NCBI RefSeq assembly: GCF_003284725.1
Contig: NZ_PGTO01000003.1
Span: 1 to 64,000, forward strand
Reading direction: 5' to 3'
Source of the DNA: Paramagnetospirillum kuznetsovii
Lineage (GTDB): Bacteria; Pseudomonadota; Alphaproteobacteria; Rhodospirillales; Magnetospirillaceae
Length of the DNA stretch: 64,000 bases
Below are positions 1-64,000 of this stretch, in pieces. The first letter of the stretch is position 1, and each line of letters begins with the position of its first letter. Made by a program: the position numbers and the translations under genes. The notes beneath the pieces were generated by a model. That model was not told the origin of the DNA. It ran no database searches and saw only the letters and a program-made list of their open reading frames with translations.

Positions 1-80
1 CCTTGGCTTCCGCCGCACGAGCGGCGCGGCCCTTTGGGCCTAACCAAGGCTCGATGAGGCAATCTCATCGAGCCTTGGTA
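1..80 (+). repeat. Palindromic intergenic repeat, copy 1 (left of mamXY)
   Basis: This copy begins at the window edge and may be truncated. It contains nested inverted repeats: GCCGCacgaGCGGC, then GGCCctttGGGCC, then CGATGAGgcaatCTCATCG enclosed by ACCAAGGC and GCCTTGGT. The same order of elements, in the same orientation, recurs at 5460-5540 just after the operon. Such elements are usually REP/BIME-like transcribed spacers; no function is shown here. Confidence 0.75.
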
Positions 81-197
81 TTAGCCCTGATTTCGGGCGA
101 TAGCATAATGCCGCCGCCATGTACACAGCCATGTTGAACAATGCAGCGGCGTGCTGGCGAAGCATAGGGCGGTGATAATCATACGCAATTTCAGTTA

Positions 198-226
198 TTG
201 ACGTATTTGCGCTCACCTCATATCAA
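198..226 (+). promoter_or_regulatory. Predicted sigma70-type promoter of the mamXY operon
   Basis: TTGACG (198-203) is followed by exactly 17 bases and then TATCAA (221-226), close to the TTGACA-N17-TATAAT consensus. It lies about 110 bases upstream of the preferred mamY start and is the best promoter match seen before the operon. The assignment rests on sequence only. Confidence 0.6.
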
Positions 227-336
227 TGCGTTGTTTCGAAGGTATCCCGCCGTTCGCCTTGCTGTTACTGTAAGGGGAACGCCCGCGGGCCAACGCATTG
301 GGATGGGCAATTGCAGCCATCCTGGGAGATGTCCAT

Positions 337-1467
337 ATGTTGATGGGGTTTAACAAGGCAGCCTTCGACAAGTTGAATCCCGCCTCTCGCACGGCTCTGA
401 TCGGCGCGATCATTTGGACTGCCCTCTCCATCGTCTATCTGACCATTTTCAATGGTTGGAAAAACCTCTTCACCATGCTTCCCCATGAATTCTTCATCGT
501 GCTGCTGTCCATCGCCCTGCCGATCGGGCTGACCGTCTTGATTCTCATGCTCTCGCGGATCGTGAAAAGCGTGGACACCTTGAAATCCGAGGTGACCAAC
601 CTCTCCCGGAACGATGTGCCGTCGGAAGGCTCGGTGGCCTTGCTGGCCGACCTGTTGCGCGAGCATCGCACCGCTATCGCCGCCCAGGCGGAAGCGACCG
701 CCGACTTGGTCCGGCTGAACCAGGACGGCCGCGCCCTTGCCGCACCCGCGCAAACATCCGGCACCGACGACGCCATGACCTTGCTGGCCCAGCTATTCCG
801 CGAGCATCGCGAGGCGGTGGCCGCCCAGTTGGAGGCCCAGGCCTCCGCCACCGCCCAACTGGTCCAGGTGACCCGCGACAGCCGCGACGGCATCGTCGAC
901 GAATTGCGGTCCCAGCGGGTGCTGTCGCAAGAGATCACCCAGGAACTGTCCCAAATCGCCCAAAGCCGCAACGTCGCGCCGGTGCCCCCCGCCCCCGGCC
1001 TCGATCCGTCGCAGCGCATCGACCGCATGCGGGCCTTGGCCGAAGTCCTGGGGCTGGCCCTTAACGACCTGTCCATGACCGCCACCCAGGTGCTGACCCA
1101 ACATCTGAATGCCGCGCATGGCGACCGGGACGGAACGCGGAAATTCATTTCGACCCTGACCACCGCCTATTTCGCCGGCGACAAGAACGTCTTTTTCCGC
1201 AGTCTGGCCCAAGAAGCCGTCAACCGGCCGGAACAGCTTCGCCGCTGCGCCGAAGACACCGATAATATCCGCCAGCAGATTTCCAAGATCTTGCGCGAAG
1301 CCCGCGAGATCCGCTCGCTGGTGGCCGCCTGCGACCCCAACGACCTCGTCCGCATCGTCTTCGAGGACGGCGAGCTGTGGGCCTTGGAAAAAGCCCTGAC
1401 CGAACACTTCCTGATCGACGGAAGCCCCGTCTGGACGGAAGCCGCGCCTGATTCCGGCACGGATTGA
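337..1467 (+). CDS. mamY: MamY, magnetosome-associated membrane protein
   Basis: First gene of the magnetosome mamXY operon. The protein (376 aa from this start) has two hydrophobic segments near the N-terminus (about residues 20-40 and 50-75), then a long Ala/Gln/Glu-rich helical region with repeated LLAxLxREHRxAxAAQxEA units (codons near 640-700 and 780-840), then a helical C-terminal domain. MamY proteins are known from Magnetospirillum as liposome-tubulating proteins and as determinants of magnetosome-chain position along the cell's curvature. The ATG at 337 has GGGAG at 324-328; an in-frame ATG at 298 would add 13 residues and one at 343 is also possible. mamX follows 75 bases later. The product is assigned by family recognition and operon order. 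Confidence 0.88.
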   Translation: MLMGFNKAAFDKLNPASRTALIGAIIWTALSIVYLTIFNGWKNLFTMLPHEFFIVLLSIALPIGLTVLILMLSRIVKSVDTLKSEVTNLSRNDVPSEGSVALLADLLREHRTAIAAQAEATADLVRLNQDGRALAAPAQTSGTDDAMTLLAQLFREHREAVAAQLEAQASATAQLVQVTRDSRDGIVDELRSQRVLSQEITQELSQIAQSRNVAPVPPAPGLDPSQRIDRMRALAEVLGLALNDLSMTATQVLTQHLNAAHGDRDGTRKFISTLTTAYFAGDKNVFFRSLAQEAVNRPEQLRRCAEDTDNIRQQISKILREAREIRSLVAACDPNDLVRIVFEDGELWALEKALTEHFLIDGSPVWTEAAPDSGTD

Positions 1468-1542
1468 TGGGCTATGGTCATTCCATTCGGAAGTGGGATA
1501 TGAGAAACTCCCGCCGCGACAGTTTTGGAGCCGTTCTTATGA

Positions 1543-2418
1543 ATGGCATTCCCGACACCAAGACACGAGCCGGTTCAACACCTTGCCATCGATCGAGTTC
1601 CCGTGAGCACTAAGGCCGTTGCACATCTTGACATCGCGGTTTGGATCATGGCGCTGGGCATCGCCTTCAGCATGGCCCTGGTTCTAACCGCCGTGTTCAA
1701 CGCCAATCCCTGGGAAGATCACACCTACGATCTGGCTCCGCCCATCGTGGCCGGAATGCCCGCCCCTCATCGCGACGGCCGCGAGAAAATGGTCTGCTCC
1801 AGCTGCCATATCGTCACGCCCCGCGCCACGGGCACCGGACCGGGATCGGGAACCCTGCCCATCGTCCAGGGCACCCCGGCGCCTCACGTGGACGGCCGCG
1901 AAAAAATGCCCTGCGCCAGTTGCCACACCATCGTGAAGAAAGGCAGCGTCGCCAAGGGCGCCAAGGCGGCGCCTCTTCCGGCGGCGATCGCGCCGGGCAT
2001 GCCCCTGCCCGAGGCCGTTAGCGTGGCCCTGGCGGTGGCTCCGGCCCCCGCCGCCGTCCCCCTGGGCAACGAAGCCCACGAGCGGATGGTGCCCTTCCGC
2101 TATCAGGGCAAGGTCATGAGCATCGCCGGAGCCGGAGCCCGCTCGGTCTGGGGCGACATCTATATCCAAGTCAACGACGGCATCAATCCGCCCATCTGGA
2201 TCGACCTGGCCCCGCGCTGGTACCTGCAGGCCGAGGGCTGCGTGGTCCGCCCCGGCATGTTCGTCAAGGGCACCGCCTTCCGCGACCCGACCCAGGCCAG
2301 CGCCGGACTGGATTACGCCATGAGCGTCATGGCCAACGGCGAAATCTGCGCCTTGCGCGACAATCATCTCAACGGCCTGTGGTCGAATGCGGGAGGCATG
2401 GATGCCGAGGAACGCTGA
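1543..2418 (+). CDS. mamX: MamX, di-heme magnetochrome protein
   Basis: Magnetosome c-type cytochrome-like protein with one N-terminal membrane segment (about residues 31-53) and two CXXCH heme motifs, CSSCH (residues 85-89) and CASCH (124-128). Each sits at the end of a repeated PHxDGREKMxCxSCH unit, the magnetochrome signature. The C-terminal part is a soluble domain. MamX is thought to take part in electron transfer that balances Fe(II)/Fe(III) during magnetite growth, with MamZ and FtsZm. The start is uncertain: ATG 1543 lies 12 bases after TTGGAG, while a GTG at 1603 would give 271 residues, close to the length I recall for MamX homologues. The 3' end overlaps mamZ. Confidence 0.9.
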   Translation: MAFPTPRHEPVQHLAIDRVPVSTKAVAHLDIAVWIMALGIAFSMALVLTAVFNANPWEDHTYDLAPPIVAGMPAPHRDGREKMVCSSCHIVTPRATGTGPGSGTLPIVQGTPAPHVDGREKMPCASCHTIVKKGSVAKGAKAAPLPAAIAPGMPLPEAVSVALAVAPAPAAVPLGNEAHERMVPFRYQGKVMSIAGAGARSVWGDIYIQVNDGINPPIWIDLAPRWYLQAEGCVVRPGMFVKGTAFRDPTQASAGLDYAMSVMANGEICALRDNHLNGLWSNAGGMDAEER

Positions 2419-4336
2419 GGCTCCGGCCAAAGGGACGGCGGTCACCGATTTCGCCCCCACCCAATGGAACATCATCTATCTGCTGATGACCGTGGGCGCC
2501 CTGGTGGCAGCGTTGTCCATTTCCATCCAGCCCCTGCTGCTGGACAAGATCTTCGGCATCGCCTTCGAAAAGGAAGGCGCCGTCAACGCCGATATCCAGG
2601 TGGTGGCCGAAATCGTCTCCATCGTCTGCGTGGGCTGGTTCGGCTTGCTGTCCGATCGTATCGGGCGGGTGCGGATCATCGCCCTGGGCTTCCTGATCGC
2701 CGTGGTCGGTGCGGCGGTATCGCTGCTCAGCCTTCAGGTGGGCCTGGCCTTCGGCGCCGCCGGCTTGGTGCTGTTCTATCTGACCCGCGTGCTGCTGACC
2801 GTGGGCGCCGATGCCGTCCAACTGCAACTGTCCACCCTGGTGGGCGATGTGTCGTCGCGCGCCAACCGGCCGCGGCTCATGGGGAATCTGGTCTTCATGA
2901 TGGTGTTCGGCGGCACCATGCTGGCGGCCATCGTCATGCAGATGGCCGATTACCCAGGCGGTGTCTTTCTCATCATGTGCCTGCCGCTGCTGGTCGGCAT
3001 CGCCGGTTTCCAGCTGACGCGGCGCAATCTGCGGGACGTGGCCCCGCCCCAGCCGACTTCGGAAGACGACGAACATCCCCTCCGGCAAGTCTGGACGGTG
3101 ATCACCAGCGATCCGCGCATGCAGTTGGCCTTCGCCGCCACCTTCTACACCCGTGCCGACGTGATCATCCTCAGCCTGTTCTTCTCGCTGTGGTGCATTT
3201 CCGTTTCCGATCTGGTAGGGGTGACCCGCACCTTCGCCACCGCCCATGCCGCCGTGATGATCGGCCTGCTGGGACTGGCGGTTCTGGCGGCGGTGCCCTT
3301 GTGGCGAAGCTTCATCGAACGGCACAGCCGCATTTCCGCCATCGGCGCCAGCCTGTCCCTGGCGGCGCTGGGCTATATCTGGCTGGGCATGTTCGCCAAC
3401 CCCTTCAACTGGCTGGTGGCGCTGCCGCTGCTGATGGTGGGAATCGGCCATGCGGGATGTTTCGTCACTCTTCAGGTTCTGACGGTGGATGTCTCGCCCA
3501 AGCCGATCCTGGGGGCCATGGTGGGAGCCGGCTATCTGGTCGGCGGCCTCGGGACCGTCATGCTGGTCCAAAGCGGCGGCTATTATTTCGACGCGCTCGG
3601 CCCCCGCGCCCCGTTCATCTTGATGGGAACGGGCAAGATGTTGGTTACCCTGTACGCCGCCTGGCTGCTCGCCAACGGCATCGACGAGACCTGCGACCAC
3701 CACCTGAAATCGGCCCGCAAGGTGGATTGGAAGCCGCTGGTCTTCCTGACCGCCGCGCTGCCCTTCGTCTGGCTGCTGGGACGTAGCGTCATCGAAGGCT
3801 ATATCTCCAACGGTTCCCTGGGCGAGGCCCCCGTCGGCTTCGTCAACCGCTATCTCGGCGATTGGGCCTTCACCTTCTTGATCATTTCCTTGGCCATGCG
3901 CCCGGTCCAGGAGATCACCGGCATCAAGACCCTGGCCAAATACCGGCGCATGATCGGACTGTTCGCCTTCTTCTACGCGGTCATGCATGTCTTGGCCTAT
4001 GTCACATTGGAATGGGCGCTCAATCTGGGCGACATGATGGGCGACATCTACAAGCGGCCTTTCATCTTACTCGGCCTGGCGGCATTCGCGCTGCTGATCC
4101 CGCTGGCCTTCACCTCGGCCAACAGCCAGATCAAGCGGATCGGCGGCAAGCGCTGGAAGAAGCTGCACAGCGCCACCTACGTGATCAATGCCCTGGTGGC
4201 GCTCCATTTCATCCTTGCCGCCAATCACGAAAACGGCGAACCCTATGTCTATGCGGCAGCCGTCATCGTTTTGCTATGGTATCGCTTTCACCAGTGGCGG
4301 GGCGGGAACGTACTGCGCGCCCTGCGGATCGGCTGA
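2402..4336 (+). CDS. mamZ: MamZ, MFS transporter fused to a ferric-reductase-like membrane domain
   Basis: A large polytopic membrane protein (644 aa) with about 18 hydrophobic segments. Residues 1 to about 430 resemble a major facilitator transporter, including a cytoplasmic-loop motif near GLLSDRIGRVRI. The C-terminal ~200 residues resemble YedZ/ferric-reductase transmembrane proteins, with His residues in helices (VMHVLAYV and LHSATYVINALVALH) that could ligate b-type heme. MamZ is known from Magnetospirillum as an iron oxidoreductase/transporter-like protein acting with MamX. ATG 2402 is preferred because GGGAGG lies at 2391-2396; an in-frame ATG at 2387 precedes that site. It overlaps the mamX end by 17 bases, which suggests translational coupling. 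Confidence 0.9.
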   Translation: MPRNAEAPAKGTAVTDFAPTQWNIIYLLMTVGALVAALSISIQPLLLDKIFGIAFEKEGAVNADIQVVAEIVSIVCVGWFGLLSDRIGRVRIIALGFLIAVVGAAVSLLSLQVGLAFGAAGLVLFYLTRVLLTVGADAVQLQLSTLVGDVSSRANRPRLMGNLVFMMVFGGTMLAAIVMQMADYPGGVFLIMCLPLLVGIAGFQLTRRNLRDVAPPQPTSEDDEHPLRQVWTVITSDPRMQLAFAATFYTRADVIILSLFFSLWCISVSDLVGVTRTFATAHAAVMIGLLGLAVLAAVPLWRSFIERHSRISAIGASLSLAALGYIWLGMFANPFNWLVALPLLMVGIGHAGCFVTLQVLTVDVSPKPILGAMVGAGYLVGGLGTVMLVQSGGYYFDALGPRAPFILMGTGKMLVTLYAAWLLANGIDETCDHHLKSARKVDWKPLVFLTAALPFVWLLGRSVIEGYISNGSLGEAPVGFVNRYLGDWAFTFLIISLAMRPVQEITGIKTLAKYRRMIGLFAFFYAVMHVLAYVTLEWALNLGDMMGDIYKRPFILLGLAAFALLIPLAFTSANSQIKRIGGKRWKKLHSATYVINALVALHFILAANHENGEPYVYAAAVIVLLWYRFHQWRGGNVLRALRIG

Positions 4337-4381
4337 TGGAAACGGACACGCGGCGCATGTCTTTTCGGCGGTGATGGCACA

Positions 4382-5317
4382 ATGACGATAGTCCGGCCCA
4401 GGATAGTGGTGATTGGCGTCGGCGGAGCCGGTGGCAACGCTGTCAACAACATGATCCAGTCCAAGATCGAGGGCGTGGAATTCATCGTCGCCAATACGGA
4501 CGCCCAGGCGCTGGGGCTGAGCCTGACCGAACGGCGCATCCAACTCGGCGGCAGGGTGACCCAAGGCCTGGGCGCTGGTTCGCGCCCGGATCTGGGCCGC
4601 GCCGCCGCGGAAGAAAGTCTTGAAGATATCCAGGATCTGATCGGCGACGCCCACATGGTCTTCATCACCGCCGGCATGGGCGGTGGCACCGGTTCGGGCG
4701 CGGCTCCGGTCATCGCCAGGACAGCCCGCGAGCAGGGGATTCTCACCATCGGCGTGGTGACCAAGCCGTTCGACTTCGAAGGCAAGCACCGCATGCGTAC
4801 CGCCGATCTCGGCATCGAAGCCCTGCAAGAAGAACTCGATACCCTGATCATCATCCCCAATCAGAACCTGTTCCGTGTCGCGACCGAGCGCACCACCTTC
4901 GCCGACGCTTTCAAGATGGCCGACAATGTGCTCAATTCCGGCGTGCGCAGCGTCACCGATCTGGTGGTGATGCCCGGCCTGATCAACCTGGATTTCGCCG
5001 ATATCCGCATCGTCATGAGCGAGATGGGCAAGGCCATCATGGGAACCGGCGAGGCGGCGGGCGAGAAACGCGCCATCGACGCCGCCGAGGCCGCCATCTC
5101 CAACCCGTTGCTGGGCGACACATCCATAAAGGGCGCCAAGGGCGTCCTCATCAACATCACCGGCGGCCAGGACATGACCCTGTTCGAGGTGGACATGGCC
5201 GCCAACCGCATCCGCGAGGAGGTGGCCGCCGAGGCCAATATCATTTTCGGATCCACCTTCGACGACGCGCTGGTCGGCAAGATGCGGGTTTCGGTAGTAG
5301 CCACCGGCATCGCCTGA
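4382..5317 (+). CDS. ftsZm: FtsZm, truncated FtsZ-like tubulin GTPase of the mamXY operon
   Basis: FtsZ paralogue of 311 aa. It keeps the nucleotide-binding [10 protein letters not shown] loop (residues 12-21), the tubulin signature GGGTGSG (100-106) and the T7 catalytic loop NLDFAD (202-207). It stops right after the GTPase and activation domains, so it lacks the linker and conserved C-terminal peptide that bind FtsA/ZipA in cell-division FtsZ. In Magnetospirillum this paralogue is reported to affect magnetite biomineralisation under nitrate-free conditions rather than division. It begins 45 bases after mamZ with no terminator between them and is the last gene of the operon. Confidence 0.92.
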
Positions 5318-5338
5318 CGAAACGCCCTCATCCCGTAT

Positions 5339-5540
5339 CCCGGTGATCGGAACCGATCCCCCCTCATTCGGCGGGCGGAACGCTTTCGAGTCATACCAAG
5401 GCCCTTTGATCGGAACCGATCAAAGGGCGCCTCAAGCGCCGGGCGGGATTCTCCGAATCCCTTGGCTTTCGCCGCACGAGCGGCGCGACCGCCTTGCGGT
5501 CGACCAAGGCCCGATGAGTCTCGCTCATCGAGCCTTGGTA
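5339..5540 (+). repeat. Composite palindromic repeat region, copy 2 (right of mamXY)
   Basis: It starts with GATCGGAACCGATC (5345-5358), which recurs at 5408-5421 inside a 13-base inverted repeat GCCCTTTGATCGG/CCGATCAAAGGGC (5401-5428). Then comes a CCTCAAGCGCCGGGCGG block. Positions 5460-5540 repeat the arrangement of positions 1-80 (CTTGGCTT, GCCGCACGAGCGGC, a variable hairpin, ACCAAGGC, CGATGAG/CTCATCG, GCCTTGGTA) in the same orientation. It fills the gap between convergent ftsZm and the YnfA-like gene and could also act in transcription termination. Confidence 0.75.
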
Positions 5541-5867
5541 TCAGTCGCCGCGCGGGGCGAAAATGATGACCAGGGCACCCACCATGCAGAAGGCGGCGCC
5601 CAAAACGTCCCACCGGTCCGGCGGGCTGTCTTCCACCGCCCACATCCACACCAGCGAGGACAGAATGTAGATGCCGCCGTAGGCCGCATAGGCGCGACCG
5701 GCGAAATCGGCATCGACCCGGGTCAAGGCCCAGGCGAACAGCGCCAGGCTGGCCATTCCAGGAGCCAGCCAGAAGGGCGTTTTTCCCAGTCTGAGCCAGG
5801 CCCAGAACGCGAAACAGCCGCCGATCTCCGCAAAAGCGGCCAAAAGGTATGTCGGAATGGCCCACAT
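5541..5867 (-). CDS. YnfA/UPF0060 family small membrane protein
   Basis: Protein of 108 aa consisting almost entirely of four hydrophobic helices, with the UPF0060 signatures [14 protein letters not shown] near residue 11 and [12 protein letters not shown] near residue 57. The family resembles small multidrug-resistance (EamA/SMR-like) inner-membrane proteins; members such as YnfA have been linked to drug efflux, but the physiological substrate is unsettled. Its stop codon directly abuts the palindromic repeat downstream of ftsZm, so it is convergent with the magnetosome operon and not part of it. Confidence 0.85.
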
Positions 5868-6079
5868 CTTGACTTTATCCTCATTGGCGAAAAAACATGA
5901 CCGGACAATAGTGACCTTCCCCCGAGGGGCCGTCTTGCCGACGATAACCTCACTTGACAGGCCACTGCATACAATCCCTTATTGCATTGGTCATACCGCC
6001 TGCGAATGGCTTGGCACGATCTGCCCGATCAGCGGCACCAGAACGACTCGTGACCAAATGCCACTTTGGGGAGGGGAAT

Positions 6080-6553
6080 ATGGAAGGTAACGATGACGCT
6101 CGAGGTCCAATCCTTGAGTGGACCGCTGATATGTCCGTGGGCAATGAAACGCTGGACTCCGATCATAAGGCATTTTTCGAGATTGCTCGGCTGCTTTACG
6201 ATTCACTCGTCGATGGGCAGGAACAGGGATTGATCATCGCCAGCACGCTCTTGATCCTGGAAGAGTATGTGGATGGGCATTTCCTTCGCGAGGAAAAGGC
6301 GCTGAAGGCGGTCGGCTTCACTCAGTTCGCGGAACATCACCATAAACACCGCAAGTTTCAAGCCAGGGTGAGGGCGATTTCCGAAACCTATCAAAGTGGG
6401 ACCAAGTCAGCGGCGAACGACCTCCCCGACCTCGTCATCAAATGGCTCACTCACCACATTCTCAATGAGGACATGCAGTATAAGCGTTGGATCAGAGATT
6501 CCGCCGTTGATCCGCGCCCTCTCGCTTTCCTGGCGGCAGAGGCCGCAGGTTAA
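6080..6553 (+). CDS. Bacteriohemerythrin, first copy
   Basis: Hemerythrin-fold protein (157 aa) with the di-iron ligand pattern: an early DHKAFFEI motif, HFLREEKALKAVGF, HHHKHRKF, and HHILNED near the C-terminus. Bacteriohemerythrins bind O2 reversibly at a non-heme di-iron site and are abundant in microaerophilic magnetotactic bacteria, where they are thought to deliver or sense oxygen. The ATG at 6080 is chosen because GGGGAGGGG lies just upstream (6068-6076); an upstream in-frame ATG at 5954 lacks a ribosome site. It lies between ftsZm and lpxC and is probably a single-gene unit. Confidence 0.87.
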   Translation: MEGNDDARGPILEWTADMSVGNETLDSDHKAFFEIARLLYDSLVDGQEQGLIIASTLLILEEYVDGHFLREEKALKAVGFTQFAEHHHKHRKFQARVRAISETYQSGTKSAANDLPDLVIKWLTHHILNEDMQYKRWIRDSAVDPRPLAFLAAEAAG

Positions 6554-6770
6554 TCCCCCCGTGAACGGGGCTGGATGCAACAATCCAATCAAGTCGACTT
6601 GATGCCTAATCCACCCAAGGAATGTTTCAGGCGCCATGCTGCACTGTAACATTTGGCAATAATGATTGATTTGAGCGCTGGACTCCCGACTGGTAGACCT
6701 AACAGCGTGAAAAACGAGGTTCGCGGCGCCCCCAGGGCAAGACGCGGACAAGAGGATAAGGATATTCGGC

Positions 6771-7763
6771 GTGAACCAGATCGTAGCCAGCCTGCTGCCC
6801 GGATCGAACGCGCCGTCCCTCGCCAGTGAAGCCTCCGCCGTCCGCAGCCGGACCTTGAAGACCAGCATCGGCTGCACCGGCGTCGGCCTGCATTCCGGCG
6901 CCAAGGTCACCATGGTGCTGCATCCGGCCGAGCCCGGCACCGGCATCCGCTTCCGCCGCGTCGACATCAACGGCGGCGGCGCCATCGTTCCGGCCATCTG
7001 GTCGGCGGTGCACGACACCCGCATGAATTCCTGCCTGAAGAACGACGACGGAATCGTGGTCGGCACGGTGGAGCATCTGATGTCCGCCCTGGCCGGCATG
7101 CAGATCGACAACTGCCTGATCGACATCAACGGCCCGGAAGTGCCGGTGATGGACGGGTCCGCCGCTCCCTTCCTGTTCCTGATCGAATGCGCAGGCGTGG
7201 TCGAGCAGTCCGCTCCCCGTCAGGCCATCAAGGTATTGAAGCGCGTGAGCGTGAAGGACGGCGACCGCGTCGCCTCGCTGACCCCGTCCTCGGGCTTTTC
7301 CATCCGCTTCGAGATCGACTTCGGCGCCTCGGCCATTTCGCGCCAGGAGTTCTTCGTCAATCTGTCGCGCGGCACCTTCAAGTCCGAGATTTCGCGGGCC
7401 CGCACCTTCGGCTTCGAGCAGGAGGTCGCCTTCCTGCGTGCCAACGGCCTGGCCCGTGGCGGTTCGCTGGACAACGCCGTGGTCATCGACTCCACCGGCA
7501 CCCGCGTGCTCAACGACGAAGGCCTGCGCTACACCGACGAATTCGTCCGTCACAAGGTGCTGGACGCGGTGGGTGATCTCTATCTGGCCGGCGCGCCGCT
7601 GATCGGCCATTTCCACGGCATCCGTTGCGGCCATGCCCTGAACAACCAGTTGCTGCGCGCCCTGTTCGCCGACCAGACCGCCTGGACGCTGACCACCGTC
7701 GCGCCCGGTTCGGCCGCCGCGCCCTTCGCCGCCGAGCCCCAGCGGGCGGCGCTCAGCGCCTGA
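6771..7763 (+). CDS. lpxC: UDP-3-O-acyl-N-acetylglucosamine deacetylase LpxC
   Basis: Zn-dependent deacetylase, the committed step of lipid A synthesis in the cytoplasm. Visible residues include the EHLMSAL motif (E101 base and H102 zinc ligand), [12 protein letters not shown] (H261 and D265 zinc ligands) and the [14 protein letters not shown] block with the C-terminal catalytic histidine. The 330 aa length includes about 20 extra N-terminal residues compared with the E. coli enzyme. The start is a GTG preceded by AGGATAAGG. In many proteobacteria lpxC directly follows the cell-division ftsZ; here it lies 1.45 kb after the second ftsZ. A strong terminator follows. Confidence 0.95.
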
Positions 7764-7788
7764 TCCGTTTTTCCGTTTTACGACCCCC

Positions 7789-7820
7789 AAAACCCTCCCC
7801 GCTTCGGCGGGGAGGGTTTT
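7789..7820 (+). terminator. Rho-independent terminator of lpxC
   Basis: A perfect inverted repeat AAAACCCTCCCCGC-ttcg-GCGGGGAGGGTTTT with a stable TTCG loop, ending in a T-run, begins 26 bases after the lpxC stop. The symmetrical A-tract could allow termination from the other strand too. Confidence 0.9.
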
Positions 7821-7830
7821 GTTGCGATAA

Positions 7831-7957
7831 GAGCGGCCGGGACGGCCGCGCTCCGCCATGACCTCCATGGGAGGCGCGGGCATTCTGCCCGCGACATGAA
7901 TGGGAGCGCGGGCATCCTGCCCGCGACATGAATAGGAGCGCGGGCATCCTGCCCGCT
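7831..7957 (+). repeat. BIME-like cluster of REP palindromes
   Basis: One GCGGCCGGGACGGCCGC-type palindrome (about 7832-7852, reverse orientation) is followed by three GGAGCGCGGGCATCCTGCCCGC-type palindromes spaced about 32 bases apart (about 7871, 7902 and 7934) with GACATGAAT spacers. The same two palindrome types, as a single pair in the opposite orientation, occur at 34918-34979 and 43571-43633, and one type occurs at 36831-36852. This is a dispersed REP family with local tandem amplification. Confidence 0.85.
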
Positions 7958-7963
7958 GGGCCG

Positions 7964-8560
7964 CTATTTCTTCGGCTTGCCCTTGGGCATGCGGGATTCC
8001 ATCAGTTCGAACAGCTTGGTGTCGAACAGGAAGATCATGACGCCCTCGTCGTCGGCCTTCATTTGCCCCTCGCTGGTGCCGTTGAGCCAACGGACGAAAT
8101 AGGGCGCTTTCAGCAAGGGATTGCCCCAGCGCTCCATCAGGAAGGCGGCGGTCTTGTCGAAGTTTTCCTTGGGCTGACGGGCGACGATCTGGAAGATGCG
8201 CTGGCTGCCGCCCTCGTCCTCGATAGCCATGAACCAGAATTCGGTGGGAACCCCGGCCAGCATGGTGGGGCGGATGGTCAACCCGCCCTTGCCGTCGTCG
8301 AGATAAATGGCGCAACGGTCGACGCCCGCCCCCGCCATGGCGCCGGGCACCGCCAGATGCAGGTGTTCCGCCCCCATGGGCTTGTCGGGATCCTTGCCGC
8401 AGATCAGCTTGGCATTGGCCGGAAGCGGGGCGAAGCGCAGTTGGTTGAGCCGCATGCCGATCTGGGCCTGGGCGATTTCCAGCGGCCGGTTGGATTGGGC
8501 GAGGGCGGGCAATGAGGCCAATGCCGTCAGCACGGCGGCCAGGATGAGAATGGATCGCAT
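7964..8560 (-). CDS. Secreted hypothetical protein (paralogue of the upstream neighbour)
   Basis: Protein of 198 aa with a clear signal peptide (MRSILILAAVLTALASLPALA, cleavage near ALA-QS). The mature part has a CGKDPDKP motif near residue 54, a second Cys in DRCAIYLDDG, and a charged C-terminus GKPKK. The two cysteines could form a disulfide in the periplasm. It shares its general plan with the product of 8567-9178, which has VCDSDSDKP and RRCAVF at matching places, so the two look like diverged tandem duplicates. They are 6 bases apart and surely co-transcribed. I recognise no known family. Confidence 0.8.
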   Translation of the reverse strand: MRSILILAAVLTALASLPALAQSNRPLEIAQAQIGMRLNQLRFAPLPANAKLICGKDPDKPMGAEHLHLAVPGAMAGAGVDRCAIYLDDGKGGLTIRPTMLAGVPTEFWFMAIEDEGGSQRIFQIVARQPKENFDKTAAFLMERWGNPLLKAPYFVRWLNGTSEGQMKADDEGVMIFLFDTKLFELMESRMPKGKPKK

Positions 8561-8566
8561 GGCGTC

Positions 8567-9178
8567 TTACTCGGGTCGAAGGAGGGAACCGGGAGATTTC
8601 ATCAGTCGGCGCAGGCGCACGTCTCCTACCGCCACGGCGAATTCGTCGGGATATTTTTCGTCGATGAACATGGTGGTGTCGTACTGGTCATCCTGCCAGG
8701 ACAGGAAGCGGTCGGTGCCTGCGGTGCTTGGTCCCTGGGCGGCGATCAAGGCCTGCGCCGCCTTGTCCCAGCCATCCTGCTTGGCCCACAGGCTGAACTG
8801 GGCCAAGCGGAAACGCCCGCCGATTCCCTGTTCCACGAAGACAAGCCACAACCGGGCAGGCCCCGCCAAGCTGGGAACTTGCCCGAGATGCCAGACATCG
8901 CCGTCACCGGGGGCGAAGACGGCGCAGCGGCGAATGCGCACCGGACCGCGATTGGACGGCGGGTCCATGTATTTGGGCTGATCCAGCTTGGGCTTGTCGC
9001 TATCGGAATCGCAGACCAGCTTCTGGCCGTTGGGCAGCCTGATGGCCCTGGCATCATCGAAGCTCATGCCCGGCTGCGGCAGATTGGCGCCCAGGACGGC
9101 GACGGCACGCGACTCCGCCTTGGCGTCCGGGGCCAATGCCGCTATGGCCACGATCAGAGCCCCGCTCACCAGACGCAT
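8567..9178 (-). CDS. Secreted hypothetical protein
   Basis: Protein of 203 aa from the ATG at 9178, which has GGGGTGG just upstream and puts the hydrophobic signal sequence (MRLVSGALIVAIAALAPDAKA) at the true N-terminus; a further upstream start at 9238 is possible but leaves the signal internal. The mature part contains a short SFDDARAIRLPNG segment, VCDSDSDKP and RRCAVFAPGDGD, patterned like the protein encoded at 7964-8560. Its function is unknown and it is probably periplasmic. It sits in a minus-strand run after a hemerythrin and a lipoprotein hydrolase. Confidence 0.78.
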   Translation of the reverse strand: MRLVSGALIVAIAALAPDAKAESRAVAVLGANLPQPGMSFDDARAIRLPNGQKLVCDSDSDKPKLDQPKYMDPPSNRGPVRIRRCAVFAPGDGDVWHLGQVPSLAGPARLWLVFVEQGIGGRFRLAQFSLWAKQDGWDKAAQALIAAQGPSTAGTDRFLSWQDDQYDTTMFIDEKYPDEFAVAVGDVRLRRLMKSPGSLLRPE

Positions 9179-9234
9179 GGAACAACCACCCCATATTGCA
9201 CTTGCGAAGAGTATGACATGTCGTGGTCGTCTCG

Positions 9235-10215
9235 TCATTGTTCAAGCTTGCCTTGCGCCTTCATATCCGCCCGCGATGGCAAGGGCGCCGATGCATCGGC
9301 CATCCAGGCGACAATGTCGTCCACCACCACCTGGGCTTGGAGGTCGCGCAACAGCATGTGCCAGCCATTTTCGTAAAGCGCGACGCGCCGGGCCTCGCCC
9401 AGGCGCGGCAGGCGCCGGATCGCCGCCCAAGTCGGCTTGGGCGGAATGACCTCATCCTTTTCGCCGTATAGAACCAGAACCGGCAATTGAACCGCCGCCA
9501 TCCCCATCTGCGCCGCGTCCATCAGATCCACCAGACCGTGGATGGCATCGACGCGGGTTTCCTTGATCACCAGCGGATCCCGCGACAGGGCGCGCAGCAT
9601 TTCGATATTATCGGAAGCCTGGATGCCCAGCCCGCGTCCGGTCAGCGTCCAGCCGGGCGCGATGGCATTGGTCAGCCACAAGGCTCCTTGTTGCAGCCAT
9701 CCCATGGTGGAACGCCCCCATACCGCCGGAGCGGCGAGGATCAGGCCCGATATGGCCGCCGACGGCGCCTGGGCGGCGATGATGACCACCGCGCCGCCCA
9801 TGCTTTCGCCCAGCACATAAAGGGGGATACCGGGATGGCGTTGGTGGAGCAGCGTGGCGCAGGCATTGAGGTCGTCCGCCATGGCTTTGGTGCTGGACCA
9901 ATAGCCGGGATGCGGCCCGACTCCAAAGCCGCGCTGGTCATAGGCGTAAGTGGCGATACCCTTGGCGGCCAGGGCCTTGCCGGGTGCGTCGAAGGCGTTG
10001 GAATAATCATTCATGCCGTGCAGGGCGACGACCACCGCCTTGGGCGACCCGATGGGCAACCAGGATCGCAGGGGCAAGGTGACGCCGTCGGAGGCCTGCA
10101 ACCGCCCATCGGTCAGGGCGGCAGCGGTCACGTCGGGCCCTTGGGGATGAAGACGCTCGACACAGCCGGCGAGCACCAGTGCCAGGGCGAGGGAAACAAA
10201 CCTCAGCCCGCCCAC
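9235..10215 (-). CDS. Alpha/beta hydrolase lipoprotein (monoacylglycerol-lipase-like)
   Basis: Serine hydrolase of the Hydrolase_4/S33-like group (326 aa). The N-terminus is a lipoprotein signal with lipobox LAGC (residues about 15-18), so it is probably anchored to a membrane. The nucleophile elbow is GESMGG; the acid is probably in VLYGEKDEVIPP and the histidine in ENGWHMLL, completing a Ser-Asp-His triad. The oxyanion-region motif ALHGMNDYSNAF is also visible. The likely substrate is a lipid ester such as monoacylglycerol or lysophospholipid; the exact one is unknown. The start is GTG at 10215, overlapping the upstream hemerythrin gene by 13 bases. Confidence 0.85.
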   Translation of the reverse strand: MGGLRFVSLALALVLAGCVERLHPQGPDVTAAALTDGRLQASDGVTLPLRSWLPIGSPKAVVVALHGMNDYSNAFDAPGKALAAKGIATYAYDQRGFGVGPHPGYWSSTKAMADDLNACATLLHQRHPGIPLYVLGESMGGAVVIIAAQAPSAAISGLILAAPAVWGRSTMGWLQQGALWLTNAIAPGWTLTGRGLGIQASDNIEMLRALSRDPLVIKETRVDAIHGLVDLMDAAQMGMAAVQLPVLVLYGEKDEVIPPKPTWAAIRRLPRLGEARRVALYENGWHMLLRDLQAQVVVDDIVAWMADASAPLPSRADMKAQGKLEQ

Positions 10216-10625
10216 GGCAGGATCCGCCCCCGCATCTTCAGATCGGTCTTCAGGATATGCTGGCTGAGCCAGACGCTGAGAAAATCGCGCATTTCGCGGG
10301 TGGCTGTCTTGGCCTCGACGGCGCTGTCGTTCTTATGCTTGGCGATGAAGGCGGACAGCGTGCGCGTCAGCTCGTCATGCTGGCGCTTGTTTTCTTCGTA
10401 GCCGTCATACTTGGCTTCCAGCTGCAATTGCTCTTCCCGCTGGAAATGGTCGCCCACGTAATTCTGCAACCGGGTCAAGATATCCGCCATCTGGGCGGAA
10501 CTGACGGCGCCGCCCTGAGCGTCGGCGGCAGCGTTGAATTCCCCGACCAGGGCGAACAGCTGCTTGTGGTCGTCATCGACAATGTCGATTCCGATCTTCA
10601 TCGCGCCGTACCAGCCGGTTGCCAT
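10203..10625 (-). CDS. Bacteriohemerythrin, second copy
   Basis: Di-iron O2-binding protein of 140 aa. Ligand motifs visible are DDDHKQLFALV, GDHFQREEQLQLEAKYDGYEE, KRQHDELTRTL and SQHILKTDLKM. The ATG at 10625 is chosen because GAGGTGG precedes it by 9 bases; a GTG at 10652 would add nine residues. It overlaps the start of the lipoprotein hydrolase gene, so the two are translationally linked. It is closer to the canonical family length than the copy at 6080-6553. Confidence 0.87.
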   Translation of the reverse strand: MATGWYGAMKIGIDIVDDDHKQLFALVGEFNAAADAQGGAVSSAQMADILTRLQNYVGDHFQREEQLQLEAKYDGYEENKRQHDELTRTLSAFIAKHKNDSAVEAKTATREMRDFLSVWLSQHILKTDLKMRGRILPWAG

Positions 10626-10687
10626 GACGGAATTCCACCTCGCCGTTGACACAAGACGGTCAGATTACCGCGAGCGTCCCTCTATGG

Positions 10688-10826
10688 CTAGAGCGCGATG
10701 ACACCAAGTTTGCGCAAGACTGCGCCAACTTGGTGTCTGAATCGCCCTCTAACTTATTGATAAGAGGCGGATTCAGCTTTGAGGTTGAATCGCTTTGCGA
10801 TTCGACCTCAAAGCATCCGGCTCTAG
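10688..10826. mobile_element. MITE-like palindromic element, full-length copy
   Basis: A 139 bp element bounded by CTAG on both sides (10688-10691 and 10823-10826). The ends inside these are AGCGCGATG and, on the other strand, AGCCGGATG, an imperfect terminal inverted repeat. It contains two long hairpins: a 17 bp stem with one mismatch at 10700-10737 (GACACCAAGTTTGCGCA arm) and a 16 bp stem with one mismatch at 10778-10812 (TTTGAGGTTGAATCGC arm). No coding capacity. The right CTAG supplies the TAG stop of the ABC ATPase gene. A shorter copy lies at 17611-17683. Confidence 0.7.
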
Positions 10827-11785
10827 GTCTTGGACGAGGTCAACTGGAGGAAGATGTCTTCCAGGTCGGTTTCCTCGGTGGACAGATCCATGATGGCAAG
10901 GCCGGACTCGCCGAAAGCCGCCAGGATGTGGCCGATGGGCACCGCCGATGGGCGATAGCGCACCACCACGCGGCGACCGTCCTTCAACTCCGGCGCGAAT
11001 GGAACCAGCGGCGCCGGAACCTCCGTCACATCGCGGTCGACGGTGATGGTCAAGGCCTTGCCGTCGATGCGCTTCAGCAGATTGGGAGTGGTGTCGCAGG
11101 CCACCAGCTTGCCGTGATTGATGATGGCGATGCGGTCGCAGAGCTGTTCCGCCTCTTCCAGGTAGTGGGTGGTCAGCAAGATGGTGGTGCCGCGCGCGTT
11201 CAGTTCGCGCACATAGGCCCACAATTGCTGGCGAAGCTCGATGTCCACCCCGGCGGTGGGCTCGTCCAGCACCAGGACCGGCGGCGAATGGACCATGGCC
11301 TTGGCCACCAGCAGGCGGCGGCGCATGCCGCCCGACAGGGTCCGCGCATAGGCGCCCGCCTTGTCGGCCAGTCCGACCGCTTCCAGGATTTCCATGGTGC
11401 GACGTTCCGACTTGGGCACGCCATACATGCCCGCCTGCACATCCAGCAGTTCCAGCGGGGTGAAGAACGGGTCCAGGTTCAGTTCCTGCGGCACCACCCC
11501 GATGGCCGCCTTGGCGCCGCGCTGGTCCATGTCCAAATCGCGGCCCCACACCTTGGCGGTGCCCGATGTCTTGACCACCAGACCGGCCAGGATGTTGATG
11601 AAGGTGCTTTTTCCCGCCCCATTGGGCCCCAGCAGGCCAAAGAAGGAGCCGCGCGGCACCGCCAGCGAGACGCCGTCCAGCGCCCGCTTTTCACCGCGCG
11701 AGCCGCGATAGACCTTGACCAGGCCCTCGGTCTCGACGGCATGATCGGGCATCTGCGCGGGAGACCGAGGAGTGGGTGAATTCAT
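10823..11785 (-). CDS. ABC-2 type transporter ATP-binding protein
   Basis: ATPase of the CcmA/YadG-like exporter family (320 aa). It has Walker A GPNGAGKST, a Q-loop in VVPQELNLD, signature LSGGMRRR, Walker B VLVLDEPTAGVD and switch His in TTHYLEEAE, plus a C-terminal extension of about 80 residues. It should power an ABC-2 permease, but no permease gene is adjacent: the neighbours are a palindromic element downstream and repeats plus a zinc-finger gene upstream. The ATG at 11785 lies in the loop of a hairpin (11770-11795). Longer upstream starts would be translated from the repeat region and are unlikely. The stop codon is provided by the MITE-like element. Confidence 0.88.
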   Translation of the reverse strand: MNSPTPRSPAQMPDHAVETEGLVKVYRGSRGEKRALDGVSLAVPRGSFFGLLGPNGAGKSTFINILAGLVVKTSGTAKVWGRDLDMDQRGAKAAIGVVPQELNLDPFFTPLELLDVQAGMYGVPKSERRTMEILEAVGLADKAGAYARTLSGGMRRRLLVAKAMVHSPPVLVLDEPTAGVDIELRQQLWAYVRELNARGTTILLTTHYLEEAEQLCDRIAIINHGKLVACDTTPNLLKRIDGKALTITVDRDVTEVPAPLVPFAPELKDGRRVVVRYRPSAVPIGHILAAFGESGLAIMDLSTEETDLEDIFLQLTSSKT

Positions 11786-11795
11786 TCGCCCACTC
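11770..11795 (-). promoter_or_regulatory. Hairpin enclosing the start codon of the ABC ATPase
   Basis: The sequence GAGTGGGtGAAT/ATTCgCCCACTC forms an inverted repeat with one mismatch. On the minus-strand mRNA the AUG sits at the loop and the GGAG ribosome site lies in the 5' stem arm. Folding would hide the start site, so this may tune translation. Inference only. Confidence 0.4.
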
Positions 11796-11822
11796 CGAGG
11801 CAAGGGCAACGCCCGCCGCGCC

Positions 11823-11920
11823 TGCCAGCTTTGCTGGCAATCATTTGATTGCACGCTTTCGCGTGCAGGGCGCGAAAGCCAAGCGAGCGGAGGCGAGCGC
11901 CCGGCGCTTGAGGGACAGGA
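11823..11920. repeat. Run of intergenic hairpins and dispersed repeat
   Basis: Three consecutive stem-loops, TGCCAGCtttGCTGGCA (11823-11839), CAATCatttGATTG (11838-11851) and GCACGCtttcGCGTGC (11851-11866), are followed by GCGAAAGCCAAGCG...CGCCCGGCGCTTGAGG. The last part is the reverse complement of the block seen at 5428-5480 and 12235-12285. The region separates the divergent ABC ATPase and zinc-finger genes and presumably overlaps their promoters. Confidence 0.65.
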
Positions 11921-12022
11921 ACGAGACACGATAGTGACTCGTCCAAACGAGAGAGTGATTGAACCATGGCCGCCAATGGGTATCATCCGCCCAACACATC
12001 GGTCAACGGAGCAACACCAGTC

Positions 12023-12223
12023 ATGTCAGCCCAAGCCGCGTCTTCGTCCGCTTTCGAAACCATCACCGTCTCCGACGCCAAGGTCGCCTGCGACGGCAAT
12101 GCCGCCGAAGGCCTGGGCCATCCCCGCGTCTATCTCGACCTGACCGCCCATGGCGAGATCGTCTGCCCCTATTGCTCGCGCACCTACAAGCTGGCCGAAG
12201 GCGCCAAGATCGGCCATCACTGA
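12023..12223 (+). CDS. Zinc-finger domain protein (zf-CHCC, NDUFS6-like)
   Basis: Small protein (66 aa) with VSDAKVACDGN, GHPRVYLDL and CPYCSRTYKL, the Cys/His pattern of the zf-CHCC family. Alphaproteobacterial members are related to the NDUFS6 accessory subunit of mitochondrial complex I and are thought to bind Zn. The ATG at 12023 follows CGGAG (12007-12011) and fits the family; an in-frame ATG at 11966 would add 19 low-complexity residues. It stands alone between repeats. Confidence 0.82.
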   Translation: MSAQAASSSAFETITVSDAKVACDGNAAEGLGHPRVYLDLTAHGEIVCPYCSRTYKLAEGAKIGHH

Positions 12224-12231
12224 TCATGATG

Positions 12232-12330
12232 CCCCTCAGTCGCCGGGCGGGCGCGTCCGCGCCCTTGGCTTTCGCCGCACGAGCGGCGCGCCCTCAACGG
12301 GCTAGTCGCTTCGCTCCGCGAGCTCTTTCG
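12232..12330 (+). repeat. Palindromic repeat, copy upstream of polA
   Basis: CCTCAGTCGCCGGGCGG, GGGCGCGTCCGCGCCC and CTTGGCTTTCGCCGCACGAGCGGC match the blocks around 5430-5490, then diverge into CGCTTCGCTCCGCGAGC. It fills the gap between the zinc-finger gene and polA. The family recurs at 1-80, 5339-5540, 11870-11920 and, in part, 36809-36825. Confidence 0.7.
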
Positions 12331-12347
12331 ACGACCGGCGGCGTGAG

Positions 12348-15119
12348 ATGACCTCTCCCCGCCACGTCACTCTGATCGATGGCTCGGGCTTCATCTTCCG
12401 GGCCTTCCACGGTCTGCCGCCCATGACCCGGCCGGATGGCACCCCGGTGAACGCCGTCTACGGCTTCACCACCATGCTGATGAAGCTTTTGTCGGAGTCC
12501 GATGCCGACCATGTGGCGGTGGTTTTCGACACGTCGCGCAAGACCTTCCGCAGCGACTTTTACCCGGACTACAAAGCCCACCGCCCACCGGCGCCCGAGG
12601 AACTGGTGCCCCAGTTCCCGCTGGTGCGCGATGCGACCCGGGCCTTCGATGTCTGCTGCATCGAGATGGAGGGCTTCGAGGCCGACGACCTGATCGCCAC
12701 CTATGCCCGCGCCGCCGTCGCGCAGGGCGCCAAGGTCACCATCGTCTCGTCCGATAAGGATCTGATGCAGTTGGTGGGCGAGCGGGTCCAAATGTTCGAT
12801 CCCATGAAGAACCGCGTCATCGGCGAGCCCGAGGTGCGCGAGAAGTTCGGCGTCGGCCCCGACCGGGTGGTCGATGTCCAGGCCCTGTGCGGCGACGCAT
12901 CCGACAATGTTCCCGGCGTGCCCGGCATCGGCATAAAGACCGCCGCCCAATTGATCGGCGAATACGGCGATCTCGACACCCTGCTGGCCCGCGCCAGCGA
13001 GATCAAGCAGCCCAAGCGCCGCGAATCCCTATTGGAACATGCCGAACTCGCCCGTATCTCCCGTCGGCTGGTGCTGCTGCGCGACGACGTGCCGTTGCCC
13101 GTCGCCATGGACCAGTTGGCGGTCAAGCCGGTCAACCCCGAGACCCTGGCCGCCTTCTGCGCCGCCCAGGGTTTCCGCTCGCTGATGAACCGCCTCAACG
13201 TCAAGGCGCCGCCCGTCGCGACCATGGCGGCGGCAACTCCGGCCGCCTTGCCCGTCGCGCCCAAGGTGGAGACCCGTTACGAACTGGTGGTGAGCGAGGA
13301 CGCGCTGGACCGCTGGATCGCCGAGGCGACCCGGGCGGGCACCGTCGCCTTCGATACCGAGACCACCGGCCTCGATCCCCTGCGCGCCCAGTTGGTCGGA
13401 GTTTCGCTGTCCGTCGAGCCCGGCCGCGCCTGCTATATCCCGATCCTGCACAGCCCCCCCCAGGCGCAGGGCAGCCTGGATCTAGGTGGCGGCGGTCCCG
13501 CCGCCGACACGCCGAAAATCCTTCCCGCCAAGACCACCCTGGACAGGCTGAAGCCGCTGCTGGCCGATCCGGCGGTGCTCAAGATCGGCCACAACATCAA
13601 ATACGACATGCAGATCCTGGCCGGACTGGGTCTGGTGCTGACCAGCCTGGACGACACCATGCTGCTGTCCTATGTGCTGGACGGCGGCGCCCATGGCCAT
13701 GGGCTGGACGAGCTGTGCCAGCTGCATTTCGGCCACGCCAACATCGCCTTCTCCGAGGTCTGCGGCACCGGCAAGGCGCAGGTGACCTTCGATCGCGTGC
13801 CGCTGGACAAGGCCCTGGCCTATGCCGCCGAGGACGCCGACATGACGCTACGGCTGCACCGGCTGTTGAAGCCGCGCCTGCTGGCCGAGCGCATGGTCAC
13901 CGTCTACGAGACGCTGGAACGGCCGCTGGTGCCGGTGATCGTGGAAATGGAGCGCGCGGGCATCAAGGTCGACCGAGCGGCCCTGATCGCCCTGTCCGAG
14001 GATTTCGGCCGCCGCCTGGGCGAATTGGAAAACGAGGTCATCGCGCTGAACAACGGCGAGGTCTTCAACCTGGGTTCGCCGCAGCAATTGGGCAAGGTGC
14101 TGTTCGAGACCTTGGGCCTGCCGGGCGGCAAGAAGACCAAGACCGGCCAATGGGCCACCGGCGCCGACGTGCTGGAAGAGCTGGCCCATCTGCACCCCCT
14201 GCCCGCCCGCCTGCTGGACTGGCGCCAGATCTCCAAGCTGAAAAGCACCTATACCGACGCCCTGGTCAGCCAGATCAACCCGGCCACCGGGCGCGTCCAT
14301 ACCAGCTATTCCCTGGCGACCACCACCACCGGGCGACTGTCGTCATCGGACCCCAATCTGCAGAACATCCCCATCCGCACCGAGGAAGGCCGCAAGATCC
14401 GCCACGCCTTCGTCGCCGATGCGGGCTGCAAGCTGATCTCGGCCGATTATTCCCAGATCGAGCTTCGCCTGGTCGCCCATGTGGCGGGGATCGAAGGATT
14501 GCGCACCGCCTTCGCCTCGGGCGCCGACATCCACGCCATCACCGCCTCCCAGGTGTTCGGCGTGCCGGTCGAAGGCATCGACTCGTCGCTACGCCGCCGC
14601 GCCAAGGCCATCAATTTCGGCATCATCTACGGCATCAGCCCGTTCGGACTGGCCGCCCAGCTCGGCATTCCCCAGGGCGAGGCCAAGGCCTATATCGCCG
14701 CCTATTTCCAGCGCTATCCCGAAATCCGCGACTATATGGAACGCACCAAGGAAGAAGCGCGGGAAAACGGCTTCGTCACCACCCTGTTCGGCCGCAAGGT
14801 CTATACGCCGGGCATCAAGGACAAGAACGGCGCCATGCGCGCCTTTGCCGAACGCGCCGCCATCAACGGCCCCATCCAGGGCGGCGCCGCCGACATCATC
14901 AAGCGCGCCATGGTCCGCCTGCCCGCCGCCCTGAAGGAGGCCGGGCTGGCCGCCCGGATGCTGCTGCAGGTCCATGACGAACTGGTGCTGGAAGCCCCCG
15001 AGGCGGCGGTGGAACCCACCATCGCCGTGGTCAAACGCATCATGGAAGCCGCCGCCAGCCTATCGGTGCCCCTGCTGGTGGAAGCCGGCGCGGCGGATAA
15101 CTGGGGCGAGGCGCATTGA
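12348..15119 (+). CDS. polA: DNA polymerase I
   Basis: Family A polymerase of 923 aa for Okazaki-fragment processing and repair. An N-terminal 5' nuclease domain (about 1-290; LIDGSGFIFRAFH, EADDLIATYA, DASDNVPGVPGIG) is followed by a 3'-5' exonuclease domain with an intact proofreading set (DTETT, HNIKYD, YAAEDAD). The polymerase domain has motif A DYSQIELRL, motif B RRRAKAINFGIIYG and motif C QVHDELVLE. Domain order and length match E. coli Pol I. It begins at an ATG after a palindromic repeat with only a weak GTGAG ribosome site. The next gene is convergent and starts 3 bases after the stop. Confidence 0.97.
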   Translation: MTSPRHVTLIDGSGFIFRAFHGLPPMTRPDGTPVNAVYGFTTMLMKLLSESDADHVAVVFDTSRKTFRSDFYPDYKAHRPPAPEELVPQFPLVRDATRAFDVCCIEMEGFEADDLIATYARAAVAQGAKVTIVSSDKDLMQLVGERVQMFDPMKNRVIGEPEVREKFGVGPDRVVDVQALCGDASDNVPGVPGIGIKTAAQLIGEYGDLDTLLARASEIKQPKRRESLLEHAELARISRRLVLLRDDVPLPVAMDQLAVKPVNPETLAAFCAAQGFRSLMNRLNVKAPPVATMAAATPAALPVAPKVETRYELVVSEDALDRWIAEATRAGTVAFDTETTGLDPLRAQLVGVSLSVEPGRACYIPILHSPPQAQGSLDLGGGGPAADTPKILPAKTTLDRLKPLLADPAVLKIGHNIKYDMQILAGLGLVLTSLDDTMLLSYVLDGGAHGHGLDELCQLHFGHANIAFSEVCGTGKAQVTFDRVPLDKALAYAAEDADMTLRLHRLLKPRLLAERMVTVYETLERPLVPVIVEMERAGIKVDRAALIALSEDFGRRLGELENEVIALNNGEVFNLGSPQQLGKVLFETLGLPGGKKTKTGQWATGADVLEELAHLHPLPARLLDWRQISKLKSTYTDALVSQINPATGRVHTSYSLATTTTGRLSSSDPNLQNIPIRTEEGRKIRHAFVADAGCKLISADYSQIELRLVAHVAGIEGLRTAFASGADIHAITASQVFGVPVEGIDSSLRRRAKAINFGIIYGISPFGLAAQLGIPQGEAKAYIAAYFQRYPEIRDYMERTKEEARENGFVTTLFGRKVYTPGIKDKNGAMRAFAERAAINGPIQGGAADIIKRAMVRLPAALKEAGLAARMLLQVHDELVLEAPEAAVEPTIAVVKRIMEAAASLSVPLLVEAGAADNWGEAH

Positions 15120-15122
15120 GGC

Positions 15123-16193
15123 CTACTGGCCTTCGGACGTCTTGGCGGCAACGGCCAGATCCACTTCGCTCTTGACCCGGTTGCGGCCGTCCTTCTTGGC
15201 GAGGTAGAGGGTCTGGTCGGCCCGGCTGACCAGCGATTCCGGGTCTTCGCCGGGAACGTAGCGCGCCGCCCCGGCCGACAGCGTCACTTGTCCCAACACC
15301 TGTCCGGTGCGCCGGTTGGTCACCCGCTTGGCCGCCACTTGCCCGCGGATGGTTTCCGCCACTTGCAGAGCAGCCTCCAAGTCGGTTTCCGGCAAAATGA
15401 CGGCGAATTCCTCGCCGCCATAGCGGGCGGCGGTGTCCTTGACCTTGACGATATCGGTCAGCGAACGGCCCACCAGCTTCAGGATCTGATCGCCCAGCGG
15501 ATGGCCATAGGTGTCGTTGAACTGCTTGAAATGGTCGATGTCGATCATCAGCAGACATAGCGGCGAGCGGGTTTCGTCGGCATTATGGATGGCCATGACC
15601 AACGCATGATCGAACATCTTGCGATTTGAAAGCTGGGTCAGCGCGTCCGTGGCGGCTTCCCGCTTCAGGTCGTCCAATTCATTGCGCAGCCGCACGATCT
15701 CGGTGCTCGACGATTCCAGATTGCCTTCAAGCTGCCGGTTGATTTCCACCATGGTCTTGGTTTCGGCCATGATGGCGCCGACCGCGTCGGTGAGATAGTC
15801 CGGGGCGGGGGCGCCGCTGAGGCGGCCACTGAAATGTTCCAGGGCGGCGCCGTAATTGGTGGTTCCAGAACTGGCATTGGACAGGTATTCGAGCACCTTT
15901 CCAACCGCTTCCTCGACACGAAGACCGACTTCGCGCAATTCGGCCTTGTCCTGGCCGAACACGGCGAAGCGTTCGTAGAGTTCCTCGTTCACTTTCTGGG
16001 TGAACTTGCCGCCGCCCGATAGAATGAGATTGATGGCGTCGCTCAGCACCGGGTTGCGCCCGGCGACGAAGGCGTACCAGATGGCGAAGTTCTCCGGAGT
16101 CGGCGGCACCTTGTGGCGCTCCATCATGCCGAGGGCGGCACGGGCGCAATGGGAGGCGACGTCGATCGGATCAGAGGTCTTCATTTCTGGCAA
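15123..16193 (-). CDS. GGDEF diguanylate cyclase
   Basis: Protein of 356 aa. The C-terminal ~170 residues form a GGDEF domain with active-site RYGGEEFAVILPE, so c-di-GMP synthesis is likely. The inhibitory I-site position reads KVKD rather than RxxD, so product inhibition may be absent. The N-terminal ~180 residues lack a membrane segment and begin with SHCARAALGMMERHKVPPTPENFAIWYAF, a motif common to a group of cytoplasmic diguanylate cyclases, followed by a coiled coil. The input signal is unknown. It is convergent with polA. Confidence 0.9.
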   Translation of the reverse strand: MPEMKTSDPIDVASHCARAALGMMERHKVPPTPENFAIWYAFVAGRNPVLSDAINLILSGGGKFTQKVNEELYERFAVFGQDKAELREVGLRVEEAVGKVLEYLSNASSGTTNYGAALEHFSGRLSGAPAPDYLTDAVGAIMAETKTMVEINRQLEGNLESSSTEIVRLRNELDDLKREAATDALTQLSNRKMFDHALVMAIHNADETRSPLCLLMIDIDHFKQFNDTYGHPLGDQILKLVGRSLTDIVKVKDTAARYGGEEFAVILPETDLEAALQVAETIRGQVAAKRVTNRRTGQVLGQVTLSAGAARYVPGEDPESLVSRADQTLYLAKKDGRNRVKSEVDLAVAAKTSEGQ

Positions 16194-16218
16194 ATCCCAA
16201 ACTCACGTCACCACAACC

Positions 16219-16710
16219 CTAATTGCACTGCCCCAGCGAGCCTTCGGCGCAAATGCGTCTTCCATCAATCCATTTCGCGCCCGACAGGTCGGCGCCCAAC
16301 AATTCCGCCCCCAACGTCTTGGCACCGGTCAGATCGACGCCGCGAAGCGAGGCGTGAAAAAAGCGAGCGCGGCGAAGATCGGTTCGGATCATGGACGCAC
16401 CGGTCAGATCCGCCTTGGTAAAGTCTGCCTCACTGAACTGGCCGTCGTCCAGCTTCGCGCCCTTTACGGCGGCACTGATGAAGCGGGCGCGGTAGCCGTC
16501 GACCCGGCCAAGATCGGCCCCTGACAGGTCCGAGCGCTGAAAACTGGTTTCGCGCAGCCGCGACCCCGAAAGATCGTGCCCGGCAAAGTCGCGGCCATCC
16601 ATGTAACAGCGTTGCCAATCGACCTGTGGCGAGGCCGGAGCGGTGCAGTCGGCGGCAAGCGCGTCGGCAGCGCCACCAAGACCCAGAAGAGCGATAAGGA
16701 TTAACCTCAT
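16219..16710 (-). CDS. Secreted pentapeptide-repeat protein
   Basis: Protein of 163 aa with a signal peptide (MRLILIALLGLGGAADALA) and then about eleven A(D/N)LxX-type pentapeptides such as DLSGS, DLSGA, ADFTK, ADLTG, DLRRA, DLTGA and ADLSG, which fold as a right-handed quadrilateral beta-helix. Cysteines near both ends (DCTAP and RRICAEGSLGQC) may staple the structure. The function is unknown; export to the periplasm argues against a gyrase-protecting role. It lies 25 bases upstream of the diguanylate cyclase gene on the same strand. Confidence 0.83.
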   Translation of the reverse strand: MRLILIALLGLGGAADALAADCTAPASPQVDWQRCYMDGRDFAGHDLSGSRLRETSFQRSDLSGADLGRVDGYRARFISAAVKGAKLDDGQFSEADFTKADLTGASMIRTDLRRARFFHASLRGVDLTGAKTLGAELLGADLSGAKWIDGRRICAEGSLGQCN

Positions 16711-16843
16711 AGGGTAGGTTTAATCCCGCTCGCGTCCCCGTTAAAGAACTATTTCGTGCTATGAGGAACGTGCGGAAAGCTGCGTTCTTGCTGCTCGGCG
16801 TGCTAGGCTGATCATGGATCTGTAGCGACGCGGGATGGAGACC

Positions 16844-17614
16844 ATGACCAGAACCGAGGCCGACACCATTCTCGACGACGGCGAAAAGCTCTGGCTGGCC
16901 GGAGAAAAGCAACAGGCCCGCGAGGCCTTTCGTCGCGCCCGACTGCGGTACCACGAGACGGAAGACCAGGTGGGGGAGGCCGAAGCCCTGTTGCGCATCG
17001 GCGACCTCGAAGCCGAAACCGGCCATCCGAACTGTGCGCGGGAATCCTTTGTCGAGGCCCGCGCCATTTTCGCCCAGGCCGGCGACCAACGCGACCAAGC
17101 CGCCGTTCTGGTCCGGTTGGCCCGCCTGTCACACCGTGACGGCAATACGGCCGAGGCAGAGGCCAGCTATCTGTCGGCGCTGGAGCTTTACGACAGCGCC
17201 TCCGACCACTCGGGAAGCGGCCATGTGTCACGACGTCTCGGCCATCTGGCCCGCGACGCCGGACGCCAGGACAAGGCGTTGGACCTTTATCGCCAAGCGC
17301 TGACCTATTTCCGACGGAACGGCGACACGCTGGGCGAGGCGCACACCCTGCGCTCGCTGGCCATCATCGCCCGTGGCCTGGGGCAATTGGATCGCGCCAT
17401 GGCCGATTGCGACAAGGCCGTCACCCTGTTCCGCGAGGTGGGCGATCTGCTGGGCGAGGCCAAGGCGACCAGGGCCATGGCCTATATCCTGGCCGACGAA
17501 GGCGACAAGGCGGCGGCCCGCAAGTCCATGCATGGCGCCGCCAAACTGTTCGCCCGAGCAGGCGACACCCGATCCCACGACGAAACCGAGGCCGAGGCGA
17601 AAGCCCTGGACTAG
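16844..17614 (+). CDS. TPR-repeat protein
   Basis: Cytoplasmic protein of 256 aa made of about six tetratricopeptide repeats with recurring G.a.AL..IGDLEAETG, A.YLSALELYD and LGEAKATRAMAY patterns, arranged like the TPR_12/Rapsyn type. TPR stacks bind protein partners; none is evident nearby. The ATG at 16844 overlaps a GGGATGGAG ribosome-site region; an in-frame ATG at 16835 would add three residues. The stop codon TAG (17612-17614) lies inside the left CTAG of a MITE-like element. Confidence 0.8.
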   Translation: MTRTEADTILDDGEKLWLAGEKQQAREAFRRARLRYHETEDQVGEAEALLRIGDLEAETGHPNCARESFVEARAIFAQAGDQRDQAAVLVRLARLSHRDGNTAEAEASYLSALELYDSASDHSGSGHVSRRLGHLARDAGRQDKALDLYRQALTYFRRNGDTLGEAHTLRSLAIIARGLGQLDRAMADCDKAVTLFREVGDLLGEAKATRAMAYILADEGDKAAARKSMHGAAKLFARAGDTRSHDETEAEAKALD

Positions 17615-17683
17615 AGAATAGAGGCGGATTCAGCTTCTCGGTCGAATCGCTTCACGATTCGACCTCAAACCATCCGGCTCCAG
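17611..17683. mobile_element. MITE-like palindromic element, deleted copy
   Basis: Aligned to 10688-10826, this 73 bp copy keeps the left CTAG, lacks the first hairpin, and retains AGAGGCGGATTCAGCTT, a GGTCGAATCG/CGATTCGACC stem (17640-17662) and the right end CATCCGGCT followed by CCAG, a one-base change from CTAG. As with the other copy, a neighbouring gene's TAG stop lies in the terminal CTAG. Confidence 0.65.
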
Positions 17684-17684
17684 G

Positions 17685-18068
17685 CTATTCCTGCTTGGCC
17701 TTGACCAGATCGCCGATGGACACCAGACCGATCACGATGCCGTCGCGCACCACCGGAATATGGCGGCAGCGGGTTTCCGTCATCACGGTCAAAAGATATT
17801 CCAAGTCATCGTCCAACCGGCAGGTAATGACGTCGCGCGTCATGGTTTCGGCCACCGACATATCGATGGAGTCCCAACCGTGCCGCGCCACGGCGCGGGC
17901 GATGTCGCGTTCGGAAAAGATGCCGACGACACCGCCGGTGGGATCGGTGCAGACCACGGCGCCGATGCCCTTGTCCTGCAAAAGGACGGCGGCTTCATGC
18001 ACCGAGCCACTGGGGCTGATGGTGTGAACATTGTCGCCCTTCTTGGCGAGAATTTCCTCGACGCGCAT
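17685..18068 (-). CDS. Two-CBS-domain protein
   Basis: Protein of 127 aa made of two CBS domains: residues about 1-60 (EILAKKGDNVHTISPSGSVHEA through GIFSERDIARAV) and 65-127 (MTRDVITCRLDDDLEYLLTVM through GLVSIGDLVKAK). Stand-alone CBS pairs bind adenine nucleotides and act as energy or redox sensors on partner proteins. The ATG at 18068 is chosen for AAGGGGA just upstream; starts at 18086 and 18113 are possible. No partner is evident nearby. Confidence 0.87.
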   Translation of the reverse strand: MRVEEILAKKGDNVHTISPSGSVHEAAVLLQDKGIGAVVCTDPTGGVVGIFSERDIARAVARHGWDSIDMSVAETMTRDVITCRLDDDLEYLLTVMTETRCRHIPVVRDGIVIGLVSIGDLVKAKQE

Positions 18069-18212
18069 GTAAATCCCCTTGCCCATAAGGACCGGCTTCC
18101 CCCGGCGGCTCAACCTTAGATCAAATTTGTAAATCGATTATGGGTCAAGGCTTCTGATTTTGGTAGAACCATGGTCGACAGGGATAATTGCCGACACGCC
18201 GTGGAATATGGC

Positions 18213-19307
18213 TTAAGCCAAGGCGGGGATGGCGAAGAAGAAGGCGCTGCCCTCGCCTGGCATGGATTCGACCCAAATCCGGCCATGGTGGCTTTGAAGA
18301 ATGCACTTGCAAATGGCGAGGCCGACTCCGGTTCCCGCGTATTCCGACTGATTGTGCAGACGGCGGAAAATCTCAAAAATATCATGGGTGGACGGGGCGA
18401 TGCCGATGCCGTTGTCGCGAACCGCGACGACCCAATCGCCCTCCACCCGCTCTGACGAAATCGATATCGTCGGCGTGACGTCCGGTCGGCGGAACTTGAC
18501 GGCATTGCCGATCAAATTCTGAAACAGCTGCATCATCTGGACCGGATCGCCGACGATCTTCGGCAATTCGCCGACGGTAATCATGGCGCCCGCCTCGTCG
18601 ATGGTGCTCTTCAGATTGCTCAACGCCGCCTTGCAGGCCTCGGCCAGCGGCACGATGGAGGTCGTGTGCTGTCGCGACGACACCCGCGTATAGGTAAGCA
18701 GATCATTGATCAACTCGTGCATGCGCTTGGCCGCGCCGATGATGAAGGACATGTATTCCCGGCAATCGGCATCCATCCGCTCACCGCCTCGGCGTTCCAG
18801 CAATTGGGTGAATGAGGTCAAGGTGCGCAGAGGCTCTTGGAGATCGTGCGAGGCCACATAGGCGAAGCGCTCCAATTCGGTATTGGCCCTGGTGAGGTAT
18901 TCGACGGCCTGTCGCCGTTGGGCACGTTCCGACGCATCCCGGATTTCGCGCTCAATGGCGGGCACCAGCCGGGCCAAGGCGGCCTTGTCGAGGAAGTCAT
19001 GGGCGCCTCGCTTCATCAGCGCGATGGCGTCTTCAACCCGAACCAGCCCCGAAAGAATCAAGAACGGCAAATCCTTGCCGCTGGCTTGCAGGGCGTCGAG
19101 CGCGCCGCCAGCGCTGAAGGCCGGAAGATTGAAGTCGCTGAGAACCACGTCCCAGTCATCCGCCGCCAGCGCGGCCACCATCTGCTCGGCCGTCTCCACC
19201 CGATGAATCATCGGCGCGAAGCCACCCTTCAAAAGTTCGATTTCCACCAGCTCGGCATCGTCGGGCGAATCTTCGACCAACAACACACGCAGCGGCTTTT
19301 CGGTCAT
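18213..19307 (-). CDS. REC-histidine kinase hybrid sensor
   Basis: Cytoplasmic protein of 364 aa. An N-terminal receiver (VLLVEDSPDDAEL acid cluster, LSDFNLP phospho-Asp) is followed by a HisKA domain with H-box ASHDLQEPLRTL and an HATPase_c domain with an N-box, a G1 box (RDNGIGIAPS) and a G2 box (GTGVGLAICKCI). This REC-first order occurs in kinases that take their input from another kinase or from phytochrome-type systems. The ATG at 19307 follows GAGAGGGGG. No cognate regulator is adjacent; PilZ and HD-GYP genes lie divergently next door. Confidence 0.9.
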   Translation of the reverse strand: MTEKPLRVLLVEDSPDDAELVEIELLKGGFAPMIHRVETAEQMVAALAADDWDVVLSDFNLPAFSAGGALDALQASGKDLPFLILSGLVRVEDAIALMKRGAHDFLDKAALARLVPAIEREIRDASERAQRRQAVEYLTRANTELERFAYVASHDLQEPLRTLTSFTQLLERRGGERMDADCREYMSFIIGAAKRMHELINDLLTYTRVSSRQHTTSIVPLAEACKAALSNLKSTIDEAGAMITVGELPKIVGDPVQMMQLFQNLIGNAVKFRRPDVTPTISISSERVEGDWVVAVRDNGIGIAPSTHDIFEIFRRLHNQSEYAGTGVGLAICKCILQSHHGRIWVESMPGEGSAFFFAIPALA

Positions 19308-19510
19308 CGTCGCCCCCTCTCGCCGCCATGGCGGCCCTGGCCCAGCGGTTGCGCTCTGCCATGATAGCAATCATTGGGGGATCTGTCCTCGACCAGATCA
19401 CGCCATGAAAGACGCATTCATTCGACATTTAAATGGGCACTGAATTTCGTTCACTGTTTCCCGATACAACATCGCTTTCAAATCCCCGAAAATATAAGGG
19501 AAGACAGTCC

Positions 19511-19828
19511 ATGGATCGACGCAAACTGCCCCGCAAGGTCGGACAGGGGCTGATTGTCCTGATCGATGGCCGTGCCCATACCGTTATCGACATCTCGACC
19601 GCAGGAATCGCGTTTCAAACCTGCGGCAGCCCGAAGGGAAGCATCGTCAGTTTGAAATTGGCGCAATTGGCGGACATTAGTAACTGCATCGAAGCCAAGA
19701 TCACGGTAGTATCCTCCCAGGAGACCATCACCCGCGGCGAATTCAAACCGACCATGCCCTTGTTGCGCTATATCATCAGCCACATCGGCGAGGCCACCGG
19801 GACCGAACCCGCATATTTCAGAAAATAG
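19511..19828 (+). CDS. PilZ-domain protein (putative c-di-GMP receptor)
   Basis: Small protein of 105 aa that begins MDRRKLPRK and carries VIDISTAGIAFQ, matching the RxxxR and (D/N)xSxxG motifs of c-di-GMP-binding PilZ domains, though the arginine motif is compact. The ATG at 19511 follows AAGGGA; an upstream in-frame ATG at 19433 would add a poorly conserved 26-residue tail. It lies 6 bases before the REC-HD-GYP gene on the same strand, so effector and phosphodiesterase are probably co-expressed. Confidence 0.75.
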   Translation: MDRRKLPRKVGQGLIVLIDGRAHTVIDISTAGIAFQTCGSPKGSIVSLKLAQLADISNCIEAKITVVSSQETITRGEFKPTMPLLRYIISHIGEATGTEPAYFRK

Positions 19829-19834
19829 CGGCCC

Positions 19835-20938
19835 ATGGCGCCACCATCAGGACAAGTTGCCCTCATCGCCGTCGTGGACGCGAACGCTTCCTTCCGCGCC
19901 CAGGTTTCGCAGGCGCTGATGTCGCTTTATCGCGTCAACGAGTATCCCGACGCCGAACGCGCCCTGCACGGGCTGAAGGCGGCGCCGCCGTCGGTCATCT
20001 TGGTCGACGAGCAGACCGCCCCCAGGGGGGGATGCGAATTCATCGCCCAATTGAAGCGCGATCCGGCATTGGCGCAAGTTCCGACCATCCTTACGGCCAA
20101 GCATGAAGCGTCGGTTCTGGCGGAGGCCCTGCGCCAATGCGGCGCCGACGGAAGTCTGACCAAGCCGTTTCGCCGCAGTTCGCTGATCAAGGTCGTCACC
20201 ACGCTGGTCAACAAGCAGGTGGAAGCCGACTGGGAGCACCTTCCCGAACGTGCCAAGGCCGCATTGAAGGGCTCGGTGGAGGTCTTCAACAACATCTCGG
20301 ACTTCATCGCCGCGGGCGAGCCGGTGCCGTTCGACTCGGTCAAGGACGCCTGCGCCCCCCTGATCGACGCCGTTGCCAACAATGACTTCAAGGGCATCCT
20401 GAGCGGCGTGCGCGAACACGACAACTACTCCTATGCCCACAGCATGCGGGTGGCGACCCTGTTGTCGCTGTTCGGCCATACGCTGGGCCTGCCCAAGGCG
20501 GACCAGCTGGTGCTGGCCAGTGGCGGGCTGCTGCACGACGCAGGCAAGATCTCCATCCCCCACGAAGTCCTGAACAAGGCCGGACGGCTGACCGAGGAAG
20601 AGTTCGTGGTGATGAAGTCCCACGTCACCGAGACCATCAAGTTCCTGGACCTCGCCAACGATATCCCCAAGCCGGTCATCATCATCGGCGCCCAGCATCA
20701 CGAGAAGCTGGACGGAACCGGCTATCCGTTCGGGCTCAAGGGTGGCCAGCTCAACGATCTGGCCCGCATGGCCTCCATCGTCGATGTGTTCAGCGCGCTG
20801 ACCGACCGCCGGGTCTACAAGCCGCCCATGCCGGCGGAAGACGCCCTGAAGATCATGACCGACCAGATGGCCCACCACCTGGACCAGCACTTCCTGGCCC
20901 TGTTCAAGACCATGCTGCTGGACGCGGTGGTGGATTGA
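19835..20938 (+). CDS. REC-HD-GYP c-di-GMP phosphodiesterase
   Basis: Protein of 367 aa. An N-terminal receiver domain (residues about 8-125, IAVVDANASFRAQV and SVILVDEQ) is joined by a helical linker to an HD-GYP domain (about 180-355). The catalytic signature includes HSMRV, HDAGKI, HVTET and HHEKLDGTGYP, with metal-binding DVFSALTD. Members hydrolyse c-di-GMP to pGpG/GMP under phosphorelay control. It pairs with the PilZ gene just upstream and opposes the GGDEF genes of the window. Confidence 0.93.
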   Translation: MAPPSGQVALIAVVDANASFRAQVSQALMSLYRVNEYPDAERALHGLKAAPPSVILVDEQTAPRGGCEFIAQLKRDPALAQVPTILTAKHEASVLAEALRQCGADGSLTKPFRRSSLIKVVTTLVNKQVEADWEHLPERAKAALKGSVEVFNNISDFIAAGEPVPFDSVKDACAPLIDAVANNDFKGILSGVREHDNYSYAHSMRVATLLSLFGHTLGLPKADQLVLASGGLLHDAGKISIPHEVLNKAGRLTEEEFVVMKSHVTETIKFLDLANDIPKPVIIIGAQHHEKLDGTGYPFGLKGGQLNDLARMASIVDVFSALTDRRVYKPPMPAEDALKIMTDQMAHHLDQHFLALFKTMLLDAVVD

Positions 20939-20978
20939 GCACGCGCGAAGCGGACCTGACGCCCGCTTCCGCTTCCGC

Positions 20979-22658
<1,680 letters not shown>

Positions 22659-22734
22659 CGGGCGTACTCCGGGCGGGCGTTGGGCAATTGGGGAACTCAG
22701 TAGACGCAAGGCCCGTCCAGGTCAAGGGCGGGTG

Positions 22735-23130
22735 CTACCGGGAAACCACCAGCCGCGTGACGCCGGGCAATTCCGCCAGCATGTCCTCGGCCAGGGTCTT
22801 GGACCATGGGCGGGGATCGGTGAACGAGGCCTGAAGCGCGGCATCCAACCGCATCTGCCAATCATCCACGGGAATCAGGGCGACCCATTGCACCGCCTCG
22901 TCGAAGCGGAAGACCGGTTCCAGCACCTCGCGGGTCATGCGCCAGGGCGTATCGGCCTCGATGCAGCGGCCGGAATTCTGCAACAGACAGCGCGGCCCCT
23001 CGGTGCTCTGGACCAGTATGGCATGACGGCCATGCCCTGCTTCACCGCAGATGGTCCGGGCGAAACGGCGGAACACCGCTTCGGCCAGCGGATCGTTTAG
23101 GGCGCAGCGAAATTCCTCCGGCTTGGCCAA
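22735..23130 (-). CDS. Hypothetical protein
   Basis: Protein of 131 aa with no signal peptide or membrane segment. It contains CGEAGHGRHAILVQS and a cysteine in GRCIEADTPW, and ends in VTRLVVSR. It follows the EttA gene's promoter side and is divergent from rnr. I do not recognise the family. The even amino-acid composition and codon use similar to its neighbours support a real gene. Confidence 0.65.
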   Translation of the reverse strand: MAKPEEFRCALNDPLAEAVFRRFARTICGEAGHGRHAILVQSTEGPRCLLQNSGRCIEADTPWRMTREVLEPVFRFDEAVQWVALIPVDDWQMRLDAALQASFTDPRPWSKTLAEDMLAELPGVTRLVVSR

Positions 23131-23241
23131 ATGCGTCTCCTGGGCAAAGCAGGATCAGAGCATGAGATTGGCACGCGCCACTTGACGGCCATCAAGCGGC
23201 CATTCCTTGCCCCGGCCGCCGTCACCGTCTAGGCTGCCGCC

Positions 23242-25476
23242 ATGAACAAGCCCCCGCACAAAGCGCCCAAGCACGTCCCGATTCCCTCCAAGCAGGAAAT
23301 CCTCGATTTCATCAAGGCCCAGCCGGGACGGGTGGGCAAGCGCGAGTTGGCCCGCGCCTTCAATCTGCGCGGCTCCGACAAGATCGACCTCAAGGCCATC
23401 TTGAAGGAGTTGGAGAAGGACGGCTCGGTGGAGCGCGGCCACCAGAAGCGGTTCTCGCGTCCCGGCGCCCTGCCCGATACCGGCGTGGTCGAGATCATCG
23501 GCACCGATTCCGACGGCGAATTGCTGGGCCGCCCGCTGGCCTGGGAGCATGACGGACGCCCGCCGCGCATCTTCATGGCGCCGTTCCGCCAGGGCGACGC
23601 CGCCCTTGGGATCGGCGACCGCGCCCTGTGCAAGCTGCGCCGTCTGCGCGACGACACCTACGAGGCCCGCGCCATCCGGGTGATCGGCGAGGCCCGCGCC
23701 CGCGTGCTGGGCGTGTTCGAACCCAATCCCGACGGCTCCGGCCGCTTGCGCCCCACCTCGCGCAAGGAAAAGTCCGAATATCTGGTCCCCAAGGGCGAGG
23801 CCAATGGCGCGGTCGCCGGGGAATTGGTGCTGGCCGACATCATGCCCGGCCGCCTCTACGGTCTGCGCCAGGCCAGTATCAAGGAGCGCCTGGGGCTGAT
23901 GGGGGCGCCGCGCTCGGTCAGCCTTGTGGCCATCCACACCAACGACATCCCGTTCGAATTCCCCGACGCCGCCCTGAAACAGGCCGCCGCCGAAGGCGCC
24001 GCCCCCATGGGGAACCGCACCGATCTGCGGAGCATTCCCCTGGTCACCATCGACGGCGAGGATGCGCGGGACTTCGACGACGCCGTCTTCGCCGAGCCCG
24101 ATCCCGACCCCAGCAACGCGGGCGGCTGGCACTGCCTCGTCGCCATCGCCGACGTGTCCTGGTATGTGCGGCCCGACGATGCCCTGGACCGCGAGGGGTT
24201 CAAGCGCGGTAATTCCGTCTATTTCCCCGACCGTGTCGTCCCCATGCTGCCCGAGGAACTGTCCAACGGCTGGTGCTCGCTGAAGCCCGACGAGGACCGC
24301 CCCTGCATGGCGGTGCATTTCTGGCTGGACAAGCTGGGCAACAAATTGCGGCATCGTTTTGTGCGCGGAATGATGCGCTCGGTGGCGCGGCTGACCTATG
24401 CCCGCGTCCAGGCCGCCAAGGACGGCACGCCGGACGAACAGACCGCCGCCCTGCTGAAACCGGTGATCGAGCCGCTGTATGGCGCCTGGAATGCTTTGTT
24501 CCTGGCCCGCAAGGAACGCGGCGTGCTGGAACTGGACCTGCCCGAGCGCAAGGTCGTTCTCGACGAGTCCGGCAAGATCGCCAAGATCGAGGAGCGCGAA
24601 CGCTTCGACAGCCACAAGCTGATCGAGGACTTCATGATCGCCGCCAATGTCTGCGCCGCCGAGACCCTGGAACAGATCCGCCAGCCCTGCATGTACCGCG
24701 TCCACGACCTGCCCAGCGCCGAGAAGCTGGACGGGTTGCGGGAATTCCTCGGCAGCATGGAGCTGAAGCTGGCCAAGGGTCAGGTGCTGCGGCCCGAGCA
24801 TTTCAACCGCATCCTGGAAGCGGTGGCCGACACCCCCAACGCCCATCTGGTCAACGAGGTGATCCTGCGCTCCCAGGCCCAGGCGGTCTATCAGCCGGAG
24901 AATATCGGCCATTTTGGCCTGGGACTGGCCAAATACGCCCACTTCACCTCGCCCATCCGCCGCTATGCCGACCTGCTGGTCCACCGCGCCCTGGTCACCG
25001 GATTGAAGCTGGGCGACGGCGGGCTGCCTGCGGATGCGGTTGCGCAGTTCGACGATTGGGGGCAACACATTTCGATGACGGAACGACGCGCCGCCACCGC
25101 GGAACGCGAAGCCGTCGACCGCTACGTCACCGCCTTCCTGGCCGACCGGGTGGGCGCCAGCTTCAAGGCCAAGGTCTCGGGCGTCACCCGCTTCGGCCTG
25201 TTCGTCAATCTGGAGGGAACCGGCGCCGACGGTCTGGTCCCCATCTCGTCGCTGCCCGAGGATTTCTACGTCCACGACGAGACCCATCACTGCCTGGTGG
25301 GCAAGCGCACCCGCAAGACCTTCCAACTGGGCCAGCGCCTGGACGTGGTGCTGCGCGAAGCCAACACGCTGACCGGCTCCATGGTGTTCAACCTGGACGG
25401 CATGGCGGAACGTGGCCCCACGCCGCCGAAGCGCGGGTCGGCCCCGTTCCGGCCGCCGCGACGGCGGGGACGGTGA
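23242..25476 (+). CDS. rnr: Ribonuclease R
   Basis: 3'-5' exoribonuclease of 744 aa that degrades structured RNA. It has an N-terminal winged-helix (about 15-65), cold-shock OB domains, an RNB catalytic domain with the DGEDARDFDDAV motif holding the Mg-binding aspartates, and an S1 domain near residues 630-710 (VSGVTRFGLFVNLEGTGADG). The C-terminus ends in a short basic PPRRRGR tail, shorter than in E. coli. The ATG follows a GCCGCC stretch without a strong ribosome site. In alphaproteobacteria rnr often follows topA; here it does not. Confidence 0.95.
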   Translation: MNKPPHKAPKHVPIPSKQEILDFIKAQPGRVGKRELARAFNLRGSDKIDLKAILKELEKDGSVERGHQKRFSRPGALPDTGVVEIIGTDSDGELLGRPLAWEHDGRPPRIFMAPFRQGDAALGIGDRALCKLRRLRDDTYEARAIRVIGEARARVLGVFEPNPDGSGRLRPTSRKEKSEYLVPKGEANGAVAGELVLADIMPGRLYGLRQASIKERLGLMGAPRSVSLVAIHTNDIPFEFPDAALKQAAAEGAAPMGNRTDLRSIPLVTIDGEDARDFDDAVFAEPDPDPSNAGGWHCLVAIADVSWYVRPDDALDREGFKRGNSVYFPDRVVPMLPEELSNGWCSLKPDEDRPCMAVHFWLDKLGNKLRHRFVRGMMRSVARLTYARVQAAKDGTPDEQTAALLKPVIEPLYGAWNALFLARKERGVLELDLPERKVVLDESGKIAKIEERERFDSHKLIEDFMIAANVCAAETLEQIRQPCMYRVHDLPSAEKLDGLREFLGSMELKLAKGQVLRPEHFNRILEAVADTPNAHLVNEVILRSQAQAVYQPENIGHFGLGLAKYAHFTSPIRRYADLLVHRALVTGLKLGDGGLPADAVAQFDDWGQHISMTERRAATAEREAVDRYVTAFLADRVGASFKAKVSGVTRFGLFVNLEGTGADGLVPISSLPEDFYVHDETHHCLVGKRTRKTFQLGQRLDVVLREANTLTGSMVFNLDGMAERGPTPPKRGSAPFRPPRRRGR

Positions 25477-25485
25477 TATAGTGTT

Positions 25486-25517
25486 ATCGTCATTCCCGCG
25501 AAAGCGGGAATCTATGA
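25486..25517 (+). repeat. REP-like palindrome (left flank of the foreign gene)
   Basis: The perfect stem ATTCCCGCGAAAGCGGGAAT (25492-25511) is embedded in CGTC...CTATGA. It recurs in inverted orientation, with variants, at 27371-27396 on the other side of the 582-residue gene. Confidence 0.8.
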
Positions 25518-25594
25518 AACGAGAGCACCACAACGCCCTTGCCACCAAAAGAAGAACGCGCATAATGACCTCGGCACTCTGAGGCATTGTAGTT

Positions 25595-27343
25595 ATGTAT
25601 AACTGCCTAGGCTTGGCGCTGGATGGCTGCGGCAACGATCCCGCAGCCCCTGTCAGCGTCTATTTCACACTTGGTGACGTCGTGGCAGCTCTCGGCGTAA
25701 CCCTAATTCTTCCGCAGTTTCTTAAGCCTATTTATCTGCTTCGATTGAAAATTCGCCGCATATCTATGGCCTCAATTTACAGGCTTGTTTTTGCAGGGGT
25801 TTTGCCAATTGCCGTGGCGGCACTCCTCCCTCAGTTCCCAGCATCCCGCACGCCAGTCGTCGGCTATCCACTTTTCTGGGAGTCACTCGGGGCTTTGCTT
25901 TTCGTCGTTGCTTACGCCCTATTGGCATTTGGGTCTTTAAAGCCGATCAGGCTCCGGGCGGGATCAGTAGATCGTTTTGTCCGGGCGAGTGCCGAGTTAC
26001 TGGCAGAGGCCAACGAACGTGACTTTGTTGATTTTGCCACCGACTTCGCCCGGAACCTGCCCGATCTCATTAAGCGTGCAGCCTTCATTGAGCATCGTCC
26101 CGCCTTCAGTGCATTCGAGGCGTTCCGCTACCGGAAACAAATCACGGATGGCCGTTTCGCAGCATCGTTTCTCGGCATTGCATCCGACCCAAAGTTTTGT
26201 GCATCGCTCGTCACATCCTGCCCATGGCAGGCGGCGGACATCATGAACAGCATAACCCGCGAACAGCTTAGCTCCCAATTTGCAGAACGGTTCGTGCAGG
26301 AACTGGCGCGCCAGACCATTTTGCTTGACCAGAGCATGATGTCACGCGAGGTCGGGTATGGTGGCTTCAGCGTGGCCCCCGTGCTGTCGGAAAGCCTCTT
26401 CGGCAATCATTTTATTTCACGGACCTATGATCCGTTTGTAGGCCTTCGCTTCGGCAATCTGGGGACGCCAACAACGGGAATGATGGCGCGGCTGAGCGCT
26501 GCGGCAGAATTAAGCGTGAAAGCCTCATTTCACGAAAAGAGCTATTGGCCTGGACCGAATATCCATCACCTTGAAGACATCTACGAACATGTCTTTCGCG
26601 AGCTCGATAGAATGAAGCGGGGCGATAATCTCGAAGTTGCCCTTCTGGTTGAGGCAAGTTCAGGCGTCCACAGCCTAATCGATATTACACGTGCCCACCT
26701 TGCGGAACTTCCATCAAATCGGCTCCTTCAACTCTATAAGAAAGGTTCGGATCCTTATGATGGCAACAATGTCATCGAGGCCATTGCGGGGCTGATCTAT
26801 AAAACCCTGGAATCTATCTCGAACTCATTTGACGGGATTAACGACCCATTTTGGTCGCATGCCATCGGGGTGTTTATGCACCTATTCCCCTTCGACCCTG
26901 ACGAGCCAGTAGGTATGGACCCGCTTCAGCAGCGGGTTGCGCTCAAGCTCCTCAATAAGCTGCATGAAAATATGGAAGGCTGGTATCCAGCCATCTCCAG
27001 AATATTGCTGGCATGCATGGGACCGTACCAAAAATTCCCCAATATCAAAAACCGCAGCGCCTACGTGGTACTGGACGACGCAATTTATGCTGAGTTGAAA
27101 CATCTGAAGATGCTGGCGACGGGGAATCCTGACAAGTTCAAAGACTTTCTTCCTGGCACAACGCAGTACGACCTCGAAGAAAACACACTGACCCATACCT
27201 ATGCCGGTGGCGCACAGAGCGTCACCAAACTCGACGAAATTGGCCCGAAATCGAAGCCCCTCCGGGGCTCCGAGCCCGGCCCCATTGCTCAACCCGCGCC
27301 AGACGGCGTAACTTTAGTCGGGACTCTACCCATGGCTGGATGA
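25595..27343 (+). CDS. Uncharacterised membrane-anchored protein, probably acquired
   Basis: Protein of 582 aa with about three hydrophobic segments in the first 120 residues (GDVVAALGVTLILPQFL, YRLVFAGVLPIAVAALL, ESLGALLFVVAYALLAFG) followed by a large soluble, mostly helical domain. I recognise no catalytic motif. The gene is visibly richer in A/T and in AT-ending codons than rnr and fliF on either side, and it is bounded by two inverted REP-like palindromes. A stem-loop terminator follows. GAGG lies 11 bases before the ATG, so the start is only moderately supported; an in-frame ATG inside the second hydrophobic region is unlikely. It may be an accessory, perhaps defence or stress, gene, but the sequence shows no function. 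Confidence 0.75.
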   Translation: MYNCLGLALDGCGNDPAAPVSVYFTLGDVVAALGVTLILPQFLKPIYLLRLKIRRISMASIYRLVFAGVLPIAVAALLPQFPASRTPVVGYPLFWESLGALLFVVAYALLAFGSLKPIRLRAGSVDRFVRASAELLAEANERDFVDFATDFARNLPDLIKRAAFIEHRPAFSAFEAFRYRKQITDGRFAASFLGIASDPKFCASLVTSCPWQAADIMNSITREQLSSQFAERFVQELARQTILLDQSMMSREVGYGGFSVAPVLSESLFGNHFISRTYDPFVGLRFGNLGTPTTGMMARLSAAAELSVKASFHEKSYWPGPNIHHLEDIYEHVFRELDRMKRGDNLEVALLVEASSGVHSLIDITRAHLAELPSNRLLQLYKKGSDPYDGNNVIEAIAGLIYKTLESISNSFDGINDPFWSHAIGVFMHLFPFDPDEPVGMDPLQQRVALKLLNKLHENMEGWYPAISRILLACMGPYQKFPNIKNRSAYVVLDDAIYAELKHLKMLATGNPDKFKDFLPGTTQYDLEENTLTHTYAGGAQSVTKLDEIGPKSKPLRGSEPGPIAQPAPDGVTLVGTLPMAG

Positions 27344-27369
27344 AAGTTCCACGGCAGGTCATCGGCTCG

Positions 27370-27400
27370 CATGGATTCCCGCATTCGCGGGCATGACGCG
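27370..27400 (-). repeat. REP-like palindrome (right flank of the foreign gene)
   Basis: The stem TTCCCGC-attc-GCGGGcA (about 27375-27393) reads, on the minus strand, CGTCATGCCCGCGAATGCGG. It is the same element as 25486-25517 in inverted orientation. Confidence 0.75.
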
Positions 27401-27420
27401 TTAAAGCACCGCGAACCAAC

Positions 27421-27446
27421 ACCCGGCAAAAATTGCCGGGTTGTTA
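27421..27446 (+). terminator. Stem-loop terminator after the foreign gene
   Basis: Perfect 9 bp stem ACCCGGCAA-aaa-TTGCCGGGT (27421-27441) followed by TGTT. It is the only terminator-like structure before fliF and probably insulates the flagellar operon. Confidence 0.65.
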
Positions 27447-27539
27447 ACCATCTGTTCAGTGAAGCGGCCTTAGGCTGGCGGTCTGATGCGATGCTGAACG
27501 GCGCATGCGCGCCCGCCCGCCGGTGGTGATGGAGACGAC

Positions 27540-29204
27540 GTGAACGCATTACTGCAGATGCTGCGCGGCCTTGGCCCCATGCGCCTGGCCGCCATTGCTG
27601 GCGTCGGTGTCAGCATCCTGGGCTTCTTCATCTACCTGATGAGCCGCGTCGCGGCGCCTCAGATGGAACTGCTGTACGGCGATCTCGATCTGGCCGATTC
27701 CAAGCAGATCATCGAGAAGCTGACCACCGATAAGATTCCTTACGAGCTGCGCAAGGACGGCACCGAGGTCTGGGTGCCCAAGGACCGCAAGCTGGACCTG
27801 CGCGTTCGCATGGCCGAACAGGCGCTGCCCTCGGGCGGCCGCATGGCGGGTTACGAGCTGTTCGACAAGCAGGACGCGCTGGGCGCCACCAGCTTCCAGC
27901 AGAACATCACCATGGTCCGCGCCCTGGAAGGCGAACTGGCCAAGACCATCCGCTCCATCGACAAGGTCAAGGCGGCCCGCGTCCATCTGGTGCTGCCCAA
28001 GCGCGAGGCCTTTTCGCGCGACACGCAGGAGCCTTCGGCCTCGGTGATCCTGAAGATGCAGGGCAACGGCCGACTGGACAAGGGCCAGACCAGCGCCATC
28101 CAGCACCTGATCGCCGCCGCCGTGCCCAAGATGAAGCCGTCGCGCATCTCCATCATCGACGACAAGGGCACCCTGCTGGCCAAGGGCTTCGAGAACTCCA
28201 AGGAGTATCAGGCCCAATCCGCCGAGGAAATGCGCCTCAACACCGAGGCGCGGCTGGTCAAGACCATCGAGGATCTGCTGGAACGTTCGCTGGGGCCGGG
28301 CCGCGTGCGGGCCGAGGTCACGGTGGACATGGATATGAGCAGCGCCGTGACCACCGAGGAGACCTTCGACCCCGAGACCAAGGTCATCCGCTCGCAGGTC
28401 ACCATCAACGAGGGCGAGCAGAGCCAGGACGCCGAACCGACGCCGGTGACGGTGCAGCAGAACCTGCCCGATCCCAATGCCTCCGCCTCGGGCAATATCC
28501 GCACCTCGACCAAGGCCAACAAGAACCAGGAAACCGTCAATTACGAGATTTCCAGGAAGACCAAGAACACCGTCCGCGAGATGGGCGAGATCCGCAAGGT
28601 TTCCGCCGCCGTCATCGTCGACGGTGTCCGCGATCAATCGGCCGATGGCAAGCAGACCGCCTACCGCGACCGGACGCCCGAGGAACTGGCCCAGATCGAG
28701 GCGCTGGTGAAGTCGGCCATCGGCTTCACCAAGGATCGCGACGATCAGGTCAAGGTCGCCTCCATGCCCTTCTACAAGGGCGAGGAATTGTTGCAGGCCG
28801 AGGAACCGGGCGACTTCATCTTCGGCATGCGCCGCGAATTCGTCGAGAAGGTGGCGTCCAACCTGGGCCTGTCCGTGGTCGCCATCCTGTTCCTGCTGTT
28901 GGTGCTGCGCCCGCTTATCAGCCGCGCCATCGAGTCCATGCAGGGCCAGGTCGGCCCCGACGGCCGTCGCCTGCTGACCGCCGAGGGCGGCTCCATGCCG
29001 CAACTGACCGGCCCCGGCGCCGTGGCCATGGCCGCGCCGGGCTTAGGGGGCGAGGAAGAAGTCATCGCCGACGAATTGATCGACATCGACAAGGTGGAAG
29101 GCCGCGTCAAGGCTTCCTCTATCCGCAAGATCGGCGAAATCGTCGAGAAGCACCCGGAAGAAGCCCTGTCCATCATCCGCAACTGGCTCTACCAGGAAGC
29201 TTGA
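27540..29204 (+). CDS. fliF: Flagellar MS-ring protein FliF
   Basis: Inner-membrane protein of 554 aa with a transmembrane helix near each end (about residues 17-38 and 440-460), a YscJ-like periplasmic region (PQMELLYGDLDLADSKQI, VRVHL-type ring-building motifs) and a cytoplasmic C-terminal tail that binds FliG. It forms the MS ring on which the motor and export gate assemble. The start is GTG with GGAG five bases upstream. First gene of the flagellar cluster; fliG follows 12 bases later. Confidence 0.96.
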   Translation: MNALLQMLRGLGPMRLAAIAGVGVSILGFFIYLMSRVAAPQMELLYGDLDLADSKQIIEKLTTDKIPYELRKDGTEVWVPKDRKLDLRVRMAEQALPSGGRMAGYELFDKQDALGATSFQQNITMVRALEGELAKTIRSIDKVKAARVHLVLPKREAFSRDTQEPSASVILKMQGNGRLDKGQTSAIQHLIAAAVPKMKPSRISIIDDKGTLLAKGFENSKEYQAQSAEEMRLNTEARLVKTIEDLLERSLGPGRVRAEVTVDMDMSSAVTTEETFDPETKVIRSQVTINEGEQSQDAEPTPVTVQQNLPDPNASASGNIRTSTKANKNQETVNYEISRKTKNTVREMGEIRKVSAAVIVDGVRDQSADGKQTAYRDRTPEELAQIEALVKSAIGFTKDRDDQVKVASMPFYKGEELLQAEEPGDFIFGMRREFVEKVASNLGLSVVAILFLLLVLRPLISRAIESMQGQVGPDGRRLLTAEGGSMPQLTGPGAVAMAAPGLGGEEEVIADELIDIDKVEGRVKASSIRKIGEIVEKHPEEALSIIRNWLYQEA

Positions 29205-29216
29205 TAGGAAACCGCC

Positions 29217-30236
29217 ATGGGTCGCGTCAAAGAAGACTATCGCAGCCTCACCGGCCCCCAGAAGGCCGCCATGTTCATGCTGTCGCTCAACGAGGAACAC
29301 TCGGCCAAGCTGTTCGGCATGCTGGGCGACGATGAGATCAAGGAACTGTCCCAGATCATGGCGTCCTTGGGCACGGTGTCCTCCAATCTGGTGGAACGGG
29401 TCTTCGTGGAATTCGCCGACGCCCTGTCGTCCACCGGCTCGCTGACGGGTACCTTCGACACCACCGAACGGCTGCTGATGAAGTCCATCCCCAAGGACCG
29501 CGTCGCCGCCATCATGGAAGAAATCCGCGGCCCCGCCGGCCGTACCATGTGGGACAAGCTGGGCAACGTCTCCGAGCAGGTGCTGGCCAACTACCTGAAG
29601 AACGAATACCCGCAGACCGTCGCGGTGGTGCTGTCCAAGATCAAGCCGGACCACGCCGCCCGCGTGCTGGCGGTGCTGCCGGAAAACTTCGCCATGGAAG
29701 TCATTATGCGCATGCTGCGCATGGAAGTGGTGCAGAAGGAAGTGCTGGACGGCATCGAAAAGACCCTGAGGAGCGAGTTCATGACCAATCTGGCCCGCAC
29801 CCAGCGCCGCGACTCCCACGAACTCATGGCCGACATCTTCAACAACCTGGACCGCAATACCGAGAACCGCTTCATGTCGGCCCTGGAAGAGCGCAACCGG
29901 GAAAGCTCGGAAAAGATCAAGGCCCTCATGTTCACCTTCGACGACCTCATCCGTCTGGATGCGGCCGGTGTCCAGGTGCTGCTGCGCTCGGTGGAAAAGG
30001 ACAAGCTGGCCATCGCCCTCAAGGGCGGCGCGGACGCGGTCAAGGAACTGTTCTTCAAGAATATGTCCGAACGCGCGGGCAAGATGCTGCGCGAGGACAT
30101 GGAAGCCCTCGGACCGGTGCGCCTGCGCGACGTGGATCAGGCCCAGGCCGCCATCGTGGTCATGGCCAAGGAACTGGCGGCCTCCGGCCAGTTGGTCATC
30201 TCCGAAGGCCGCGAGGAAGACGAACTGGTGTACTAA
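29217..30236 (+). CDS. fliG: Flagellar motor switch protein FliG
   Basis: Rotor protein of 339 aa. An N-terminal domain ([14 protein letters not shown]) binds FliF, a middle armadillo domain has the [23 protein letters not shown] core with the EHPQ-like motif, and the C-terminal domain carries charged torque-generating residues in the [25 protein letters not shown] region. It is co-transcribed with fliF. A 78-base hairpin-containing gap separates it from fliH. Confidence 0.96.
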
Positions 30237-30314
30237 GCCGCGTCACTCGCGCGGGGCAAAGGCCAAGGGGAACGAGTCCCCGCGGGCGATTGAAGCGAAT
30301 GATTTAGGACTCTT

Positions 30315-30989
30315 ATGGCCTACAAGAAGTACATGTTCGACCTGGATTTCGGCCCGCCCTCGACAAGAGCGAAGGCGGCCGAAACGGCCATGCCCGAACA
30401 GGACGACGAGGCCGAGCCGGAAGCGCCGCCGCCGCCCACCTTCACCGAGGAAGACCTCCAGGTGGTGCGCGAGGCCGCCTATGAGGAAGGCCATGGCGCG
30501 GGTATCGCCGAAGCCACCGCCAGCGCCGAGGCGCAACTGGCCGAAGCCATGACCCGATTGACCGGGGCGGTGGAAGGGCTGCGCGACGCCCAGGAACATT
30601 CCGCCGACGAGGCCCAGCGTGTCGCCGCCCGCGTCGCCATGGCCGTTCTGAAAAAGGTGCTGCCCGCCGCCTGCGAGGAACACGCCTTTGAAGAGGTGGT
30701 CCGCACCGTGCAGGAATGCTTCGGCCAGGTGCTCGACGAGCCGCGCATCATCGTGCGCACCGATGCCGAACTGGTGGATCCGGTGCGTGAACGGCTGGAA
30801 ACGGTGGCGGTCATGCACGGTTTCGAAGGCCGCGTGGTGGTCCAGGCCGACCCTCGCCTGGAACGCGGCGATTGCCGGGTGGAATGGGCGGACGGCGGCG
30901 CCGAACGCGACCAGGCCCGCCTGATCGCCGATATCGAGGCGGCGGTGGAACGCTCCCTGGCTCCGCCTGAACGACGGGCCGAGGGTTGA
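30315..30989 (+). CDS. fliH: Flagellar assembly protein FliH
   Basis: Export-apparatus stator of 224 aa that regulates the FliI ATPase. An N-terminal proline/acid-rich part is followed by EEDLQVVREAAYEEGHGAGIAEA, a typical FliH YxxG/GxxxG stretch, and an HrpE/YscL-like C-terminal domain (RVAMAVLKKVLP, DPRLERGDCRVEW). The fliI gene is not adjacent in this window. The position between fliG and fliN supports the assignment. Confidence 0.87.
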   Translation: MAYKKYMFDLDFGPPSTRAKAAETAMPEQDDEAEPEAPPPPTFTEEDLQVVREAAYEEGHGAGIAEATASAEAQLAEAMTRLTGAVEGLRDAQEHSADEAQRVAARVAMAVLKKVLPAACEEHAFEEVVRTVQECFGQVLDEPRIIVRTDAELVDPVRERLETVAVMHGFEGRVVVQADPRLERGDCRVEWADGGAERDQARLIADIEAAVERSLAPPERRAEG

Positions 30990-31029
30990 GGGATTTATTT
31001 CCGGCTGAATGCCGGATGTGGAGGATGAC

Positions 31030-31353
31030 ATGGCAGATTTCGAGCTGAGCGACTTCAAGGCCGAAGGCGAGGAACAGCGCGGCGATATTCCCGACGTCCC
31101 CAGGTCGGCCCGTGACCTCGAGGCGGTCTACGACATTCCTGTCCAGGTCTCGGCGGTGCTCGGCAAGGCCACCATGCAGGTCAACCAACTGCTGAAGCTG
31201 GGACGCGGCGCCGTGGTGGAGCTGGACCGCAAGGTGGGCGAGGCCATCGACATCTACGTCAACAACCGCCTGGTGGCGCGTGGCGAGGTGGTGGTGGTCG
31301 AGGATCGCCTGGGCGTGACCATGACGGAAATCATCAAGACCGAACGCGCTTGA
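31030..31353 (+). CDS. fliN: Flagellar motor switch protein FliN
   Basis: C-ring protein of 107 aa. An acidic N-terminus precedes a canonical SpoA domain: DIPVQVSAVLGKATMQVNQL, LGRGAVVELDRKVGE, DIYVNNRLVARGEVVVV and ERLGV/T-like GVTMTEI. GGAGG at 31019-31023 points to the ATG at 31030 rather than 31009. It lies between fliH and the flbD-like regulator. Confidence 0.95.
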   Translation: MADFELSDFKAEGEEQRGDIPDVPRSARDLEAVYDIPVQVSAVLGKATMQVNQLLKLGRGAVVELDRKVGEAIDIYVNNRLVARGEVVVVEDRLGVTMTEIIKTERA

Positions 31354-31384
31354 GCGCGATCGCGACGGACGGGAGACGGACGAC

Positions 31385-32758
<1,374 letters not shown>

Positions 32759-32785
32759 CAATGATTCAACAGCAGGGCGGGTATC

Positions 32786-34900
32786 ATGGCTGAGGGTCAG
32801 GCTGGCGGCGGCGCGGACACCGCGCGGGCATTTCTCGATCGCCTGAATTCAGCGGTCCAGCGCGGCGACGTCGGCCTGGCGCTGGGCGTCATCCTGATCC
32901 TGATGGTGCTGATCCTGCCGCTGCCGCCTTGGGCGCTGGATGTGGGTCTCGCCCTGTCGCTGACCATGGCGGTGCTGATCCTGATGGTCTCGATCTTCAT
33001 CGAGAAGCCGTTGCAGTTCAGCTCGTACCCCACCGTCTTGCTGATCACCACCCTGATCCGGCTGTCGCTCAATCTGGCATCGACCCGCCTGATCCTGGCC
33101 CACGGCCATGAAGGCGTCGAGGGTGCGGGCCGGGTTATCGCCGCCTTCGCCAGCTTCATCATGAGCGGCAATTTCGTCATCGGCATTATCGTCTTCGCCA
33201 TCCTGGTGATCGTCAATTTCGTGGTCATCACCAAGGGTTCCGGCCGTATCGCCGAAGTGGCGGCCCGCTTCAATTTGGACGCCATGCCGGGCAAGCAGAT
33301 GGCCATCGACGCCGATCTGTCGGCCGGTCTGTGCGACGAGCCCACGGCGCGCAAGCGTCGCTCCGAACTGGAACAGGAATCCGCCTTCTTCGGCGCCATG
33401 GACGGCGCGTCCAAATTCGTGCGCGGCGACGCCGTCGCCGGTCTGCTGATCACCTCCATCAACATCATCGGCGGCATGATCATCGGCATGGCGCAGAACG
33501 GCCTGACCTTCAGCCAGGCCGCCGACGTCTATACCAAGCTGACCGTGGGTGAAGGCCTCGTCACCCAGGTTCCCGCCCTGATCGTCTCGGTGTCGGCCGG
33601 TATGCTGGTCACCAAGGCGGGCGTCCCCGACGCGGTGGACAAGGCCCTGTTCGACCAGTTGGCGGGCTATCCCCGCGCCGTCGGCATGGCCGGAGCGCTG
33701 ATGAGCTTCATGGCGCTGGTCCCCAACATGCCCTTCGTGCCCTTCGCCCTGTTGGGCATCAGCATGGGGGTCGCGGCGTATTTCCTCGACCAAAGCCAGC
33801 GGGTCAAGACGGAGAAGGCGGCGGCGGCCGAGGCCTCGCAGGCCATGCAGCAGGCGCCGGTGGCGGAAGAGCCCATCGCCACGGCGCTGCGCATCGACCA
33901 TGTGCGCCTGGAGCTGGGCTACGGCCTGCTGCAACTGATCAACAACCCCAAGGGTCAGCGCCTGACCGACCAGATCAAGAGCTTGCGCCGCGCCGTCGCG
34001 GGCGAGATGGGCTTCGTCATGCCGTCGGTGCGCATCCAGGACAACATGCAGCTACCGGCCAATACCTATGTGGTCTTCGTCAAGGACGTGGAGGCCGGAC
34101 GCGGCGATCTGCGCCCCAACATGCTGCTGATCATGGACCCGCGCGGCGAGGAAATCACCCTGCCGGGCGAGAAGACCCGCGAACCCACCTTCGGCCTGCC
34201 CGCCTTGTGGATCGAATCCTCGGTGCGCGAGGAAGCCCTGTTCCGCGGCTATACGGTGGTAGACCCGTCCACCGTGATCACCACCCATCTGACCGAGGTG
34301 ATCAAGGACAACATGTCCGAACTGCTCAGCCATGCCGAGACGCAAAAGCTGCTGGACGAGTTGGACAAGGAGCACCAGAAGCTGGTCACCGAGCTGATCC
34401 CCAGCCAGATGACCATCGGCGGCCTGCAGCGCGTGCTGCAGAACCTGCTGGGCGAACGCATCTCCATCCGCGACCTGCCCACCATCTTGGAAGGCATCGC
34501 CGAGGCCTGCGGCCATACCCGCAACGTCACCATGATCACCGAGCATGTGCGCGCCCGCCTCGCCCGCCAGATTTCCGACAACAATGCGGGCAGCCAGGGC
34601 TTCATTCCGCTGATCACCCTGTCGCCGGAATGGGAACAGGCCTTCGCCGAATCCCTGGTGGGCAGCGGCGAGGAAAAGCAGATTTCCATGGCGCCGTCGC
34701 AGTTGCAGGACTTCATCAACCGGGTGCGCCAGACCTTCGAGCGCTTCGCCATGCAGGGCGAAACTCCGATCCTGCTCACCTCCCCGGTGGTGCGTCCCTA
34801 TGTGCGCTCCATCATCGAACGTTTCCGCCCCATGACGGTGGTCATGAGCCAGTCGGAAATCCACCCCAAGGCCCGCATCAAGACATTGGGGCAGATATGA
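32786..34900 (+). CDS. flhA: Flagellar export gate protein FlhA
   Basis: Type III export gate subunit of 704 aa. About eight transmembrane helices lie in residues 30-330, with the conserved FHIPEP-family cytoplasmic loop (SELEQESAFFGAMDGASKFVRGDA), followed by a ~350-residue cytoplasmic domain that binds chaperones and substrates. It starts 27 bases after flbD. REP palindromes follow before flhF. Confidence 0.97.
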   Translation: MAEGQAGGGADTARAFLDRLNSAVQRGDVGLALGVILILMVLILPLPPWALDVGLALSLTMAVLILMVSIFIEKPLQFSSYPTVLLITTLIRLSLNLASTRLILAHGHEGVEGAGRVIAAFASFIMSGNFVIGIIVFAILVIVNFVVITKGSGRIAEVAARFNLDAMPGKQMAIDADLSAGLCDEPTARKRRSELEQESAFFGAMDGASKFVRGDAVAGLLITSINIIGGMIIGMAQNGLTFSQAADVYTKLTVGEGLVTQVPALIVSVSAGMLVTKAGVPDAVDKALFDQLAGYPRAVGMAGALMSFMALVPNMPFVPFALLGISMGVAAYFLDQSQRVKTEKAAAAEASQAMQQAPVAEEPIATALRIDHVRLELGYGLLQLINNPKGQRLTDQIKSLRRAVAGEMGFVMPSVRIQDNMQLPANTYVVFVKDVEAGRGDLRPNMLLIMDPRGEEITLPGEKTREPTFGLPALWIESSVREEALFRGYTVVDPSTVITTHLTEVIKDNMSELLSHAETQKLLDELDKEHQKLVTELIPSQMTIGGLQRVLQNLLGERISIRDLPTILEGIAEACGHTRNVTMITEHVRARLARQISDNNAGSQGFIPLITLSPEWEQAFAESLVGSGEEKQISMAPSQLQDFINRVRQTFERFAMQGETPILLTSPVVRPYVRSIIERFRPMTVVMSQSEIHPKARIKTLGQI

Positions 34901-34917
34901 CCAGACCGTGGACTCAT

Positions 34918-34979
34918 GCGGGCAGGATGCCCGCGCTCCCAGAACCGCCCCCCATCGGAGCGCGGCCGTCCCGGCCGCA
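34918..34979. repeat. REP pair (BIME-like) between flhA and flhF
   Basis: GCGGGCAGGATGCCCGC and, 20-odd bases on, GCGGCCGTCCCGGCCGC, both next to GAGCGC/GCGCTC. The same pair occurs at 43571-43633, and in reverse and amplified form at 7831-7957. It lies inside the flagellar transcription unit. Confidence 0.85.
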
Positions 34980-35006
34980 TCCTGGCGCAATGAACAGGGC
35001 TAGCCC

Positions 35007-36005
35007 ATGCGCCTGAAATCCTTCACCGCGCCGACCATGGCCGAAGCCATGGAGCTGGTCCGCCAGGAATTGGGCGACGACGCCATCATCGTCTCGACCC
35101 AGCGGGCGGCGGGACAAAAGGGCGTGCGCATCACCGCCGCCCTGGAGCCCGCCGACGCCGATCTGGCCATCGCCGAAATGCTGGAAGACGTTTCGGATTC
35201 CTCGGCCGCCGACGACGTGCGCAAGGCTTTCGCCGATCATGGCGTGCCGCAACGTCTGGCCGACAAGTTGGTCAACGCGGCACGCACCGCCGAACTGAGC
35301 GATCCGACGCTGGCTTGCGCCGCCGCCCTGGAAGCCGGTTTCACCTTCGCCCATCTGCCCGAGCACTCGGCGCCGCGCCCCTTCATGCTGGTTGGGCCCA
35401 ACGGATCAGGCAAGAGCATCGCCGTGGCCAAGCTGGCCGCCCGCTCGGTGCTCAAGCAGCGCCAGGTGGGCGTCATCACCTGCGACAATATCCGCGCCGG
35501 AGCGGTGGAACAGTTGGCCGCTTTCACCAATATCCTGGAACTGGACCTGGTGCGCGCCCGAGGGCCGGAATCCCTGGCCCGCGTGGTGGAGAGCACCAAT
35601 GGCCTGTTCGATCTGGTGCTGATCGATTCGCCCGGCCTCAATCCCTTCAAGCAAAGCGACATGGACTATCTGCAAGCGCTGATCGAAGCCGCCAACGTGG
35701 AGCCCGTGCTGGTCATGGCCGCTGGCGGCGACGCGACGGAAGCCGCCGAAATCGGCCAAGCCTTCGGTGAGGTCGGCGCCACCCGCCTGTTCGCGTCGCG
35801 CCTGGACACCACCCGGCGGCTGGGCGGCGTGCTGGCCTGCGCCGAGTCGGGTCAACTGGCGTTCTGCGACGTGTCGGCTAGCCCCCATGTGGCTTCGGGC
35901 ATCTCGCCCATTTCCTCCATTTCCCTGGCCCGGCTGATCATGCCGCAGGCCCCCATACCCGCCCCCCATGACCAAACATTCTGGACCGAGGCATCGCCAT
36001 CATGA
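35007..36005 (+). CDS. flhF: Flagellar GTPase FlhF, divergent G motifs
   Basis: SRP-family GTPase of 332 aa that places flagella at the pole. The N-terminal 100 residues are the usual FlhF helical and linker region (MRLKSFTAPTMAEAMELVRQ). In the NG domain, G1 reads GPNGSGKS rather than GPTGVGKT, the DxxR motif reads CDNIRAGAVEQL, G3 reads DSPG rather than DTAG, and the TKLD-like motif reads SRLD. Nucleotide binding is still plausible, but hydrolysis or dimerisation may be altered. It overlaps flhG by 4 bases. Confidence 0.88.
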   Translation: MRLKSFTAPTMAEAMELVRQELGDDAIIVSTQRAAGQKGVRITAALEPADADLAIAEMLEDVSDSSAADDVRKAFADHGVPQRLADKLVNAARTAELSDPTLACAAALEAGFTFAHLPEHSAPRPFMLVGPNGSGKSIAVAKLAARSVLKQRQVGVITCDNIRAGAVEQLAAFTNILELDLVRARGPESLARVVESTNGLFDLVLIDSPGLNPFKQSDMDYLQALIEAANVEPVLVMAAGGDATEAAEIGQAFGEVGATRLFASRLDTTRRLGGVLACAESGQLAFCDVSASPHVASGISPISSISLARLIMPQAPIPAPHDQTFWTEASPS

Positions 36006-36799
36006 CCACGACGGAAGCACCCACGCTCGCGCCACGCCCGCCCGTCAGGGCCAGGGGCCGCAATGTCGTCGCCGTCGCCTCGGGCAAGGGCGGTGTCGGC
36101 AAGACATGGTTCTCCATCACCCTGGCCCATACCCTGGCCCGCGCCGGGCAGCGCGTCCTGCTGTTCGACGGCGATCTCGGCCTCGCCAATGTGGACATCC
36201 AACTGGGATTGATGCCCAAGAGCGATCTGGGCAGCGTGGTGGCCGGTCGCCTGACCCTCAATCAGGCGCTGACCCAGTTCCCCGAAGGCGGCTTCGACAT
36301 CATCGCCGGGCGGTCCGGATCGGGCACCCTGGCCAATATTCCGCTGTCGCGTCTCCAGATGCTGGGCGAGGATCTGGTGCTGCTGGCGGGCAATTACGAC
36401 CGGGTGGTGGTGGATCTGGGCGCGGGCGTCGAGAAGACCACCCGCAACTTCTCGCAGCAGGCGGGCACCATCATGGTGGTGACCACCGACGAGCCGACCT
36501 CGCTGACCGACGCCTATGCCTTCATCAAGGTCACCCATATGGAGCGGCCGGGCACCGATATGCGCATCGTGGTGAACATGGCCAATTCCACCCGCGAGGG
36601 CGAGCGCATCTACAACACCCTGCTGAAGGCCTGCGAGGGCTTCCTGAAGATTTCGCCGCCGCTGGCAGGCGTCATCCGCCGCGACCTCAAGGTGCGCGAA
36701 GCCATCCGCAACCAGACCCCGATCATGACGCGCTCGCCCAATGCCGAAGCCGCCGCCGATGTGGAAGCCATCGTCGAACGCCTGATCCGGCCAAGATGA
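36002..36799 (+). CDS. flhG: MinD-like ATPase FlhG/FleN
   Basis: ParA/MinD-type ATPase of 265 aa that controls flagellar number as FlhF's partner. It has a deviant Walker A SGKGGVGKTW, a Walker A' DGDLGLANVD, and switch II-like VVVDLGAGV. The family's N-terminal FlhF-activating peptide (DQA-x-LR type) is not evident; the first 20 residues are Pro/Arg-rich. The ATGA overlap with flhF indicates coupling. A repeat follows. Confidence 0.92.
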   Translation: MTTTEAPTLAPRPPVRARGRNVVAVASGKGGVGKTWFSITLAHTLARAGQRVLLFDGDLGLANVDIQLGLMPKSDLGSVVAGRLTLNQALTQFPEGGFDIIAGRSGSGTLANIPLSRLQMLGEDLVLLAGNYDRVVVDLGAGVEKTTRNFSQQAGTIMVVTTDEPTSLTDAYAFIKVTHMERPGTDMRIVVNMANSTREGERIYNTLLKACEGFLKISPPLAGVIRRDLKVREAIRNQTPIMTRSPNAEAAADVEAIVERLIRPR

Positions 36800-36808
36800 T
36801 GGGAGGGC

Positions 36809-36852
36809 CTCAGTCGCCGGGCGCCGCCCTGGAGCGCGGGCGTCCCGCCCGC
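36809..36852 (+). repeat. Mixed REP elements between flhG and the fliK-like gene
   Basis: CCTCAGTCGCCGGGCG (also at 12234-12249) is joined to GGAGCGCGGGCGTCCCGCCCGC (36831-36852), so members of the two dispersed repeat families sit side by side. Confidence 0.7.
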
Positions 36853-36872
36853 ATCCTCGCGTTGGCGTAATC

Positions 36873-38687
36873 ATGTCCTCCTCCGCCATCCCCCCGGCCC
36901 CGCCGCCCACGCCCGTCCAGACCACGGCGACCGGCAGCGCGGTGCTGACGGTGGTGGTCTCGTCCGGGGCCGAGGCGCTGGCCAAGCTGCCGGCCGGATC
37001 GCTGGTGGCAGCGACCCTGGCGGCGGTGGAATCCAAGACCCTGATCCAGATCAAGACCGCCAGCGGCGAGACATTGGAGCTCCGCCTGCCGCCCAATCTT
37101 GCGCTTCCGGAAAACGCCGAGCTCAGCCTTCAGACCGTCTCGCAAGGTGGTGGGCTGGCCCTTAAGCTATTGGCGGTCAATGGCCGTCCCTTCCCCTTCG
37201 GCCCGCAATTGGGCGGTGGCCTGCCCGGCGCGGGCGGCCTTTTGCTGCCCGATCTCCAGGGCCCCGGCATCGGCGGCAAGGCGGGCGCGGCGCTGGGAGC
37301 GGGCCAAGGCAGCGCCGCCGCTTTCGGCGTCCCTCCGACCAATGCCCTGGCGGCGGGAGCCGGGCAGCCGCAGCCTCCGCTGGGGCTAACCGCCACCGTC
37401 ATCCGCCCCGCCCCCGCCGGATCGGTGATGCCGCCGCCCGGAAGCCCCCTCGCCACCATGCAAGGCGCCCAAGCGGCAACACCGCCGCCGGGCTTCGCCG
37501 ACTTGGCGCCGGGAACCCAGATGACCGTTCGAATCGCTGGAATCGTGCCGCCGGGTGCCGGAGCACCGGTACCGCCATTGCCTGGCCAGGGGCAGCAGGG
37601 CCAACCGCAATCCCAAACCGGTTCTCAGCAGCAGCAACCGCAATCGCAGACTCCCCCGTCGCCGCCGACCGGACCGCAATCCGCCGGGCCGAGCGGCGCG
37701 GCCCCGGCTTTCCCCAACTCCCCCCTGGCCCCTACCCCCGGAGGCGGCCAGCCCGCGACGCCGACCGCGACGGTGCCGCAGCAAAGCGTGCCGCCCGGCG
37801 CCACCGCGGCCACGGCCAGCCCGACCCAGCCGGTGCAGTTGAGCGGCCCCGTCGTGTCCCATTCGCCGGGAGGCACCGCCATGGTGCAGACCCAGGCCGG
37901 ACTGGTCTCGCTGCCCAGCGGTCCCAATATCGCGGTGGGCAGCACCCTTCAGTTGGATGTGGTCGCGCCGCCCGTACCGCCGCCGCCCTCCACTTCGGCG
38001 GCCGCCTCGGAAGGTCAGGGGCTTGGTCCGGGCGGCTGGCCGACCCTGTCCAGCGCGGTGGATAGTCTGGCCCAATTGGACCGTCAAACCGCCGACCAAC
38101 TGGTCAGAATGATTCCGCAAGCCAATGTCCGGCTGGCCGCCGCCATGTCCATCTTCGCGGGCGCGGTGCGCTCGGGCGATTTCAAGCTATTGGCCAGCGA
38201 CGGCGTTACCCGTGGCCTTGATCGAGCCGGACGGCGCGATCTGGCCGAGCGTCTCAAAAAGGATTTCCTGGCGCTGACCGAGGAGGCCGAGAGACCGCGA
38301 GGCGACGGCGAATGGCGGGCCATCACCCTGCCCTTCGCCCATGGCGCCCAGGTGGATCCTGTCCGGCTTTACGTCCAGCGCGTCTCGGGCGAGGACAAGA
38401 CCAAGGGCGGCGCCAAGGGCCAGGAGCAACGCTTCATCCTCGAGGTGGAGATGAGCCGCCTGGGCCGTCTCCAGTTCGACGGCCTGGTCCAGAAGGACAC
38501 CAAGCGATTCGACCTGATCATCCGCAGCGCCCACCCCCTGGGGCCGGAGATCTGCCGCGATATCTCGGGCATCTTCGCCGAATGCGCCCAGCTGACCGGG
38601 ATCAAGGGCGCCGTCGGCTTCCAGTCCGGCCGCGCCTTCGTGGAACTGCCGCCCTGCGACGCCCAAGGCACCCGGATCATGGTATAG
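36873..38687 (+). CDS. FliK-like flagellar hook-length control protein
   Basis: Protein of 604 aa. An N-terminal ordered segment (about 20-110) is followed by a long Pro/Gly/Gln-rich disordered region (about 115-380, with PPGAG, QQQQPQSQTPPSPP) and an ordered C-terminal domain (about 430-600; RFILEVEMSRLGRLQFDGLV, PLGPEICRDISGIFAECAQLTGIKGAVGF) that resembles the FliK C-terminal hook-cap switch domain. Position at the end of the flagellar cluster supports this. The disordered ruler fits the family, but the sequence match I can see is limited, so the symbol is left blank. Confidence 0.65.
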   Translation: MSSSAIPPAPPPTPVQTTATGSAVLTVVVSSGAEALAKLPAGSLVAATLAAVESKTLIQIKTASGETLELRLPPNLALPENAELSLQTVSQGGGLALKLLAVNGRPFPFGPQLGGGLPGAGGLLLPDLQGPGIGGKAGAALGAGQGSAAAFGVPPTNALAAGAGQPQPPLGLTATVIRPAPAGSVMPPPGSPLATMQGAQAATPPPGFADLAPGTQMTVRIAGIVPPGAGAPVPPLPGQGQQGQPQSQTGSQQQQPQSQTPPSPPTGPQSAGPSGAAPAFPNSPLAPTPGGGQPATPTATVPQQSVPPGATAATASPTQPVQLSGPVVSHSPGGTAMVQTQAGLVSLPSGPNIAVGSTLQLDVVAPPVPPPPSTSAAASEGQGLGPGGWPTLSSAVDSLAQLDRQTADQLVRMIPQANVRLAAAMSIFAGAVRSGDFKLLASDGVTRGLDRAGRRDLAERLKKDFLALTEEAERPRGDGEWRAITLPFAHGAQVDPVRLYVQRVSGEDKTKGGAKGQEQRFILEVEMSRLGRLQFDGLVQKDTKRFDLIIRSAHPLGPEICRDISGIFAECAQLTGIKGAVGFQSGRAFVELPPCDAQGTRIMV

Positions 38688-38772
38688 TCGGCGGCCGACG
38701 ATAGGCTGAATCTTTTGAAAAGCGGCATGGACCTTGCAGAACAATCCACAGGATCCTGATGCGAAGCCTCCC

Positions 38773-40275
38773 ATGACCACACTGACGCGCGACCCCAAAG
38801 GCTATTACGCGACCCTCGGCCTTAGGCCGGGTGCCGACCTGTCCGCCATTAAGTCCGCCTATCGCAGCCGGGTGAAGACGGTCCATCCCGACCGCAATGC
38901 CTCGTCCCGTGCGCGTGAGGAATTTCAAAGACTTATGGACGCCTATGCCGTCCTTCGCGACGTGGTTCGGCGCGCTGAATACGATACGACCGGCCAGGAA
39001 TGCATGGACGATGACGAGGAATTGGCCGAGCCCGGCTCCATTCCCATCTCGTGCTCGTGCTGCGGCAGCCTGACCGCCCAGCCCCGTTACGTGGTCTATC
39101 ATACCGTCCGCTCCTTCCTGGTCTGGGCGAAGACCGGACGGCTGGAGGGAATTTTTTGCCGGGCTTGCGCCGACCGAACGGCGGTCCGAGCCTCCATCAT
39201 CACCTGGTTGTGGGGCTGGTGGTCGCTGCCGGGATTGTTGCTGGCGCCTCTGGCCCTGTTGCGCAATCTGTTCGGCGGCTCCAAGCCCAAGCGCGAGAAT
39301 GGCCGCATCCTGATCCGCCAAGGCCGCGCCTTCCTGGCCCGTGGCGAGATGGAGATCGCCCGGTCCCTGGCCCTTCAGGCCGCCCGCTTCGCCCGTCAGC
39401 CCGATGACCGCGCCAGGGTCGAGGACTTGATGCACGCCACCCGCTCGGTCACCGACACTCGCCGCCTGAAAGGCCGCTGGAGCCTGGGAGGCGGCGTTTT
39501 CCTCGCCCAAGTCCTGCCGCTGCTGGCCTTGCCTCTGACCGCCGCCGTCTTTGCCCTGATCGCCACCAAGCCCTGGGATCAGCCGGTTTCCACCTCGGGC
39601 AATATCGCCATGCGCCCGGTCAATGTGGGCGAGATCCGCCATGTGGCCATCGAGGGATTGAAGATTCGCATGGCCCCTATCGCCGGGGCTCCGGTCCTGA
39701 CCTTGCTGGACCGCTTCACCACCGTGGAAGTGACCGGCGATACCGATACCCCGGAATGGGTCCGCATCCGCACGCCGTCCGGCGTCGACGGTTATGTGGA
39801 GACCCGCTCGCTCTATGCCGGTTCGGGGGCGCGCTTCAAGAGCCAATGGTGCGCCGAGAATCGCGGCGGCCCGCCGGGTACCGGCGAAGTGTTGAGCCGC
39901 AGGGTCAGCGGCGACCATCGCCTGTTGGTTCATAACGAAGGCCGCCGCGACGGCGTGGTCAAGCTGAAGACCCTGACCGGGCATACGGTGGCGAGCTTCT
40001 ACGTGCCCGCCACCTATCACATCGGCGTCGGCGGTATCCCCGAGGGCACCTACCGCATCGAATTCGCCACCGGCGCCAAGTATTCCAGAGGCTGCGGCGT
40101 CTTTCTCGACGAGATGCAGGCCATGGTCCTGCCGGTCACCCTGACCTTCAAATACGTGGCCCCCGGCAGCGCCCGGTCCATGACCAGCATCGCCGAGATT
40201 TCGCTGTCGCCAGCACCCGGCGATCCGGTGCAGCCGCTAGCCCTATCGACCGAGCGCTTCGCCACGGATGATTAA
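38773..40275 (+). CDS. J-domain membrane protein with zinc-ribbon-like and SH3-like regions
   Basis: Protein of 500 aa. An N-terminal J domain (about 5-70; YYATLGLRPGADLSAIKSAYR, HPDRN) should recruit DnaK. Cysteine pairs CSCC and FCRACAD may bind Zn. A hydrophobic hairpin (WLWGWWSLPGLLLAPLALL) and a later membrane segment (QVLPLLALPLTAAVFALIA, about 240-265) anchor it. An SH3-like domain follows (about 290-345; GLKIRMAPIAGAPVLTLLDRFTTVEV) and then a C-terminal beta-rich domain. The ATG at 38773 is preferred; a TTG at 38734 would extend it. Function unknown; it follows the fliK-like gene by 85 bases. Confidence 0.78.
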   Translation: MTTLTRDPKGYYATLGLRPGADLSAIKSAYRSRVKTVHPDRNASSRAREEFQRLMDAYAVLRDVVRRAEYDTTGQECMDDDEELAEPGSIPISCSCCGSLTAQPRYVVYHTVRSFLVWAKTGRLEGIFCRACADRTAVRASIITWLWGWWSLPGLLLAPLALLRNLFGGSKPKRENGRILIRQGRAFLARGEMEIARSLALQAARFARQPDDRARVEDLMHATRSVTDTRRLKGRWSLGGGVFLAQVLPLLALPLTAAVFALIATKPWDQPVSTSGNIAMRPVNVGEIRHVAIEGLKIRMAPIAGAPVLTLLDRFTTVEVTGDTDTPEWVRIRTPSGVDGYVETRSLYAGSGARFKSQWCAENRGGPPGTGEVLSRRVSGDHRLLVHNEGRRDGVVKLKTLTGHTVASFYVPATYHIGVGGIPEGTYRIEFATGAKYSRGCGVFLDEMQAMVLPVTLTFKYVAPGSARSMTSIAEISLSPAPGDPVQPLALSTERFATDD

Positions 40276-40296
40276 GACCAGTCGGACCGGGTGTCA

Positions 40297-40893
40297 TCAG
40301 GCGCTGGTATCCACCAGTCCCGAGGACAACATTTTGCTCAGATAATTGGACGAATTGGCCGCGTTGTCACCGGAAAGGGCCTTCAGCAAGTCCTGCAGGG
40401 TCTGGATGGACGACTGCCCCGATGTATCGAAGCTGACCGAACTGCTGGTCGAGCCATCGCTATAGGTGGTCACCGTGGTGGTGATTCCGTTGGTGGTGGT
40501 GCTGGTGGTGCTTTTCACCGTCTTGGAGTCCGAGGACGCGGATTGGGAATCCGCGCCGCCGCCCGGCGGCGGGCCGGGAGGCGGACCGCCGCCGTGTCCC
40601 TTGGCCATCTGGCTTTCGAACTGGTCGAGGGTGGTGCGGATGGTCGTGGCATCTTCCTCGGTGATTTCACCGGACTCGATGTCCTCTTTCAGCTTGGCCT
40701 CGATGGCCGCGCGCACGTCGCTGGGGCTGGCCTTGGCCGAGTCCGACGCGGAGGAGGACATGGTGGCTTTCACCACCGAATCGATTTCCTTGCTGATGGC
40801 GTTGGCCTTGTCGGCGGACAAGCCGTTGCTTTCAAGGTTGGACAGCATCATGGCCTGCGGCGATTGGCGCTGGCCCAGGGCATTGACGGACAT
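40297..40893 (-). CDS. Hypothetical Ser/Thr- and Pro/Gly-rich protein beside the EF-hand gene
   Basis: Protein of 198 aa from the ATG at 40893 (AAGGAGAG upstream). The N-terminal half is helical (MSVNALGQRQSPQAMMLSNLES), the centre has GGGPPPGPPPGGG, and the C-terminal half is rich in Ser and Thr. No signal peptide is visible. It resembles the downstream partner of EF-hand proteins in composition: the EF-hand protein upstream has a similar helical/PPG/Ser layout. No known family recognised. It is probably co-transcribed with 41038-41814. Confidence 0.7.
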   Translation of the reverse strand: MSVNALGQRQSPQAMMLSNLESNGLSADKANAISKEIDSVVKATMSSSASDSAKASPSDVRAAIEAKLKEDIESGEITEEDATTIRTTLDQFESQMAKGHGGGPPPGPPPGGGADSQSASSDSKTVKSTTSTTTNGITTTVTTYSDGSTSSSVSFDTSGQSSIQTLQDLLKALSGDNAANSSNYLSKMLSSGLVDTSA

Positions 40894-41037
40894 TGCGACT
40901 CTCCTTCTGAGACTTGGCTTCGATGGAATGCCTGAATAGCTGTTACACGGCCCATTCCCGCTTTCCATGCGGAGCCCGGTTGGCCGCCGCCCCAAGGGGG
41001 GGCGGGCGGCGGCCGGACGCCGACCCGAGAGGGCTTA

Positions 41038-41814
41038 TCAGGCGGCGACGCTGGTCCCGGACTGGAACCGGGTCTGATAGGCGGTGTTCTGGTAGGAGCT
41101 GACCGCCTTGACAAATTGCTGCAGCAGCAATTGGGCCTCGCCCCCGCCAGAGGTCGAGGCGGCCTGTGAATCCGGGGATTGCAGGGCGGCCAACAATTTG
41201 TCCAAAAGCTCGCCGGGATCATCGCTGGACGAGGTCGATGAACTTGACGCGCTCGACGAGGACGCTACGCCGGGGGGCGGGCCGCCGGGCGGACCGGCGG
41301 ATTTCAGGCCCTCGGCCAACTGGGTTTGAGTCAGGCTGTCGCCATTGGAGCCTGAAACCTTGTCGAAAAAGGAATTGGCATCGGCCTCGCTGACATTGTC
41401 GGGACGGCCGGCCACGAATTCATCGCGGGTCACGGTGCCGTCGCCATCCGCATCCAGCTTGGCGAACATCTCCGAGGCATCGGGCGGGCCATGGTGATGT
41501 CCCACGGAGCCGATGCCCGAATTGCCGCTGTCGGAATTGCCGCTGTCGGATTGGGCCTGGATCAAGGTCGATTGCATCGTGCTGGCCATCTGCTGGAACG
41601 AGCTCAGCAGATCGGTCAGGTTCATGGAACCGGTTCCGCTGGAATCCAGGGCGTCGAACAGGGATCCGGCCTGGTCGTCGCTGACATTCTTCGGCTTGCC
41701 GGCAACAAACTCTGACTTACTTACGGACTTATCATTATTCGTATCGAGTGAAGATATCATCTTACTAAGGCGATATGCATTCTCGGAGCCGCTGCTCCCA
41801 ATTCCCTGCAGCAT
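41038..41814 (-). CDS. EF-hand calcium-binding protein
   Basis: Protein of 258 aa with two full EF-hand loops, DTNNDKSVSKSEF (near residue 24) and DADGDGTVTRDEF (near residue 122), and two degenerate ones, DSSGTGSMNLTDL and SGSNGDSLTQTQL. It therefore has four EF-like units in two pairs, each followed by a VAGxPxNVS motif. A His-rich spacer (GHHHGPPD) and a PPGGPPPG-Ser tract follow. No signal peptide is evident. The ATG at 41814 follows AGGAGG. Probably a Ca2+ sensor or buffer. Divergent from an ECF sigma operon. Confidence 0.85.
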   Translation of the reverse strand: MLQGIGSSGSENAYRLSKMISSLDTNNDKSVSKSEFVAGKPKNVSDDQAGSLFDALDSSGTGSMNLTDLLSSFQQMASTMQSTLIQAQSDSGNSDSGNSGIGSVGHHHGPPDASEMFAKLDADGDGTVTRDEFVAGRPDNVSEADANSFFDKVSGSNGDSLTQTQLAEGLKSAGPPGGPPPGVASSSSASSSSTSSSDDPGELLDKLLAALQSPDSQAASTSGGGEAQLLLQQFVKAVSSYQNTAYQTRFQSGTSVAA

Positions 41815-42155
41815 AATCGTCCTCCTGTGGCTGCTCGAGGCCGATAGCAGCCTCATATAAGCTCACACGAGCCAGCTATTACATTCCATGTGCAATTTTT
41901 TTAAATTATTTTCTTCTCTATTATTATACTTTTCTCTCTAATACACGAACACCCCGACGCCATCATGGCTCGGGGAGGTTGGGAAAATAGCCAAGCAACG
42001 GCCGGGCCACCCGGCCAAGGGATTGAAAACGCGGAGAGTCCCAATTCACCGCCGCGCCTTTTGGCGGAAGGATGGGAAAAAAATGCCGGGTCGGCGGCAG
42101 GATTTGCCCAGTCACGGCACAGGGATGACGCGACCTGGTGCGTGGAAAGGTTCAG
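41815..42155. other. Divergent intergenic region of the EF-hand and ECF operons
   Basis: 341 bases with no convincing gene. An A/T-rich patch (about 41888-41945) stands out from the GC-rich surroundings and is the likely promoter zone. GGCCGGGccacCCGGCC (42001-42017) is a strong hairpin within the probable ECF leader. I could not identify an ECF -35/-10 pair with confidence. Confidence 0.5.
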
Positions 42156-42779
42156 ATGCCCGGTTCGAGCAAGGAATGGCCCCGATCCACATTTCGCGAC
42201 GGCTCGCCCCCTGGTGATGCCCTCGGCGATAACGGATTGCTGCGCGCCATCGCCGAAGGAGACCGGACCGCCTTTCGCAGACTGATGGAGCGCCACGCCA
42301 GACCCATGCTCGCCTTGGCCACCCGCATCACCGGCAATCCCGACGACGCCGACGAAGTCGTCCAAGACAGCTTTCTCAAGGTCTGGACCCTGGCGGCCAA
42401 ATGGAATTCCGATGGCCCCGCCGCGTTTGGCACCTGGCTCTATCGGGTGGTGACCAACGCCTGCCTGGACCGGCGACGGCGGGTTGCCTTCGCCCCCCTG
42501 GAAGAGGCGGGAGATCCCCCCGATCCGGGCATGAGCGGCGCCGACGTCGCCATGGCGCGTCAGCGGGATTCGATGATTTGCGCCGCCCTGGACGCGATGC
42601 CCCCCAGACAGAGTCAAGCCTTGGCGCTATACTATTTCAGCGATCTGACCGCGCCCGAGGCGGCCCAGGCGCTGGAGCTTTCGATTCCGGCGTTGGAGGC
42701 GCTCCTGGTGCGGGGGCGACGGAGCCTGAGAACCATCCTCGAGCGCCAGGGCATCACCGCGTTGGGAGACTTGACATGA
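42156..42779 (+). CDS. ECF-type RNA polymerase sigma factor
   Basis: Sigma factor of 207 aa with region 2 (FRRLMERHARPMLALATRI, DDADEVVQDSFLKVWTLA) and region 4 (LDAMPPRQSQALALYYFSDLTAPEAAQALELS) separated by a short linker. The ATG at 42156 follows GGAAAGG; a GTG at 42138 is possible. Its stop overlaps the start of the next gene (ATGA), so sigma and anti-sigma are co-translated. The arrangement sigma / small membrane protein / periplasmic sensor matches the CnrH-CnrY-CnrX type. Confidence 0.9.
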   Translation: MPGSSKEWPRSTFRDGSPPGDALGDNGLLRAIAEGDRTAFRRLMERHARPMLALATRITGNPDDADEVVQDSFLKVWTLAAKWNSDGPAAFGTWLYRVVTNACLDRRRRVAFAPLEEAGDPPDPGMSGADVAMARQRDSMICAALDAMPPRQSQALALYYFSDLTAPEAAQALELSIPALEALLVRGRRSLRTILERQGITALGDLT

Positions 42780-43084
42780 ACTGGGATCATCCCGACCGCC
42801 ACAAGGGCGCGGCCCCCCAGGACATTACCGATGACCGCGTCCAGCGGGTGATGGACGCCGTCATGGCCCGGCTCGACGCTCCCCAAGCCACACCGAAGCC
42901 CAACTGGATTCCGCGTCTGGCCAATTGGTGGGCAGAGATGATTCCGGCGCCACGCTATGCCATGCCCATTGTCGCCGCCCTGGTCTTGGGGCTGGTGGTG
43001 GGCCAAGGCCTGCAGACCGAGGCCGAGACCTCGAATTTGGCTGTGATTCTGTCCTATTCCTCCGTCTATGCCGTGGGTTATTGA
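42776..43084 (+). CDS. Putative membrane anti-sigma factor
   Basis: Protein of 102 aa starting at the ATG that overlaps the sigma-factor stop by 4 bases, with GGGAG upstream. The N-terminal ~60 residues are cytoplasmic and include a DDRVQRVMDAVMARLD helix; one transmembrane segment follows (about 63-80, YAMPIVAALVLGLVVGQGL); the last ~20 residues would be periplasmic. That is the plan of a CnrY-like anti-sigma. No conserved domain is evident, so the role is inferred from position. Confidence 0.72.
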   Translation: MNWDHPDRHKGAAPQDITDDRVQRVMDAVMARLDAPQATPKPNWIPRLANWWAEMIPAPRYAMPIVAALVLGLVVGQGLQTEAETSNLAVILSYSSVYAVGY

Positions 43085-43542
43085 TGACGTTCTCCGCACC
43101 CCGTCGCTGGCTCCTGCCTTTGTCCCTGGCGCTGAACGTGTTTCTCGCCACCGTCATCGTCATGCATCCAAGGCCGCCCCATCGCGGCGGACCGCCGCCG
43201 CCGGCCGAGATCGCCCAGCGTATCGCCGAAACACTGCCGCCCGCCGACGGCGCCATCCTGCTCGACGTCTTCGCCACCCAGGTCGCCCTGTTCGAGCGCA
43301 GTCATCAAATGCAGGGCGAGGCCGCGGGGCGGATCCGCGCCGCCCTGGGCGCTGCGGATTTCAGCCCCGACGCACTCCGCGCCGCCTTCGACGTCAACCG
43401 CGCCGCCCGGAGCACCATGGATGACGCCTTGTCGGCCACCCTGATAGAGACCGCCACCCGGATTTCGCCCGAGGGCCGCGCCCGTCTGGCCAAATGGGAG
43501 CCGCCCCGCCCTCCCGGAGGCGGTCCGCCGCCAGGGCGTTAG
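43084..43542 (+). CDS. Periplasmic sensor protein, CnrX/heavy-metal-resistance type
   Basis: Protein of 152 aa with an N-terminal membrane anchor (RRWLLPLSLALNVFLATVIV), a helical periplasmic domain with a GEAAGRIRAALGAADFSPDALRAAFD segment like Spy/CnrX proteins, and a PPRPPGGGPPPGR tail. It starts inside the previous gene's stop (TGATG). The family senses metals or envelope stress and controls release of the sigma factor. His residues near the anchor (MHPRPPHRGG) might bind metal. The ligand is unknown. Confidence 0.75.
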   Translation: MTFSAPRRWLLPLSLALNVFLATVIVMHPRPPHRGGPPPPAEIAQRIAETLPPADGAILLDVFATQVALFERSHQMQGEAAGRIRAALGAADFSPDALRAAFDVNRAARSTMDDALSATLIETATRISPEGRARLAKWEPPRPPGGGPPPGR

Positions 43543-43570
43543 ACCATCGAGCGTCATATATCACCCGCGG

Positions 43571-43633
43571 GGCGGGCGAGACGCCCGCGCTCCCATCGGC
43601 CCACTCATCATGGAGCGCGGCCGTCCCGGCCGC
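43571..43633. repeat. REP pair (BIME-like) after the ECF operon
   Basis: GGCGGGCGAGACGCCCGC followed by GAGCGCGGCCGTCCCGGCCGC, the same pair and orientation as at 34918-34979. Confidence 0.85.
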
Positions 43634-43687
43634 TTTCCGCAAGAGTCATTTCATCGGCCGTCGGAAGGGGAATTCCATTCCCAAACG

Positions 43688-43721
43688 AAAAGGCCACCGG
43701 ATTGGGACCGGCGGCCTTTTT
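43688..43721 (+). terminator. Rho-independent terminator of the ECF operon
   Basis: AAAAGGCCaCCGG and CCGGcGGCCTTTT pair with one mismatch around a 7-base loop and end in five T. It lies 146 bases after the sensor gene. Confidence 0.8.
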
Positions 43722-43729
43722 GACGCGTG

Positions 43730-43930
43730 ATCCGGGAAAGCCCCCGATGGGCGGCGCGAGCGCCGTCACAACCTAACGGTTGCGGGTCAGACCCGAGTCG
43801 CCGTACGTGCATTACGGCGGCTGTTGGGTGGCCGATGACTCGACCACATGGAAATAGTGGCCCAATCTCTGGAAATAATCAAGCAGATTCCCAGCCGCCC
43901 TTCGGCTACACCCCTCCGGAACAAACTCTC
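43730..43930. other. Unassigned intergenic stretch with nested hairpins
   Basis: About 200 bases without a convincing gene. CGAGTC...GACTCG encloses GCCGTAcgtgcatTACGGC, and AACCtaaCGGTT-like and GGGTcaGACCC-like small stems precede it. The base composition is less skewed than in the coding regions. A small RNA is possible, but I could not match it to 6S, SRP, tmRNA or RNase P RNA. Confidence 0.3.
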
Positions 43931-43939
43931 ATTGGTTGC

Positions 43940-44713
43940 TTATGACGATCCGCGAGCAAAGAAGCCGGAATTGAGGAATTTCGGTTTGGCATAGGCCAGC
44001 GGCTTCCCGTCCGGCCCGTCCACCGCGCCCCCCGCCGCCATCAGCACCGCGCTGGCCGCCGCCGTATCCCATTCCGAGGTGGGGCCGAAGCGGGGATACA
44101 GGTCGGCCACGCCTTCCGCCAAACGGCAGAATTTGAGCGATGAGCCCGCGAAGTCCAGCGTCGCCTCGGGATAGGTCTTCATCCACTCGGCCAGTTTGTC
44201 CGGGTCGCGGTGCGAGCGGCTGGTCAGCACCACCGCACCCTTGGCGGGCAGCGGACGGCAGCGGATGTCGCGGCGCCCGGATTCATCGACCCGAAAGGCG
44301 CGGCCCGCCGCGCCCGACCACAAGATGCCCTGGGCCGGGGCCAACACCACGCCGACGGCAGGAACGCCATTGGCGATCAGGCCGATATTGACGGTGAACT
44401 CGCCGTTGCGCTTGACGAATTCCTTGGTGCCGTCCAGCGGGTCCACCAGCCAGAACGGGCCGTCTCCCACCTCGGGGACATGGCCCGCCGCCGCCGCTTC
44501 CTCGGCCACCACGGGAATGCCGGGGGTCAGCGCCGCCAGACCGGGCAGGATGATGGACTCGGCCCGTTCGTCGGCTGCCGTCACCGGCGAGGCATCGCCC
44601 TTGGCGCGCACCTCGAAATCTGAATGATAGACTTCCAGGATGGCGGCTCCGGCCTGGCGGGCCAGATCCTCCAAGGCGGGCAGCAGCGTGGCGAGATCGG
44701 CGGGCAGGCTCAT
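43940..44713 (-). CDS. cysQ: 3'(2'),5'-bisphosphate nucleotidase CysQ
   Basis: Mg2+-dependent, Li-sensitive phosphatase (257 aa) that converts PAP to AMP in sulfate assimilation. Motifs: VVAEEAAA (metal Glu), WLVDPLDGTKEFVKRNGEFTV (the DPxDGT metal site) and SEWDTAAASAVLMAAGG (the WDxAA site). Its ATG overlaps the stop of the upstream xanthine-dehydrogenase-type gene by 4 bases, so the two are translated together. Confidence 0.93.
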   Translation of the reverse strand: MSLPADLATLLPALEDLARQAGAAILEVYHSDFEVRAKGDASPVTAADERAESIILPGLAALTPGIPVVAEEAAAAGHVPEVGDGPFWLVDPLDGTKEFVKRNGEFTVNIGLIANGVPAVGVVLAPAQGILWSGAAGRAFRVDESGRRDIRCRPLPAKGAVVLTSRSHRDPDKLAEWMKTYPEATLDFAGSSLKFCRLAEGVADLYPRFGPTSEWDTAAASAVLMAAGGAVDGPDGKPLAYAKPKFLNSGFFARGSS

Positions 44714-46932
44714 TCAGCGTTCTTTCGCAACCGGGTCCAGATGGCCAGCGGCGTCGCGGGCATATCCATATGGCGGATATCCAGCGCATTGCAAAGGGCG
44801 TTGATCACGGCGGGAGCGGCTCCGATGGTTCCCGCCTCGCCCGCCCCCTTGATGCCCAGGGGATGGGTGCGGCAGGGGATCTCCACGGTGGAGAAATCGA
44901 TGTCGGGAATATGCTCGGCCCGGGGCATGGCGTAGTCGATGAAGCTGGAGGTCAGCGGCTGGGCGCTGTCCGGCTCGAACAAGGCGTGTTCCAGCAGGGC
45001 CTGACCGATGCCCTGGACCACGCCGCCGACAATCTGTCCCTTGAGCAGCAGCGGGTTGAGCACCGTTCCCACATCGTCGACGACGGTGTAGCGCAGGATA
45101 TGCGGCTCGCCGGTCTCGGGGTCCACCTCCACCTCGCAGACATGGCAGCCGTTGGGAAAGGTGGAGGCCTGCGGCTTGAAGCGCAGGCTGGCGGACAGCG
45201 TCTCGCCGTGTTCCCGCACCGCCTCCATGAACGCCACCGAGCGCGCCCCGGCCATGAACCGTCCCGCCGCGAACCGGGTCTCGGCCGCCTCGGCCTGAAG
45301 CAGCCCCGCCGCCACCGGCTTCATCCGTTCCACCAGCACGTCCACCGCCTGGGCAATCGCGCCGCCCTGCTGCGACAGCGAGCGCGAACCGCCGGTGCCG
45401 CCGCCGTCCTTGATGCGCCGGGTGTCGCCCTGGAAATAGCGGATGGCCGATTGATCAAGACCGAGTTCCGCCGCCACCATCTGGGGGAAGGCGGTCTCGT
45501 GGCCCTGGCCGTTGGATTGGGTGCCCGCCAGGATGTCCGCTTGGCCTTCGGGCGTGATGGTCAGGACCACGTCCTCGCCACTGGTCCCGCCGCACACTTC
45601 CACGTAATAGGCCAAACCGATGCCGCGCAGCCTGCCAATCACCTTGGACTCGGCGCGGCGTGCCGCGAAACCGGCCCAGTCGGCGCGCTTTAGCGCTTCC
45701 TCGGTCACTCGGGCGAATTCGCCGGAATCATAGGTGTGATGACCGGCCGTGGCATAGGGGAAGGCCTCGGGGGCGATGAAATTGCGCCGCCGAAGCTCGA
45801 CCGGCGAAAGCCCCAGATCGCGGGCCGCCACATCCACCAATCGCTCGATCAGATAGGCGGCTTCCGGCCGCCCGGCGCCGCGATAGGCATCCACCGGGCT
45901 GGTATGGGTATGGACGCCGCGCACCCGTGCATGAAAGGCGGGAATGTCATAGACGCCGGTCAGCATGCCGGTCCCCGCCAGGGTGGGAACAAAGGCGCCG
46001 TAGAGCGAGACATAGGCGCCGATATCGGCCACCGTCTCCACCGACAGGGCAAGGAAGCGGCCGCTTGCGTCCACGGCGAGACGGGCCTTGCTGTCATGGC
46101 CGCGCCCGTGGGTGTCGGACAGGAAGCTTTCGGTGCGATCGGCCACCCATTTTACCGGACGGCCCAGCCCGCGCGCCGCCGCCAGCACCAGGACCTGTTC
46201 GGCGAAGGGGCTGATCTTGAGGCCGAAGCCACCGCCCACATCGGGGGTGATGACGTCGAGAGCGGACTTGGCCAATCCCAGCACGCCGCACAACCCGTCA
46301 CGAATGCCGTGGACACCCTGGCTGCCGGACAACAGTTCCAGCCGCCCGCCCGCCAGCGGCCGGGCAAGACAGGCGCGGGGCTCCATGGCGGTGGGGGCAA
46401 GGCGGTTGTTGACGAGATCAAGCTCCACCACCCGATGGGCCTTGGCCAAGGCGGCCTTCACCGCCTTGGCGTCGCCCATCTCCCAGTCCAACGCCGTCTC
46501 GGTGGCGGTGGCGATGGAGCCCGAAGCCGGAAGCGGCGCATAGTCCACCATCACCGCCTCGGCGGCGTCGCGGGCCTGCCCAGCAGTCTCGGCCACCACG
46601 AAGGCCACCGGCTCGCCCGCATGGCGCACCCTGGGCCCCGCCAGCACCGGCCGGGGAAGGGGATCGGGCTGGCCCTTGGGCATGAAGCCGCATTGCAGCG
46701 CTCCGATCCCCTCGGCGGCAAGATCCCCGGCGGTCAGCACCAGCAGCACGCCGGGCATGGATCGGGCCGCCTCGGCGTCAATGGTGATGTCGGCATGGGG
46801 ATAAAGGCTGCGCACCACCCAGCCATGGGCTTGGCCCGGATGGAAGACGTCGTCGGTGTAGCACCCGGTTCCCGTCAGGAAACGGGGATCCTCACTGCGC
46901 TTGACCGATTGTCCGAAACCGAAGCGGCGCAT
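44710..46932 (-). CDS. Xanthine dehydrogenase family molybdopterin-binding subunit
   Basis: Large subunit of 740 aa of the molybdenum hydroxylase superfamily (CoxL/XdhB-like). Visible: an N-terminal SVKRSEDPRFLTGTGCYTDD, the TPDVGGGFGLK Mo-cofactor loop, VDAYRGAGRPEAAYLIERL, and GAGEAGTIGAAPAVINA near the C-terminus. The AYRGAGR active-site loop is the form II type, not the AYxCSFR of true aerobic CO dehydrogenase. No FAD (CoxM) or iron-sulfur (CoxS) subunit gene is adjacent, so its electron-transfer partners are elsewhere or absent. The substrate is unknown. Confidence 0.88.
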   Translation of the reverse strand: MRRFGFGQSVKRSEDPRFLTGTGCYTDDVFHPGQAHGWVVRSLYPHADITIDAEAARSMPGVLLVLTAGDLAAEGIGALQCGFMPKGQPDPLPRPVLAGPRVRHAGEPVAFVVAETAGQARDAAEAVMVDYAPLPASGSIATATETALDWEMGDAKAVKAALAKAHRVVELDLVNNRLAPTAMEPRACLARPLAGGRLELLSGSQGVHGIRDGLCGVLGLAKSALDVITPDVGGGFGLKISPFAEQVLVLAAARGLGRPVKWVADRTESFLSDTHGRGHDSKARLAVDASGRFLALSVETVADIGAYVSLYGAFVPTLAGTGMLTGVYDIPAFHARVRGVHTHTSPVDAYRGAGRPEAAYLIERLVDVAARDLGLSPVELRRRNFIAPEAFPYATAGHHTYDSGEFARVTEEALKRADWAGFAARRAESKVIGRLRGIGLAYYVEVCGGTSGEDVVLTITPEGQADILAGTQSNGQGHETAFPQMVAAELGLDQSAIRYFQGDTRRIKDGGGTGGSRSLSQQGGAIAQAVDVLVERMKPVAAGLLQAEAAETRFAAGRFMAGARSVAFMEAVREHGETLSASLRFKPQASTFPNGCHVCEVEVDPETGEPHILRYTVVDDVGTVLNPLLLKGQIVGGVVQGIGQALLEHALFEPDSAQPLTSSFIDYAMPRAEHIPDIDFSTVEIPCRTHPLGIKGAGEAGTIGAAPAVINALCNALDIRHMDMPATPLAIWTRLRKNAE

Positions 46933-46941
46933 ATGGCGCTC

Positions 46942-47265
46942 CTATGCCAAGCCGAGAAACACCATGATGGCGCGGTTGAGGGACATGATATCCGCGTCGT
47001 CCAACCGCCCTATTCGTCGCCCCAGCCGCTCCTTGGGGACGGTCGATATTTTATCGACCATCAACCGTGAAAGGGTCATCAGGCCGTTGCTTATACTCGG
47101 CTCGACTGTCGGCCGAAACAGCGGTGCCTCACTTGGGTCAGTGGTAAAAACACACAATGTCACCGAAGCGGTGGCATCGAATTGCGAATCCTGGATGATG
47201 ACGGCGGGGCGTGGCTTGTCGGCATAGCCGCCGCCGGAAACAGTCCAGATGTCTCCTCGCCGCAT
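46942..47265 (-). CDS. MazF/PemK-family toxin
   Basis: Protein of 107 aa starting MRRGDIWTVSG with KPRPAVIIQDSQFDA, the PemK-like fold and likely endoribonuclease core. MazF-type toxins cut RNA and arrest translation. It overlaps the upstream antitoxin gene by 1 base. The gene ends 9 bases before the molybdopterin-subunit gene on the same strand. Confidence 0.85.
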   Translation of the reverse strand: MRRGDIWTVSGGGYADKPRPAVIIQDSQFDATASVTLCVFTTDPSEAPLFRPTVEPSISNGLMTLSRLMVDKISTVPKERLGRRIGRLDDADIMSLNRAIMVFLGLA

Positions 47266-47489
47266 CAGATGTCCGGATCTGTGATGGCGTCAATGAACGC
47301 CTGATCCTCAGCCGCATGGGCGGACGAAGCGACCGCGAGCGACTGGCGCCTTGCCTCTGCCTTGAAGGCTTCCGAGCGGGTGTCGGGCACCCAAATCTGG
47401 ATCGGCCGCAGCCCTTGCTCTCGCAGGCGCTGGCGGTAGGCCCGCACCTTATCGCGGGAACTGCTTGGACTGCCCTTTGTCGCGGCCAT
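47265..47489 (-). CDS. MazE-like antitoxin (DUF3018-type)
   Basis: Protein of 74 aa: SSSRDKVRAYRQRLREQGLRPIQIWVPDTRSEAFKAEARRQ is the DUF3018 antitoxin-MazE-like DNA-binding region (shown here only in part); the C-terminal tail (AAEDQAFIDAITDPDI) is acidic and would cap the toxin. Encoded just upstream of the MazF-like toxin, as expected for an autoregulated pair. Confidence 0.84.
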   Translation of the reverse strand: MAATKGSPSSSRDKVRAYRQRLREQGLRPIQIWVPDTRSEAFKAEARRQSLAVASSAHAAEDQAFIDAITDPDI

Positions 47490-47541
47490 GACTCCGGCTC
47501 CTCACTGGTTACATGTAACATAACCCAATCCGCGGAATGTG

Positions 47542-48918
47542 TCACTCCTTGCCGATCTCCACCGCCTGGAAGGTGGAGGCGCGGAAGGACGGCGACCAGT
47601 GATTGGGGGGCATGCCCGCCTTGGCCTTGAGATGGGCGATGAACTGGCGCTTGTCGGGCAGTTGTTCCCACACCGAGGGCAGGAACAGGGCGCGCCTGCC
47701 GCCATCCTCGATGATCAGCCCGTCGGTGCGCACCCGCAGTTGGGACAGCAGATCGGCCTCGTCGGTGAAGCGCATGGGGACCGGCGGCGTCAGCACCGAC
47801 ACCGACAGCGTGACGCCCTCCAACTCCTCCGGGCGCAGCGGCGGGAAGCGGGGATCGGTGAAGGCGGCCTTGAAGGCGTTGTCGGTGATGTCCTCGGCCA
47901 ATGGGCGCCACGCCACCGGCGAGCCGATGCAGCCGCGCAGGTCGCCCTTGGCATGCAGGGTGACGAAGACGGCGCCCGGCTGGCCCAGGCGGCCGGGCCT
48001 GTCAGAGGGCGGCGCGGCGGGCTTGCCCCATTCCAGCCCGTGACGGATGGAGGCCCAGGCCAGTTCCAGCAACCGGTCACCGATCTCCCTGATCTCGCGT
48101 TCGGCGTCCATGCCCTCCCCCTTCTCGTAAAGCGCCCAAGACCCATAGCCCACCACCCGGTCCTTGGGACCGGCGGTATCGCCCGAATTGCGCACGTCCA
48201 GCGTCTTGATCGCCATGCCGCGCCGCCTGGCCGCCACCAGCAATCCGCCCACCGGGATGCGGCCGCAGGCGCCGTCGCGGGTAATGGCGGCCGGGTCCAG
48301 CCCCTCGATGGCCGTGACGGTCTGGCGGTCCAGGCTTTGGCAGCCGGAATAGTCGAGGAAATGCGACAGATCGGTGGAGACCACGATCAGCGTCTCCGGC
48401 CCGCCCCAGGCGGCCTCGATCACGGCGGCCACCATCTCGGCGGGCGCGTCGCCGACCACGATGGGCAGCAGGCGGAACTCGCCCAGCACCGCCTGCAGGA
48501 AGGGCACATGCACCTCCAGCGAATGCTCCTGGGCATGGGCCGGATCGAAAACGGCGACGCCGGGCAGGGATTTCAGCGCTTCCGCCCCCTCGCGGTCCAA
48601 GCCGATGGCCCCCAGCGGCGAAGCCCATTCGTCGGCCCCCGACAAGGCGAGGCCGCGAAACGCCACCCGGTGGCTGGGCCCCAGCAGCACCACCCGCGTG
48701 ACGCGGCCTTTCAGCGGCGCCAGTCGGGCATAGGCGCTGGCCGCCACCGCGCCGGAATAGACCCATCCGGCATGGGGTGCGATCAGCGCCTTGGGCGGCC
48801 TCGCCTCGGCGGGCGGCGGCGGGACTTCGGCCAAGAATGCCGAGACCTGACGATTGGCCTCGGCGAAATCGGCGGGATAGAACATGCCCGCCACGGCGGT
48901 GGGACGGATCACGGTCAT
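47542..48918 (-). CDS. AmmeMemoRadiSam system protein B-A fusion (MEMO1 + AMMECR1)
   Basis: Fusion of 458 aa. The N-terminal MEMO1 domain (about 1-270; AGMFYPAD, LIAPHAGWVYSGAVA, LLGPSHRVAF, STDLSHF) is related to class III dioxygenases and has conserved His residues. The C-terminal AMMECR1 domain (about 280-458) has LRGCIGSP. The ATG at 48918 (GAGGT upstream) is preferred over 48978. It is divergent from the radical SAM gene of the same system, 46 bases away. The reaction of this trio is unknown. Confidence 0.92.
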   Translation of the reverse strand: MTVIRPTAVAGMFYPADFAEANRQVSAFLAEVPPPPAEARPPKALIAPHAGWVYSGAVAASAYARLAPLKGRVTRVVLLGPSHRVAFRGLALSGADEWASPLGAIGLDREGAEALKSLPGVAVFDPAHAQEHSLEVHVPFLQAVLGEFRLLPIVVGDAPAEMVAAVIEAAWGGPETLIVVSTDLSHFLDYSGCQSLDRQTVTAIEGLDPAAITRDGACGRIPVGGLLVAARRRGMAIKTLDVRNSGDTAGPKDRVVGYGSWALYEKGEGMDAEREIREIGDRLLELAWASIRHGLEWGKPAAPPSDRPGRLGQPGAVFVTLHAKGDLRGCIGSPVAWRPLAEDITDNAFKAAFTDPRFPPLRPEELEGVTLSVSVLTPPVPMRFTDEADLLSQLRVRTDGLIIEDGGRRALFLPSVWEQLPDKRQFIAHLKAKAGMPPNHWSPSFRASTFQAVEIGKE

Positions 48919-48964
48919 GGAAGTGACCTCACAAAATGATGCGTCTCCATGGTAAACTTCTCCC

Positions 48965-50053
48965 ATGACCAATGCCATGGAAGGCTCGCGTTTTCCCGGA
49001 CGCTACTGGCACCGGCTGGATGACGGCCGGGTGCAATGCGACGTCTGCCCGCGCGAATGCAAGCTGCATGACGGCCAGCGCGGCCTGTGCTTCGTGCGCG
49101 CCGCCGCCGATGGCGGCATGGTGCTGACCACCTATGGCCGATCCTCCGGCTTCTGCGTCGATCCCATCGAGAAGAAGCCGCTGAACCACTTCCTGCCCGG
49201 CACGCCCATCCTGTCGTTCGGCACGGCGGGCTGCAACCTGACCTGCAAGTTCTGCCAGAACTGGGACATCTCCAAGGCCCGCGAATGGGACAAGCTGAAT
49301 GATTCCGCCGATCCCGACACCATCGCCAGGGCGGCGGTTCAACTGGGCTGCCGCTCGGTGGCCTTCACCTATAACGACCCGGTCATCTTCCTGGAATACG
49401 CCGTCGACGTGGCCAAGGCCTGCCATGCCCGAGGCCTGAGGACGGTGGCGGTCACCGCAGGCTATATCAAGCCCGAGGCGCGGCGCGAATTCTTTGCCCA
49501 TATGGACGGAGCCAATGTGGACCTCAAGGCCTTCACCGAGGAGTTCTACCACTCGGTCTGCGGCGGCCAACTGGAGGCGGTCAAGGACACCCTGGTCTAT
49601 CTGAAGCACGAGACCAAGGTGTGGTTCGAAGTCACAACCTTGCTGATCCCCGGCGAGAACGACTCGGCCGAGGAGGTCGACGCACTGAGCCGCTGGATGG
49701 CCGAAGCCCTCGGCCCCGACGTGCCGCTGCATTTCTCTGCCTTCCATCCCGACTGGAAGATGCGCGACAAGGACAACACGCCGCCCGCCACCCTGACCCG
49801 CGCCCGCGACATCGCCCGCGCCAACGGCATGCGCCACGTCTATACCGGCAATGTCCACGACCCCAAGGGCGGCAGCACCTATTGCCCCGGCTGCGGCGCC
49901 GTGCTGATCGGCCGCGACTGGTACCAACTGTCCACCTGGACCCTGACGCCAGAGGGTGATTGCGCCGCCTGCGGCCACAAACTGGCGGGAATTTTCGAGC
50001 CGCGTCCGGGAAACTGGGGGCCAAGACGCCAAGCGGTCAGGCTTCATCGTTGA
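48965..50053 (+). CDS. AmmeMemoRadiSam system radical SAM enzyme
   Basis: Radical SAM protein of 362 aa related to pyruvate-formate-lyase-activating enzymes. The [4Fe-4S]-binding motif is CNLTCKFCQNW (residues about 89-99). An N-terminal CDVCPRECKLHDGQRGLC region and a C-terminal YCPGCGAVLIGRDWY / CAACGHKLAG zinc-ribbon-like region are also visible. Genome neighbourhoods tie it to the MEMO1/AMMECR1 protein encoded divergently. The substrate is not known. Start ATG 48965 or 48977; no strong ribosome site distinguishes them. Confidence 0.93.
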   Translation: MTNAMEGSRFPGRYWHRLDDGRVQCDVCPRECKLHDGQRGLCFVRAAADGGMVLTTYGRSSGFCVDPIEKKPLNHFLPGTPILSFGTAGCNLTCKFCQNWDISKAREWDKLNDSADPDTIARAAVQLGCRSVAFTYNDPVIFLEYAVDVAKACHARGLRTVAVTAGYIKPEARREFFAHMDGANVDLKAFTEEFYHSVCGGQLEAVKDTLVYLKHETKVWFEVTTLLIPGENDSAEEVDALSRWMAEALGPDVPLHFSAFHPDWKMRDKDNTPPATLTRARDIARANGMRHVYTGNVHDPKGGSTYCPGCGAVLIGRDWYQLSTWTLTPEGDCAACGHKLAGIFEPRPGNWGPRRQAVRLHR

Positions 50054-50121
50054 GCGGTATTCACAATGCACGGATTTGTGCTAAAGCTTGCCGCCTTCCA
50101 ACCGAACGGATATCGAGAGCA

Positions 50122-51132
50122 ATGGTGAAGCGCTGGTTGCCGTGGGTGCTCAAGGGGCTGCTCTCGGTCGGACTCATCTGGTTCGTCTTCAACAAGGTCG
50201 ATCTCGCATCGGCCTGGAGCCAGGCAAAGACGCTAGACCCCGTCATGCTGGCGATTGCTTTCGGACTGGGTGTTCTTCAGGTCTTGCTGGGCGCTGGGCG
50301 CTGGTGGCTGGTTCTGCGGGCGCTGAAAGCCGCTTTCACCCCCATGCAGGCCCTGATGGTCTATTACATCGGCGTCTGCTTCTCCATCATCATACCGGTG
50401 GCGGGCGACGCCGTGCGCATGTGGAAGGCGCGACGCTCCGGTCTGTCTTTGGCCACCAGTATCAATTCAGTGATGCTGGAGCGCGTTATCACCATCCTCG
50501 GGCTGATCCTGCTGGTCGCGGCGACCCAGCCCTTGCTGTTGGCCCGCGCCCCCAATATTCCCGGCTCATGGGTCTTCCCGTTGCTGTCCGTGGTTGGAAT
50601 TGCGGGAATCGTGTTCCTCAGCCAGTTGGACCGGCTGCCTGCCTCGCTACATCACATGCGGCTGGTTCGCGGCCTCGCCCATCTGGCCGGTGATACCAGG
50701 CGGTTGTTCCGCCAGCCCAAATGGGCAGGCGGCACCCTGATCGTCGCCATTATCGGCCACGCCAATCTGTCGCTGGAGGCATATGCCCTGGCGGTTGGAC
50801 TGGGGCTCAATATCGATCTCATTGACTGTCTCGTCCTGGTGCCCCCGGTGATTCTGATCATGACCTTGCCGGTCACCATTGCCGGGTTCGGCCTGCGCGA
50901 GACCGTGATGGTGACGGCTTTCGGCTATGTGGGGGTGGAAAGCCATTCCGCCTTGGTGCTGTCCTTGCTGTTCGCCTTCACCAATATCGCCTCGGCACTG
51001 CCGGGCGGCCTGTTCTGGCTGGTCGCCAGCGAGCATCCTGGGCGCGACGAGATCGAGGAGATCGAGCACGCCGCCGAGGATGGAGTGGACGAAGACGACG
51101 GCAACCCTCGTCAAGCGCCGGAAAAGGTTTAA
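50122..51132 (+). CDS. UPF0104/lysylphosphatidylglycerol-synthase-type membrane protein
   Basis: Polytopic membrane protein of 336 aa with about seven to eight helices. The PVAGDAVRMWKARRSG region and LPVTIAGFGLRETVMV match the LPG_synthase_TM (UPF0104/AglD-like flippase) pattern. Without a catalytic MprF domain it probably translocates or anchors a lipid or isoprenoid substrate, which I cannot identify. The ATG at 50122 is chosen because the hydrophobic N-terminus starts there. The C-terminal tail is acidic. Confidence 0.85.
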   Translation: MVKRWLPWVLKGLLSVGLIWFVFNKVDLASAWSQAKTLDPVMLAIAFGLGVLQVLLGAGRWWLVLRALKAAFTPMQALMVYYIGVCFSIIIPVAGDAVRMWKARRSGLSLATSINSVMLERVITILGLILLVAATQPLLLARAPNIPGSWVFPLLSVVGIAGIVFLSQLDRLPASLHHMRLVRGLAHLAGDTRRLFRQPKWAGGTLIVAIIGHANLSLEAYALAVGLGLNIDLIDCLVLVPPVILIMTLPVTIAGFGLRETVMVTAFGYVGVESHSALVLSLLFAFTNIASALPGGLFWLVASEHPGRDEIEEIEHAAEDGVDEDDGNPRQAPEKV

Positions 51133-51210
51133 CGCCTCCCCTTCCCTTCCTCGCCGGGTTCGCTACATTGGAGGAATTGGTTCGTCCCATTCTTCCGTGC
51201 GAGGATTTTC

Positions 51211-52716
51211 ATGAAGATCGCGTTTTCCAAGCCGTCACTCCCCACTGAAGGCGCCATCGCCGTCGGCGTGCTCGAAGGCAAGGTGCTCTGCGCCACCGCC
51301 CAACGCCTGGACGACGAGACCAAGGCGGGTCTGACCCGCGCCGTCGAGACCAGCCGGTTCGAGGGCAAGAAGGGCCAGACCCTGATGATCCTGGCGCCCG
51401 CCGGACTGTCGGTGTCGCGGGTTCTGCTGGTCGGCCTGGGAAAGGCCAAGGATGTGGATGCCCAGGCGGCCCAAGCCTTCGGCGGCACCGCCGTGGCTCA
51501 GGTGCTGACCAGCGGCGAAACCGATCTTTCCTTGGCCATCGACGCCATTCCCGGCTCGACGCTGGCGCTGGGCGAGTTCGCCGCCAATGCCGCCTTCGGC
51601 GCCCTGCTGCGGTCCTACCGCTTCGACAAATACATGACCAAGCAGAAGAAGGAGGACAAGCCCTCCGTCAAGAAGCTGGCGGTCATGACGGCGGAGGCCG
51701 CCGATGCCAAATCCGCCTTCGCCAAACTGGAAAAGATCGCCACCGGCGTGTTCCTGACCCGCGACGTGGTCAGCGAACCGGCCAACATCATCCATCCGGA
51801 AAGCCTTGCCGCCATCGCCGAGGGCCTGAAGGATCTTGGCGTCGAGGTCGAGGTACTGGGCGAAAAGCAGATGCGCAAGCTGGGCATGGGGGCGCTGTTG
51901 GGCGTCGGCCAGGGCTCGGAGCGGGAATCCAAGCTGGTGGTCATGCGCTGGCAGGGATCAAACGACAAGAACGCCGCCCCGGTGGCCTTCATCGGCAAGG
52001 GCGTCACCTTCGATTCCGGCGGCATCTCCATCAAGCCGTCGGGCGGCATGGAAGACATGAAGTGGGATATGGCGGGAGCCGGGGCGGTGATCGGCGCCAT
52101 GGCCGCCATGGCCGGACGCAAGGCCAAGGTCAACGCGGTCGGCGTGGTCGGACTGGTGGAGAACATGCCGTCCGGCACCGCCCAGCGGCCCGGCGACGTG
52201 GTCACCTCCATGTCGGGCCAGACCATCGAGGTCATCAACACCGACGCCGAGGGCCGTCTCGTCCTGGCCGATGCCCTGTGGTACACCCAGGATCGCTTCA
52301 AGCCCAAATTCATGATCGATCTGGCCACCCTGACCGGCGCCATCATCATCTCGCTGGGGCACGAATTCGCCGGACTGTTCGCCTCCGACGACAAGCTGGC
52401 CGACCGCATCGCCGCCGCCGGTAAATCGGTGGGCGAGCAATTGTGGCGCCTGCCCATGGGCGAAGCCTATGACAAGCAGATCAAGTCCGACATCGCCGAC
52501 ATGAAGAATGTGGGCGGCCGCGAGGGCGGTTCCATCACCGCCGCCCAGTTCTTGAAGCGCTTCACCAATGATGTCGATTGGGCCCATCTGGACATCGCGG
52601 GCATGGCTTGGAGCAAAAAGGACACCGCCATCACCCCAAAGGGCGCCACCGCCTTCGGCGTGCGCCTGCTCGACCGGCTGGTGGCCGATTATTACGAGGA
52701 CAAGGCCGGGAAGTAG
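51211..52716 (+). CDS. pepA: Leucyl aminopeptidase (M17 family), first of a tandem pair
   Basis: Di-metal aminopeptidase of 501 aa. The N-terminal domain (about 1-170) is followed by the catalytic domain with GKGVTFDSGGISIKPS (metal Lys and Asp), DMAGAGAV and NTDAEGRLVLADAL (metal Asp and Glu, catalytic Arg). It should release N-terminal residues from cytosolic peptides. Length and motifs match PepA. It ends 3 bases before the second M17 gene. Confidence 0.93.
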   Translation: MKIAFSKPSLPTEGAIAVGVLEGKVLCATAQRLDDETKAGLTRAVETSRFEGKKGQTLMILAPAGLSVSRVLLVGLGKAKDVDAQAAQAFGGTAVAQVLTSGETDLSLAIDAIPGSTLALGEFAANAAFGALLRSYRFDKYMTKQKKEDKPSVKKLAVMTAEAADAKSAFAKLEKIATGVFLTRDVVSEPANIIHPESLAAIAEGLKDLGVEVEVLGEKQMRKLGMGALLGVGQGSERESKLVVMRWQGSNDKNAAPVAFIGKGVTFDSGGISIKPSGGMEDMKWDMAGAGAVIGAMAAMAGRKAKVNAVGVVGLVENMPSGTAQRPGDVVTSMSGQTIEVINTDAEGRLVLADALWYTQDRFKPKFMIDLATLTGAIIISLGHEFAGLFASDDKLADRIAAAGKSVGEQLWRLPMGEAYDKQIKSDIADMKNVGGREGGSITAAQFLKRFTNDVDWAHLDIAGMAWSKKDTAITPKGATAFGVRLLDRLVADYYEDKAGK

Positions 52717-52719
52717 CCG

Positions 52720-54222
52720 GTGCGCATCGCCTTCACCACCCGTCCCGCCACGCTCCAGGGCGCCGTCGCCCTGGGGCTTTGGCGCGGCCGCAAGCCGACC
52801 CCGGCCTTTGCCGCCGTGGATGCGGACGGGCGTTTGAAGAAGGCGTTGAAGCGGCTGGGCTTCGACGGTGAGGAGGAGGAGACGGAACTGTTCCTGGCGC
52901 CCTCGCCGCCGCTGACCTGCGTGGTGGCGGTGGGGCTGGGCAAGCCCAAGAAGCTGGATGCCGCCCGGCTGCGCCGCATCGGCGGGGCCATCCTCGACGA
53001 ATTGGACGACAGCCGCGCCGTCAGCGCCACCCTGGCGCTGGACCTGCCCCCCGCGCAGGCGGCCGAACTGGCCTATGGGCTTCGCCTCAAATCCTATCGG
53101 CCCATGCGGAAATACCGCACCAAATTTGATCCCGACGACGAGGACGACGTGTTGCCGGTCCTCGAAGAGGTGGTGATCACCACCACCGATCCCGCCGCCG
53201 CCGCAACGCTCTACGCCCCGCGCGAACAGGTGGCGCAAGGCGTCTTTCTCGCCCGCGATCTGACCGACGAGCCGGGCAATATCCTGGGGCCGGAGGAATT
53301 CGCCCAGCGCGCCAAACTGCTGGAAGCCCTCGGCGTCGAGGTCACGGTGCTGGACGAAGCCGCCATCGCCGAGGCGCACCTCAATCTGATCATGGCCGTG
53401 GGCCAGGGCAGCGCCCGGCCGCCCCGGCTGGCGCTGCTGCGCTGGCGGGGCGCCGAGGGGCGTCCGCTGGTGCTGGTGGGCAAGGGCATCACCTTCGACA
53501 CCGGCGGCATCTCCATCAAGTTCGACGACGAGGACATGGACGCCATGAAAGCCGACATGGCGGGAGCGGCGGCGGTGATGGGCGCCATCCGCGCCATCGC
53601 CGGGCGCAAGGCGCCGGTCCATGTCTGCGGCGTGCTGGCCCTGGCCGAGAACATGGTCTCCGGGACGGCGCAACGGCCGGGCGACGTGGTGAAATCCTTT
53701 AGCGGACTGACGGTCGAGGTGATCGACACCGACGCCGAAGGCCGCCTGGTTCTGGCCGATGCCCTGGCCTGGGCGGCGGAGACCCTGAAGCCCTCGGCCA
53801 TGGTCGACATCGCCACCCTGACCGGCACCACCGAGGAACTGCTGGAAGCCGAGCATGCCGGGCTTTACGCCAATGACGACATCCTGGCCAAGCGGCTGCT
53901 GAAGCATTCCAAGGCCGAGGCCGAACCGCTGTGGCGGCTGCCCATTACCGAGAGCTGCGACGAGGACATCAAGTCCACCATCGCCGATGTCAAGAACTGC
54001 GCCTGGGGCGAGGTGCCCGACAATGACGATGCCGCCCGCTTCCTGGGACGCTTCGTCCCCGAGGGATTGCCCTGGGCCCATATCGACATGGCGGGCATGG
54101 AATTCGCCGACGAGGACGATCCGCTGTGCCCCGAGACCACCACCGGCTTCGGGGTCCGCCTGTTCGACGCCCTGGCGGGGGATATGGAAAAGCGGTATGT
54201 GAGGACGGCTACAGACCGTTGA
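52720..54222 (+). CDS. M17 family aminopeptidase, second of a tandem pair
   Basis: Paralogue of the preceding gene (500 aa). The catalytic residues are retained: GKGITFDTGGISIKFD, DMAGAAAV, DTDAEGRLVLADAL. The N-terminal domain is divergent, starting MRIAFTTRPATLQGAVALG, and the region about residues 125-150 is very acidic (DPDDEDDV). GTG start 3 bases after the pepA stop with a CCGG overlap, so translation is coupled. The different N-terminal domains suggest different substrate or hexamer properties. Confidence 0.87.
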   Translation: MRIAFTTRPATLQGAVALGLWRGRKPTPAFAAVDADGRLKKALKRLGFDGEEEETELFLAPSPPLTCVVAVGLGKPKKLDAARLRRIGGAILDELDDSRAVSATLALDLPPAQAAELAYGLRLKSYRPMRKYRTKFDPDDEDDVLPVLEEVVITTTDPAAAATLYAPREQVAQGVFLARDLTDEPGNILGPEEFAQRAKLLEALGVEVTVLDEAAIAEAHLNLIMAVGQGSARPPRLALLRWRGAEGRPLVLVGKGITFDTGGISIKFDDEDMDAMKADMAGAAAVMGAIRAIAGRKAPVHVCGVLALAENMVSGTAQRPGDVVKSFSGLTVEVIDTDAEGRLVLADALAWAAETLKPSAMVDIATLTGTTEELLEAEHAGLYANDDILAKRLLKHSKAEAEPLWRLPITESCDEDIKSTIADVKNCAWGEVPDNDDAARFLGRFVPEGLPWAHIDMAGMEFADEDDPLCPETTTGFGVRLFDALAGDMEKRYVRTATDR

Positions 54223-54277
54223 CGGGATTGTCGTCTAAATCCCGTCATGCTTGGCAACGACCATAGGAGACGAGCGC

Positions 54278-54946
54278 ATGCGTGGCTTGATGGTTCTGAC
54301 GCTGATGATGCTGCTGTCCGTGGGGAGCGCCCGCGCCGACCAAGTCACCGACCAGACCATGATGGTGGGCAAGGCGGTGACCACGGTGGAGCGGCTGCGC
54401 GCCGATTCCAATTTCGGCCAGACCATGGTGGATCTGCTGGCCCGCGCCAAGGCGGTGATGGTGGTTCCCGATCTGGTCAAGGGCGGCTTCATCCTGGGCG
54501 CCCAATACGGCACCGGCGTGCTGCTGGCCAAGGGCAAGGACGGGCGCTGGAGCGGTCCCGCCTTCTATTCCATCGCGGCGGGCAGCGTCGGATTGCAGAT
54601 CGGCCTGCAAGACGCCGAATGCGTCTATGTCATCATGAGCGACGGCGGTCTGTCGGCCGTGGTGGACAACAAGTTCAAGGCCGGGGCGGGCGCCGGATTG
54701 GCGGTGGCCACCATCGGCGCCGGAGCCGAGGCCAACACCACCACCAATGCCGGGGCCGATATCTATGCCTTTTCCAAGGCGGTAGGCCTATATGGCGGCG
54801 CGGTTCTGGACGGCGCCGGAATCCTGCCGCGGCATGCCTGGAACGCTGCCTATTACGGCGGCAATCCCACGCCGGAAGACATCCTGTTCCAGCGCAATCC
54901 CGATTCCCGTCAGGCCGACCGCCTGCGCGACATCCTGTCGCGGTAG
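54278..54946 (+). CDS. SYLF/Ysc84-domain lipid-binding protein
   Basis: Protein of 222 aa with a signal peptide (MRGLMVLTLMMLLSVGSARA) followed by a SYLF (DUF500) domain: KAVMVVPDLVKGGFILGAQYGTGVLL, PAFYSIAAGSVGLQIGLQ, DIYAFSKAVGLYGGAVLDGAGI. Eukaryotic relatives bind phosphoinositides; bacterial ones are envelope proteins of unclear function. The ATG at 54278 follows AGGAGA; an upstream in-frame ATG at 54251 would bury the signal. Confidence 0.87.
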   Translation: MRGLMVLTLMMLLSVGSARADQVTDQTMMVGKAVTTVERLRADSNFGQTMVDLLARAKAVMVVPDLVKGGFILGAQYGTGVLLAKGKDGRWSGPAFYSIAAGSVGLQIGLQDAECVYVIMSDGGLSAVVDNKFKAGAGAGLAVATIGAGAEANTTTNAGADIYAFSKAVGLYGGAVLDGAGILPRHAWNAAYYGGNPTPEDILFQRNPDSRQADRLRDILSR

Positions 54947-54980
54947 GGGCATGCTGTTGATATCGCATTGGCCAATAAAA

Positions 54981-55129
54981 GCCTCCCTCTCCCCTCCGTG
55001 GGAGAGGGGCGGGGTGAGGGGGCATACCGCGCGGCAGTGCGGGAAAAAGTCATGTGGCGCGCCGACGCGCGCCCCCCTCACCCGGTTCGGCTTCGCCTCA
55101 CCACCCTCTCCCACGAGGGGCGAGGGTTT
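54981..55129. repeat. Long inverted-repeat intergenic element upstream of modB
   Basis: CCCTCTCCCctccgtGGGAGAGGGG and a right half CCTCACC...GGTGAGG-like / CCCTCTCCCACGAGGGGCGAGGG form an extended GC-rich inverted repeat around a central GCGGCAGTGCGGG region. It resembles the CTCTCCC-type palindromic intergenic elements common in proteobacteria. Its right end provides the GAGGG before the modB start. Confidence 0.6.
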
Positions 55130-55135
55130 TCCAAC

Positions 55136-55822
55136 ATGCTAACGCCGCTTGAGATAGAGGCGCTGCGCCTGTCCCTGCTGGTGTCGGGCTGGGCGGTGGT
55201 CGGCTCGCTTCCTTTCGGCCTGGGCTGCGCCTGGCTGTTGGCACGGCGGCATTTCCCAGGCAAGGCGATTCTCGACGGGCTGATCCATCTGCCCCTGGTG
55301 CTGCCGCCGGTTGTGGTCGGCTATGCCCTGCTGGTCACTTTCGGCCGCCGCGGCATCGTCGGCGGCTGGCTGTACGACTGGTTCGGCGTCACCGTCGCCT
55401 TCACCTGGAAGGGCGCCGCCATCGCCTCGGCGGTGATCGCCTTCCCCTTGATGGTGCGCGCCATGCGCCTGTCGCTGGAAGGCGTCGACCGGGGCCTTGA
55501 GCAAGCCGCCCGCACCCTGGGCTGCGGCCCGGTGCGCACCTTCTTCACCGTCACCCTGCCCCTGGTGATGCCCGGCATCGTCACTGGCGTGATCCTGGCC
55601 TTCGCCCGTTCGCTGTCGGAATTCGGCGCCACCATCACCTTCGTTTCCAATATTCCCGGCGAGACCCGCACCCTGCCCATCGCGCTCTACGCCCTGACCC
55701 AGACGCCGGGCGGCGACGAGCCCGCCCTGCGGCTCTGCGTCATCTCGGTGGTGGTGGCCTTCGCCGCGCTGCTGGTTTCGGAATACCTGTCGCGCCGGGT
55801 CCAATCCCGGCTGAGGACATAG
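55136..55822 (+). CDS. modB: Molybdate ABC transporter permease ModB
   Basis: Inner-membrane permease of 228 aa with about five to six helices and the EAA loop EQAARTLGCGPVRTFFTVTLP near residues 115-135, plus SLSEFGATITFVSNIPGETRTLP, typical of ModB/CysT-type permeases. The ATG at 55136 follows CGAGGG supplied by the palindromic repeat. It forms an operon with modC (3 bases on). No modA gene lies in the window. Confidence 0.9.
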   Translation: MLTPLEIEALRLSLLVSGWAVVGSLPFGLGCAWLLARRHFPGKAILDGLIHLPLVLPPVVVGYALLVTFGRRGIVGGWLYDWFGVTVAFTWKGAAIASAVIAFPLMVRAMRLSLEGVDRGLEQAARTLGCGPVRTFFTVTLPLVMPGIVTGVILAFARSLSEFGATITFVSNIPGETRTLPIALYALTQTPGGDEPALRLCVISVVVAFAALLVSEYLSRRVQSRLRT

Positions 55823-55825
55823 GAG

Positions 55826-56935
55826 ATGCTCAGCCTCTCCCTTCGCCGCCGCCAGGGCGACTTTCACATGGACGTGGCCTTCGAGGCCGGTTCCGGGATC
55901 ACCGCGCTTTACGGACGCTCCGGCTCGGGCAAGACCTCGGTGGTCAATATGGTGGCAGGCCTGTCGCGGCCCGATTCCGGGCGGATCGTGGTGGACGGCA
56001 AGGTGCTGTTCGATCGGGATGCCGGAATCGACCTTCCGCCGGAGAAGCGCCGTCTCGGCTACGTCTTCCAGGAGCACCGGCTGTTTCCCCATCTGTCGGT
56101 GGAAGGCAATCTGGTCTTCGGGCGCAATCGGGTGCCGCCCAAGGACCGCCGCATCGATTTCGATCAGGTCGTCGAGGTTCTCGGCATCGGCCATCTGCTG
56201 GACCGCCGCCCCGCCCTGCTGTCGGGCGGCGAGAAGCAGCGCGTCGCCATCGGCCGCGCCTTGCTGGCCAGCCCTCAAATCTTGCTGATGGACGAACCGC
56301 TGGCATCGCTCGACGGCGCCCGCAAGGCGGAGCTGCTGCCCTTCATCGCCGCCTTGGCCCAAAAATTCAAACTTCCCATCCTGTATGTCAGCCACGCCAT
56401 GGACGAAGTCCTGCGTCTGGCCGACACCCTGGTCCTGATGGATGGCGGCAGGGCGGCGGCGGTCGGGCCGCTGGAACAGCTGATGTCCGACCCGGCGCTG
56501 CGACCGCTGACCGGACGATACGAAGCCGGTGCCGTCATCGCCGCCACGGTGGCCAGTCACGATTCCGCCTATGGCGTCACCCGCCTGTCCTTCGCGGGCG
56601 GCACCTTGGTGGTCAGTCAGGCCGAGATGCCCGTCGGGGCGCAGGTCAGGGTGCGCATCCATGCCCGCGACATCGCCATCGCCATCGACCCGCCCGAACG
56701 CGTCAGCATTCGCAATGTGCTGCCCGCCGTGGTCACCTCGGTGACGGCAGCGGATTCCTTCCTGGTGGATGTGGTGTTGTCGGCGGGGGGCGCACAGCTC
56801 TGGGGGCAGATCACCGCGCTGGCCCAGGCGCAGCTTGGCCTTAAGCCCGGCATGCGGGTGCATGCCTTGATCAAGGCCTTGACCATCGCCCGTGGCGACG
56901 TGGCAGGGCGTGATCGCGGATCACGGCAGGAATAG
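55826..56935 (+). CDS. modC: Molybdate ABC transporter ATP-binding protein ModC
   Basis: ATPase of 369 aa: Walker A GRSGSGKTS, Q-loop GYVFQEHRLFPHLSV, signature LSGGEKQRVAIGRALL, Walker B ILLMDEPLASLD, and a C-terminal TOBE/mop-like molybdate-binding domain (about 290-360). AGGAG precedes the ATG. It should power ModB. Supply of molybdate would serve molybdoenzymes such as nitrate reductase and the hydroxylase encoded at 44710-46932. Confidence 0.93.
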   Translation: MLSLSLRRRQGDFHMDVAFEAGSGITALYGRSGSGKTSVVNMVAGLSRPDSGRIVVDGKVLFDRDAGIDLPPEKRRLGYVFQEHRLFPHLSVEGNLVFGRNRVPPKDRRIDFDQVVEVLGIGHLLDRRPALLSGGEKQRVAIGRALLASPQILLMDEPLASLDGARKAELLPFIAALAQKFKLPILYVSHAMDEVLRLADTLVLMDGGRAAAVGPLEQLMSDPALRPLTGRYEAGAVIAATVASHDSAYGVTRLSFAGGTLVVSQAEMPVGAQVRVRIHARDIAIAIDPPERVSIRNVLPAVVTSVTAADSFLVDVVLSAGGAQLWGQITALAQAQLGLKPGMRVHALIKALTIARGDVAGRDRGSRQE

Positions 56936-57011
56936 CTTGCCATTTTTCGGTAAATCCATGATCATTTAGGGATCCGCACAGAATGCGTGCGTGCTGCCAG
57001 GGAGACAGAAC

Positions 57012-57209
57012 ATGTCCACGGCCTCCATTGCCGACAAGGCCCAATTACCCCCCATTCAACCGATCCGTCAGACCGCGCCCGTGGTCCGCGACGCCGATGG
57101 CGACAAGGACAAGGAAGGTGCGGAACAGGCCGCCGAGGCGAACAAGCCTTCGTCCGAGCCATTGCCGCTGGACCCCAACAAGGGCCGGAACCTGAACATA
57201 ACCGTCTGA
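57012..57209 (+). CDS. Small disordered hypothetical protein
   Basis: Protein of 65 aa, rich in Pro, Ala, Lys and acidic residues (DADGDKDKEGAEQAAEANKP), with no membrane segment or signal. GGGAG lies 7 bases before the ATG and the codon use matches the surroundings, so it is probably real. It ends 4 bases before the convergent GGDEF gene. No family recognised. Confidence 0.55.
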   Translation: MSTASIADKAQLPPIQPIRQTAPVVRDADGDKDKEGAEQAAEANKPSSEPLPLDPNKGRNLNITV

Positions 57210-57213
57210 AGAA

Positions 57214-58650
57214 TTACGCGGAAACGCGGTTGCGCCCGGTCTCCTTGGACCGGTAGAGCGCCGCGTCGGCGCGCGCCAGTACCGGATCGACGGTCAGTTC
57301 GTCGGGTCGGCGTTCGGCCACGCCCAGGCTGCCGGTCAAGCGGAGCGAATCCCCTCCGCCGTCGACGACGAAGGCGATGGAGGCCACCGCCGCCCGCAGC
57401 CGCTCCGCCACCTCGACAGCGCCGTCCAGACCGGTTTCCGGCAATAGGGCGGCGAATTCCTCGCCACCCAGGCGTCCCAGGATATCGATCTCCCGCAGAT
57501 TGGCCCGCAGCGCCGCCGCTGCCGAGCGCAGGGCCTGATCGCCCACGGCGTGGCCATGGCGGTCGTTGACTTGCTTGAAATGGTCGATGTCGAACATCAC
57601 CACCGACACCAAGCCGCCATACCGGGCCGCCCGTTCGATTTCCAATTCGGCGGCGGAAAAGAATGCCCGCCGGTTCAAGGTTCCGGTCAGATCGTCGATG
57701 GTGGCCAGCTTGCGCAGCTGATGCTCCATCCGCTTGCGCTCGGTGATGTCGGTGATCAGGCCGATGGTGCCCGGCTGTCCGGCTGCCTCTTCGATCAGCC
57801 GCCCCTTGCTGATCATGATGGTCCGCTGCCCCGAGGTCAGGTCGACGGTCGCCTCGAAGGCGAGATCGCCGTCGCCGTGGACCACCGCGTCGCTATCGCG
57901 GTCCAGCGCCGCCAGTTGGGGGGGCATGGTGGAACCGCCTGGCGGCAGGCCGAACATGTCGCGGAACGCCCTGTTGTACATCTGCAAGCGCCCGTCTCCA
58001 TCCTTGTACCAAACCGGATGGGGCAGCATATCGACCAAATTCTCGGCGAAGCGGCGCGCCCGGTCCAATTGGCTGGTCCGTTCCTCGACCCGTTGTTCCA
58101 GCGAGATGTTCATGGCCTCGATGGTGGTCAGATTGGTCCAGGAGCGCAGGCCGCCCACCAGGGCGGTGAACAGTTTCTGCGCCGTCAATTCCGTCTTGGC
58201 GCGATAATCGTTGATGTCATAGGCGAGCATGATCTCGCTTTCCGGCGCCTCACCCGGCTGGCCGGTGCGCAGCACGATGGCGATGCGGCCATTGCCCAGG
58301 TCTTCCCGGATATAGCGGACCAGTTCCAGGCCTGCGTCGGGGGTTTCCATCACCACATCCAGCAGCACCACCGGGATGTCGTCCCGTTCGGCCAGGATAC
58401 GACGGGCCTCCGCCGCCGAAAGGGCGCTGACCACCTCGAACGGCCGATCCTTGAAGCGCAGATCGCGCAGCAAGACCTTCGTCATGGCATGAACATCGGG
58501 CTCGTCATCGACCACCAACACCGGCCAGGGGCGGGCATTGCTAGACGATTGCGACGGCTTGAAGACGCGGCGAAGCAATGCCCGGCCCCGGTCCGCCCTC
58601 GAATCCGCTTGGTCGCCCTCATTCGCGCGTGGCGGCACCGATCTTGGCAT
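57214..58650 (-). CDS. REC-DUF3369-PAS-GGDEF diguanylate cyclase
   Basis: Response regulator of 478 aa. A receiver (about 40-165; VLVVDDEPDVHAMTKVLLRDL, LLDVVMETPDAG) runs into the DUF3369 segment (LAYDINDYRAKTELTAQKLFTALVGGLRSW), then a coiled coil, a PAS domain (about 230-310; MLPHPVWYKDGDGRLQMYNR) and a GGDEF domain with RLGGEEFAALLPE and a complete I-site REID, so product inhibition is likely. The ATG at 58650 is preferred over 58701. Last gene of the minus-strand signalling cluster; its receiver is close to that of the kinase at 60814-62139. Confidence 0.9.
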   Translation of the reverse strand: MPRSVPPRANEGDQADSRADRGRALLRRVFKPSQSSSNARPWPVLVVDDEPDVHAMTKVLLRDLRFKDRPFEVVSALSAAEARRILAERDDIPVVLLDVVMETPDAGLELVRYIREDLGNGRIAIVLRTGQPGEAPESEIMLAYDINDYRAKTELTAQKLFTALVGGLRSWTNLTTIEAMNISLEQRVEERTSQLDRARRFAENLVDMLPHPVWYKDGDGRLQMYNRAFRDMFGLPPGGSTMPPQLAALDRDSDAVVHGDGDLAFEATVDLTSGQRTIMISKGRLIEEAAGQPGTIGLITDITERKRMEHQLRKLATIDDLTGTLNRRAFFSAAELEIERAARYGGLVSVVMFDIDHFKQVNDRHGHAVGDQALRSAAAALRANLREIDILGRLGGEEFAALLPETGLDGAVEVAERLRAAVASIAFVVDGGGDSLRLTGSLGVAERRPDELTVDPVLARADAALYRSKETGRNRVSA

Positions 58651-58768
58651 AACGTCTATGTCCCATTCCAGGGCGCAGCCCCCAACCCCGATCCCAACCA
58701 CAGAATGTCATGGGCCCGCCGTCGCTCGCCACCCGCTTGTTAAGGCAATTCGTGACGATTTGGGGAGA

Positions 58769-59788
58769 TCAGTCGATGGCTTTCGGGATGGTGACGATGA
58801 AGCACGTCCCGCCGCCATCGCGCGGCTCCACCGCCACGGTCCCGCCCAGTTGGCCGACCACCAGATTGTAGACGATATGCAGTCCGAGCCCCGACCCCCC
58901 GGCCCCCCGCTTGGTGGTGAAGAAGGGATCGAAGATCCGCCCCCGATTTTCCTCGGGGATGCCATGACCGTTGTCGGAATAGGCGATGCGGACGCTGGTT
59001 GGATCGGGCTGATCGACGCTGATGACGATATGGCCGATTTCCCCCGGCCCGAATCCGTGAACCAGCGAGTTCATCACGAAATTGCCCAAAACCTGCGACA
59101 AGGCGCCCGGAAAGCTGTTCATCACGATGCCGCCGGGGCAGTCGATGGACACGGCGTGTCCGGCCTGCCGCAGATGCGGCCCCAGGCTGGCCAGGGTTTC
59201 CCGAATATAGGATCCGAGATCGAAATGGCGCCGGTCAGAGGTGGTGCGGTCCACCGCCACCTGCTTGAAGCTGCGGATCAGATCGGCGGCACGGTCGCAG
59301 TTGCCGAGGATCAGGCGGGTGGTGTCGGTCACCGTCGCCATGAAGCGCTCGAAATCCTCGACCCCGATATCGTCGGCCTCGAACATCTTGCGCATGCCCG
59401 CGGTGGCATCGGCCAGGTGTGAGGCGCAGGACAGGGCAATGCCGATGGGGGTATTGATTTCGTGGGCGACGCCCGCCACCAAGGCGCCGAGGGAGGCGAG
59501 CTTTTCCGATTGAACCAGCGACTCCTGTGCCGCCTTCAAACTGGCGAGCGCCTCCTCGGCCTCGGCCTTGCGGCGCCCCAATTCCTGATTGACCGTCGCC
59601 AGTTGGGCCTGCAAGCGATCGCTGACCTTCACCAGCCGACGCTGTTCGCGCACGCTGCGGCTATAGCCGTCAAGCAGCGTGTCAAAGCCGCCCCTGACGA
59701 CCGCCGAGGTTCCGTCCAGTGATCCGCGAAGGGCTTCGGCCTGTTCGAGGAGCTTTTCCTCTGCGTCGAACAGGTTGAAACTCGCCAT
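58769..59788 (-). CDS. Cytoplasmic histidine kinase of the Sia-like cluster
   Basis: Protein of 339 aa with an N-terminal helical region (about 1-100, coiled coil EQRRLVKVSDRLQAQLATVNQEL), an H-box GVAHEINTPIGIALS (His near residue 113) and an HATPase_c domain (GALSQVLGNFVMNSLVHGF N-box; DNGHGIPEENRG; GGSGLGLHIVYNLV). No transmembrane segment or sensor domain is seen. It lies 7 bases after the SiaC-family gene on the same strand. Confidence 0.9.
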   Translation of the reverse strand: MASFNLFDAEEKLLEQAEALRGSLDGTSAVVRGGFDTLLDGYSRSVREQRRLVKVSDRLQAQLATVNQELGRRKAEAEEALASLKAAQESLVQSEKLASLGALVAGVAHEINTPIGIALSCASHLADATAGMRKMFEADDIGVEDFERFMATVTDTTRLILGNCDRAADLIRSFKQVAVDRTTSDRRHFDLGSYIRETLASLGPHLRQAGHAVSIDCPGGIVMNSFPGALSQVLGNFVMNSLVHGFGPGEIGHIVISVDQPDPTSVRIAYSDNGHGIPEENRGRIFDPFFTTKRGAGGSGLGLHIVYNLVVGQLGGTVAVEPRDGGGTCFIVTIPKAID

Positions 59789-59795
59789 GGCTCCC

Positions 59796-60188
59796 TCAGG
59801 CCGCCGATTCGACGGCGACCAAATTGAAGACGACGTGTTCCAGATCCTCGCTGAAATCCTCGCCGAATTCCTTCATGGTGTCGTCGTCGGGGGCGAAGAA
59901 CCAGGACACCACGATGCGGGCACCGCCGGCCGCGGAATTGTCCAGCATCTGGAACATGTTCATCAGCGCCTTGGCGCTGGAGCTGTTGAAATAGGTCAGA
60001 TCGAAGTCAACACGGATCTCGCGGTTTCCGACAGTGGGAAGAAACCGCTCGAGGGCCTCGAAAATGGGACCGAACACCGCCGATGCGTCTTCCGGATAGG
60101 ATTCGCCCCGCAGGCTCAGGACTCCGTGCTTGAAATCGAAGTCCACCTCGGGTGACCGCTCGGTCGCGGCAATCTTCAGACTCTCCAT
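59796..60188 (-). CDS. SiaC-family regulatory phosphoprotein (DUF1987)
   Basis: Protein of 130 aa of the DUF1987 family. The YFNSSSAKAL motif (residues 66-75) corresponds to the phosphorylated loop of Pseudomonas SiaC, where the key residue is threonine; here serines occupy it. In Pseudomonas, SiaC toggled by SiaB (kinase) and SiaA (phosphatase) binds and activates the diguanylate cyclase SiaD. GAGG lies 5 bases before the ATG at 60188; a GTG at 60194 would add two residues. It follows the SiaB-family gene by 7 bases. Confidence 0.86.
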   Translation of the reverse strand: MESLKIAATERSPEVDFDFKHGVLSLRGESYPEDASAVFGPIFEALERFLPTVGNREIRVDFDLTYFNSSSAKALMNMFQMLDNSAAGGARIVVSWFFAPDDDTMKEFGEDFSEDLEHVVFNLVAVESAA

Positions 60189-60195
60189 AGCCACC

Positions 60196-60747
60196 TCAGA
60201 TGGATACCTTCATACAGAAAAAGAACGACTCGGCGTCGATGCGATCAAAGTCGAATTCGATCGGTTCGCTGGCCCGGCGGGCGATCTCGATCAGACCGAT
60301 GGTGGCGCCCCGGCTCTGCTCCTCGGGAGCTTCGCGCAGTTGTTCCTTGTAGTAGGCTTTGATGGCTTCCTTGTCCATCTTTTGAAGCTTTTCCAAACGC
60401 TGGCGCAGCTTGGGTTCGTCGGAAGCGTGCACCACGTTGGCGCAGACGATGAAGAACCGGTTGTTCTCGGTTCCGATGGTCACCATGCCGGACGACAATT
60501 CAACGGACTTGCCCACGTCGCCGGAGACCTTCTCCGCCGAATACCGGATGATGTTCTGGGCCTGCTCGACGAAGACCGAGAACACCTTCTTCACCGTGCC
60601 GACATCGGTATCCTCAAGCGCCATCTTCTGCCGGAGCGCGTCGCCCAGCGAATAGAGGATGCCTTCCGACATATACCCCGAGAATGAGAATATGATGCCG
60701 CGCTGATCTAGGTCGTGCTTGAAAGACCTGAAATATTTGGCAAGCAT
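60196..60747 (-). CDS. SiaB-family protein kinase
   Basis: Protein of 183 aa. FSFSGYMSEGILYSLGDALRQK, VFVEQAQNIIRYSAE (N-box-like) and GATIGLIEIARRAS (G-box-like) match the SiaB/DUF6272 kinase-like family related to HATPase/GHKL proteins. It should phosphorylate the adjacent SiaC-family protein. The ATG at 60747 follows GAGGA; an upstream ATG at 60807 is less likely. A SiaA-type PP2C phosphatase gene is not adjacent. Confidence 0.84.
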   Translation of the reverse strand: MLAKYFRSFKHDLDQRGIIFSFSGYMSEGILYSLGDALRQKMALEDTDVGTVKKVFSVFVEQAQNIIRYSAEKVSGDVGKSVELSSGMVTIGTENNRFFIVCANVVHASDEPKLRQRLEKLQKMDKEAIKAYYKEQLREAPEEQSRGATIGLIEIARRASEPIEFDFDRIDAESFFFCMKVSI

Positions 60748-60813
60748 GGATTTTCCTCTGGGGTCAGAACCAAATTGGCTCCTTGATGACGGTAGCACCC
60801 GCGCCATAAGGGC

Positions 60814-62139
60814 TCAAGTCGTCTTCTCTTTACCGCTTCCCGGCGGCGCTCTCAGGCGCAAGATGAAGCGGGATCCCCGGGCGACTTCGCTTTCCACCGT
60901 GATGCTGCCGCCGTGCATCTCGACGATCTGACGCACCATGTGCAGCCCGATCCCCGATCCAGGAATGCCGCGTGCATTGGTGGCGCGGTGAAAGCGCTCG
61001 AAGATGGAGGGCAGATCCTCGTCGGGAATTCCGATTCCCTGGTCGATCACCTGGATCGCCACGTCGCCGCCGTCATGGTGGCCGATCACGTTGACCTCAC
61101 CGCCCGAGGGAGAATACTTGGCGGCATTGCCCACCAGATTGTTGAGCGCCAGGGCCACCATGCCGGGATCACCCCACACCATGAGAGGCCCCTTCAACTG
61201 CGCGATATATTTGTGGGTCGGGGTCGCCACGCGGTGATGGGATAGCGTCACCTCGATCATGGGGGCAAGATCGAAGACCTTTTCGTGCAAGACGATGCGA
61301 CCGCTGTCCAGCTGCTCGTCCGCCAGGCAGGTGTCGATCAGCCCCAGCAGGCGCTGGACCCCACCGCGAATGGTGTCGATGCGCGGAAGCGCGGCCGGAT
61401 CACCCTGCTCGGCCCGCAGCCGAAGCATCTGGGCCGAGGAATCGATGATGGCCAGCGGAGTCCTGAATTCATGGCTGACCATGGACAGGAACTGCCGCAA
61501 TTGGGTCTTCGCCTCGGTCTCGCGGGCCAGGGCGGTTTCGGCGCGCTGCTTGGAGCGGGCCAGCGCCTGACCGCTCTCCTCCAACTGGCGGGTGCGGTCC
61601 GCGACCCGCTGTTCGAGGCTCACATTCAACTCGGCCAGGGTCTTGTTGAGATCGGCGATGGTGGTGATGTCGCGCCATGCCCGCAGCGCCCCGACCAGGG
61701 CGGTGAACATGCGCTGGGCGGTCAGTTCGGCCTTGCTCTTGTAGTCGTTGATGTCATAGGCCAGCACCACCTCGCGCTCGGGCGCATCGCCCGGCTGCCC
61801 GGTGCGCAGGATGATGCGAACCGAGCGATTGCCCAGGGTTTCGCGGATATGGCGGACAAGACGCAGTCCGGCGTCCGGGGTCTCCATCACCACGTCGAGC
61901 AGGATGACGGGAATTTCCGGCGCGAGGTCGAGAATGGCGGCGGCTTCCGCCGCCGAAGTGGCGCTGACGCATTTGAAGGGACGCCCCTCGAATTCGAGGT
62001 CGCGCAGCAAGACCCGAGTCATCTCGTGAACCTGCTCGTCGTCGTCCACCACCATGATCGGCCAGGGTTCGACAGCCTTCGTCTTCGCCGCGGCAGGAGC
62101 GCCGCGATCACGCAGGGCAAGCTTGCGTGGTCCGGCCAT
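60814..62139 (-). CDS. REC-DUF3369-histidine kinase
   Basis: Protein of 441 aa. The N-terminal receiver (about 30-150; IMVVDDDEQVHEMTRVLLRDL, LLDVVMETPDAG) and DUF3369 segment (LAYDINDYKSKAELTAQRMFTALVGALRAW) closely match those of the GGDEF protein at 57214-58650. A coiled coil then leads to a HisKA domain (MVSHEFRTPLAIIDS) and HATPase_c (NNLVGNAAKYSPSGG, DQGIGIPDEDL, GSGIGLHMVRQIV). It probably passes a phosphorelay signal into the Sia-like module. First gene after the OmpR-type regulator on the same strand. Confidence 0.92.
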   Translation of the reverse strand: MAGPRKLALRDRGAPAAAKTKAVEPWPIMVVDDDEQVHEMTRVLLRDLEFEGRPFKCVSATSAAEAAAILDLAPEIPVILLDVVMETPDAGLRLVRHIRETLGNRSVRIILRTGQPGDAPEREVVLAYDINDYKSKAELTAQRMFTALVGALRAWRDITTIADLNKTLAELNVSLEQRVADRTRQLEESGQALARSKQRAETALARETEAKTQLRQFLSMVSHEFRTPLAIIDSSAQMLRLRAEQGDPAALPRIDTIRGGVQRLLGLIDTCLADEQLDSGRIVLHEKVFDLAPMIEVTLSHHRVATPTHKYIAQLKGPLMVWGDPGMVALALNNLVGNAAKYSPSGGEVNVIGHHDGGDVAIQVIDQGIGIPDEDLPSIFERFHRATNARGIPGSGIGLHMVRQIVEMHGGSITVESEVARGSRFILRLRAPPGSGKEKTT

Positions 62140-62144
62140 GCGTC

Positions 62145-62891
62145 TTACCGAAGACCGACAGGCGCGGCAAAAGCGTAGCCGACGCTATGAACGGATTCGA
62201 TGGGCAGTTCCTGACCCAGCGCCTCCCCTCCCTTGGCGCGGAGACGACGGACCATGGAATCCACCGAGCGATCGGCGGGATCCCAGCCGCGCTTGCCAAG
62301 GCCACGAAAAATCTCGTCCCGAGACACGGGCTCACCCGGCCGCGAGACCAAGAGGGAGACGAAAACCCGCTCGTTGCCGGTCAGCTTGATCGATTTGCCA
62401 TCGGGGGAAATCAACGTCCAGGTCAGCTGGTCGTAAATCCATTCGGTCAAACCGGTCGGCAAACCGCCGGACCGGCTGTCCGTTTCCGGATCTATGGCCT
62501 GTGAATTCGGCGAGGCCAGAGCCGAGCCCGCCCGCATACGGCGCGCCAGGGTGCGTACCTGGGCTTCCAGCTCCCGCAACTCCACCGGCTTGACCATATA
62601 GACGTCGGCGCCCACCTCCAGCCCGACCACCCGATCCACGTTCAGGCCGCGGGCCGTCAGCATGATGATTCCCACTTCCGAGTGGGACCGCAGGCGACCG
62701 GCAATGGAAAAGCCCCCCTCGCCGGGAAGATTGACGTCGAGAATGATGATATCCACGGCGCGCTCGTCCAGCAGGCGTTCAAGCTCCTTGCCGTCGGCAC
62801 AGCCTCCCACTTCGTGCCCGCAGGCCGAAAGGTATTCCACCAGATCCGTTCGAAGAGGCGCCTCGTCCTCCACCACTGCGATCCGAGCCAT
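62145..62891 (-). CDS. OmpR/PhoB-type response regulator
   Basis: Regulator of 248 aa: receiver with E8/D9 acidic pair and D52 in IIILDVNLPGEGG, then a linker, then a winged-helix DNA-binding domain (about 150-245; LTGNERVFVSLLVSRPGEPVSRDEI, SVDSMVRRLRAKG). It heads the minus-strand signalling cluster, 5 bases before the REC-DUF3369 kinase gene, so it probably controls or is controlled by that kinase. Confidence 0.92.
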   Translation of the reverse strand: MARIAVVEDEAPLRTDLVEYLSACGHEVGGCADGKELERLLDERAVDIIILDVNLPGEGGFSIAGRLRSHSEVGIIMLTARGLNVDRVVGLEVGADVYMVKPVELRELEAQVRTLARRMRAGSALASPNSQAIDPETDSRSGGLPTGLTEWIYDQLTWTLISPDGKSIKLTGNERVFVSLLVSRPGEPVSRDEIFRGLGKRGWDPADRSVDSMVRRLRAKGGEALGQELPIESVHSVGYAFAAPVGLR

Positions 62892-63171
62892 GGCGTCCTA
62901 TCTCCTTACACCCAGCGCACAGATGAACCACACAGGTTTCGTTACGTACAATAACAAGTAATGGCGCCTCGTGACGAGACGTAATGCCCGATTCTCCGAA
63001 TATTAGATCTGGATTAAGGTTGACAACCTGAACATGAGGGTTTCCGCCGCATTCCGAGCGGTCACACTTCGCAACCCATCAACAGCCCAAGCGGGCTTGA
63101 ATAACCCGACAATCGTTATGGATAAGACGAATGTCTGTAGTAGGTTGCATATGTTCCTGTCCGCATCGGCG
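62892..63171. other. Intergenic region upstream of the signalling cluster
   Basis: 280 bases without a recognisable gene. Two perfect palindromes stand out: CTCGTgACGAG (62968-62978) and AGGTTGaCAACCT (63017-63029). They lie upstream of the regulator gene (minus strand) and downstream of the last gene, and could be operators for the OmpR-type regulator. No clear promoter pair was identified. Confidence 0.45.
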
Positions 63172-63993
63172 TCACCGCTTGCGTCGCGTTTCCGGCGGCG
63201 GAGTGGGCGCGGGCAATGCCAGCGGAACCTTATCCACCGCCCGAACCTCTTCCTTCGGCCCCGGCAGCGGAATCACGGCCGGCGTTTTTGGAGCCGGCAA
63301 GGCCTCTGGCGCCGATGCCGTTTCGGCGATCCGGGAACTCAAATGCTCCACCGTCTTGATCAGGGATTGCAGCTTGTCCTTAAGCTCGTCGATGGAGGGG
63401 TCCACCGATTGCGCCTTGCGCTGCGTCTTGCCCAGGGCGGCGTTGCCACCGTCCAGAAAAGCGTCCCGCCACATGGAAACTTGTTTTGGGCTCACGCCCA
63501 CGGACAGGGCGACCCATTCGGGCTCCTCGCCGTGAAGCACCCGCATGACCGCCTCGGTCTTTTGCTTCTTGGTCAACCGGCGGCCCGCCGACGGTGATTT
63601 CTGGCCGCCGGACATGGCCGCCGAACGTGGAATCTGGGTCACCGGCAGACTTGATGCGGCGGGCGGAGCCACGACCGCCGGAGCCACCGCCGACGCCCCA
63701 CCCCCGCTATCGCCCAATCCGCGCATGACCGGATGCAGGGGAGCCGCCCCGCCGACCGTACCGAGGGAAAGCGCGGGCAAGGCCGCCGTCTCCATCTGCG
63801 CCACGATCTTTTCCAACTCGGCCAGGGCGATACGCGCCGCCATGGAAACCGCGGCAAAATGCTCCGGCCCGGTCAGCGTGTTCAGCAGCGAGATCGTGTC
63901 ATCCACATAAGTCCGCACCACGGCGGCGGACCGCCCACCGGGATTTTGAACAAACCGACGAACCCGTGCGGGAATGCGCCGCAACAGCCCCAC
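63172..63993 (-). CDS. Protein with a transposase-like helix-turn-helix segment, start uncertain
   Basis: 273 aa within the window; the 5' end is a GTG only 7 bases from the window edge, so the true start may lie outside. An N-terminal helical part is followed by an Ala/Pro-rich linker, a helix-turn-helix like that of IS3/IS66 OrfA proteins (RRLTKKQKTEAVMRVLHGE...VGVSPKQVSMWRDAFL, shown in part), a coiled coil (SIDELKDKLQSLIKTVEHL) and a Pro-rich basic tail. Lacking a catalytic domain, it is not a full transposase. Its role is unknown. Confidence 0.65.
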   Translation of the reverse strand: MGLLRRIPARVRRFVQNPGGRSAAVVRTYVDDTISLLNTLTGPEHFAAVSMAARIALAELEKIVAQMETAALPALSLGTVGGAAPLHPVMRGLGDSGGGASAVAPAVVAPPAASSLPVTQIPRSAAMSGGQKSPSAGRRLTKKQKTEAVMRVLHGEEPEWVALSVGVSPKQVSMWRDAFLDGGNAALGKTQRKAQSVDPSIDELKDKLQSLIKTVEHLSSRIAETASAPEALPAPKTPAVIPLPGPKEEVRAVDKVPLALPAPTPPPETRRKR

Positions 63994-64000
63994 CCGGCGC

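What the first reader, a model, noticed from the sequence alone, without database searches (positions are those of the whole stretch)
57214..62891. Sia-like module rewired into a phosphorelay
SiaB- and SiaC-family proteins and a GGDEF protein lie in one minus-strand cluster, recalling the Pseudomonas SiaABCD pathway in which SiaC controls the cyclase SiaD. Here the PP2C phosphatase SiaA is missing and two histidine kinases and an OmpR-type regulator are present. The GGDEF protein has a receiver, unlike SiaD, so c-di-GMP output may be driven by both SiaC and phosphotransfer. The order is RR, REC-kinase, SiaB, SiaC, kinase, REC-GGDEF, with gaps of 5, 66, 7, 7 and 118 bases. SiaC has Ser where Pseudomonas has the target Thr.
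Basis: partly seen in the sequence, partly recalled or inferred. Interest (0 to 1): 0.75.

Follow-up and report, generated by a model that had tools for sequence, protein, structure and literature searches.

The report
SiaC switch steering a histidine kinase
In this bacterium and its relatives, a protein switch known in Pseudomonas for turning on a signalling enzyme appears to grip a histidine kinase instead, by the same docking helix, so a serine-phosphorylation switch probably feeds a phosphorelay that ends in c-di-GMP and gene control.

Summary
SiaC's likely target is the soluble histidine kinase (58769-59788), not the GGDEF protein. A profile built only from stalks of GGDEF proteins encoded beside SiaC elsewhere matches one place in the 4.4 Mb genome: this kinase's N-terminus (E 3e-19, nothing else up to E 10). 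The REC-PAS-GGDEF protein lacks the stalk. The kinase carries the S-D-R-x-Q core that SiaC grips in the published SiaC-SiaD structure. SiaA is not missing from the genome: two SiaA-type phosphatases lie on other contigs; orthologues of one or the other occur in 41 of 41 family genomes with this SiaC-kinase pair and 0 of 10 without SiaC. Ser at the Thr68 position is common (132 of 148 distinct SiaC examined). The receivers of the REC-kinase and the GGDEF protein are 68% identical and unlike others in the genome, so probably share the stalk kinase as donor. Elsewhere the stalk precedes GGDEF, kinase, class III cyclase, GAF/HD-GYP and PP2C outputs. No binding or phosphotransfer is shown. New variant of a known kind.

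The parts
62145..62891 (-). OmpR-type response regulator (REC Asp52 + winged helix)
   Evidence: upstream in most family loci, divergent beside the locus in Azospirillum kinase-type loci
60814..62139 (-). REC-HisKA-HATPase kinase (REC Asp82, His223)
   Evidence: its REC is 68% identical to that of the GGDEF protein, next best in genome 27 bits
60196..60807 (-). SiaB-family Ser/Thr kinase (DUF6272); likely start ATG 60747 (183 aa as in several relatives)
   Evidence: NF038262 215.4 bits, cut-off 85; residue matching Pa SiaB Glu61 is Glu
59796..60194 (-). SiaC-family phosphoprotein; likely start ATG 60188; predicted phospho-acceptor Ser71 (numbering of the 132-aa ORF)
59982..59984 (-). Ser71 codon, aligned with Pseudomonas SiaC Thr68
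   Evidence: codon position by arithmetic
58769..59788 (-). Soluble histidine kinase with N-terminal SiaC-binding-type stalk; predicted direct SiaC client
59531..59788 (-). Stalk domain of the kinase (LFDxE helix + long helix); match trimmed to the ORF
   Evidence: only match of the GGDEF-derived stalk profile in the whole genome, E 3.1e-19
59609..59623 (-). S-D-R-L-Q (kinase residues 56-60), counterpart of SiaD Ser82-Gln86
   Evidence: codon position by arithmetic
57214..58701 (-). REC-PAS-GGDEF diguanylate cyclase (REC Asp115, GGEEF at 412, RxxD upstream of it); no stalk; likely start ATG 58650
58192..58521 (-). REC domain of the GGDEF protein, close paralogue of the REC of the REC-kinase

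Best explanation
The cluster is a SiaABC partner-switch module whose output enzyme is a histidine kinase instead of a diguanylate cyclase. Inferred chain: a membrane SiaA-type PP2C phosphatase, encoded elsewhere in this genome, removes phosphate from SiaC Ser71; SiaB puts it on. Unphosphorylated SiaC docks on the S-D-R-x-Q motif of the kinase's stalk dimer and sets the coiled coil that runs into the DHp helix carrying His109, thereby switching autokinase (or phosphatase) activity. The kinase then exchanges phosphate with the two closely similar REC domains: that of the REC-PAS-GGDEF protein (c-di-GMP output) and that of the REC-kinase, which passes the signal to the OmpR-type regulator (transcription output). 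Shown here by sequence: the stalk on the kinase and on no other protein of the genome at E up to 10, the conserved SiaC pocket, conserved kinase residues, conserved linkage, co-occurrence with SiaA-type phosphatases, and the unique REC pair. Inferred: SiaC-kinase binding, its sign, Ser71 phosphorylation, which phosphatase is SiaA, and the phosphotransfer partners.
For: Held-out test: profile A2 from 17 SiaC-adjacent GGDEF proteins, no kinase in it, finds one site in the genome, the kinase N-terminus, E 3.1e-19, nothing else to E 10. Among the six proteins: kinase 65.0 bits, next 2.6, GGDEF protein -0.6; best of 1992 scored shuffles (2000 made) 16.0. Profile-profile: kinase stalks against those GGDEF stalks E 4.8e-26; against Pseudomonas-type SiaD stalks probability 79%, E 1.6e-5, aligned on the proximal SiaC-binding motif; in a rerun with other settings probability 63%, score 29.6 against a maximum of 22.4 in 300 column shuffles. 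Published contacts: SiaC Thr68 inserts between stalk helices and bonds SiaD Ser82 and Gln86 (passages of PMC8457831); the kinase has S56 and Q60. SiaC positions Y65/N67/S69/M75/D114 kept in 48 of 48 kinase-type SiaC. SiaB-SiaC-kinase in 40 of 43 fetched family loci, SiaB-SiaC-SiaD in the other three. REC pair 68% identical, next 27 bits; 39 of 40 fetched kinase-type family loci carry such a REC. SiaA-type PP2C in 41 of 41 kinase-type and 0 of 10 SiaC-less genomes. Predicted helix 29-137 joins the motif to His109.
Against: No binding, phosphorylation or transfer data. The A2 profile did not find Pseudomonas SiaD in the PDB sequences, so the link to the solved interface rests on a short motif, a moderate profile-profile match and gene position. 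Pa-type SiaD has two motifs; I saw one in the kinases. The motif itself varies among SiaC neighbours (for example GDRQQ, CDRMQ, SDRNE, SDRQH), and SiaD Tyr85 is Leu here. Several SiaC contact residues differ (Gln10, Ile71, Asp79, Arg103). The kinase's HisKA region has no Pfam match. SiaA-type phosphatases are unlinked here, and two paralogues compete for the role. The AlphaFold model is a monomer with pTM 0.48 and low confidence near residues 91-100. Locus L075 has the stalk kinase but no such REC within the fetched DNA.
Confidence: 0.73

Rival explanations
1. SiaC controls the REC-PAS-GGDEF cyclase directly, as in Pseudomonas, in parallel with phosphotransfer.
For: The GGDEF gene is in the same cluster in 15 of 16 SiaC-bearing genomes of the genus, the window included (locus L073 lacks it), and SiaC is proven to act on a cyclase in Pseudomonas.
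Against: No stalk in this protein (-0.6 bits; SiaD model matched only at 85-252). Most of the 25 fetched kinase-type loci outside the genus have no such protein next to the kinase.
Confidence: 0.06
2. The stalk binds SiaC, but phosphate goes only to the REC-kinase/OmpR branch or only to the GGDEF branch; the other REC is served by another kinase.
For: Relatives exist with only the REC-kinase form and, in two M. fulvum-type loci (L076, L077), with only the GGDEF-gene form in the fetched DNA.
Against: The two RECs are 68% identical and unlike any other in the genome, which argues for a shared donor.
Confidence: 0.17
3. The kinase stalk is an ordinary signalling coiled coil; resemblance to SiaD stalks is general coiled-coil similarity and SiaC has another, unknown target.
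For: Coiled coils match each other easily; the PDB search with the stalk profile returned weak matches, coiled coils among them, and not SiaD.
Against: One match in the whole genome and nothing else to E 10; heptad-preserving column shuffles do not reach the score; in a phylum sample 52 of the 54 genomes with a stalk match have SiaC, against 67 of 398 overall, and 46 of 77 stalk matches lie directly downstream of SiaC.
Confidence: 0.04

Closest known systems
Pseudomonas aeruginosa SiaABCD (SiaC activates diguanylate cyclase SiaD; PMC8457831, passages seen)
   Same: SiaB-family kinase and SiaC-family protein in one cluster; SiaA-type PP2C in the genome; an S-D-R-x-Q stalk on the protein encoded next to SiaC
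   Different: Stalk is fused to a histidine kinase, with one motif seen instead of two; SiaA unlinked; Ser for Thr68; the cyclase has REC and PAS and no stalk, so c-di-GMP would be reached through phosphotransfer
RsbT / RsbU N-domain linker module (PMC12143880, passages seen)
   Same: A partner protein acting on a dimeric coiled-coil linker; [quoted passage not shown]
   Different: Different partner and stalk; the words SiaC and SiaD do not occur in its main text; the SiaC partner is itself switched by phosphorylation
WspR/PleD-type REC-GGDEF response regulators (named in passages of PMC8457831; details recalled)
   Same: REC-controlled diguanylate cyclase
   Different: Here the presumed donor kinase is itself under a Ser-phosphorylation partner switch

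Membership tests
SiaABCD system (Pseudomonas type) | SiaB-family kinase | tested here: met
   DUF6272 153.6 bits; NF038262 SiaB family kinase 215.4 over cut-off 85, but SiaB equivalog NF038264 114.9 under its cut-off 225; Glu61 equivalent kept
SiaABCD system (Pseudomonas type) | SiaC-family protein with acceptor hydroxyl | tested here: met
   PF09345 139.5 bits; Ser in place of Thr68; SiaC equivalog NF038265 94.1 under its cut-off 150. That Ser71 is phosphorylated is not tested
SiaABCD system (Pseudomonas type) | PP2C phosphatase SiaA | tested here: inconclusive
   Absent from cluster; two PP2C elsewhere whose best NCBIfam match is SiaA, 231.1 and 230.3 bits, under the equivalog cut-off 700; co-occurrence 41 of 41 against 0 of 10
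SiaABCD system (Pseudomonas type) | SiaD: stalk-GGDEF cyclase bound by SiaC | tested here: not met
   Cluster GGDEF protein has no stalk; the stalk is on the histidine kinase. So not filed as SiaABCD
Histidine kinases | Phospho-acceptor His and ATP-binding motifs | tested here: met
   H109, N236/N240, D272-G274-G276, G298/G300/G302 invariant in 28 aligned kinases; HATPase_c 86.4 bits, no Pfam HisKA hit
Proteins carrying the SiaC-adjacent stalk | Profile match to stalks encoded beside SiaC | tested here: met
   E 3.1e-19 genome-wide; E 4.8e-26 profile-profile
Proteins carrying the SiaC-adjacent stalk | Physical binding of SiaC | not testable with these tools
   Needs binding assays or a complex structure
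Multi-step phosphorelay | Phosphotransfer from stalk kinase to the REC domains | not testable with these tools
   Only indirect: REC pair unique in the genome, linkage in 39 of 40 fetched kinase-type family loci

The most novel reading that the evidence does not exclude
SiaC is not a cyclase activator as such but a general phospho-switched clamp: one small Ser/Thr-phosphorylated protein acts on any enzyme that carries its stalk, and evolution has placed that stalk before diguanylate cyclases, histidine kinases, class III nucleotide cyclases, GAF/HD-GYP proteins and a PP2C phosphatase. In this window the swap turns a Ser/Thr partner switch into the input of a His-Asp relay that controls both c-di-GMP and transcription.
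Probability: 0.6. Interest if true: 0.76.

Novelty: new variant of a known kind. Interest (0 to 1): 0.63.

Why it matters
It replaces 'SiaC activates a cyclase' with a testable rule, 'SiaC acts on whatever carries its stalk', and gives the stalk sequence by which targets can be found. It joins two signalling currencies (Ser/Thr partner switching and His-Asp relays) at a defined interface, and it gives the SiaC family, whose 2021 structure paper suggests that it modulates 'adjacent proteins', specific predicted targets in several enzyme classes. It also supplies an independent case for the proposal made for RsbT/RsbU that coiled-coil inputs are exchangeable between phosphatases, kinases and cyclases.

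Tried and rejected
Rejected: SiaC acting directly on the cluster's GGDEF protein (no stalk). Rejected: SiaA missing from the genome. Rejected: Ser instead of Thr as a sign of rewiring. Gave little: the PDB sequence search with the stalk profile did not find SiaD, and the two PDB searches with the kinase listed kinase bodies and related ATPase domains. The promoter/terminator scan was little above its shuffles (3 sites against a mean of 1.4; 8 against 4.4) and was not used. The SiaC tree has few columns for its rows and long branches: it needs at least 12 changes of client type, 6 for the kinase label, of which strongly supported branches force only 2, so the number of independent swaps is not fixed. 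The first version of the SiaC table script failed half-way and was rerun. The one structure job gave a monomer of middling quality; no complex could be modelled and no fold search was run. The EMBO J 2020 SiaC paper is not held, so what it says of homologues is unknown to me.
Full report
OBSERVATION. The six minus-strand ORFs are present with the stated domains. SiaC and SiaB each occur once in the 4.4 Mb assembly. The window's close relatives are magnetospirilla: its genus group g1 contains a genome whose SiaC contig has the same length as the named Paramagnetospirillum marisnigri contig.

CONSERVATION. SiaC is found in 45 of 55 family genomes, the window's own among them. I fetched the surroundings of 43 of the other 44; the fragmentary match in G053 was not fetched. 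In 40 of the 43 the locus is of the kinase type; in the other three (genus g17) SiaB and SiaC are followed by a stalk-GGDEF protein with H-I-S-D-G-[FY]-Q and R-I-S-D-R-Y-Q, an internal positive control. In L081 the SiaC frame was not picked up as an ORF by my script, although the genome search had matched it. The REC-PAS-GGDEF gene follows the kinase in 15 of 16 SiaC-bearing genomes of the window's genus, the window included; L073 lacks it. In two M. fulvum-type loci (L076, L077; named copies L093, L095) REC-kinase and OmpR regulator are absent from the fetched DNA while SiaB-SiaC-kinase-GGDEF gene remain (the GGDEF gene of L077 is cut by the contig end).

THE CLIENT. In the published SiaC-SiaD structure SiaC docks on the SiaD stalk helix; SiaC Thr68 bonds SiaD Ser82 and Gln86, with Lys77, Val78, Arg80, Ile81, Asp83, Arg84 and Tyr85 also in contact (PMC8457831, passages seen). 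The window kinase reads R51-L52-V53-K54-V55-S56-D57-R58-L59-Q60 at the aligned place. To avoid picking a motif by eye I built a stalk profile from 17 GGDEF proteins encoded beside SiaC in named genomes, without any kinase. Searched six-frame against the whole window genome it gives one match, the kinase N-terminus, E 3.1e-19, and no other up to E 10. Against the six cluster proteins: kinase 65.0, REC-kinase 2.6, SiaB -0.1, GGDEF protein -0.6, RR -1.3, SiaC -1.6 bits; the best of 1992 scored shuffles (2000 made) of the kinase N-terminus was 16.0. Profile-profile comparison of 15 kinase stalks with these GGDEF stalks gives E 4.8e-26, and with 10 Pseudomonas-type SiaD stalks probability 79% and E 1.6e-5, aligned on the proximal SiaC-binding motif. 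A rerun in the script box with other settings gave probability 63% and score 29.6 over a longer alignment, while 300 column shuffles, half of them keeping the heptad, reached at most 22.4. Against this: the GGDEF-derived profile does not find P. aeruginosa SiaD among PDB sequences, although it weakly finds Pseudomonas-type relatives in a small set (21.8 bits for L266, 12.4 to 15.1 for L263, L264, L268). The motif varies among SiaC neighbours (GDRQQ, CDRMQ, SDRNE, SDRQH). NCBIfam's SiaD model aligns with a SiaC-adjacent cyclase (L129) from model position 7, but with the window cyclase only from 85, the GGDEF part. The cluster cyclase thus lacks the SiaC-binding part.

THE SWITCH. Around the acceptor, Tyr65, Asn67, Ser69, Met75 and Asp114 (Pseudomonas numbering) are kept in 48 of 48 kinase-type SiaC sequences; Asp79, Arg103, Ile71 and Gln10 are not. 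The acceptor position is Ser in 132 and Thr in 16 of 148 distinct SiaC sequences from the loci examined, so Ser is the common state. The SiaB residue matching Pseudomonas Glu61 is Glu (Glu61 as predicted catalytic residue: passage of PMC7647112).

SIAA. The genome holds eight SpoIIE-type PP2C proteins over the Pfam cut-off. Two of them (G000:C67:4614-6254 and G000:C1:25773-27287) are the top match of every PP2C protein from other SiaBC loci that one search lists, and both have SiaA as best NCBIfam match, 231.1 and 230.3 bits, below the equivalog cut-off of 700. Orthologues lie within the fetched stretch of kinase-type loci in relatives: the C1 type in L046 (G038, 65% identity), L069 and L080, the C67 type in L060, L070 and L074. 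In G038 it follows the GGDEF gene with a gene between that resembles a solute-binding protein by eye; in the window genome a like pair of genes stands together on contig C1 (the SBP_bac_3 match, 21.2 bits, is below its cut-off of 26.4). At E <= 1e-80, counting any match for the C67 type (split or partial in G029 and G044) and near-full-length matches for the C1 type, one or the other is found in 41 of 41 kinase-type SiaC genomes, 0 of 10 SiaC-less genomes and 0 of 3 Pseudomonas-type genomes, which have a PP2C gene of another type beside SiaB (G053 left out). The Fisher value of 8e-11 ignores kinship, but SiaC and phosphatase are absent together in several lineages, such as G041 within the genus and four of the five genomes of g5.

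DOWNSTREAM. The REC of the GGDEF protein matches the REC of the REC-kinase at 68% identity over 127 residues (185 bits); the next receiver in the genome scores 27 bits. Of 40 fetched kinase-type family loci 39 carry at least one receiver of this class (171-267 bits with the better of two queries): in a REC-kinase, in the REC-PAS-GGDEF protein (L076 and, cut by the contig end, L077 have only this form) or in a REC-DUF3369 hybrid (L067, Pfam; L070, a truncated relative); L075 has none in the fetched DNA. I infer that this receiver class is the partner of the stalk kinase. Kinase motifs are invariant (His109, Asn236/240, Asp272-Gly274-Gly276, Gly298/300/302; 28 sequences). The AlphaFold model (mean pLDDT 79.4, pTM 0.48) has one helix from 29 to 137, joining the motif at 56-60 to His109, with low confidence around 91-100. 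This is the geometry expected if SiaC sets a coiled coil that runs into the DHp helix; whether binding raises or lowers kinase activity is unknown.

THE WIDER RULE. Of 148 distinct SiaC sequences, 126 have a neighbouring downstream protein with a positive stalk score: GGDEF 52, histidine kinase 48, class III cyclase 11, HD-GYP 5, and 10 not typed by regular expression, which I assigned by reading as 5 HD-GYP, 4 kinase and 1 GGDEF. In the other 22 no such protein was found, some because of contig ends or overlapping frames (for example L105 and L107, whose kinase is seen). The kinase share is inflated by sampling the window's own family. Pfam confirms GAF + HD_5, Guanylate_cyc, SpoIIE and HisKA/HATPase outputs in one or two examples each. 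In a sample of 398 genomes of the phylum the stalk profile matches in 54 (up to 12 candidates scored per genome, so a lower bound) and SiaC in 67. Of the 54, 52 also have SiaC; the two others are weak matches (E 5e-4 and 8e-4). Of 77 stalk matches 46 lie directly downstream of SiaC on the same strand, 5 more within 10 kb and 26 elsewhere; seen from the other side, 37 of 83 SiaC matches have no stalk match directly downstream, Pseudomonas-type loci that the profile misses among them. The sample contains related genomes, so the hypergeometric value of 8e-49 is only descriptive.

KNOWN OR NEW. Searches of the open library for SiaB/SiaC/SiaD, DUF1987, DUF6272, PF09345, SiaC with histidine kinase, partner switch and stalk, SiaB/SiaC with three alphaproteobacterial genera (12 of 662 listed), and SpoIIE/HD-GYP/partner switching listed no paper that by title, abstract start or term counts reports SiaC acting on a kinase or stalks on other enzymes (listings, plus passages of PMC8457831, PMC7647112, PMC12834913 and PMC12143880). 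PMC8457831 suggests that SiaC-family proteins modulate adjacent proteins. PMC12143880 proposes, for RsbT/RsbU, exchange of coiled-coil inputs between phosphatases, kinases and cyclases; SiaC is not named in its main text. The principle thus has a precedent, while this interface, kinase target and range of outputs appear unreported in what I could search. Subscription papers, including the 2020 EMBO J SiaC paper, were not seen.

Noticed in passing
L148:6495-8368: One SiaBC locus (Rhodocyclaceae MAG) is followed by two stalk proteins in tandem, a HisKA-type histidine kinase and a GGDEF protein: one SiaC may serve two clients.
   Followed up: partly
L245:10010-11038: A SpoIIE/PP2C phosphatase carries the SiaC stalk itself, about 5-6 kb from a SiaBC locus with a GAF/HD-GYP-like client; it might be a SiaC-controlled SiaA, i.e. 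a feedback loop.
   Followed up: partly
L243:1250-3508: A stalk-bearing HisKA/HATPase protein with two receiver domains, divergent from SiaB-SiaC: apparently another kinase-type client outside the window's family.
   Followed up: no
L181:3005-5288 (G000 contig C1): A solute-binding-like protein gene directly precedes one SiaA-type phosphatase; a like pair sits downstream of the GGDEF gene in G038, suggesting a periplasmic ligand as input.
   Followed up: partly
window 51211-54222: Two adjacent plus-strand ORFs of 501 and 500 aa look like tandem paralogues of a leucyl aminopeptidase (reading, not searched).
   Followed up: no
window 63172-63993: Minus-strand ORF of 273 aa upstream of the cluster has no Pfam match at E 0.001.
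   Followed up: no
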